A DNA stretch of 22,166 bases from a virus. The DNA lies in the IMG/VR virus record IMGVR_UViG_3300004457_000420, positions 1 to 22,166 of that record, one strand, 5' to 3'. Both the position numbers and the translations under genes were made by a program. Positions within the stretch are counted from its first letter, which is position 1. Every line of letters begins with the position of its first letter. A model generated the notes under the pieces. The model saw nothing but the letters and a program-made list of their open reading frames with translations, searched no databases and had not been told where the DNA came from. Below are positions 1-22,166 of the stretch, piece after piece.

Positions 1-966
1 TGCGACCGGGCGATCGTCATCGCTGCCGACGCAAACCCGATCCACCCGGTGCGAGACTGGTTCAAGTCGCTCATGTGGGACCGAGTCATGCGCTTGCACC
101 AAGCGCCTACAACCTACTTCGGCGCCGAGGCGTCGAACTACCACGCGCGCGTGTTTCGCTGGTGGATGATTGCAGCCGTGGCCCGAACTTTTCAGCCCGG
201 ATGCAAGATGGACAACGTTCTCATCCTTGAGGGCGAGCAGGGGCTTCAAAAGTCGAGCGCGTTGCGTGTGCTCGCGGGTAGCCAGTGGTTCATCGATACG
301 CCCATCGACCTGCACAACAAGGACGCTTACCTGTCTCTCAACGGCAAACTCGTGGTGGAACTCGCCGAGCTCGAGTCGCTGCGCAAGGCAGACGCCGGAA
401 GGGCTAAAGCGTTCTTCACTAGCCCCAGCGATACGTACCGCCCACCATACGGCCGCCGCGTCGTTACCGTCCAACGCCAGTGCGTGTTCGCCGGCACCGT
501 GAACCACGCGTCCTACCTGCCCGACACGACGGGTAACCGGAGGTATTGGCCCATCGCCTGCACTGCGATCGATTTGGACGCCATCAAGCGAGACCGCGAG
601 CAGCTATGGGCTGAGGCCGTGCACTGGTTCCGCGAAGGCGAGCCGTGGTGGCCACGTACCCAAGAGGAACACGACGACTGCGAGCAGGCCCAAGAGCCAC
701 GTGCCGAGGGGGACGAGTGGGAAGGGCTGGTTGCTACCTATGCGGAGCGGCACCGGGCGTGGACGCCCACCGTCGGCGAGGTGCTGAACGACGTACTTGG
801 CATCGAGCGCGGGCGGTGGACCCGCAATGACCAGATGCGGGTGGCGAGCGTACTCCAGCGCCTTGGCTTCGCTCGGAAGCAGGTACGAGACGGTAACGCC
901 CGGGTGTGGCGCTACTCGCCCGGCACCGACCCCAAGAGCAAACGCACCCCGTTGGTGCCGGGTTAA
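1..966 (+). CDS. VirE-like primase-helicase, 3' part (5' end outside window)
   Basis: The frame is open from base 1, so the gene starts to the left; 321 residues are visible. A GTG at 49 lies inside the conserved N-P-x-H-P-V-R-D-W segment and is unlikely to be the start. The visible part matches the virulence-associated E family of P-loop ATPases, which in phages act as the helicase half of a primase-helicase at replication initiation. Seen: the family entry motif ending W-D-R-V-M-R-L, a Walker A motif G-E-Q-G-L-Q-K-S at about 232-255, a Walker B-like L-V-V-E-L-A-E-L near 349-372, and the sensor region G-T-V-N-H ... T-G-N-R-R-Y-W near 496-549. The last 70 residues look like the C-terminal winged-helix tail of this family. 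It ends with TAA, and a 268-base non-coding repeat region follows. The family call is firm; the exact role in replication is inferred. Confidence 0.88.
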   Translation, partial: CDRAIVIAADANPIHPVRDWFKSLMWDRVMRLHQAPTTYFGAEASNYHARVFRWWMIAAVARTFQPGCKMDNVLILEGEQGLQKSSALRVLAGSQWFIDTPIDLHNKDAYLSLNGKLVVELAELESLRKADAGRAKAFFTSPSDTYRPPYGRRVVTVQRQCVFAGTVNHASYLPDTTGNRRYWPIACTAIDLDAIKRDREQLWAEAVHWFREGEPWWPRTQEEHDDCEQAQEPRAEGDEWEGLVATYAERHRAWTPTVGEVLNDVLGIERGRWTRNDQMRVASVLQRLGFARKQVRDGNARVWRYSPGTDPKSKRTPLVPG

Positions 967-1234
967 CTATGCGACATGACAGAGTAAAGACCCCATGTCA
1001 CCAACGTCACCGTCCTCGGCATGGATCTCAACATAGGGCTGGGAGTTGGTGGCTGTATTTCTACCCCTTTTCTTTCTTTCTTCTAAAGGTTGGTGACAAG
1101 AGAGAGAAAGGACAACAGTGCCGAGAAGTTAGCTCTGCACCAACGGGGGGCACCAACGGGCCATTGTCACCGACGGGGGGGTCGGTGCAGGCTGGTACGT
1201 ATCGTGTGTTTACCGATACTTACCAACCTAACGG
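967..1234. promoter_or_regulatory. Non-coding repeat region with iteron-like CACCRACG motifs; possible origin or control region
   Basis: There is no convincing gene in these 268 bases. The motif CACCAACG or a one-base variant occurs around 999-1006, 1138-1145, 1151-1158 and 1168-1175 on the + strand. It occurs in reverse around 1045-1052, 1089-1097 and 1181-1187, and a weaker copy lies at 1221-1227. Two perfect small inverted repeats are present: CACCGAC/GTCGGTG at 1168-1174/1181-1187 around a run of six G, and GTATCG/CGATAC at 1199-1204/1214-1219. A 21-base pyrimidine run (1064-1084) is followed by a 15-base purine run (1098-1112). Its place right after a replication helicase and before a new gene cluster fits an origin, an operator array or an early promoter region. 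No clear -35/-10 pair was found. Confidence 0.5.
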
Positions 1235-1954
1235 GTGTACGGTATGCTAGCCCCTGGCCTCGACGCGGACGTGGTGGCCCGGGTGGTGAGCGCGATGCTT
1301 GGGGGCCAGTGGCTCACAGGGGCGTCTAGGCGGGCCTTGGCGGCCGAGACGGGGCTAAGCCTGCCCGAAGTCGGTCGGCACGTGGAGGCGGCCCTAGCGA
1401 CGGTCCAGGGGGCCATGAGCGAGGACGTCGCCGAGATGGCCCTAGCGAGCGTCGCCAGGCTCGAGCGGTGGGCCGAGCAGGCGCAGCGCGGGGTGAGCCC
1501 GGCTGAGGCCGCGGCGCTCGGGTGCTTCCCGGTGGCGCCGGACCTTAAAACGGCTGGCGCGCTACTCAGGACGGCGAACGAGATCGCCGGGACGATCCGC
1601 CCGGCCCAGTCCGTGACGCTCATCGACGCGAGCGGGGCACCTCGGGGTGTCCTGGCTGAGATGGGAGAGGCGCTCAGCCGCGTGGCCAGCGCGTACCCCG
1701 AGGTCGCCGGAGCTCTACAAGATGCCGTGCGGTCGGTGGGTGGGCCGGCCTTGCGTCCAGCGACCGCAACCATAGCCGCTCAGCTCGAGCAGCACGTCGT
1801 GGTCGAGTCGTATCCAGAGTGGCTGCTAGAGACTCAGGGTGAGGCGCGAGACGCGCTCGAGGTACTGTGGCTGACGATGCCATCGCACTCGGCCGAGACG
1901 TCGCGAGACGAAGTGCGAGAGTGGGCTGGCGAGTTGGTTAGGAGGGTGGAGTGA
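1235..1954 (+). CDS. Hypothetical protein with N-terminal helix-turn-helix; possible small-terminase-like protein
   Basis: This 239-residue protein (GTG start) could also start at the ATG at 1244 (236 residues); neither start has a clear ribosome binding site. Residues about 29-55 read as a helix-turn-helix (T-G-A-S-R-R-A-L-A-A-E-T-G-L-S-L-P-E-V-G-R-H-V). Long amphipathic helices follow at about 60-130, then a short V-T-L-I-D-A-S-G strand and an acidic C-terminus. An N-terminal HTH followed by an oligomerising helical core is the usual layout of phage small terminases, and no other small terminase is obvious in the window. Against this, it lies about 5 kb from the large subunit. It could equally be a DNA-binding regulator or origin-binding protein, since it follows the iteron-like region directly. 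Function is not established. Confidence 0.72.
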   Translation: MYGMLAPGLDADVVARVVSAMLGGQWLTGASRRALAAETGLSLPEVGRHVEAALATVQGAMSEDVAEMALASVARLERWAEQAQRGVSPAEAAALGCFPVAPDLKTAGALLRTANEIAGTIRPAQSVTLIDASGAPRGVLAEMGEALSRVASAYPEVAGALQDAVRSVGGPALRPATATIAAQLEQHVVVESYPEWLLETQGEARDALEVLWLTMPSHSAETSRDEVREWAGELVRRVE

Positions 1955-2202
1955 TGACGGACGGGAAGCGCTTGCCGATGACTGACGCCGAGCTTGAGAC
2001 CATGGTCTACCTCGCCTCCGGTCAGACCAGCGAAGAGGAGCAACTAGCTAAGAGCGCGGCGAGTGAGATCCTGAGGCTCCGCGCCAAGGTGAAGGCCATG
2101 CGCGAGATTGTGATGGCGGCGAATGCGTGCCCGGTGGAGCCCGTTCTCATCCTTGAGGCCATCGAGAATCATTTCACCCCCGACATGTTGGAGGATGAGT
2201 AG
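1954..2202 (+). CDS. Hypothetical small helical protein
   Basis: The protein is 82 residues from the ATG at 1954, which overlaps the previous stop as TGATG. A GTG three bases earlier is possible, but a GGAGG at 1941-1945 sits 8 bases before the ATG and favours it. It is acidic at both ends with a central K/R-rich helix (about 28-50, I-L-R-L-R-A-K-V-K-A-M) that could form a short coiled coil. No family is recognised. It is translationally coupled to the HTH gene before it and is followed two bases later by the next gene, so it belongs to the same operon. Confidence 0.72.
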   Translation: MTDGKRLPMTDAELETMVYLASGQTSEEEQLAKSAASEILRLRAKVKAMREIVMAANACPVEPVLILEAIENHFTPDMLEDE

Positions 2203-2204
2203 TT

Positions 2205-2693
2205 ATGGCTGCGTATGAACTGCGTGCGCTCAACTGGGCGGAGATTGAGGCGCGCAACTCCGAGCAAGAGAGCGACGAAGACTTCCGCCGGCGCATGCAA
2301 CGCGCACTTGGCACCGAGCCCGTACCCCCGCCCCAACCACCCCACACCCCCCAAGTTCACCCCACGCAATACCGCCGCGCACCGAACGGCCGCGGGTACC
2401 GCGTGCTGGACGTGTATCGCGAGGACGTGTTGATGCGTCAGGATGACGGCTTGCGGGTCATTGCGAGCGTGGATGCGGTGGACGCGTGGGAGCTCGAGAG
2501 TGGGCCGGCGACGATGACGGTGAGTGAGCGGAATGTGGCGCACAGGCGGCTGATGCTGTCTCACGGGGTCGACGTGCGCGCCGTAACCGGGGGCGTCGAG
2601 TGGGCGAACCGGCACGACGTCGACGGGTGCGCGCGCTTGCGGTGTGCGGCTTGGGAAGGGGCGGTGCGGTTGGCTGCTAAGGGTGGTGTATGA
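2205..2693 (+). CDS. Hypothetical protein with proline-rich linker
   Basis: This 162-residue protein of unknown function is preceded by GGAGG at 2190-2194, 10 bases before the ATG. The N-terminal 36 residues are charged and helical, with repeated acidic and arginine pairs. Residues about 39-53 form a linker rich in proline, encoded by C-runs that make a strong G-quadruplex motif on the opposite strand. From about residue 60 onward a folded domain follows (R-G-Y-R-V-L-D-V-Y and W-E-L-E-S strands, then helices containing two tryptophans). Its stop overlaps the next start as ATGA. The two-part layout, a short N-terminal peptide tethered to a domain, suggests a protein-binding role, but that is a guess. 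Confidence 0.7.
   Translation: MAAYELRALNWAEIEARNSEQESDEDFRRRMQRALGTEPVPPPQPPHTPQVHPTQYRRAPNGRGYRVLDVYREDVLMRQDDGLRVIASVDAVDAWELESGPATMTVSERNVAHRRLMLSHGVDVRAVTGGVEWANRHDVDGCARLRCAAWEGAVRLAAKGGV
2325..2363 (-). other. Predicted G-quadruplex motif on the minus strand
   Basis: The + strand carries five C-runs of 5, 4, 4, 6 and 4 bases (2325-2329, 2331-2334, 2340-2343, 2347-2352, 2360-2363), separated by 1, 5, 3 and 7 bases. Read on the minus strand, this is five runs of at least four G with loops of 1-7 bases, which exceeds the usual four-run G-quadruplex rule. It lies inside the proline-linker codons of the gene at 2205. The motif is seen directly; folding in vivo is not shown. Confidence 0.6.
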
Positions 2694-2992
2694 GTACGGT
2701 CCAAGACCCCGACTTGTACAACCGGCTCAATGAGCCGTGCTCGCCTGAGGAGGCCGCTAAGCGGGCAGAAGAGTTCGCTACCGGCCTCCGAGAGCTGCGC
2801 GAGCGCTGCAAGGTCCCCGAGGTGGTGTACGTGCTGAGCATCGCCACGCCAGATGGGAACTACGCAACCGAGGGGTACGCCGGCAGCAGCGTCAACGCGC
2901 CCATCCTCGTGGCGTCGCTGTATGGCGCCTACCGCAGGCGCATGGCGACGATGCTGGATGCGTTTGCTGGGATTGGTGGGGATGATGAGTAG
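2690..2992 (+). CDS. Hypothetical protein
   Basis: This 100-residue protein starts at the ATGA overlap with the previous gene. The first half is a charged helix (E-E-A-A-K-R-A-E-E-F-A-T-G-L-R-E-L-R-E-R). A strand-rich centre follows (V-V-Y-V-L-S-I-A-T-P-D-G), then a helix with three arginines (Y-G-A-Y-R-R-R-M). The ending is acidic and glycine-rich. No known family is recognised. Codon use and the overlapping start and stop support it as a real gene of the early operon. Confidence 0.68.
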   Translation: MSTVQDPDLYNRLNEPCSPEEAAKRAEEFATGLRELRERCKVPEVVYVLSIATPDGNYATEGYAGSSVNAPILVASLYGAYRRRMATMLDAFAGIGGDDE

Positions 2993-3197
2993 GATCCTCA
3001 CCAAAGCCGAGGGCAGTCAACGCACGTGGGCGCGCATCGAGGCGTACCACGACGTGCGCGCCGACTACCTGAGCGACCGCGACGTCACAAACGCGCTACT
3101 CGAGTTGCGTGAGCACTTGGCAGAGCAGGCCGCCGAGCTCGCCGTCCTCCGCAGCGAGGTGCGCGCGTTCATGCAGAGCCAGAGGGGGAAGCGATGA
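2985..3197 (+). CDS. Hypothetical small coiled-coil protein
   Basis: The 70-residue protein starts at ATG 2985 (an adjacent ATG at 2982 is also possible), overlapping the end of the previous gene by 8 bases. The same frame is open upstream, but the overlap with the preceding gene makes the late start more likely. Residues about 34-62 have regularly spaced leucines and valines (L-L-E-L-R-E-H-L-A-E-Q-A-A-E-L-A-V-L), a typical coiled coil, and the C-terminus is basic (Q-R-G-K-R). No function can be assigned. The next gene overlaps its stop as ATGA and is also a coiled coil, so the two may pair. Confidence 0.65.
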   Translation: MSRILTKAEGSQRTWARIEAYHDVRADYLSDRDVTNALLELREHLAEQAAELAVLRSEVRAFMQSQRGKR

Positions 3198-3364
3198 CCG
3201 CCGGCACCACGGACGAAGTCGCCCGCATTGCCGAGCTTGAGGCGCAGTGCGAGGTGTTGCGCGCTGAGTGCGAGCGGTTGCGTAGGCAGCGCGACGAAGC
3301 GCGGGCCATCGCCGACGAATGGGAAGAGGGCGAAGACTTGCCCACCACGAGGTGGGACCCATGA
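3194..3364 (+). CDS. Hypothetical 56-residue coiled-coil protein
   Basis: This short gene starts at ATGA (3194-3197), sharing bases with the stop of the gene before it, and ends in TGA inside the ATGA start of the gene after it. The product has a heptad-like helix with charged flanks (E-L-E-A-Q-C-E-V-L-R-A-E-C-E-R-L-R-R-Q) followed by an acidic tail. Two cysteines (19 and 26) lie seven residues apart, on the same helix face. Perfect coupling on both sides is the main reason to call it real. No family is recognised. Confidence 0.6.
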   Translation: MTAGTTDEVARIAELEAQCEVLRAECERLRRQRDEARAIADEWEEGEDLPTTRWDP

Positions 3365-3762
3365 GCGACGCCGTCGACCTCGCCACGCTCGACTCTGTGA
3401 CGTTGCGCGAGATGCTAGCGGCGAACCAGGAGGCCGAGCGCAAGGCGCAGGAAGCGAACGCGGCGCGCCTATCAGCCGTTCACGAACTCGACGACATCGA
3501 GCGCGAGGTCGAGCGAGTCCGGCGCGTTCTCTATGAAGCCGCCGTCCCACATTGTGATCGGTGTGATGGGCCCTGCCACCACGGGTACGAAGGCGCTAGT
3601 GTGGCTCTCATGACGGCGGCTCACCACCGCGTCGACTTTACCCGCTACCGCGAACTCGTTCTACTCTCCAACACGCCGCCCACAGCGGGCCCAGTGGCAG
3701 ACGCCGGCGCCCAAGCCTTCGCCATCAAGCGTGAGCTCGTGCGGCGTGGTGAGTGGCCGTGA
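3361..3762 (+). CDS. Hypothetical coiled-coil protein with Cys/His cluster
   Basis: The 133-residue protein is called from ATG 3361, which overlaps the previous stop as ATGA. A longer in-frame version from 3319 would lie within the previous gene and is less likely. Residues about 12-58 form a long charged coiled coil. It is followed by a compact metal-binding-like cluster, C-D-R-C-D-G-P-C-H-H, at about 65-74. The remaining C-terminal 60 residues are mixed helix. The layout, helical stalk plus a small Cys/His knuckle, recurs in phage accessory proteins of unknown role. Zinc binding is inferred from cysteine spacing only. Confidence 0.7.
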   Translation: MSDAVDLATLDSVTLREMLAANQEAERKAQEANAARLSAVHELDDIEREVERVRRVLYEAAVPHCDRCDGPCHHGYEGASVALMTAAHHRVDFTRYRELVLLSNTPPTAGPVADAGAQAFAIKRELVRRGEWP

Positions 3763-3771
3763 GGCAGTGAC

Positions 3772-3975
3772 GTGGACGCCCTCCTAGGCCGCCTCATCGT
3801 CGAGCGCGCACTGTACCGAACTCGGTACACGCAACTCCGCGCAGCGCTGCTCAACGCCGCGCGAGCGGGGCTGCTAGATACTGATGTAGTGGTCGCGCTT
3901 GCTTGCGGTAGTGAGCGGGTGTTCGACGCTTTGGTGGATGCCGGGTTGAGGGAGGCAGAGAATGGCGAAGCGTAA
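3772..3975 (+). CDS. Hypothetical small helical protein
   Basis: The 67-residue protein starts at GTG 3772, with a GAGG at 3761-3764 as a plausible ribosome binding site. It is almost wholly helical, alternating leucine/alanine with arginine (R-L-I-V-E-R-A-L-Y-R-T-R-Y), with one cysteine. Its 3' end overlaps the next gene by 14 bases. No function is recognised. GTG starts are common in this operon, so the start choice is reasonable but not certain. Confidence 0.58.
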   Translation: MDALLGRLIVERALYRTRYTQLRAALLNAARAGLLDTDVVVALACGSERVFDALVDAGLREAENGEA

Positions 3976-4195
3976 CGAGTTGACGGTGTGGCGGGAGCGA
4001 CTCAACTCCGACGGGATGGGCACGCTAGAGGCGGCCATTGAACTCGACGCAATCGCTAAGCGTCGCCTGTTTGCTCTTGCCGAAGCCTATGCTGAGGCAT
4101 CGAAGTACGCGCGTGACCAAGGTGACTCTTGGACAGATGGCGCCTGCGACAACCAGGCAATGCTTCTCACCGCGCTCGTGGTGAGTTTCAAGTGA
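3962..4195 (+). CDS. Hypothetical small helical protein
   Basis: The 77-residue protein begins at ATG 3962 with a strong purine-rich ribosome binding site (GAGGGAGG, 3948-3955) 6 bases upstream, located inside the previous gene. The product is helical (residues about 20-50, E-A-A-I-E-L-D-A-I-A-K-R-R-L) with an aromatic/charged central part and a hydrophobic end. No known family. The good ribosome binding site inside a coding overlap suggests independent, fairly strong translation. The next gene starts at the GTGA overlapping its stop. Confidence 0.65.
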   Translation: MAKRNELTVWRERLNSDGMGTLEAAIELDAIAKRRLFALAEAYAEASKYARDQGDSWTDGACDNQAMLLTALVVSFK

Positions 4196-4473
4196 CCCGC
4201 ACCAACGCAAGCAACTACCACCTCGGCGAGCTATGGGCGCACGAGTCGGACCTGTTCACGCTCTACCGCGTTACGGCGGTTACGTGCGAGCCGTGCGAGG
4301 ACGGTGCGTTATTGCACCGGTTCGAGTTGACCCCGGGCAGCGCAGGGCCCAAGCGCTACGAGACGCGCGAGACGTTCCCGGTGGGGTGGCGTCAGGCGAC
4401 GTTTGGGGCTGTGGTGCGGAAGCCTACGGGGGCGGTGGCGCGCGCGTTTCCGTACTTGGGTGAGCACAAGTGA
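4192..4473 (+). CDS. Hypothetical small protein with a C-x2-C pair
   Basis: The 93-residue protein starts at GTG 4192, which shares bases with the previous stop (GTGA). The same frame is open upstream, but that part would overlap the preceding gene. The sequence is beta-rich (L-F-T-L-Y-R-V-T-A-V-T, H-R-F-E-L-T, F-G-A-V-V-R-K). A single C-E-P-C pair sits at about 32-35. A small beta barrel or OB-like fold is possible, but no family can be named. It is coupled to the next gene by another GTGA overlap. Confidence 0.62.
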   Translation: MTRTNASNYHLGELWAHESDLFTLYRVTAVTCEPCEDGALLHRFELTPGSAGPKRYETRETFPVGWRQATFGAVVRKPTGAVARAFPYLGEHK

Positions 4474-5150
4474 GCCTCGCAGACAGCGAACTCCCCTGGT
4501 ACTTCGGCACGGCCGACACGACGATGATGGGCGACCTCGGGTTGCGATCGTCAATGGGCGGGCAGCTTGAGGCCGCCGAGTCGTGCATGTACTACGACGA
4601 GCAAGGCCACGAACACGGCGGGCAGATGGCCGAGCGGTCGTTTACGAACAACGCCGAGGGCGCGATGTTCCAGCGACTCAGGTACGCCGCTGACGCCAAG
4701 CGCATCGAGGCCAAGCTGCGGACGCTGTCACGCATGCAGGTGGACGCCTTGCGGTTGCACTACTCGGTCGCATCGCTGCCGTTTGGTGTGCCCGCTGCGG
4801 CGAGTGTGTTGCCGCGTGTGAAGCGCGAGCAGAGCCAGCAAGGCGATTGCATGGCCGAGCTACGCGCGATCCTCATGGTGCCAGTGAACGTCGCCAAAGA
4901 CGCCACCAAGGCCGAGCGAGAGGCCGCCAAGAAAGAGTTCGGCGAGATGGTCGACAGGCTCACGAAGGCCGGCAACGCACTCGTGGAAGGCGCTCGAGCA
5001 GCCTACGACCGGGCCAGTGGTGGTGACGTGCGCAGCGTCCAGGTGAACGAGCCCGGAAAGCGCCGGGCGCGCGCCAAGGGGCCCAAGAAGGGCGAGATGA
5101 TGCCGGAGTACGTCGAGCGGACCGAGACGGCTAGGAAGGGGGCGGCGTGA
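4470..5150 (+). CDS. Hypothetical protein; weak resemblance to phage late-gene regulators
   Basis: The 226-residue protein starts at GTG 4470 (GTGA overlap). The N-terminal 65 residues are polar and contain H/Y/E clusters. Residues about 75-102 (A-K-R-I-E-A-K-L-R-T-L-S, then V-D-A-L-R-L-H-Y-S) resemble the helical segment 'L..L...R.AL.LHY' seen in several phage antiterminator or ArpU-like late regulators. A long charged helix follows at about 145-180, and then a strongly basic tail (K-R-R-A-R-A-K-G-P-K-K). Its place just before the packaging genes would suit a late regulator. The similarity is weak and from memory, so the function remains open. Confidence 0.68.
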   Translation: MSLADSELPWYFGTADTTMMGDLGLRSSMGGQLEAAESCMYYDEQGHEHGGQMAERSFTNNAEGAMFQRLRYAADAKRIEAKLRTLSRMQVDALRLHYSVASLPFGVPAAASVLPRVKREQSQQGDCMAELRAILMVPVNVAKDATKAEREAAKKEFGEMVDRLTKAGNALVEGARAAYDRASGGDVRSVQVNEPGKRRARAKGPKKGEMMPEYVERTETARKGAA

Positions 5151-5434
5151 GTTTCAGAGCATTGTCCAATATCATGGGAGCATTGTCCAATCTCATGGGT
5201 GCTCTCGCGGACCAATACACGGCAGCAATCGATCGCGTAGTGGGCCAAGCCATGGTCGAATCCGGGAACGACATGGAACGTGTCAGCATCGTGACCGACC
5301 TCAACACGTTGGATGTTCAACGCGGATGGGTGGAGCTAGACGGCAAGCGCTTCGGGCCCGTCGTCAGCATTCGTCACGACGTCGAGAAGATGACGGTCGG
5401 CGTCGTGGTTGAGTACCCGGATGGTGGGGCGTGA
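5147..5434 (+). CDS. Hypothetical protein with N-terminal seven-residue repeat
   Basis: This 95-residue protein starts at GTG 5147 (GTGA overlap with the previous stop). ATG codons at 5174 and 5195 are in-frame alternatives. The N-terminus repeats the heptad A-L-S-N-(I/L)-M-G twice, encoded by a 21-bp tandem repeat, and forms an amphipathic or weakly hydrophobic helix. The rest is a beta-rich domain (W-V-E-L-D-G-K-R-F-G-P-V-V-S-I and M-T-V-G-V-V-V-E-Y). No family is recognised. If translation starts at a later ATG, the repeats would lie partly or wholly in the leader and could be regulatory. The next gene follows through another GTGA overlap. Confidence 0.65.
   Translation: MSFRALSNIMGALSNLMGALADQYTAAIDRVVGQAMVESGNDMERVSIVTDLNTLDVQRGWVELDGKRFGPVVSIRHDVEKMTVGVVVEYPDGGA
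5158..5199. repeat. 21-bp tandem direct repeat with ATTG-N2-CAAT palindromic core
   Basis: Two adjacent 21-base units (5158-5178 and 5179-5199) differ at one position. Each holds ATTGTCCAAT, an inverted repeat with 4-base arms (5161-5170 and 5182-5191). The spacing of 21 bases is two DNA helical turns, so both palindromes face the same side of the helix. The unit is more AT-rich than its surroundings. It encodes the heptad repeat of the gene at 5147. It may be a binding site pair or a slippage duplication. Confidence 0.75.
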
Positions 5435-5868
5435 GCGAGTTTGGTATCCCCACGCCGCGGCTAGATGACTGGCTCAGCCGCGGACTAAAAGCAGCGCGCG
5501 AGCGCCTAGACGCTGAAGCAGAAGAGCGAGAACGTGAGCGCCACGCTTCCGAACTGAGCAAGCCGCCACGTCCGGCTCGTGTCACATCAAAGGAAGAGCG
5601 GCGAGCGGCTAGGCTGCGCAGCAAGTACGACCTGCTGCCGGGCGAGTACGACGCCATGCTGGCTAGCCAGGGCGGCGGATGCGCCATCTGCGAGTCTAGG
5701 TTCAACGTGAACGGGAAACCGTTCGTCGTCGACCACTGCCACAAGACGAACAGGGTCCGCGGGCTCCTGTGCACCACATGCAACACGGGGATCGGCCACT
5801 TGCGAGATAGTGAGTTCTTGCTCGCTCGTGCCATCGAGTATCTACGGAAGAGCAAACAAGATGCTTGA
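5431..5868 (+). CDS. Recombination endonuclease VII-like HNH nuclease
   Basis: The 145-residue protein starts at GTG 5431 (GTGA overlap). The C-terminal half matches phage endonuclease VII: Y-D-L-L-P-G-E-Y-D-A-M-L (66-77), zinc ligands C84/C87 and C114/C117, the catalytic D-H-C-H segment at 101-104, the R-G-L-L-C motif at 110-114, and N118. The family resolves Holliday junctions and other branched DNA, clearing replication and recombination intermediates before packaging. The N-terminal 60 residues are a charged helix (E-E-R-E-R-E-R) that could help dimerisation. All expected catalytic and zinc residues are present, so activity is likely. It lies two genes before the terminase large subunit, which suits a role in preparing concatemers for packaging. 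Confidence 0.92.
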   Translation: MSEFGIPTPRLDDWLSRGLKAARERLDAEAEERERERHASELSKPPRPARVTSKEERRAARLRSKYDLLPGEYDAMLASQGGGCAICESRFNVNGKPFVVDHCHKTNRVRGLLCTTCNTGIGHLRDSEFLLARAIEYLRKSKQDA

Positions 5869-6148
5869 AATCAGCCAGCACCCGGCCGAGATCCCGCTCA
5901 TGGTGCCACTAGCTGAGCTCCAGCGTCGATCTAAGCGCTCGCGCGCCACGCTCTACAGGTGGCTGAAGCGGAAGAACGTTCGCACGTTCGGGTACGGCGT
6001 GATGATTAGCGATCTCATGAACCAGTGGCCGGCGATGTACCTGTCACTTACTCAGGCCGTTGGCGGCAAGATCAAGATGCCACCGTGTACCGAGTGCGGG
6101 GGGCCGACCACCTGCAAGTGTTTGGCGTGCGAGGCGACTGTTTTCTAG
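5861..6148 (+). CDS. Hypothetical HTH plus zinc-ribbon small protein
   Basis: The 95-residue protein is called from ATG 5861, overlapping the endonuclease gene by 8 bases. The frame is open upstream to 5810, but that part lies inside the nuclease. Residues about 15-44 look like a MerR/excisionase-type helix-turn-helix (V-P-L-A-E-L-Q-R-R-S-K-R-S-R-A-T-L-Y-R-W), with an R-T-F-G wing. The C-terminus has a cysteine cluster, C76-x2-C79 and C85/C87/C90. It is probably a small DNA-binding protein. Being the last gene before the terminase large subunit, it is a second candidate for a small terminase or a late transcription regulator. Neither is proven. Confidence 0.7.
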   Translation: MLEISQHPAEIPLMVPLAELQRRSKRSRATLYRWLKRKNVRTFGYGVMISDLMNQWPAMYLSLTQAVGGKIKMPPCTECGGPTTCKCLACEATVF

Positions 6149-6309
6149 CCAAGTGACGAATTATGAGACGCTCCGTTGCATGGTGTCTCATTGTGGTTCA
6201 CGAAATGGGGCTTCAAAATAGGGACGCGACGACAGACACTCGTCGCAGCACACCCAGGGTCCGCAGCGTCGACGTCCTCCCCGTCGCCTCGGACCCGACC
6301 TAATTCCAG
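6149..6309. promoter_or_regulatory. Intergenic region upstream of terminase; inverted repeat and weak promoter-like sequence
   Basis: This 161-base gap breaks the run of overlapping genes. ATGAGAC at 6163-6169 pairs with GTCTCAT at 6185-6191, and the stem can extend inward by G-T wobbles. Just after it, TTGTGG (6191-6196) and CAAAAT (6214-6219), 17 bases apart, make a weak sigma70-like pair. The area is more AT-rich than the genes around it. A late promoter with an operator, or an RNA hairpin at the early/late boundary, would fit. There is no T-run for a classic terminator. Confidence 0.3.
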
Positions 6310-7650
6310 ATGCTCTCCCCGCGCACGCGCGCAGCGCTCAACGCACGGAGTCGAGTAGCCGCAAAGGCCGACTTCCAAGCGTTCATGCGCAAGGCGAGCC
6401 CGCGCTACTCGTTCCCAAAGCACCTGAAGCCGTACCTCGACATCCTCGAGGAGGCAGCAAGTGGCAGCGTGGTCGAGGTGGTTGTTTCGACGCCGCCGAG
6501 GCACACGAAGACCACGACGACGCTGCACAAGATCGTCCAGCTCATGGGCATGCGCCCGGGGCTGAAGGTCGCGTATATCACCTACGGCGCCGAGCTCTCT
6601 GAGAGCAAGAGCCGCGAGGCCAAGCAGATCGCACTCGACGCGGGCTACGCACTGGCCCCCGACCGCAGCGCGAACTTTGAGTGGGAGTTGACGAACCGGT
6701 CGCGCTTCACGGCGACGGGCATCGGCGGCCCGCTCACTGGCAAGGGCTTCAACCTCGTTGTCGTCGACGACCCGCACAAGGGTCGCGCAGAGGCCGAGAG
6801 TGTGGCCGAACGGACCAAGGTCATCGACTGGTTCAATTCGGTGGCGTACACGCGCAAAGAGCCCGGCGGCACGTCCTTCGTTGTCGTGCAGACACGATGG
6901 CACCCCGACGACCTTGCTGGGAAGCTCATCGGCAAGGGCTGGCGCTGCGTCAACCTGCCCGCGATTGACGAGCACGAGAACGCGCTATGGCCCGAGGCCT
7001 GGCCCATTGTCGAGCTTCGGAAGATCGAGGCGCAGATTGGTCCGTACGAGTGGACGTCGCTCTACCAAGGGCAGCCTCGCAGCCGTGGCGCCTCGGTGTT
7101 TGGCGAGCCGACGTACTATGACGAGCTGCCGCGCACTGGGTACCGCGTCAGCATCGGCGCGGACTTCGCGTACACGAAGCGCACCTACAGCGATTACAAC
7201 GTCGCGGTGGTGCTCTACCACGTAGTAGGCGGCGTCTCGTTCGTTGCGGACGTGGTGCGAGTGCACGAGACGGTGGACGTCTTCGCGCACCAGGTGAAGG
7301 CCTTACAGGCTAAGCACGGCGGCAAGGTGACGGCATACGTCGCCGCCACCGAGCGTGGCGTGACCGAGCTCCTCAAGACCAAAGGGTTGCGAGTCGACGC
7401 AATCACCGCAGTTACTGACAAGTTTTCACGAGCCCAACCCGTCGCAGCCGCTTGGCGCACGGGCAAGGTTCTCGTTCCAAGGTCGGCCCCGTGGCTCGAC
7501 GCGTTCCTCGGTGAGGTGTTGAACTTCACCGGAGTGAGCGACGACCACGACGACCAAGTCGACGCCATAGCCGGAGCGTTTCACCCGTTCTCGCTCGGCT
7601 ACTCGAAAGAGCGCGTCGACTACGGCGAAGAGGGCTTCACGTTCGGCTAA
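6310..7650 (+). CDS. terL: Terminase large subunit (packaging ATPase/nuclease)
   Basis: This 446-residue protein is the DNA-packaging motor and headful or site-specific nuclease that docks on the portal. Motifs seen in order: a P-loop region S-T-P-P-R-H-T-K-T (60-68), Walker B with catalytic acid L-V-V-V-D-D-P-H (149-156), the coupling motif V-V-V-Q-T-R-W-H-P-D-D-L (191-202), the Y-Q-G-Q-P segment (252-256), and an RNase H-like nuclease domain with G-A-D-F (283-286) and D-D-H-D-D-Q-V-D-A (411-419). Length fits the family. Oddity: the residue before the P-loop lysine is Thr where PPRHGK is usual. The ATG at 6310 is preceded in frame by a TAA at 6301 and lacks a clear ribosome binding site. Confidence 0.95.
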   Translation: MLSPRTRAALNARSRVAAKADFQAFMRKASPRYSFPKHLKPYLDILEEAASGSVVEVVVSTPPRHTKTTTTLHKIVQLMGMRPGLKVAYITYGAELSESKSREAKQIALDAGYALAPDRSANFEWELTNRSRFTATGIGGPLTGKGFNLVVVDDPHKGRAEAESVAERTKVIDWFNSVAYTRKEPGGTSFVVVQTRWHPDDLAGKLIGKGWRCVNLPAIDEHENALWPEAWPIVELRKIEAQIGPYEWTSLYQGQPRSRGASVFGEPTYYDELPRTGYRVSIGADFAYTKRTYSDYNVAVVLYHVVGGVSFVADVVRVHETVDVFAHQVKALQAKHGGKVTAYVAATERGVTELLKTKGLRVDAITAVTDKFSRAQPVAAAWRTGKVLVPRSAPWLDAFLGEVLNFTGVSDDHDDQVDAIAGAFHPFSLGYSKERVDYGEEGFTFG

Positions 7651-7656
7651 CACGAC

Positions 7657-8088
7657 ATGCAAACCACGCGACAAGTTCTCTCAGATACCAGCCCGAGCGC
7701 TGCTAGCTCTGCCGCTGGAACGTCGCGCGCGTACGGTCTCGCCGACTGCGATTCTGTCACCGTCATCGGGTCGCTTGTCGGCGCGACTGGTGGCACGCTC
7801 GACGTGTACATCCAGACCTCGCACGACGACGGAACGACCTGGTTTGATTGGGCGCACTTTGCCCAGCTCGCATCTGGTGCCGCCGCAATCAAGGCGATGT
7901 TCCACCAGGGTCGCGACAACAACGCGAGCGTTACCACCGTGGGCACCGGCACGACCCCCGCGCTTGCTGCTTCGACTGTGGTCGGCGGTGGCTGGGGTAA
8001 CCAGATGCGGCTCGCGTTCACCGCGGGCGCCTCGACGTCTGCCGGCGCCGCCATTGCCGTGACCATCGTCGGCAACAAGAACGCCTAG
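7657..8088 (+). CDS. Beta-rich structural protein, possible head decoration protein
   Basis: The 143-residue protein lies between terminase and portal. It is rich in Ser, Thr, Ala and Gly and has few charges, with short alternating hydrophobic strands. The central segment L-D-V-Y-I-Q-T-S-H-D-D-G-T-T-W-F-D-W (about 48-65) is a pattern I associate with small beta-sandwich virion proteins of phages. There is no cleavable signal peptide or membrane segment. It shares general layout (strand, S-x-D-x-x-T-W turn, Ala/Gly-rich strands) with the gene at 12610, next to the capsid gene. A decoration or minor head role is inferred from composition and context only. Confidence 0.78.
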   Translation: MQTTRQVLSDTSPSAASSAAGTSRAYGLADCDSVTVIGSLVGATGGTLDVYIQTSHDDGTTWFDWAHFAQLASGAAAIKAMFHQGRDNNASVTTVGTGTTPALAASTVVGGGWGNQMRLAFTAGASTSAGAAIAVTIVGNKNA

Positions 8089-8090
8089 TC

Positions 8091-9833
8091 ATGGCGGACG
8101 TGCTCGACGCCGAGCTGGCGCACGCGCTTGCGGCGAGTCTGATCACCCCGCGCACGGTCCGGCTCGAGCGATTCGAGCACTACACCAAGGGCACGCAGTA
8201 CGCGGGTCGTGAGGACTTCCTCACGCCTACCACGGACGTGCCGCTTCTCGAGCGGGCCCCGTGCATCGTGTACCCGGCTGTCGAGTCTGCCATTCGGCAG
8301 CATGTCGACCTTGCGCTTGGCGAAGGGCGCTTCCCGAAGCTCACCACGGGCGTCGGCGAGGACGAAGAAGACGACCTCTTCGGGCTGTCTGGGGACGACT
8401 CGGAGACGCTCGACACGTTCATCGCGAACCTGTCGGAGCACGCACGCTTCGTTGATGTTTGCCAGGATGCGCTCGAGGCCGCCGAGGGCATCAGTTCCAC
8501 GTGCTGCGTGTACTCGTTCGACGGGTTCGGGACGTTACGCGCCGAGCACGTCGAGACCTGCCACGCGGAGCCCACGTTTGACGCGTCGGGCGCGCTGGTG
8601 CGGCTCGAGATCAAATACCCGTACGTCGAACTCTACGCCGCCGAAGAGGGCAAGGTCCGCGCGCGGTGCATGTTCTATCGTCGCATCGTTGACGCCGATG
8701 GCGACACCGTCTTCCAGCCCGCCGAGGTCAAGCACAAGGGCGTAGAGCCAACTGCGGGCGTTGACCAAGAGCGCAGCGTGGCCCACGGGCTCGGGTTCGT
8801 TCCGTGTGTGTGGTACGCGTTCAAGCGTCGCAAGAAGGGCGTGCCCGACGGGTGCGCCGTGCACGAGACGCTGCTTGACGAGCTCGACGCGCTGAATTTC
8901 TCGCTCTCTCAGCGGTACCGCGCCGCGCTCTACAGCGGCGACCCGCAGATGGTCGAGACTGGCGTCGACCAAAACGAGCAGGTTGCGCCGACTGGATCGC
9001 AGCCTCGCGCCAGCCTCAAAGAGATGCGCGACGGCGACAGGACCATTGTCGGCTTCGGCTACTCTGAGCGCCCCCGTAGTGCCCGGCGCAAGGGCGCTGG
9101 CGTTGTTTGGCGCTACGAGAACCCTGACGCTAAGGTCGCGATGCTGACGCTTCCTGGCGATGCGTTGCAGGCCATCACGGACCAATGCGACGACCTGCTC
9201 GACAAGATTGAGGGCGTACTCGGGTACACCGGGACTAGCCCAGAGCAGGTCAAGGGCGCGCTTAGCGGCAAGGCTCTCGGCTTCCTCTATCAGCGCACCA
9301 CTTCGTTCGTGGACCGTGTGCGGTCGGACTTCTGGCACGGGTTCATGCTGCCGAGTCTGAGTGTGATGCTCCGCATGGCACTCACCGCGCACAACGCGAG
9401 CCCTGGGAGCGTCTACATCAGCGGCATCACCAAGGCCGCGCCCATTCTCGAGCGGTTCAATCGCGAGGTTGCGGGCGCCGGTAAGCGGTGGTTCACGCCG
9501 CGAATCAAGCCCGTCTGGGGCCGCTACTTCGAGCAAGGCGCAGAAGACGAAAAGGCCGCGGTCGAAACGGCGGCGATGGCGTTTGAAAAGGGCCTCATGA
9601 CCCGGACCATTGCCATCGAGAAACTGCGCGGCGTGTTCGTGTTCCAGTCGGCGGCAGAGATTGCCGAGATGCTGGACAAGGAAGCCGAGCAAAAGCGAGT
9701 CGACGCCATGGCGTTGATGCAGAATTCGGCGCCGAAGCCTGGCGAACCTGACGACGAGAATGCAAGCAAGCCAAAGCCAGGACAGCCAAGCGACGACGAC
9801 GCCGACGCAGAGTCGGTGCGAGAACTGCGATAG
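8091..9833 (+). CDS. Portal protein
   Basis: The 580-residue protein follows terminase and precedes scaffold and capsid, the normal place for a portal. The portal is the dodecameric ring at one capsid vertex through which DNA is packaged and to which the neck attaches. The N-terminal part has the usual helix-rich region with R-x-E-x-F-x-x-Y-T-K-G. There is a beta-rich wing and a central D-E-L-D-A-L-N-F-S-L-S-Q-R-Y-R stem-helix region (about 263-277). A G-D-A-L-Q-A-I-T-D-Q-C-D-D-L-L-D-K-I-E helix and a G-x-x-G-x-x-x-E-Q-V-K-G-A-L-S-G segment follow (about 353-396). The tail is low-complexity and acidic with P/D/E. No protease fusion is seen. The next gene overlaps its 3' end by 74 bases. Confidence 0.88.
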   Translation: MADVLDAELAHALAASLITPRTVRLERFEHYTKGTQYAGREDFLTPTTDVPLLERAPCIVYPAVESAIRQHVDLALGEGRFPKLTTGVGEDEEDDLFGLSGDDSETLDTFIANLSEHARFVDVCQDALEAAEGISSTCCVYSFDGFGTLRAEHVETCHAEPTFDASGALVRLEIKYPYVELYAAEEGKVRARCMFYRRIVDADGDTVFQPAEVKHKGVEPTAGVDQERSVAHGLGFVPCVWYAFKRRKKGVPDGCAVHETLLDELDALNFSLSQRYRAALYSGDPQMVETGVDQNEQVAPTGSQPRASLKEMRDGDRTIVGFGYSERPRSARRKGAGVVWRYENPDAKVAMLTLPGDALQAITDQCDDLLDKIEGVLGYTGTSPEQVKGALSGKALGFLYQRTTSFVDRVRSDFWHGFMLPSLSVMLRMALTAHNASPGSVYISGITKAAPILERFNREVAGAGKRWFTPRIKPVWGRYFEQGAEDEKAAVETAAMAFEKGLMTRTIAIEKLRGVFVFQSAAEIAEMLDKEAEQKRVDAMALMQNSAPKPGEPDDENASKPKPGQPSDDDADAESVRELR

Positions 9834-10107
9834 CGACAAGCCGCTCGTCGCGGAGTTCGACATGGCCGGGCTCGTGCACTCGTGCCCGTCGTGCGGTTTC
9901 AGGCCGCGCAAGGCGACCGAGCCCAAGTCAGTGGTTGCAGTCGCCGAAACGGTCGTGCGAACCGTCGCCATTCCGAGTGGCAACCTTGTCGACCAAGTGC
10001 GCGCGCGACTCGCGGCGCTCGACGTCGACATTGAACGCCTCGAAGCGCTGAAGCGCGAGCGCGGACAACTCAAGCGCATGCTCCGCGCTGCGGAAACGAA
10101 GCGATGA
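9760..10107 (+). CDS. Zinc-ribbon plus coiled-coil small protein
   Basis: This 115-residue protein starts inside the portal gene and overlaps it by 74 bases in another frame. The start is fixed by the need to include the first cysteine pair: C20-x2-C23 and C42-x2-C45 make a zinc ribbon, and no other start codon lies between 9760 and the first pair. Residues 76-113 form a charged coiled coil (V-R-A-R-L-A-A-L-D-V-D-I-E-R-L-E-A-L). Its place in the head module hints at a role in head assembly or in regulating late genes, but no family is recognised. It is coupled to the next gene by ATGA. Confidence 0.72.
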   Translation: MQASQSQDSQATTTPTQSRCENCDSDKPLVAEFDMAGLVHSCPSCGFRPRKATEPKSVVAVAETVVRTVAIPSGNLVDQVRARLAALDVDIERLEALKRERGQLKRMLRAAETKR

Positions 10108-10328
10108 AAAAGTGTGCAATCTGTGGGCACCGTTGCGATTCGGCGACGTGCCCCAAGTGCGGCGAGGCTTCGTGGGCAGTGGCCCATGGTGCTCCCGCTA
10201 GTGTGGTGCCAGTCGTGGCATCCGCTCACCAACCTACTACCGAGCCGGCCATTGGCCCATCGGAAGAGCCGGCGCCGAGCGATTCGGCTGCCAGCGTCAA
10301 AGCGCCGTGGAAGGCGCGTCGGAGATAA
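10104..10328 (+). CDS. Small zinc-ribbon protein
   Basis: The 74-residue protein starts at the ATGA overlapping the previous stop. The N-terminus is a compact zinc ribbon (C4-x2-C7, an extra C11, then C16-x2-C19). It is followed by an unstructured Pro/Ala/Ser-rich segment and a short basic end (K-A-R-R-R). It pairs with the preceding zinc-ribbon gene; the two are adjacent, coupled and both cysteine-rich. No function is known. Small rubredoxin-like proteins with basic tails can bind nucleic acid, but that is inference. Confidence 0.68.
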   Translation: MKKCAICGHRCDSATCPKCGEASWAVAHGAPASVVPVVASAHQPTTEPAIGPSEEPAPSDSAASVKAPWKARRR

Positions 10329-10331
10329 TCA

Positions 10332-10733
10332 ATGGCTGTTATCCAGGGTGCAATTGTCGGGGTCACTTTCAACGACGCCCACCTCGGCGGGCGCGGCGTT
10401 GCCAGCGTTCGCTTCACCATGCCCGCGTACACCGCGGCATCTGACACCGGCAAACTCGGCAGTGGCGGCTACCTGTTTGGGGCTGCCAATACCGCGACGC
10501 TCGAGGCGATCTTTGCGACCGTTCGGCGCGACGGCAAGACCGTCAACCTCACCTCTGCCATGCAGGGCGAGACTGGCCGCCACGGCTCGACCGAGTTCTA
10601 CGCGGACACCGCGGCGATCTCGACCGACGACGTGACCTTCGAGCTTGCCAACGTCGGATCGACTGAGATCGACGCCGCGTCTGGCGTGACGGATCGCCCC
10701 TGCGAGATCCTCGTCTCGTACGACCTGTCTTGA
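10332..10733 (+). CDS. Beta-rich hypothetical structural protein
   Basis: The 133-residue protein lies between the zinc-ribbon pair and the scaffold gene. It is almost all strand, with Gly/Thr/Ala-rich turns (G-A-I-V-G-V-T-F, V-A-S-V-R-F-T-M, C-E-I-L-V-S-Y-D-L-S). A low-charge, beta-rich composition and this place are typical of minor capsid or decoration proteins. It resembles no family I can name. The gene ends before a hairpin-rich gap at 10743-10825, so it may close the upstream transcription unit. Confidence 0.75.
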   Translation: MAVIQGAIVGVTFNDAHLGGRGVASVRFTMPAYTAASDTGKLGSGGYLFGAANTATLEAIFATVRRDGKTVNLTSAMQGETGRHGSTEFYADTAAISTDDVTFELANVGSTEIDAASGVTDRPCEILVSYDLS

Positions 10734-10742
10734 TGATTCACT

Positions 10743-10825
10743 GTCACGCTTAGCGTGACGGAGTGGGCTATGCGCGCCGGCCCCTAATGGCGCGCAACTT
10801 TACGCCACCGCGAGCGGCAATCGCG
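10743..10825. repeat. Three successive inverted repeats (possible terminator or mRNA-stability hairpins)
   Basis: GTCACGCT/AGCGTGAC at 10743-10750/10752-10759 is a perfect palindrome around one base. TGCGCGCC/GGCGCGCA at 10771-10778/10789-10796 is perfect with a 10-base loop. CGCGA/TCGCG at 10809-10813/10821-10825 is shorter. All lie in the 105-base gap between the beta-rich gene and the scaffold gene. No T-run follows the stems, so a classic rho-independent terminator is not supported. An RNA processing or stability element is possible. The scaffold ribosome binding site (AAGGA, 10830-10834) follows. Confidence 0.6.
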
Positions 10826-10838
10826 TGAGAAGGACAGC

Positions 10839-11468
10839 ATGAGCGAAGCGACTGAGCAGGTCGCCGACTTGACCGCGCCTGCGGTTGAGACGGTTCCCAT
10901 TGTGACGACTGCCAAGGCCGACGAGTCGCCGAACTGGCTACCGATGCGGCTCGAGCAAGCCAAGCGCAGCGCCACTGGCGAGGTACTCAAGGCGCTCGGC
11001 GTCGAGAACGTCGAGGCCGCGAAGGCAGCCATCGACAAGGCCCGCGCCATCGAAGAGCAGTCGAAGAGCGAGCTCCAGCGGTTGACCGACAAGGTCACGG
11101 GGCTTGAGCCTGTCGCCACGAAGGCGAGGGCGCTTGAGGACCGATTGACGCGCCTCGCAGACGTCGAGCTTGGCAAACTCACCGAAGCCCAGCGCGCCGC
11201 TGTTCTCGCCATTGCGAAGGACGACAAAACGGCCGCGCTCGACACGATCGAAGCGCTGCGCCCGACGTGGGCAGCGATTGCCACGCCTGCGGCTGCGCCA
11301 TTGCCGGCGCCCGCAAAGACCACCGCGGCCACTGCCGCACCGCCTGCGAGCGCGCCCTCGGCCGTCACGAATCACCGTGCGACCTATGACGCATTGAAGG
11401 CCGAAAACCCGTTCGCTGCGGCGCAGTATCTCAATGCGCACCAGTGGCAGATCTTCCCGGACAAGTGA
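10839..11468 (+). CDS. Capsid scaffolding protein
   Basis: The 209-residue protein lies directly before the major capsid gene, where phages with a separate scaffold encode it. It has a helix-rich, highly charged core (about 40-145, with Leu/Glu/Lys repeats such as S-E-L-Q-R-L-T-D-K-V). An Ala/Pro/Thr linker follows at about 148-175. The short C-terminal segment (R-A-T-Y-D-A-L-K-A-E-N-P-F-A-A-A-Q-Y-L) could contact the capsid protein. Scaffold proteins drive procapsid assembly and then leave. The ribosome binding site AAGGA lies at 10830-10834. No protease motif is seen, so it probably exits intact or is cut by an unseen protease. The call rests on position and composition. Confidence 0.8.
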   Translation: MSEATEQVADLTAPAVETVPIVTTAKADESPNWLPMRLEQAKRSATGEVLKALGVENVEAAKAAIDKARAIEEQSKSELQRLTDKVTGLEPVATKARALEDRLTRLADVELGKLTEAQRAAVLAIAKDDKTAALDTIEALRPTWAAIATPAAAPLPAPAKTTAATAAPPASAPSAVTNHRATYDALKAENPFAAAQYLNAHQWQIFPDK

Positions 11469-11498
11469 GCCTCCGAGCGCCTAGCGCGCGCGTGGCTC
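11467..11498. repeat. Imperfect hairpin directly upstream of capsid gene ribosome binding site
   Basis: GAGCC (11467-11471) pairs with GGCTC (11494-11498). Inside, GCGC (11477-11480) can pair with GCGC (11486-11489), leaving a small loop with the sequence CTAGC. The structure starts at the scaffold stop codon and ends one base before AGGAG (11499-11503), the ribosome binding site of the major capsid gene. It could protect or modulate the capsid mRNA. Pairing is seen in sequence only. Confidence 0.35.
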
Positions 11499-11511
11499 AG
11501 GAGACATACCC

Positions 11512-12600
11512 ATGACCCTGGTTACGCGCGCCTCGCTTCCTAGCGAGTTCCTCGACATCACGTCGGCCATGCTGCTGAAGCAGCCCGAGCCGCAGTACCT
11601 CCACGCGGCTCTTTGGAAGATCGCCCTCGGCGCTTCGATGAGCGCGCCCGGCGCAATCGGTCTCCCCGGTCGTGAGGCTGGCGGAAGCGGCGCGGGCGTC
11701 GACTCGATCGAGTCGCAGCGGCTCATGATGGATGACGGGCTCGCGTCCGGCGCCATTCAGGTCGTGTCCGAACTCGGCAAGGGTCCCGGTCACACGGTGC
11801 GATTGAATCGCCCGGTCTTTGCGAATACCACGTACACCGAGGCGAGCCGTCAGGTCCCGTCCGGTGGCGACATCAGCACCACGGCGATCAGCCTGAGCGC
11901 TGAGCAGGTGCCGATCACGCTGAAGAAGTTCGCGGGCCCGTACGACTCGGTCAACAGCCGCGTCGCTCCGTACGGCCTCGACCGCTTCGACGCGAAGCTT
12001 GCGATTCACAACCTCGCCGCGATGATCGGCGTGAACCTCGGCCGCGACTTCGACAAGTTCGTCGACAGCGTGCTCGTTGGCTTGCTTGACAACGCGTCAA
12101 CGGTGGTTCGCCCGCTCGGATTTGCGGCTGATACGGACTTCACCACGGCGGAGTCGGGCCCGATGGATTTCAACACCATCAACCGCGCCGAGCGGTCGCT
12201 CGACGAGGCGAACATCCCGACGTTCCCGAACGGCCGGCGAGTGATGATCATCACTCCCCGCCAGTCGCAGTCGCTCAAGGATGACCCGCAGTTCGCGCGT
12301 TACGCCGAGTTCCACGCGCCTGCGAACCCGCTGCTTGCGAAGTCGTACCTGAAGAGCGTGGGGACGATGGACATCTTCAAGAGCAACACGCTGACGCAGA
12401 CCACGAACGCATCGAGCGTCGTGGTGCACAAGGCGCAGTGCTTCGGTCCTGGCGTTCTCGGTTCGGCCATCGGTGAGCTCCCGCGAGTCATGCCGGCGAC
12501 CGATGACAACTACGGCGAGACGGCCAAGGTGATCTGGTTGCTGTACGGCGCCTTCGCGCTGCTCGACAACCGCTTCTGCCTGTCCGTCCGGACTTCGTGA
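11512..12600 (+). CDS. Major capsid protein
   Basis: The 362-residue protein follows portal and scaffold and has one of the clearest ribosome binding sites in the window (AGGAG, 11499-11503, spacing 8), as expected for the most abundant virion protein. Features of HK97-fold coats are visible. There is a helical N-terminal arm, a long spine helix (L-A-I-H-N-L-A-A-M-I-G-V-N-L-G-R-D-F, about 163-180), and a segment where L-D-E-A-N-I-P is followed by R-R-V-M-I-I-T-P (about 229-249). The C-terminal strand region ends R-F-C-L-S-V-R-T-S. There is no long cleavable delta domain, which agrees with a separate scaffold. The family assignment is by pattern and position; the exact coat family is not fixed. 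Confidence 0.88.
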   Translation: MTLVTRASLPSEFLDITSAMLLKQPEPQYLHAALWKIALGASMSAPGAIGLPGREAGGSGAGVDSIESQRLMMDDGLASGAIQVVSELGKGPGHTVRLNRPVFANTTYTEASRQVPSGGDISTTAISLSAEQVPITLKKFAGPYDSVNSRVAPYGLDRFDAKLAIHNLAAMIGVNLGRDFDKFVDSVLVGLLDNASTVVRPLGFAADTDFTTAESGPMDFNTINRAERSLDEANIPTFPNGRRVMIITPRQSQSLKDDPQFARYAEFHAPANPLLAKSYLKSVGTMDIFKSNTLTQTTNASSVVVHKAQCFGPGVLGSAIGELPRVMPATDDNYGETAKVIWLLYGAFALLDNRFCLSVRTS

Positions 12601-12609
12601 GGTCGAGCA

Positions 12610-13032
12610 ATGGCATTCAACGCTAGGCGCGTCACCACGTCGGCAACGACCGGCAACCTCAACGGCCTCGCCGCTGCAACGCAGACGGCGGGCGCTGTTC
12701 TCACCATGGCGCAGGTCGAGCCCGGATCGCTCTGCGCAGAGTTCCTCGTCGACGGCGAGACCAACACCATCACGCTGCACGCTGACTGGCTCGTGAGCCA
12801 GGACAACGTAACGTGGATGACCGTCAGCAATGGCACGCAGAACGCCGCGGCTGTTGCGCTCGTGACCGGTACGGCTGGCGCCGGTGCGTCGGTGACCAAG
12901 GTCATCCCGGCGCCCGATTGCGCGTACTCGTTCCTCTACTGCAAAGCTGCGGTGCGGAACGAGGTTGCGACGGGCACCACGAACGACACGTACTCGATCA
13001 AGTACCACTACATGAAGCCCAAGTTCGCTTGA
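12610..13032 (+). CDS. Beta-rich decoration-like protein
   Basis: The 140-residue protein follows the capsid gene after 9 bases, with GAGG at 12599-12602 as a ribosome binding site. It is beta-rich and low in charge, with a central W-L-V-S-Q-D-N-V-T-W turn (about 60-69) like that of the gene at 7657. The end, Y-S-I-K-Y-H-Y-M-K-P-K, is basic and aromatic. A gene of this size and place is often a capsid decoration (cement) protein. The possible relationship to the gene at 7657 rests on layout and a short shared turn and is tentative. Confidence 0.78.
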   Translation: MAFNARRVTTSATTGNLNGLAAATQTAGAVLTMAQVEPGSLCAEFLVDGETNTITLHADWLVSQDNVTWMTVSNGTQNAAAVALVTGTAGAGASVTKVIPAPDCAYSFLYCKAAVRNEVATGTTNDTYSIKYHYMKPKFA

Positions 13033-13045
13033 GGCAGGGAAGCCA

Positions 13046-13651
13046 ATGGCGCTACTAGACAGCGAGCTCGCTCGAATCAAGTGGCACCTTGGCTTCAACT
13101 TGCTCGACGTTGGGGCGGTCCCGTATATCGGTGTCGCCGCCATCTTCGAGCAAGTGATCCAGCCGTACTTGGCTGGCGGCGCGACCACTACTAGCGCGAC
13201 AGCTGTAGTGGTTGCGTCCGCGCCGACCCCGGTAACGTTGACGCTTGCGAGCGCCACCGGGTTCTCTCTACTCGACCCTGTCATCATCGACGTGGACTCG
13301 CGACAAGAGCGCGCCACGGTGCAACGCGTGAACGGGTCGACCATCACGGTGCTGTTGTCGCTCGCGCATACCGGGACGTACCCGGTGACCGTCGAGGGTG
13401 GGGAGAGCATCGTGCGCGACATCTTGAAGAAGTGCGACACGGCCTGGACTGCTTACAGTGAGGCGATTTCAAGCGCTGGCATCAAGCAGCTCGGTCAAGG
13501 CGAGTTGGAGTACTTCCCAGAGGGCCGCGGGTCCAGTGGGTTGCTCTCATCTACTCGAAACACGCTTAGGGCGTGGCGTGGAGAACTTGCAAGCGCACTC
13601 GGCCTGGCGGCACCTGGTAATGGCGGCGGCACCATGACGACGCTTTACTGA
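13046..13651 (+). CDS. Head-tail connector protein with inserted beta domain
   Basis: The 201-residue protein has a helical N-terminus (L-D-S-E-L-A-R-I-K-W-H-L-G-F-N). A central beta domain follows (about 50-125) of the type 'V-T-L-x-x-A-x-G-F-x-x-x-D-x-V-x-x-D-x-x-x-x-E-R', ending H-T-G-T-Y-P-V-T-V. A helical C-terminal part closes it. This split layout, helices interrupted by a beta insert, occurs in phage neck proteins. The place after the capsid and decoration genes fits the first connector (adaptor) ring that docks on the portal. The ribosome binding site AGGGA (13036-13040) is good. Its stop overlaps the next start as TGATG. Confidence 0.72.
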   Translation: MALLDSELARIKWHLGFNLLDVGAVPYIGVAAIFEQVIQPYLAGGATTTSATAVVVASAPTPVTLTLASATGFSLLDPVIIDVDSRQERATVQRVNGSTITVLLSLAHTGTYPVTVEGGESIVRDILKKCDTAWTAYSEAISSAGIKQLGQGELEYFPEGRGSSGLLSSTRNTLRAWRGELASALGLAAPGNGGGTMTTLY

Positions 13652-14064
13652 TGGCGACCATCGTAAGCCGTGCGCTCAAGCCGCTTGAGCGTGGGCGCCA
13701 GTTGCTGGAAGACGCAGGCCTCCGCAACCATCGCGTGTTCCTGCGCCTTGGCCAGTGGGACGGCGGCGAAATTCACCTCGGCACCCTGACTGACACCGAC
13801 GTCGAGATTACTCCCCGTCCCAAGGTCAAAGAGAACGGGCCATCGTCGCTCACCGTGACGAACATCACGCCGACCTACCCGGGTGGCGGATGGGAGCCGT
13901 TGACGCTGCTGCCTGAGGTGGCGAGCGGGCAAGACTACTACATCATCGTGACCAACCCGCGCGGCGACTCGCTGCCGTACACGGTGACCGACATCGATAG
14001 CACCTCGCCGTTTCGCGTGAAGCTCACGCTGGAGCGGCTCGAGCCTGCGAGCCCGAACTACTGA
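13651..14064 (+). CDS. Neck / head-closure-like protein
   Basis: The 137-residue protein starts in TGATG overlap with the connector gene. It is beta-rich (V-F-L-R-L-G-Q-W-D-G-G-E-I-H-L-G and Y-T-V-T-D-I-D-S-T-S-P-F-R-V-K-L-T-L). It has no membrane segment. Small beta-barrel proteins at this point in the gene order are usually stopper or head-closure proteins that seal the neck before the tail joins. I recognise no specific family, so the role comes from position. Confidence 0.72.
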   Translation: MATIVSRALKPLERGRQLLEDAGLRNHRVFLRLGQWDGGEIHLGTLTDTDVEITPRPKVKENGPSSLTVTNITPTYPGGGWEPLTLLPEVASGQDYYIIVTNPRGDSLPYTVTDIDSTSPFRVKLTLERLEPASPNY

Positions 14065-14065
14065 C

Positions 14066-14275
14066 ATGGCCGGCTGGATCACTCAGCCCATACGCCTGTT
14101 CGTCCAAGAGCACCGCGACGTTCGATACCGCTACTCATCGGAGTTCGGCGCCACGGACGATTGCGACGCATGCCGCCACGGCGAGTGCGTGCGACGCCTC
14201 GAAGTGGTCGTGTGCCCAGAGGACGGCGAAGAAGTCCACAGCTACTTTCACGTTTCGCCGCGCGAACTCAACTAG
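14066..14275 (+). CDS. Small cysteine-rich hypothetical protein
   Basis: The 69-residue protein follows the previous stop by one base. It contains C33-x2-C36-x4-C41 and C50, spacing that could bind zinc, plus a short beta-rich end (E-V-V-V-C, Y-F-H-V-S). It sits between two neck genes, so it could be a small structural or assembly factor, but no family is recognised. It is one of several small cysteine-rich proteins in this phage. Confidence 0.65.
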   Translation: MAGWITQPIRLFVQEHRDVRYRYSSEFGATDDCDACRHGECVRRLEVVVCPEDGEEVHSYFHVSPRELN

Positions 14276-14278
14276 ACC

Positions 14279-15103
14279 ATGCCGACGTATACCAGCACCG
14301 TAGGGCCCGAAACCCTACCGGTCCCGGTAGGCGGCACCGACAGCGCGCACAGAGACCCCACGCTTGTGGGGCTTTTGGATTACCTGGCTTTCTGGGTTCG
14401 TACCGACCTCAGCGACAAGCTCGCAGAGATGGGCGGGCCGACGACGAGCGCGGCCATCATCGACGCGTGCCCTGCGGAGAACCTGTTCCCGTGGGACCAC
14501 GGCGGCACGTTCATGCGCGTTCACCCGGCGACGGGCGCGCCCACTGCGCCACTGCCTGGCATGTGGGCGTGGGAAGTCTCGTGTGAGGCGACCGACGAAT
14601 ACGCCACGCTGGCACACCGCAGCGTGTTTCGCCGCGAGCTCCGCGTGCACTACGTGTTTCCGCTGGTGCAGATCCCCGACGGGTACAACGCCCGCAGTGG
14701 CGTCCTGTCGAGCGTAGGACGCGCTTTCATGCGGGCCGGGCACTTCGGGGCGCACACGAGCTACGGCTACGATGGCGACCCCGCAGGAACGCCCATCTGG
14801 CGCTCGCTCAATTGGCGCGCGTGGCAGTTCGTCAAGGGCGAGCCTGGCCGCATTGCGGTGATGCCGAGTGGTAGCACCCAGAGCAATGGCGGGCGGCCTG
14901 GCAATGAGGGCCACGTCCAACGTTTTTACCCTGCATACAGCGCGACCTTCCACGTGTGGGAGCGCGTCGAGCCGAAGCAACCGGTCTATCCGGACGACGT
15001 CATGCAGGACGGCACGCTAACGATTCTCACGGGCGATGACGTCGGCGACACGGTCGAGATTCTCGATCGCGTGCTGATTGGCCCCGACGACCTCGCGCCA
15101 TAG
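14279..15103 (+). CDS. Tail-completion / tail-terminator-like protein
   Basis: The 274-residue protein is the last gene before the tail sheath module. It begins with a helix (L-V-G-L-L-D-Y-L-A-F-W-V-R-T-D-L). A beta-rich core follows with conserved-looking aromatics (P-G-M-W-A-W-E-V, F-R-R-E-L-R-V-H-Y-V-F-P-L-V, W-R-S-L-N-W-R-A-W). Position and the strand pattern suit the tail terminator or completion protein that caps the tail tube and joins it to the neck. It is longer than typical terminators of about 130-200 residues, so it may carry an extra domain. The function is inferred. Confidence 0.72.
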   Translation: MPTYTSTVGPETLPVPVGGTDSAHRDPTLVGLLDYLAFWVRTDLSDKLAEMGGPTTSAAIIDACPAENLFPWDHGGTFMRVHPATGAPTAPLPGMWAWEVSCEATDEYATLAHRSVFRRELRVHYVFPLVQIPDGYNARSGVLSSVGRAFMRAGHFGAHTSYGYDGDPAGTPIWRSLNWRAWQFVKGEPGRIAVMPSGSTQSNGGRPGNEGHVQRFYPAYSATFHVWERVEPKQPVYPDDVMQDGTLTILTGDDVGDTVEILDRVLIGPDDLAP

Positions 15104-15126
15104 CCGGCGCGACAAGGACTCTTTCA

Positions 15127-15456
15127 ATGGCACATCGCACGCTGCGAATTGTGAGCGCTTCAGCGTTCCCGCACATCGACCTTTTCGACGCCGGTATCTC
15201 GCGCTGGGTTCAGCCGGGCGACGTTATCGAGGTCCCGAGCAAGCAGCACTGGATCGATGAAGTCGGCAAGGGCGCGTTGCTCGCCGCCGACGCTGACACC
15301 GCCAAGCGATGCGGCGCAAAGTACGACGCGAAAGCCGTCGAAGCCGCGCTCGCAATGGCGAAGTCGCGCGAGGCCGAACAGGTCGCCGCGCACTCCAAGT
15401 TTCTGGCTGACAACGGGCTCGAGAAGCCCGCAGCCGCCACCAAGAAGGCTGACTGA
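15127..15456 (+). CDS. Small DUF2635-like protein (Mu gp38-like), precedes tail sheath
   Basis: The 109-residue protein has a ribosome binding site AAGGA just upstream (about 15113-15118). The start of the protein is strand-rich, and the central W-V-Q-P-G-D-V-I-E-V-P-S-K-Q-H-W motif (about 27-42) resembles the short DUF2635 proteins that precede the tail sheath gene in Mu-like phages. A charged helical C-terminus of about 50 residues extends it (A-K-S-R-E-A-E-Q-V-A-A-H) and ends in a Lys/Ala tail. The role of DUF2635 proteins is not known. The sheath gene follows after two bases, which supports the match. Confidence 0.68.
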   Translation: MAHRTLRIVSASAFPHIDLFDAGISRWVQPGDVIEVPSKQHWIDEVGKGALLAADADTAKRCGAKYDAKAVEAALAMAKSREAEQVAAHSKFLADNGLEKPAAATKKAD

Positions 15457-15458
15457 GC

Positions 15459-16997
15459 ATGGCTATTGAACTCACGGGTATCGACCTCTCGAACCCGCAG
15501 CCGGGGACCAAGCGCGAGATCGTTTTCGCCCAGGGCTCCAGCGGTGGCCTCACGCGCGCGCGCGACGTCGTCATCTTCTGTAACAAGCTTTCGTCCGTTG
15601 GTAGCGGCTCGGTCGATGGGCTCGGCGATTCGCTGAACACGCCGATCCCGATCTACAACGGGCAGGACGAGATCATCTCGCGCTTCGGGCACAAGTCCGA
15701 GGCCAAGTTGCTGCATAAGGTGTTCACTCGCGTGAACAAGACCGCTCAGGTGTGGATGCTCTGCGTCCCGCCCGGGTCTGGTAGCGCAACGGCTGACTTC
15801 ACGTTCGCCACTGCGGCGTCTGGAGCATCCGCGGTCATCATCGACTTCCTCGGCGAGCAAGAGCAAGTCGCCGTCGCGAGCGGCGACAGCGTGACCGCGA
15901 TCGCGCTTGCGGTGTCGACGCGCGTCAACGCGATGCTCGATTGGCCCATCACGTCGAGCCCTAGCGCTGGCGTGCTGACGGTCACGGCCGCGTGGGCGGG
16001 CTCGCGTGGCGACCACTACCTGAATCAGCTTCGCATGCGGTTCACGAAGTCAGTTGCTACCACGGTCACCAAGGGCAGCGTTACCGCTGGCTCGACCGAC
16101 GACGACCAGACCACGGCGATCTCGAATCTCGAGAGCTACGACATCTACTACCAGGTCAACCCGAAGCAAGTTGTCGCGGCTCCCACGAGCACGGACAACG
16201 GCATCGGCGAGCACCTCGCGTCGCTGACGACTCAGGTCGCCGCGACTGTCGGCAAGGCCGGCGTGCTCATCGCTGGCAACGTCGGCACGCCTACGCAGGC
16301 GTCGACCGTTGCGGTGGCGATGAACAAGGAATGGTCGCACCTCTGCCACGCGGAGAACAGCGACTGGTCTGCGGGCATGATCGCGGCGCATCTAGCCGGT
16401 ATCATCCAGAGCCGTCAGGCGTCGAACCCGGCCGCGAACCTCGCGGGCTATGGTGGCAAGTCGGCCGATACGCTGTACGTGCCCGACCCGTACGCCAAGA
16501 CGGACCGCGCGACGAGCGCCGAGATCACGACGCTACTCAACAACGGCGTGACGCCGATCGCGTTCTCGTCCACGGGCAAGCCGTCGATTGTGTGGCTCGT
16601 CACCACGAAGAGCCAGACCAACAGCGTCGCGGACTACCGCGCTCGCGCGGGTCACATCCCGTCGGTGATGTTCTTCGCTTGGGAGATCCTCAAGGGGATC
16701 TGGAACAGCGAGGCGCAGCCGAACGTGGCGAACGACCCGGCCGACGGCGAGCAGCGATTGCCTGGATTCACCTACCCGAGCGACGTGCGCGGCATGGTGT
16801 ATCGGACGATCGACATCCTCATTGATGGCGGCGCTGGAATCCCGACCTTGCTCGACCCGTCGCAGCGACAGGCGATGAAGGATTCGGTTGTGGTCGAGCG
16901 ACTGACGAGCGGCGTGGCTTGTCGTGTGGAGCTCGCTGCGGTGCGCCACCTGCTCAAGGGCCACTTCAAGCTCCTCGAAGTCAGCCCGGCGATCTGA
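15459..16997 (+). CDS. Contractile tail sheath protein (Mu gpL-like)
   Basis: The 512-residue protein matches contractile sheath proteins by size, place and sequence pattern. The N-terminus is strand-rich. The middle has T-x-x-I-A-L-A-V-S-T-R-V-N-A segments. Residues about 355-390 contain L-L-N-N-G-V-T-P-I and an S-I-V-W-L-V-T-T-K-S strand, the usual sheath core. The C-terminal part has the V-E-L-A-A-V-R-H-L-L-K-G-H-F-K-L end of the inner domain. It contracts around the tube to drive DNA delivery and defines the phage as a myovirus. No split or frameshift is seen. No strong ribosome binding site lies in front of it, so coupling to the upstream gene is likely. Confidence 0.92.
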   Translation: MAIELTGIDLSNPQPGTKREIVFAQGSSGGLTRARDVVIFCNKLSSVGSGSVDGLGDSLNTPIPIYNGQDEIISRFGHKSEAKLLHKVFTRVNKTAQVWMLCVPPGSGSATADFTFATAASGASAVIIDFLGEQEQVAVASGDSVTAIALAVSTRVNAMLDWPITSSPSAGVLTVTAAWAGSRGDHYLNQLRMRFTKSVATTVTKGSVTAGSTDDDQTTAISNLESYDIYYQVNPKQVVAAPTSTDNGIGEHLASLTTQVAATVGKAGVLIAGNVGTPTQASTVAVAMNKEWSHLCHAENSDWSAGMIAAHLAGIIQSRQASNPAANLAGYGGKSADTLYVPDPYAKTDRATSAEITTLLNNGVTPIAFSSTGKPSIVWLVTTKSQTNSVADYRARAGHIPSVMFFAWEILKGIWNSEAQPNVANDPADGEQRLPGFTYPSDVRGMVYRTIDILIDGGAGIPTLLDPSQRQAMKDSVVVERLTSGVACRVELAAVRHLLKGHFKLLEVSPAI

Positions 16998-17000
16998 GGC

Positions 17001-17039
17001 TGCGCTTAGGCGCGCATACCGGGGCCGCTTAGCGGCTCC
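17001..17039. repeat. Two hairpins between sheath and tube genes
   Basis: TGCGC (17001-17005) pairs with GCGCA (17012-17016) around a TTAGGC loop. GGGGCCGCT (17021-17029) pairs with AGCGGCTCC (17031-17039) with one wobble and one unpaired base between. Both sit in the 59-base gap before the tail tube gene. As with the hairpins upstream of scaffold and capsid genes, there is no T-run. mRNA protection or processing for the abundant tube protein is the likeliest role. Confidence 0.5.
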
Positions 17040-17056
17040 AGCGGAGACGTGTTTCT

Positions 17057-17431
17057 ATGCCTCAACTTTACGATCAGATCCTCATGGCCGTGAATGGCCA
17101 GATTCTCGGCGAGGCCGAGAGTGTGGAGATCCGAAACGAGAACACGTCGCAGGATGTGTTGACGCTCGTCAAGGGATTCGCTGGCGAGACCCCGGGACCC
17201 GACAAGATCGTGTGCTCGGTGTCGTCGTTCCTGCCGAGCGCGGGCCAGGAGTTCGCGTTCGACAAGGCCGAGTTGCTCCACGCGGTCTACACCGTGAGTT
17301 TCATTCAGCGCAGCGGCTCGAAAAAGCTGACTTCGACTGGGTTCTTCCGCAACTTCCGCGCGAGCGCTGGCGTGGGGCAGAACAGCAAGATCGACGTCGA
17401 GTTCCACGGCACGCCTGGCAAGTTTGAGTGA
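17057..17431 (+). CDS. Tail tube protein
   Basis: The 124-residue protein follows the sheath gene, the fixed order in Mu-like contractile tails. It is beta-rich with the tube-protein pattern: an early strand pair (L-M-A-V-N-G-Q-I-L-G-E-A-E-S-V-E-I), a loop with G-F-A-G-E-T-P-G-P, and late strands ending F-F-R-N-F-R-A-S-A-G-V-G-Q-N-S-K-I-D-V-E-F. It forms stacked hexamers through which DNA passes. CGGAG at 17042-17045 is a weak ribosome binding site. Hairpins lie just upstream. Confidence 0.88.
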   Translation: MPQLYDQILMAVNGQILGEAESVEIRNENTSQDVLTLVKGFAGETPGPDKIVCSVSSFLPSAGQEFAFDKAELLHAVYTVSFIQRSGSKKLTSTGFFRNFRASAGVGQNSKIDVEFHGTPGKFE

Positions 17432-17432
17432 G

Positions 17433-17442
17433 TGACTAGCGC
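17433..17442 (+). repeat. TGACTAGCGC repeat, copy 1
   Basis: This 10-base sequence recurs exactly at 18307-18316. The two copies bracket the chaperone-like gene and the gene after it. Both are in short non-coding gaps just after a stop codon. Related TAGCG sequences sit in the other gaps of the structural cluster (about 10750, 11482 and 17029). It may be a regulatory motif, or it may simply reflect extra stop codons at gene ends. Confidence 0.4.
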
Positions 17443-17449
17443 GTAAACC

Positions 17450-17989
17450 ATGCAATCGCAGAAGTCTCCTATCGTGGAGGCGCTCGAGAAACGCCGTCGC
17501 AAGGTTCACACCTTCCCGGCCTCTTTCATTGGCGACGGATCCAGTAATGGCACCGTCGCCATTCGTGTTCCTAGCGTCGGCGAAGAGATCGCCGCGCGCG
17601 TACAGGCCCCCAAGTGGCTCGCGGAACACGGCGCGATCGACTACGAAGCCGAGACCGACATCGCGTCAATGTTCGTGGTGTGCGCGGCGTGGCGCGACGC
17701 GAGCGACCCCGAGAACGGCATAGCTTGCCCGCTGCCTGACATGCTGCGGGCTCGGCTCACCACGGACGAGGTGCAATACCTCGTCGGATGCGTTAACGAA
17801 GCCAAGCGCCGCGAGTCGGCGATCAAAGAATCGCTCACCGAACTCGAAGCCGCTGGGTATGTCGAGGCTGTCAAAGATTGCGCCGACGACGTGGCGCACG
17901 AGCTCATGGTGAACCTGGACCGACGTGCGCTTGAGGACCTCGCCGTGATGGCGTGTCGGAAGCTGGCGCAGTTCACGGGTGACGTATGA
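17450..17989 (+). CDS. Tail assembly chaperone-like protein, upstream copy
   Basis: The 179-residue protein lies between tube and tape measure genes, where tail assembly chaperones are encoded. It has an acidic, helical C-terminal half and a short beta N-terminus. Motifs are G-T-V-A-I-R-V-P-S-V-G-E-E-I-A (34-48), R-A-R-L-T-T-D-E-V-Q-Y-L-V-G (100-113) and L-E-D-L-A-V-M-A-C-R-K-L-A-Q (161-174). All three have counterparts in the gene at 20463, so the two look like divergent paralogues. Chaperones of this kind coat the tape measure protein before the tube forms. No slippery site for a frameshifted extension was found. It overlaps the next gene as ATGA. Confidence 0.72.
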   Translation: MQSQKSPIVEALEKRRRKVHTFPASFIGDGSSNGTVAIRVPSVGEEIAARVQAPKWLAEHGAIDYEAETDIASMFVVCAAWRDASDPENGIACPLPDMLRARLTTDEVQYLVGCVNEAKRRESAIKESLTELEAAGYVEAVKDCADDVAHELMVNLDRRALEDLAVMACRKLAQFTGDV

Positions 17990-18309
17990 GTGTCGAGGTG
18001 CAAGGACTCGATGAAGTCATCGCGCTCCTAGACAAGACGGCGAAAGAGCCTGGCAAGTTCGGCAAGACGGCGCGCGCTCGACTCCAGCGCGCAGTAAACC
18101 GCGAGCGCAACTCGCACGCGTACCAGAACCGCACGCACAGTGCCGAGACGAACACGCTGCTCTTGAGCGCTGAGACTGGCGATGACGTCGACCTCCGGGC
18201 AGAGATGCACGTGGAGTATGCGAGCTATCTGCAACGCGGATGGTCGAAGTTCGATGAGTCGGTGAAGGCCGCGCTTGCCGACTTGGACGCCGAGAGTAAA
18301 AAGCTTTGA
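17986..18309 (+). CDS. HK97 gp10-like / virion morphogenesis-like protein
   Basis: The 107-residue protein starts at the ATGA shared with the chaperone gene. The start, V-E-V-Q-G-L-D-E-V-I-A-L-L-D-K (3-17), and the later R-x-R-x-H-S-A-E-T-N-T-L-L-L-S segment resemble HK97 gp10-like neck/tail proteins and Mu G-type morphogenesis proteins, which share a G-L-D-E-L start and an 'R-T-G-x-L-x-x-S' middle. Y-A-S-Y-L-Q-R-G-W (about 78-86) is also typical ('Y-A-x-x-x-x-x-G'). The place is unusual, since gp10-like genes usually sit before the sheath or tail terminator genes. The assignment is moderate. Confidence 0.7.
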   Translation: MSVEVQGLDEVIALLDKTAKEPGKFGKTARARLQRAVNRERNSHAYQNRTHSAETNTLLLSAETGDDVDLRAEMHVEYASYLQRGWSKFDESVKAALADLDAESKKL

Positions 18310-18316
18310 CTAGCGC
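18307..18316 (+). repeat. TGACTAGCGC repeat, copy 2
   Basis: This is an exact second copy of the 10-base sequence at 17433-17442. It begins at the stop codon of the previous gene and lies 21 bases before the tape measure start. See the first copy for context and doubts. Confidence 0.4.
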
Positions 18317-18336
18317 TCGCCGCTGGTAACGACCGC

Positions 18337-20463
18337 ATGTCTACCATTACGTACCAGTTCCGCACTGTCGGCGCCGAAGCGGCTCGACGTGAGTTGCTCG
18401 CTCAGGCGGCAGCGGCGCGCGAACTGAACAAGGCGCAGCGAGACAGCGCGCGGGTAAGCGCCCCTGTGGCTCGTCGTGTGGGCAGTGGCAGCGACCCGCA
18501 GGTCAAGGCAGAGCAGGCCAGGACCAAGGCGCTTGCGGCTGAGGCGAAGAAGCGCCAGCGCGAAGAGGCCAAGCGCGCTAGCGAGTGGACGCGCGGCAAT
18601 GACAAGATGTTGCGCGCTCGCGAGCAGCACGCGCACCGCGAGACGCGCTCGATTGAGCAGGCGCAGAAGCGCCAAGCGGCGGCCATTCAGCGCGGACACA
18701 ATCAGCGCTTGGCTCAGGCTGGACGCGTCGAGAAGCAAATGCGCTACCGCCAGACGATGGCGTACGAGGCGCGAGCCGAGAGCATAAAGGCGACTCGCGC
18801 GGCTCGATTCGAAGCTTTCAACGACACCGTCGCGGGCGGAGCGATGGCTGCGGTGGGCATTGGGGCAGCGGCGACGCGCTCCTACATGGCGAACCAGCAG
18901 CGGTCGCGTGACCTCGCCGTCGGTGGCGGGCAGCCGGATCAGGCTGCGGCTTTGCTTGCGAACGCCGAGAAGACCGCGAAGAGCGTCACCGGCACCAGAA
19001 CCGAGGACATCCTAGCGGGACAGCAGCGCATCGTCGCGATGACGGGCAACATGGATCTTGCTCGCAACAACGGGCGGACCATGGCGCAGGCCTCGCGCGC
19101 GACCGGCGCGAGTGAGGAGGACATCGGCAGCCTCATCGCCACGCTAAACACGAAGTTCGGCATGACCGACCCGAACGAGATCAAGACCGCCATCGCCAAC
19201 GCGATCAGCCAGGGCAAGAGCGGCGCTTTCGAGATGAAGGACGCCGCTAGCTACATGTCCGAGATGGGAGCCGCTGGCCAGCGCTTCGGGCTCGACAAGG
19301 GCGGCACCGGATTCGCCAAGCTCGGCGCCATGGCGCAGGTTGCGCGCGGCGCCACCGGCAGCGGTGCCGAGGCGTCGACCGCTACGCAAGCCATGCTGCG
19401 ACAGTTCATCTCGAAGAGCGACGAGATCAAGCAGATGAACGGCGGCAAGGATGTCGTGTTCGCCGACAAGGGCCGCACCAAGACGAACGACATCGTTGAC
19501 GTCATCGCAGGCACCATCAAGGCCGCAGGCGGCGACCGCAAGAAGCTCCAGCACGTCTTTCGCGACGAAGGCAGCACCGGCGCAAGCGGGTACATCGTGG
19601 CCTTCAACGAGGCCGCGGATGCGCTTGGCAAGAACGCGACTGAGGCCGAGAGAATGGCCGCGGGCGAGGCCGCGATTCGCAAGATGTTCGAGACGGCCAC
19701 CAGCGCCGGATCCAACTGGGGTGACGTGGTGCAGGATGCCGCGGCTCGGACGGATTCGAGCGAGGCGCGCATGACCACCGCGTGGGATACCATCGTTACG
19801 TCGGTGGGCTCGGCCGTTACGCCATCGCTCGAGAAACTTTCGTCACAAAGCGGCGACGTTGGGGCGGTGTTCGCGATGCTCGCCGAACAGGTTGGAGGCG
19901 CGATCGGTGCGATCGGCGACCTCATCGGCACGCTTCGACGGCTCGGCATCATGGGCGAGGCGACGCCGACGGACCGAGCCGGCCGGCTCGATGAGATCCG
20001 CGGCGACAAGGCCGACCTTGAGAAGAGCGCAGCCGATGGCACGCTCGGCAACGTCGGCAAGAAGCGACTGAAGCAGCTGACCGAAGAGGAAGGCAAGCTC
20101 GTCAACGACATGGCGAAGGACATGGGGCTCACGAGCGGCACGGACGGAAAGCCTGTCGCGCCCATAGGCCCCGACGCAGGCCCGCGAGATCTTGCTTCGC
20201 AGTTCGCGAACTACGGATTCAGCGCGAGCAACTCCGACATCACGCTCAAAGAACAGGCGCGCATGGCCGAGGGCCCGAAGAAGGGGAACCTGGACTTCAC
20301 GCCGTCGGCGATGGTTCAGAAGGGCCTCGAAGGGCTCAATACCGATCAGGGCGGCGAAGACCTCAAGAGCGCGGCAAGCGACCTCAAGGGCGCCGCCAAG
20401 GCCATTGCATCGAGCACCATGCAGAGCGGCAACCCGCTCGGCGCCATCTGGGCCGCGTTCTGA
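18337..20463 (+). CDS. Tail tape measure protein
   Basis: The 708-residue protein is the largest in the window and sits after the tube and chaperone genes. Residues about 10-160 are a highly charged coiled coil rich in Ala, Arg and Gln. A small hydrophobic patch follows (A-G-G-A-M-A-A-V-G-I-G-A-A-A, 166-179). The region about 200-480 resembles the TP901 tape measure domain, with E-D-I-L-A-G-Q-Q-R-I-V-A-M-T-G-N and S-Y-M-S-E-M-G-A-A. The C-terminus is low in complexity. It sets tail length and holds the tube lumen before DNA ejection. Family tape measures span roughly 1.5 angstrom per residue, so a tail of about 100 nm would be expected. Its stop overlaps the next start as TGATG. Confidence 0.9.
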   Translation: MSTITYQFRTVGAEAARRELLAQAAAARELNKAQRDSARVSAPVARRVGSGSDPQVKAEQARTKALAAEAKKRQREEAKRASEWTRGNDKMLRAREQHAHRETRSIEQAQKRQAAAIQRGHNQRLAQAGRVEKQMRYRQTMAYEARAESIKATRAARFEAFNDTVAGGAMAAVGIGAAATRSYMANQQRSRDLAVGGGQPDQAAALLANAEKTAKSVTGTRTEDILAGQQRIVAMTGNMDLARNNGRTMAQASRATGASEEDIGSLIATLNTKFGMTDPNEIKTAIANAISQGKSGAFEMKDAASYMSEMGAAGQRFGLDKGGTGFAKLGAMAQVARGATGSGAEASTATQAMLRQFISKSDEIKQMNGGKDVVFADKGRTKTNDIVDVIAGTIKAAGGDRKKLQHVFRDEGSTGASGYIVAFNEAADALGKNATEAERMAAGEAAIRKMFETATSAGSNWGDVVQDAAARTDSSEARMTTAWDTIVTSVGSAVTPSLEKLSSQSGDVGAVFAMLAEQVGGAIGAIGDLIGTLRRLGIMGEATPTDRAGRLDEIRGDKADLEKSAADGTLGNVGKKRLKQLTEEEGKLVNDMAKDMGLTSGTDGKPVAPIGPDAGPRDLASQFANYGFSASNSDITLKEQARMAEGPKKGNLDFTPSAMVQKGLEGLNTDQGGEDLKSAASDLKGAAKAIASSTMQSGNPLGAIWAAF

Positions 20464-21077
20464 TGACCATCCTCGCCGACGCCATCAAAGCCCGCGCAGC
20501 CAAGCGCCCGCTCACCAAGGTCGACGGCCACGAGTTCTTGCGCGACGCGCCTGATGGCTCGTGTGTGTACGTGCGGCCTCTCGTGGTCGGCGAGCGCGAC
20601 GAAGCGCTTGCGTGCGCGCTCAAGTACCGCAAGGCGTTGATCGCCGACATCGGCGAGAAGGCAGCGCACGTGCTCGCGGACACCTCGCTCGTCGAGGACC
20701 CGACCATTGTCGAGCGCGTGTGGCGCGCGACCGTGAACGAGGACGCCTCGCCCGCGTTCCCGTCGTCCGCTTGGATGCGCGACAACATGACCGCCGAGGA
20801 AGTGGCGCACTTGTACGGCGTGCTCGATGCCGTCCAGCGCAAGGCGAGCCCGACGCCGCCCATGGATCTCGACGCGCGCGAGAGCCTCGCTACCTACCTC
20901 GCGAGCGTGAGCGAGAACCCCGACGCGGACGCCGCTGTGGGACGCTTCCCGCGCGAGTTCCTCACCGACATGCTGCTATGGGCATGCAAGGCGCTGCAAC
21001 TCGCACGCGAGCAGCACGCGGACACGTTGCCGCCCGTCGCAGTTGCTGACGAGTCGGGCTTCATCCCCGACCCGTGA
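20463..21077 (+). CDS. Chaperone-like protein, downstream copy (paralogue of the gene at 17450)
   Basis: The 204-residue protein starts in TGATG overlap with the tape measure stop. Three blocks match the gene at 17450 in order and spacing: C-V-Y-V-R-P-L-V-V-G-E-R-D-E-A (34-48), M-R-D-N-M-T-A-E-E-V-A-H-L-Y-G (105-119) with V-Q-R-K-A-S (124-129), and F-L-T-D-M-L-L-W-A-C-K-A-L-Q-L (166-180). The pattern V-x-V-R-P-L-x-x-G-E-R also fits small phage tail chaperones. It is probably a second tail-assembly chaperone, or a related protein acting on the next baseplate or hub component. The gene is coupled to the next one by GTGA. Confidence 0.72.
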   Translation: MTILADAIKARAAKRPLTKVDGHEFLRDAPDGSCVYVRPLVVGERDEALACALKYRKALIADIGEKAAHVLADTSLVEDPTIVERVWRATVNEDASPAFPSSAWMRDNMTAEEVAHLYGVLDAVQRKASPTPPMDLDARESLATYLASVSENPDADAAVGRFPREFLTDMLLWACKALQLAREQHADTLPPVAVADESGFIPDP

Positions 21078-21613
21078 GCGTCAAGCCACCGGCCGACGTT
21101 GACCCGGCGGACCTGTTTCTAAGCCTCATCGAATGGCGGCCGACTCGTGAGATACCTTACCGACTTCCCGAGCTTCCCGGTGTGGTTCTCTCAGTGCGAG
21201 CAATCGGTGCTGCCGCCTTCGAGCGATGCGCGCGCAGCGGGGCAAGTGCGATGCTCGCCGAGTGCCTACTCGCAGACGGCGAGCCGGCATTCTCTAGCGC
21301 GCGTGATGCCGCGTACCTCGACACCGAGGCGCAGCAAACTCTACTGGCTCACGCGGTCGCCGCGCTCGATGTTGTTTGCCCGCTCTATCGGCGTATCGAC
21401 ATCGACGCGTGGGAACTCGCTATGAAACGCGGGGCCAACGCCCTGCCATCTGTCGCGCGCGGGTTCATCTCGTGCGTCGACATCATCCCGACAATGGGCC
21501 GCGAGCCAATGCGCCGCGACCATCCAGAGCGCTATTGGGGCCGCCCCCCGTGCGAACTACTCGACGGCCACTGGCTCGCGTTTCGCGCTGCCGCTGACAT
21601 GTTCTACCGATAG
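21074..21613 (+). CDS. Hypothetical tail-module protein, coupled to chaperone-like gene
   Basis: The 179-residue protein starts at GTG 21074 (GTGA overlap). It has a short strand pair (Y-R-L-P-E-L-P-G-V-V-L-S-V-R-A-I-G), an acidic middle, then helices containing V-A-A-L-D-V-V-C-P-L-Y-R-R-I-D-I-D-A-W. No family is recognised. Being coupled to the chaperone-like gene, it could be the second half of a two-gene chaperone set, the role usually filled by a frameshifted extension in other phages. That is inference from position; there is no slippery sequence to support a frameshift. Confidence 0.68.
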   Translation: MSVKPPADVDPADLFLSLIEWRPTREIPYRLPELPGVVLSVRAIGAAAFERCARSGASAMLAECLLADGEPAFSSARDAAYLDTEAQQTLLAHAVAALDVVCPLYRRIDIDAWELAMKRGANALPSVARGFISCVDIIPTMGREPMRRDHPERYWGRPPCELLDGHWLAFRAAADMFYR

Positions 21614-21621
21614 GACCATCA

Positions 21622-21825
21622 ATGAACGAATCACACGACTGGGCGCTGGTTCTTTCGACGTCATCGTCCCCGGGTGGCTCCGTTGACCGCGTCGAGCAGT
21701 GCCGCAAGTGCTGCCTGATACGGCATGACTACGAATACGGAACGGGACAACGCTCGCCAAATTACCCGCGATTCATTAGCTACGGCTCCGCCGTGGTTGA
21801 CGACGGGTGTAGCGCAAGCAAATGA
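21622..21825 (+). CDS. Small cysteine-containing hypothetical protein
   Basis: The 67-residue protein has AGGA at 21612-21615 as a ribosome binding site. It contains C27-x2-C30-C31 and one late cysteine (63), with aromatics between them (Y-E-Y-G, Y-P-R-F-I-S-Y-G). The C-R-K-C pair plus one more cysteine could form a small zinc site, though the fourth ligand is uncertain. No family is recognised. It is coupled to the next cysteine-rich gene by ATGA, which repeats the paired arrangement seen at 9760-10328. Confidence 0.6.
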   Translation: MNESHDWALVLSTSSSPGGSVDRVEQCRKCCLIRHDYEYGTGQRSPNYPRFISYGSAVVDDGCSASK

Positions 21826-22040
21826 ACGTTGCGTGTCTCGATGACTACCGCCGTGGTGAGTGGGTCATCGCAAAAGAGGCGTGCCGCTATTGTGGGCCAC
21901 TTCGCTCGGTTTGCGTCCTGCCACGCGTTGCCGACCCGGACGCCCTGGAGTGCTCATCGTGCGGGCAGATGACGGCCGCCGTCTCGCACTACCTAACGGA
22001 GTCCAATGACTGGGCGCCGCGGCTCGAATCTGTCCGATAA
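21822..22040 (+). CDS. Small zinc-ribbon-like protein
   Basis: The 72-residue protein starts at the ATGA shared with the previous gene. C21-x2-C24-G and C44-x2-C47-G form a typical zinc ribbon (two knuckles 20 residues apart), with further cysteines at 5 and 31. The rest is short helix and aromatic residues. No function is known. Its stop overlaps the next start as TAATG, so it is translated together with the probable DNA-circulation gene. Confidence 0.65.
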   Translation: MNVACLDDYRRGEWVIAKEACRYCGPLRSVCVLPRVADPDALECSSCGQMTAAVSHYLTESNDWAPRLESVR

Positions 22041-22166
22041 TGTCCACCCGCGCAAGCCACGACCTGCCGCCCGTCAGCTGGGACGGCCTCCTTGCGCCTT
22101 GCTCGGACATCGAGACGTCTTGGAGCCATCGCCTCGCGTCGCGCGAGTTCTATGGCGTGGACGGCG
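22040..22166 (+). CDS. Probable DNA-circulation (Mu gpN-like) protein, N-terminal part; runs off window
   Basis: The frame is open from ATG 22040 to the end of the window (42 residues visible). The segment W-S-H-R-L-A-S-R-E-F-Y-G-V-D-G resembles the start of the DNA circulation protein N-terminal domain, where W-x-x-x-L-x-x-A-S-F-x-G-V is usual. In Mu-like tails this gene follows the tape measure and encodes a baseplate hub component. Order and motif agree, but the fragment is short and one motif residue (Ala) is changed to Arg, so the call is tentative. The coding status is well supported by the TAATG overlap. Confidence 0.55.
   Translation, partial: MSTRASHDLPPVSWDGLLAPCSDIETSWSHRLASREFYGVDG

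Follow-up and report, generated by a model that had tools for sequence, protein, structure and literature searches.

Probable separate genes for the short and long tail assembly chaperones, on both sides of the tape measure gene, in a contractile-tailed phage

The 22,166-nucleotide stretch of viral DNA analysed here (IMG/VR record IMGVR_UViG_3300004457_000420, hereafter the window) probably encodes a frameshift-free tail assembly chaperone (TAC) system, in which TAC1 and TAC2 are short forms and P3 is the long form, a gene of its own. In lambda, short and long chaperones are described as arising by −1 frameshift, the long form having an extra C-terminal part (PMC5009743). This G/GT frameshift appears to have given way to ordinary genes in the window phage and its close kin, because the short and long forms are separate genes here, with TAC2 and P3 located downstream of the tape measure protein (TMP) gene (Table 1). 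The sequence-only reading of the region had placed chaperone-like genes on both sides of the TMP gene, which the positions bear out, and had joined the second of them to the gene downstream. The P3 start codon, GTG, indeed overlaps the TAC2 stop (GTGA), and the TAC2 ATG overlaps the TMP stop codon (TGATG). Inspection by eye revealed no clear Shine-Dalgarno sequence before TAC1, TAC2 or P3.

Table 1. Tail genes and related features at the right end of the window
Feature	Position	Strand	Basis or remark
Tail sheath protein (contractile tail)	15459..16997	+	phrog_165 tail sheath, E 8.5e-34
Tail tube protein	17057..17431	+	Named by place after sheath; without family match
TAC1, predicted short-form (G-like) tail assembly chaperone, before TMP	17450..17989	+	179 aa; leave-out family profile
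p107, small protein	17986..18309	+	54% over 76 aa to L093
Tape measure protein (TMP)	18337..20463	+	phrog_794 tail length tape measure, E 1.5e-13
TAC2, predicted second short-form (G-like) chaperone, after TMP	20463..21077	+	204 aa; leave-out profile; predicted fold
P3, predicted stand-alone long-form (GT-like) chaperone	21074..21613	+	TAC-family profile match; GT model
T-like C-terminal motif of P3, PERYWGRPPCELLDGHWLAFRAAADMF	21518..21598	+	Model from relatives' −1-frame segments
Small Cys-containing ORF between P3 and baseplate gene	21622..21825	+	Absent from L093
Small Cys-rich ORF between P3 and baseplate gene	21822..22040	+	Absent from L093
Start of baseplate gene, DNA-circularisation type, cut by contig end	22040..22166	+	Relatives' gene profile, E 6e-10

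TAC1 and TAC2 are homologous by sequence comparison, as had been proposed from the letters alone. BLASTP aligns them with 24% identity over 161 columns (E 5e-6, as a single comparison), and they form the best pair when the 86 window ORFs of at least 90 aa are compared all against all (E 4e-4; next pair 0.013). Their local alignment score of 86 compares with 32.8 ± 5.6 for shuffled sequences, none of 1000 shuffles scoring as high. A leave-out profile, built from the frameshift-type chaperones of 16 relatives without any window protein, ranks TAC1 first (E 2.5e-11) and TAC2 second (E 1.6e-9) among 207 window ORFs. Both proteins are accordingly predicted members of the TAC family whose genes lie between the tube and TMP genes in related phages, and their proposed chaperone-like nature is upheld. 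PHROGs and Pfam searches with 25 chaperone family members gave no family match at E 0.01. The three motif blocks said to be shared fared unevenly: the first occurs as written in both proteins, the second only in TAC2, the third in neither. Two adjusted forms, R-x-x-(L/M)-T-x-(D/E)-E-V and L-x-D-(L/M)-x-x-x-A-C-(R/K)-x-L, fit TAC1 as well as TAC2, and each is present in 2 of 564 window segments. Viral scans with TAC2, TAC1 or the sheath protein as single queries found no relatives, nor did a capsid-profile search of genome contigs.

The P3 family aligns with the TAC family in hhalign (probability 96, E 3.8e-9). P3 ranks third of the 207 window ORFs with the profile of the 16 frameshift-type TACs (E 4e-4), and third with two of the three leave-out profiles tried (E 4e-4 and 0.045); it is missing from the list given by the remaining profile, which was made from five P3-type TACs. 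In pairwise comparison P3 has no BLASTP match to TAC1 or TAC2, with scores not above those of shuffles. Pfam searches with four P3 proteins gave no match, nor did a search of annotated phages with the P3 of locus L080. The TAC-family match and the GT-model score given below speak against P3 as an unrelated hypothetical protein, and P3 is predicted to be a third, more diverged member of the TAC family. The sequence-only reading had missed this third member.

P3 also has the features of a long form. With the GT model the window P3 reaches 33.4 bits, versus 12.1 with the G model, a gain of 21 bits, and the GT model is better by 11–32 bits for all 19 P3 proteins tested. For 21 TACs the GT-minus-G score lies between −18 and +1.2 bits, and the window TAC1 and TAC2 score no lower with the G model than with the GT model. 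P3 contains a T-like motif in its own frame, following its own chaperone domain. With a model made only from −1-frame segments of relatives, P3 comes out on top among 564 window segments (E 2e-6; next 0.28). Judged by these comparisons, P3 is a stand-alone long (GT-like) form, which combines a chaperone domain with the presumed equivalent of the extension that relatives encode by frameshift. P3 is a separate ORF with its own start, and TAC1 and TAC2 contain no slippery heptamer; therefore P3 is classed as gpGT-like by its presumed function and not as gpGT in the sense of a frameshift product.

Predicted structures support a chaperone fold for TAC2 and, more weakly, for P3. The AlphaFold2 model of TAC2 (pLDDT 82) has as its top Foldseek match in the PDB the HK97 tail assembly chaperone 2ob9, with probability 0.99 and an E value of 0.017, which is not below 0.001. 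Structural alignment with VIA gave Z 8.6 over 105 residues for 2ob9, 6.0 for 3klu and at most 3.1 for other entries; for Z below 8, or below about 13 for helical folds, the tool warns of a merely common arrangement, and TAC2 is mostly helical. For P3 the overall quality of the model is low (pLDDT 60.6), and plain Foldseek returned only noise, with no meaningful match. In a second look, its residues 21–110 aligned to 2ob9 with Z 6.6 over 82 residues, a value within the range of the same warning, 2ob9 being the only entry with Z of at least 2 among 31 chains aligned. Sequence identity between the HK97 protein and the TAC2 and P3 models is 13–16%.

The relatives that have no P3 appear to make a short and a long form from one gene by −1 frameshift, mostly at CCCTTTN. 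A regular expression for the T motif gave no matches, and profiles were used instead. A model from six P3 C-termini was run against 415 six-frame segments from 25 TAC 3′ regions; it gave 10 matches at E < 0.1, every one of them from a relative and in its −1 frame. After iteration the −1 frame over the TAC 3′ end encodes the conserved T motif in all 16 distinct genomes that have no P3, a count for which the model was iterated on the same loci, 10 of the 16 having been found before iteration. The slippery heptamer CCCTTTN is in phase in 14 of these 16 relatives, versus 0.37 expected, an expectation that is somewhat low since the resampling null never draws TTA if the sampled other genes of a locus lack TTA; over 2000 synonymous resamplings the count never exceeded 4. 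No consistent RNA structure was found 3′ of the slippery site (14 z-scores, −1.9 to +2.1). In the P3-type TAC genes the −1 motif occurs in 0 of 21 (0 of 318 segments at E ≤ 0.2), and CCCTTTN likewise in 0 of 21. A trial with other segment limits gave two weak T-motif matches in P3-type TACs, in L081 (frame 0, E 0.052) and L080 (frame −1, E 0.38).

The motif, heptamer and G/GT counts refer to distinct genes. Repeat views of the same records (L012–L018, L060–L068, L072–L077, L083–L088) and near-identical contigs (L024, L025, L028–L032, L045) were dropped, and the near-identical L070, L090 and L092 were retained in the 19 P3s and 21 TACs. Loci were left out if they stop short of the chaperone gene or have no recognised tail gene, for example L002–L006, L020–L022, L026, L033–L036, L038, L039, L042, L047, L051–L055, L057 and L059. 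The 16 do not include the first tandem copies of L009 and L010, which were counted separately.

A −1 frameshift could still be active but hidden in the window, taking ribosomes that reach the end of TAC2 on into P3, or those at the end of TAC1 on into p107. Both downstream genes are in the −1 phase, and the 4-nt overlaps are real in the window and in the related contig L093; however, a 4-nt ATGA or GTGA overlap always places the next gene in −1. TAC1 and TAC2 of both contigs have no in-phase XXXYYYZ heptamer anywhere, which agrees with the earlier suggestion that the frameshift may have been replaced here, and TAC1 has no −1 T motif. P3 starts from a codon of its own and brings its own N-terminal chaperone segment, and in 24 of the 25 other P3 contigs it precedes the TAC, where it cannot be a TAC extension. 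Since the slippery heptamer is missing, both frameshifts were rejected, and a hidden one is considered very unlikely.

The position of P3 in those 24 contigs is before the TMP gene, next to one TAC, in the order P3-TAC, and no TAC follows TMP in the 20 of them whose far side is visible. Wherever the stretch can be seen, frameshift-free relatives combine a single TAC with P3. L093 is the single other contig with the order of the window, tube-TAC1-p107-TMP-TAC2-P3-baseplate, including the overlaps of starts and stops. The layout that the sequence-only reading would have sought in relatives is thus repeated by L093, but not by the other 24. As P3-TAC before TMP is the arrangement in 24 of 25, the replacement of the frameshift by P3 apparently took place before the move behind TMP.

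The layout might be an assembly artefact, with the chaperone cassette of another phage joined behind TMP: only one metagenomic contig makes up the window, and the relatives nearest to it by capsid, L002 and L003, end before the tail genes. The same layout in L093, an independent contig of 30–54% protein identity to the window, speaks strongly against an artefact, and we regard its probability as negligible. L093 TAC1 and TAC2 are 32% and 37% identical to their window orthologues, and in the tree each forms a supported orthologous pair with its counterpart (100/99 each). The general models give no significant score for L093 TAC1 (G 5.6, GT 5.8 bits), the assignment of which rests on its window orthologue; L093 TAC2 scores 1.2 bits higher with GT than with G.

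The AU test gave p = 0.088 against a single clade of the four window and L093 TAC1 and TAC2 proteins, and origin by a single duplication is one possibility. A larger tree places the TAC2 pair next to frameshift-type genes (91/92, not starred) and TAC1 weakly among P3-type genes; TAC2 and P3 may therefore have come in from another lineage. The sequence-only reading had suggested that the second TAC is a duplicated gene and that the TAC1/TAC2 pair itself may provide the second form in place of the frameshift. The two genes are homologous and both have no frameshift signal, but duplication within one lineage is no more than possible on these trees, and frameshift-free relatives have a single TAC beside P3 where the stretch is visible. 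The G and GT model scores, which favour the long form for P3 and not for the window TACs, speak against replacement by the pair as such, and we consider it highly improbable. The frameshift does appear to have been replaced, by P3.

Genes between the TMP gene and the baseplate genes mostly code for baseplate parts. The place of TAC2 and P3 might point to chaperone descendants with a new job, for example in the baseplate or tail tip, and both proteins have diverged, P3 having no close match. However, TAC2 and P3 are the only window proteins besides TAC1 that match the leave-out chaperone profile (E < 0.1, 207 ORFs), P3 retains the T-like motif found in other P3s and in the 16 −1 frames, and the cassette shows no second long form. 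P3 also stands beside a TAC before TMP in the 24 other contigs mentioned. A new job is thus unlikely, and the frameshift-free chaperone system is preferred.

In that system, TAC1 and TAC2 would bind the TMP and coat it in the manner of the short form, lambda gpG, and P3, like lambda gpGT, would recruit the tube protein through its T-like C-terminus. The window clade would thereby have the long form as its own gene, while relatives would obtain both forms from one gene via −1 frameshift. TAC1 would be supplied from before TMP in the window and L093. The dose of TAC2 and P3 may be tied to that of TMP by translational coupling in both contigs, since both genes follow TMP with overlapping start and stop codons. 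At the sequence level the scheme draws on the family membership of all three proteins, the −1 motif and slippery site of relatives, the motif in P3, the absence of both signals from the P3-type TACs examined, and the replicated layout. A further proposal, which we hold to be possible but doubtful, is that the dose setting is selected: the overlaps would keep TAC2 and P3 about one-to-one with TMP, giving a low long-form copy number with no frameshift, while TAC1 would provide the bulk of the coating and TAC1 and TAC2 would be distinct subunits for different parts of TMP.

The lambda-type G/GT system, also found in P2-type phages, resembles the window in that both forms share an N-terminal chaperone domain, to which the long form adds a C-terminal part, and in that the chaperone genes lie beside the TMP gene. 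This scheme fits the P3-less relatives; unlike it, the window has the long form as a separate gene, two short forms, and one short form and the long form after TMP. It was also reported that some T4-like phages have one short-form gene and one longer-fusion gene without frameshifting (Vladimirov, Gautam, Davidson 2022, Virology 566:9-15, as cited in PMC10885494), and slippery sequences in T4-like short-form genes are credited to the same 2022 source in PMC12846349. By the first of these descriptions, the T4-like split genes are like those of the window in having short and long genes and no frameshift. Such gene pairs being already reported, what is new here is a variant layout, which flanks TMP, with frameshifting and frameshift-free states in one protein family. 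In Microbacterium cluster EA phages two chaperone ORFs are apparently expressed separately, and some subclusters have, like the window, chaperone genes with no evident frameshift; unlike in the window, a post-TMP copy is not mentioned in the text cited (PMC7302621).

Recoding by the G/GT frameshift is widely conserved among tailed phages. Four states occur in the present family: frameshifting (CCCTTTN with a −1 extension), tandem-copy, two-gene, and relocated two-gene with two short forms. Because one family holds all four, a short-to-long ratio fixed by frameshift can be tested directly against one set by gene order and translational coupling. The analysis also proposes a role for genes without a Pfam or PHROGs family, and hints where chaperones may be sought in phages with none annotated.

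Several observations concern the neighbouring genes and loci. L095 has a P3 cassette, yet its sheath is of the frameshift side. The two small ORFs before the baseplate gene gave no match in a Pfam search, and the L093 homologue of the baseplate gene matches Pfam DNA_circ_N (E 7.7e-5). The tube protein is 31–34% identical to the post-sheath ORF of L007, L008 and L010 and 38% to its L093 counterpart; TMP is 42% identical to L093 TMP over 629 columns. p107 is perhaps a tail completion or neck-type protein, with a weak match to phrog_5 (tail completion or Neck1, E 0.023) and with phrog_5377 in relatives. A p107-type protein comes after the TAC in P3-type contigs wherever its place is visible.

The window, a full IMG/VR virus record of 22,166 bases and perhaps a fragment, belongs to a contractile-tailed phage. 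Its tail genes run in the order sheath, tube, TAC1, p107 (107 residues), tape measure, TAC2, P3, two small Cys-containing ORFs and the start of a baseplate gene. TAC1, TAC2 and P3 gave no meaningful match with Pfam and PHROGs, and the small Cys-containing ORFs gave none with Pfam; the latter pair is missing from L093, a related viral contig.

Features of the window and of related loci
Feature	Locus	Position	Remark
VapE-like domain gene	window	49-966	contig start; Pfam E 2.6e-78
Endonuclease VII-type gene	window	5431-5868	shortly upstream of terminase gene; Pfam E 7.7e-25
Tail sheath gene	window		phrog_165, E 8.5e-34
TAC1	window	17450-17989	
p107	window	17986-18309	
Tape measure gene	window		phrog_794, E 1.5e-13
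TAC2	window	20463-21077	
P3	window	21074-21613	
Two small overlapping Cys-containing ORFs	window	21622-22040	between P3 and baseplate gene
Tandem chaperone genes	L009	17099-18272	before tape measure gene
Tandem chaperone genes	L010	17040-18239	before tape measure gene
Two tandem tube-like genes	L079	8215-8979	before P3; also in L089, L090 and L092
P3-type cassette	L095	5278-6798	sheath on the frameshift side

The sequence-only reading had proposed that TAC1 and TAC2 are tail assembly chaperone (TAC) paralogues on both sides of the tape measure gene. Their homology is borne out by BLASTP (E 5e-6); the two form the top pair in an all-against-all comparison of 86 window ORFs, and none of 1000 shuffles scored as high. 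The shared motif blocks described there are real, although two of them were spelled off by a residue. A profile of the TAC genes of 16 relatives, built without any window protein, ranked TAC1 first (E 2.5e-11), TAC2 second (E 1.6e-9) and P3 third (E 4e-4) among 207 window ORFs. P3 took third place, at only E 0.045, when the profile came from 23 relatives, and it was not listed among the window ORFs when the profile came from five TACs of contigs with a separate P3 gene (P3-type). The N-terminal part of P3 aligned to the chaperone family with an hhalign probability of 96 (E 3.8e-9) and is, judged by sequence, a member of it. The trees neither establish TAC1 and TAC2 as sisters nor speak firmly against it (AU p 0.088 against a single clade of the four window and L093 proteins).

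The TAC2 structure predicted with a 24-sequence alignment (pLDDT 82) has as its top PDB match 2ob9, the HK97 tail assembly chaperone (Foldseek E 0.017, probability 0.99; Z 8.6 over 105 residues), followed by 3klu (YqbN) at Z 6.0 and other entries at 3.1 and less. The Foldseek E exceeds 0.001, and helices make up most of the fold, so the match rests on rank, probability and Z jointly. The P3 model (pLDDT 60.6) found no useful match in plain Foldseek; in a second comparison with 31 chains, 2ob9 alone reached a Z of at least 2 (Z 6.6, 2.9 A, 82 residues).

Scans that used TAC1, TAC2 or the sheath singly yielded no relatives; these were gathered with the capsid and then a capsid profile, giving 49 loci. 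Where tail genes are present, a chaperone-like gene lies between the tube and tape measure genes, and the baseplate gene follows the tape measure gene wherever the far side is visible. The chaperone-like gene is usually single, with two in tandem in L009 and L010. Reading the 3′ ends of the TAC genes in three frames revealed a motif, approximately (F/Y)xGxxxxxLxxGHxLxWxAARR, in the -1 frame. When 415 six-frame segments were searched with a model of six P3 C-termini, ten matched at E < 0.1, every one of them in -1, and after iteration from these matches the motif was found in 16/16 distinct P3-less genomes. In 14 of the 16 an in-phase CCCTTTN stands 45-117 nt upstream of it (10 CCCTTTA, 2 CCCTTTT, 2 CCCTTTC), against 0.37 expected and a maximum of 4 in 2000 synonymous resamplings; the remaining two have TTTCCCT (L041) and TCCTTTT (L009). 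The loci with the conserved heptamer in the 3′ part of the chaperone gene are L008, L037, L050 and 11 others. TTA, the Leu codon in 10 of the 14 heptamers, is seldom used by the neighbouring tail genes (sheath, tube, tape measure and baseplate): 15 of the 16 loci have 0-2 such codons there, and L037 has 10 among 143 Leu codons. No common RNA structure was found downstream of the slippery site. The relatives probably use a lambda-type frameshift between a short form (G) and a long form (GT). The -1 motif is absent from both first tandem copies of L009 and L010 and kept in the second, so that the first copy looks like a dedicated short form.

P3 is, on comparison with these frameshift products, a predicted long-form chaperone. 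A model made from the -1 segments alone placed its C-terminus first among the 564 segments of the window (E 2e-6), the runner-up having E 0.28. From 14 relatives two models were built, one of the short product (G) and one of the product that a frameshift made in silico would give (GT); all 19 P3 proteins scored gained 11-32 bits with GT over G. For 21 TACs of P3 genomes, GT minus G ranged from -18 to +1.2 bits, with TAC1 and TAC2 of L093 slightly above zero and window TAC2 level; L093 TAC1 was significant with neither model. The -1 motif (0/318 segments at E <= 0.2) and CCCTTTN are missing from all 21. Other XXXYYYZ heptamers occur in eight of the 21. In a trial on five of the 21, other segment limits gave two weak motif matches, at E 0.052 (frame 0) and 0.38 (-1).

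In lambda, according to the accessible text of PMC5009743, the tape measure protein is bound by gpG and by the G portion of gpGT, whose T portion attaches to the tube, and it is crucial that gpG and gpGT stand in a molar ratio of 30:1. The analogy would make TAC1 and TAC2 the coat of the tape measure protein and P3 the protein that brings the tube. The stop-start overlaps in the cassette (TGATG/ATGA and GTGA) suggest translational coupling of TAC2 and P3 to the tape measure gene, which may help set the short:long ratio.

Separate short and long chaperone genes have been reported before. As far as the accessible parts of these sources go, Vladimirov and colleagues (2022) are credited with such genes, without frameshift, in some T4-like phages (PMC10885494), which the window resembles in this respect, and with slippery sequences in T4-like short-form genes (PMC12846349); some Microbacterium phages have two chaperone ORFs, apparently expressed separately (PMC7302621). 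The chaperone gene is typically directly upstream of the tape measure gene (PMC12859696), and the genes after it in the accessible text of PMC3706429 are endonuclease-like, not chaperones. In the open-licence literature, as far as accessible, we found no earlier description of a chaperone gene located behind the tape measure gene, nor any of CCCTTTA serving as the slippery site of one; papers combining CCCTTTA and frameshift, among them a review of SPbeta phages, are, by title, on other subjects.

P3 occurs in 25 contigs besides the window, several of them near-identical. Of the 25, 24 have P3 and then TAC ahead of the tape measure gene (the L082 contig stops after TAC), with a tube gene preceding P3 in 23 (the preceding ORF of L091 was not recognised) and p107 following TAC in all except L082. 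No chaperone follows the tape measure gene in the 20 that show its far side, among them L081, with ORFs without identification there; in L030, L031, L082 and L092 the far side lies beyond the contig end. p107 and its relatives match phrog_5 (tail completion/Neck1) and phrog_5377 weakly, and the frameshift-type loci have no p107-like ORF listed in the interval from TAC to the tape measure gene.

L093 (7,073 nt) shares the window order of tube, TAC1, p107, tape measure, TAC2, P3 and baseplate, with 30-54% protein identity and 4-nt overlaps at TAC1/p107, tape measure/TAC2 and TAC2/P3. The TAC1 proteins of window and L093 pair as orthologues, and the TAC2 proteins do so separately (100/99 each), so neither copy is recent. 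By their sheaths, window and L093 are sisters in the tree (98/97; the L093 sheath is partial, with 40% of columns) inside the P3-type clade (100/100); by parsimony, the layout with chaperones after the tape measure gene was thus derived within that clade. An exception is L095, with a P3-type cassette and a sheath that groups with frameshift-type phages, a mismatch suggesting that the chaperone cassette is exchanged as a unit.
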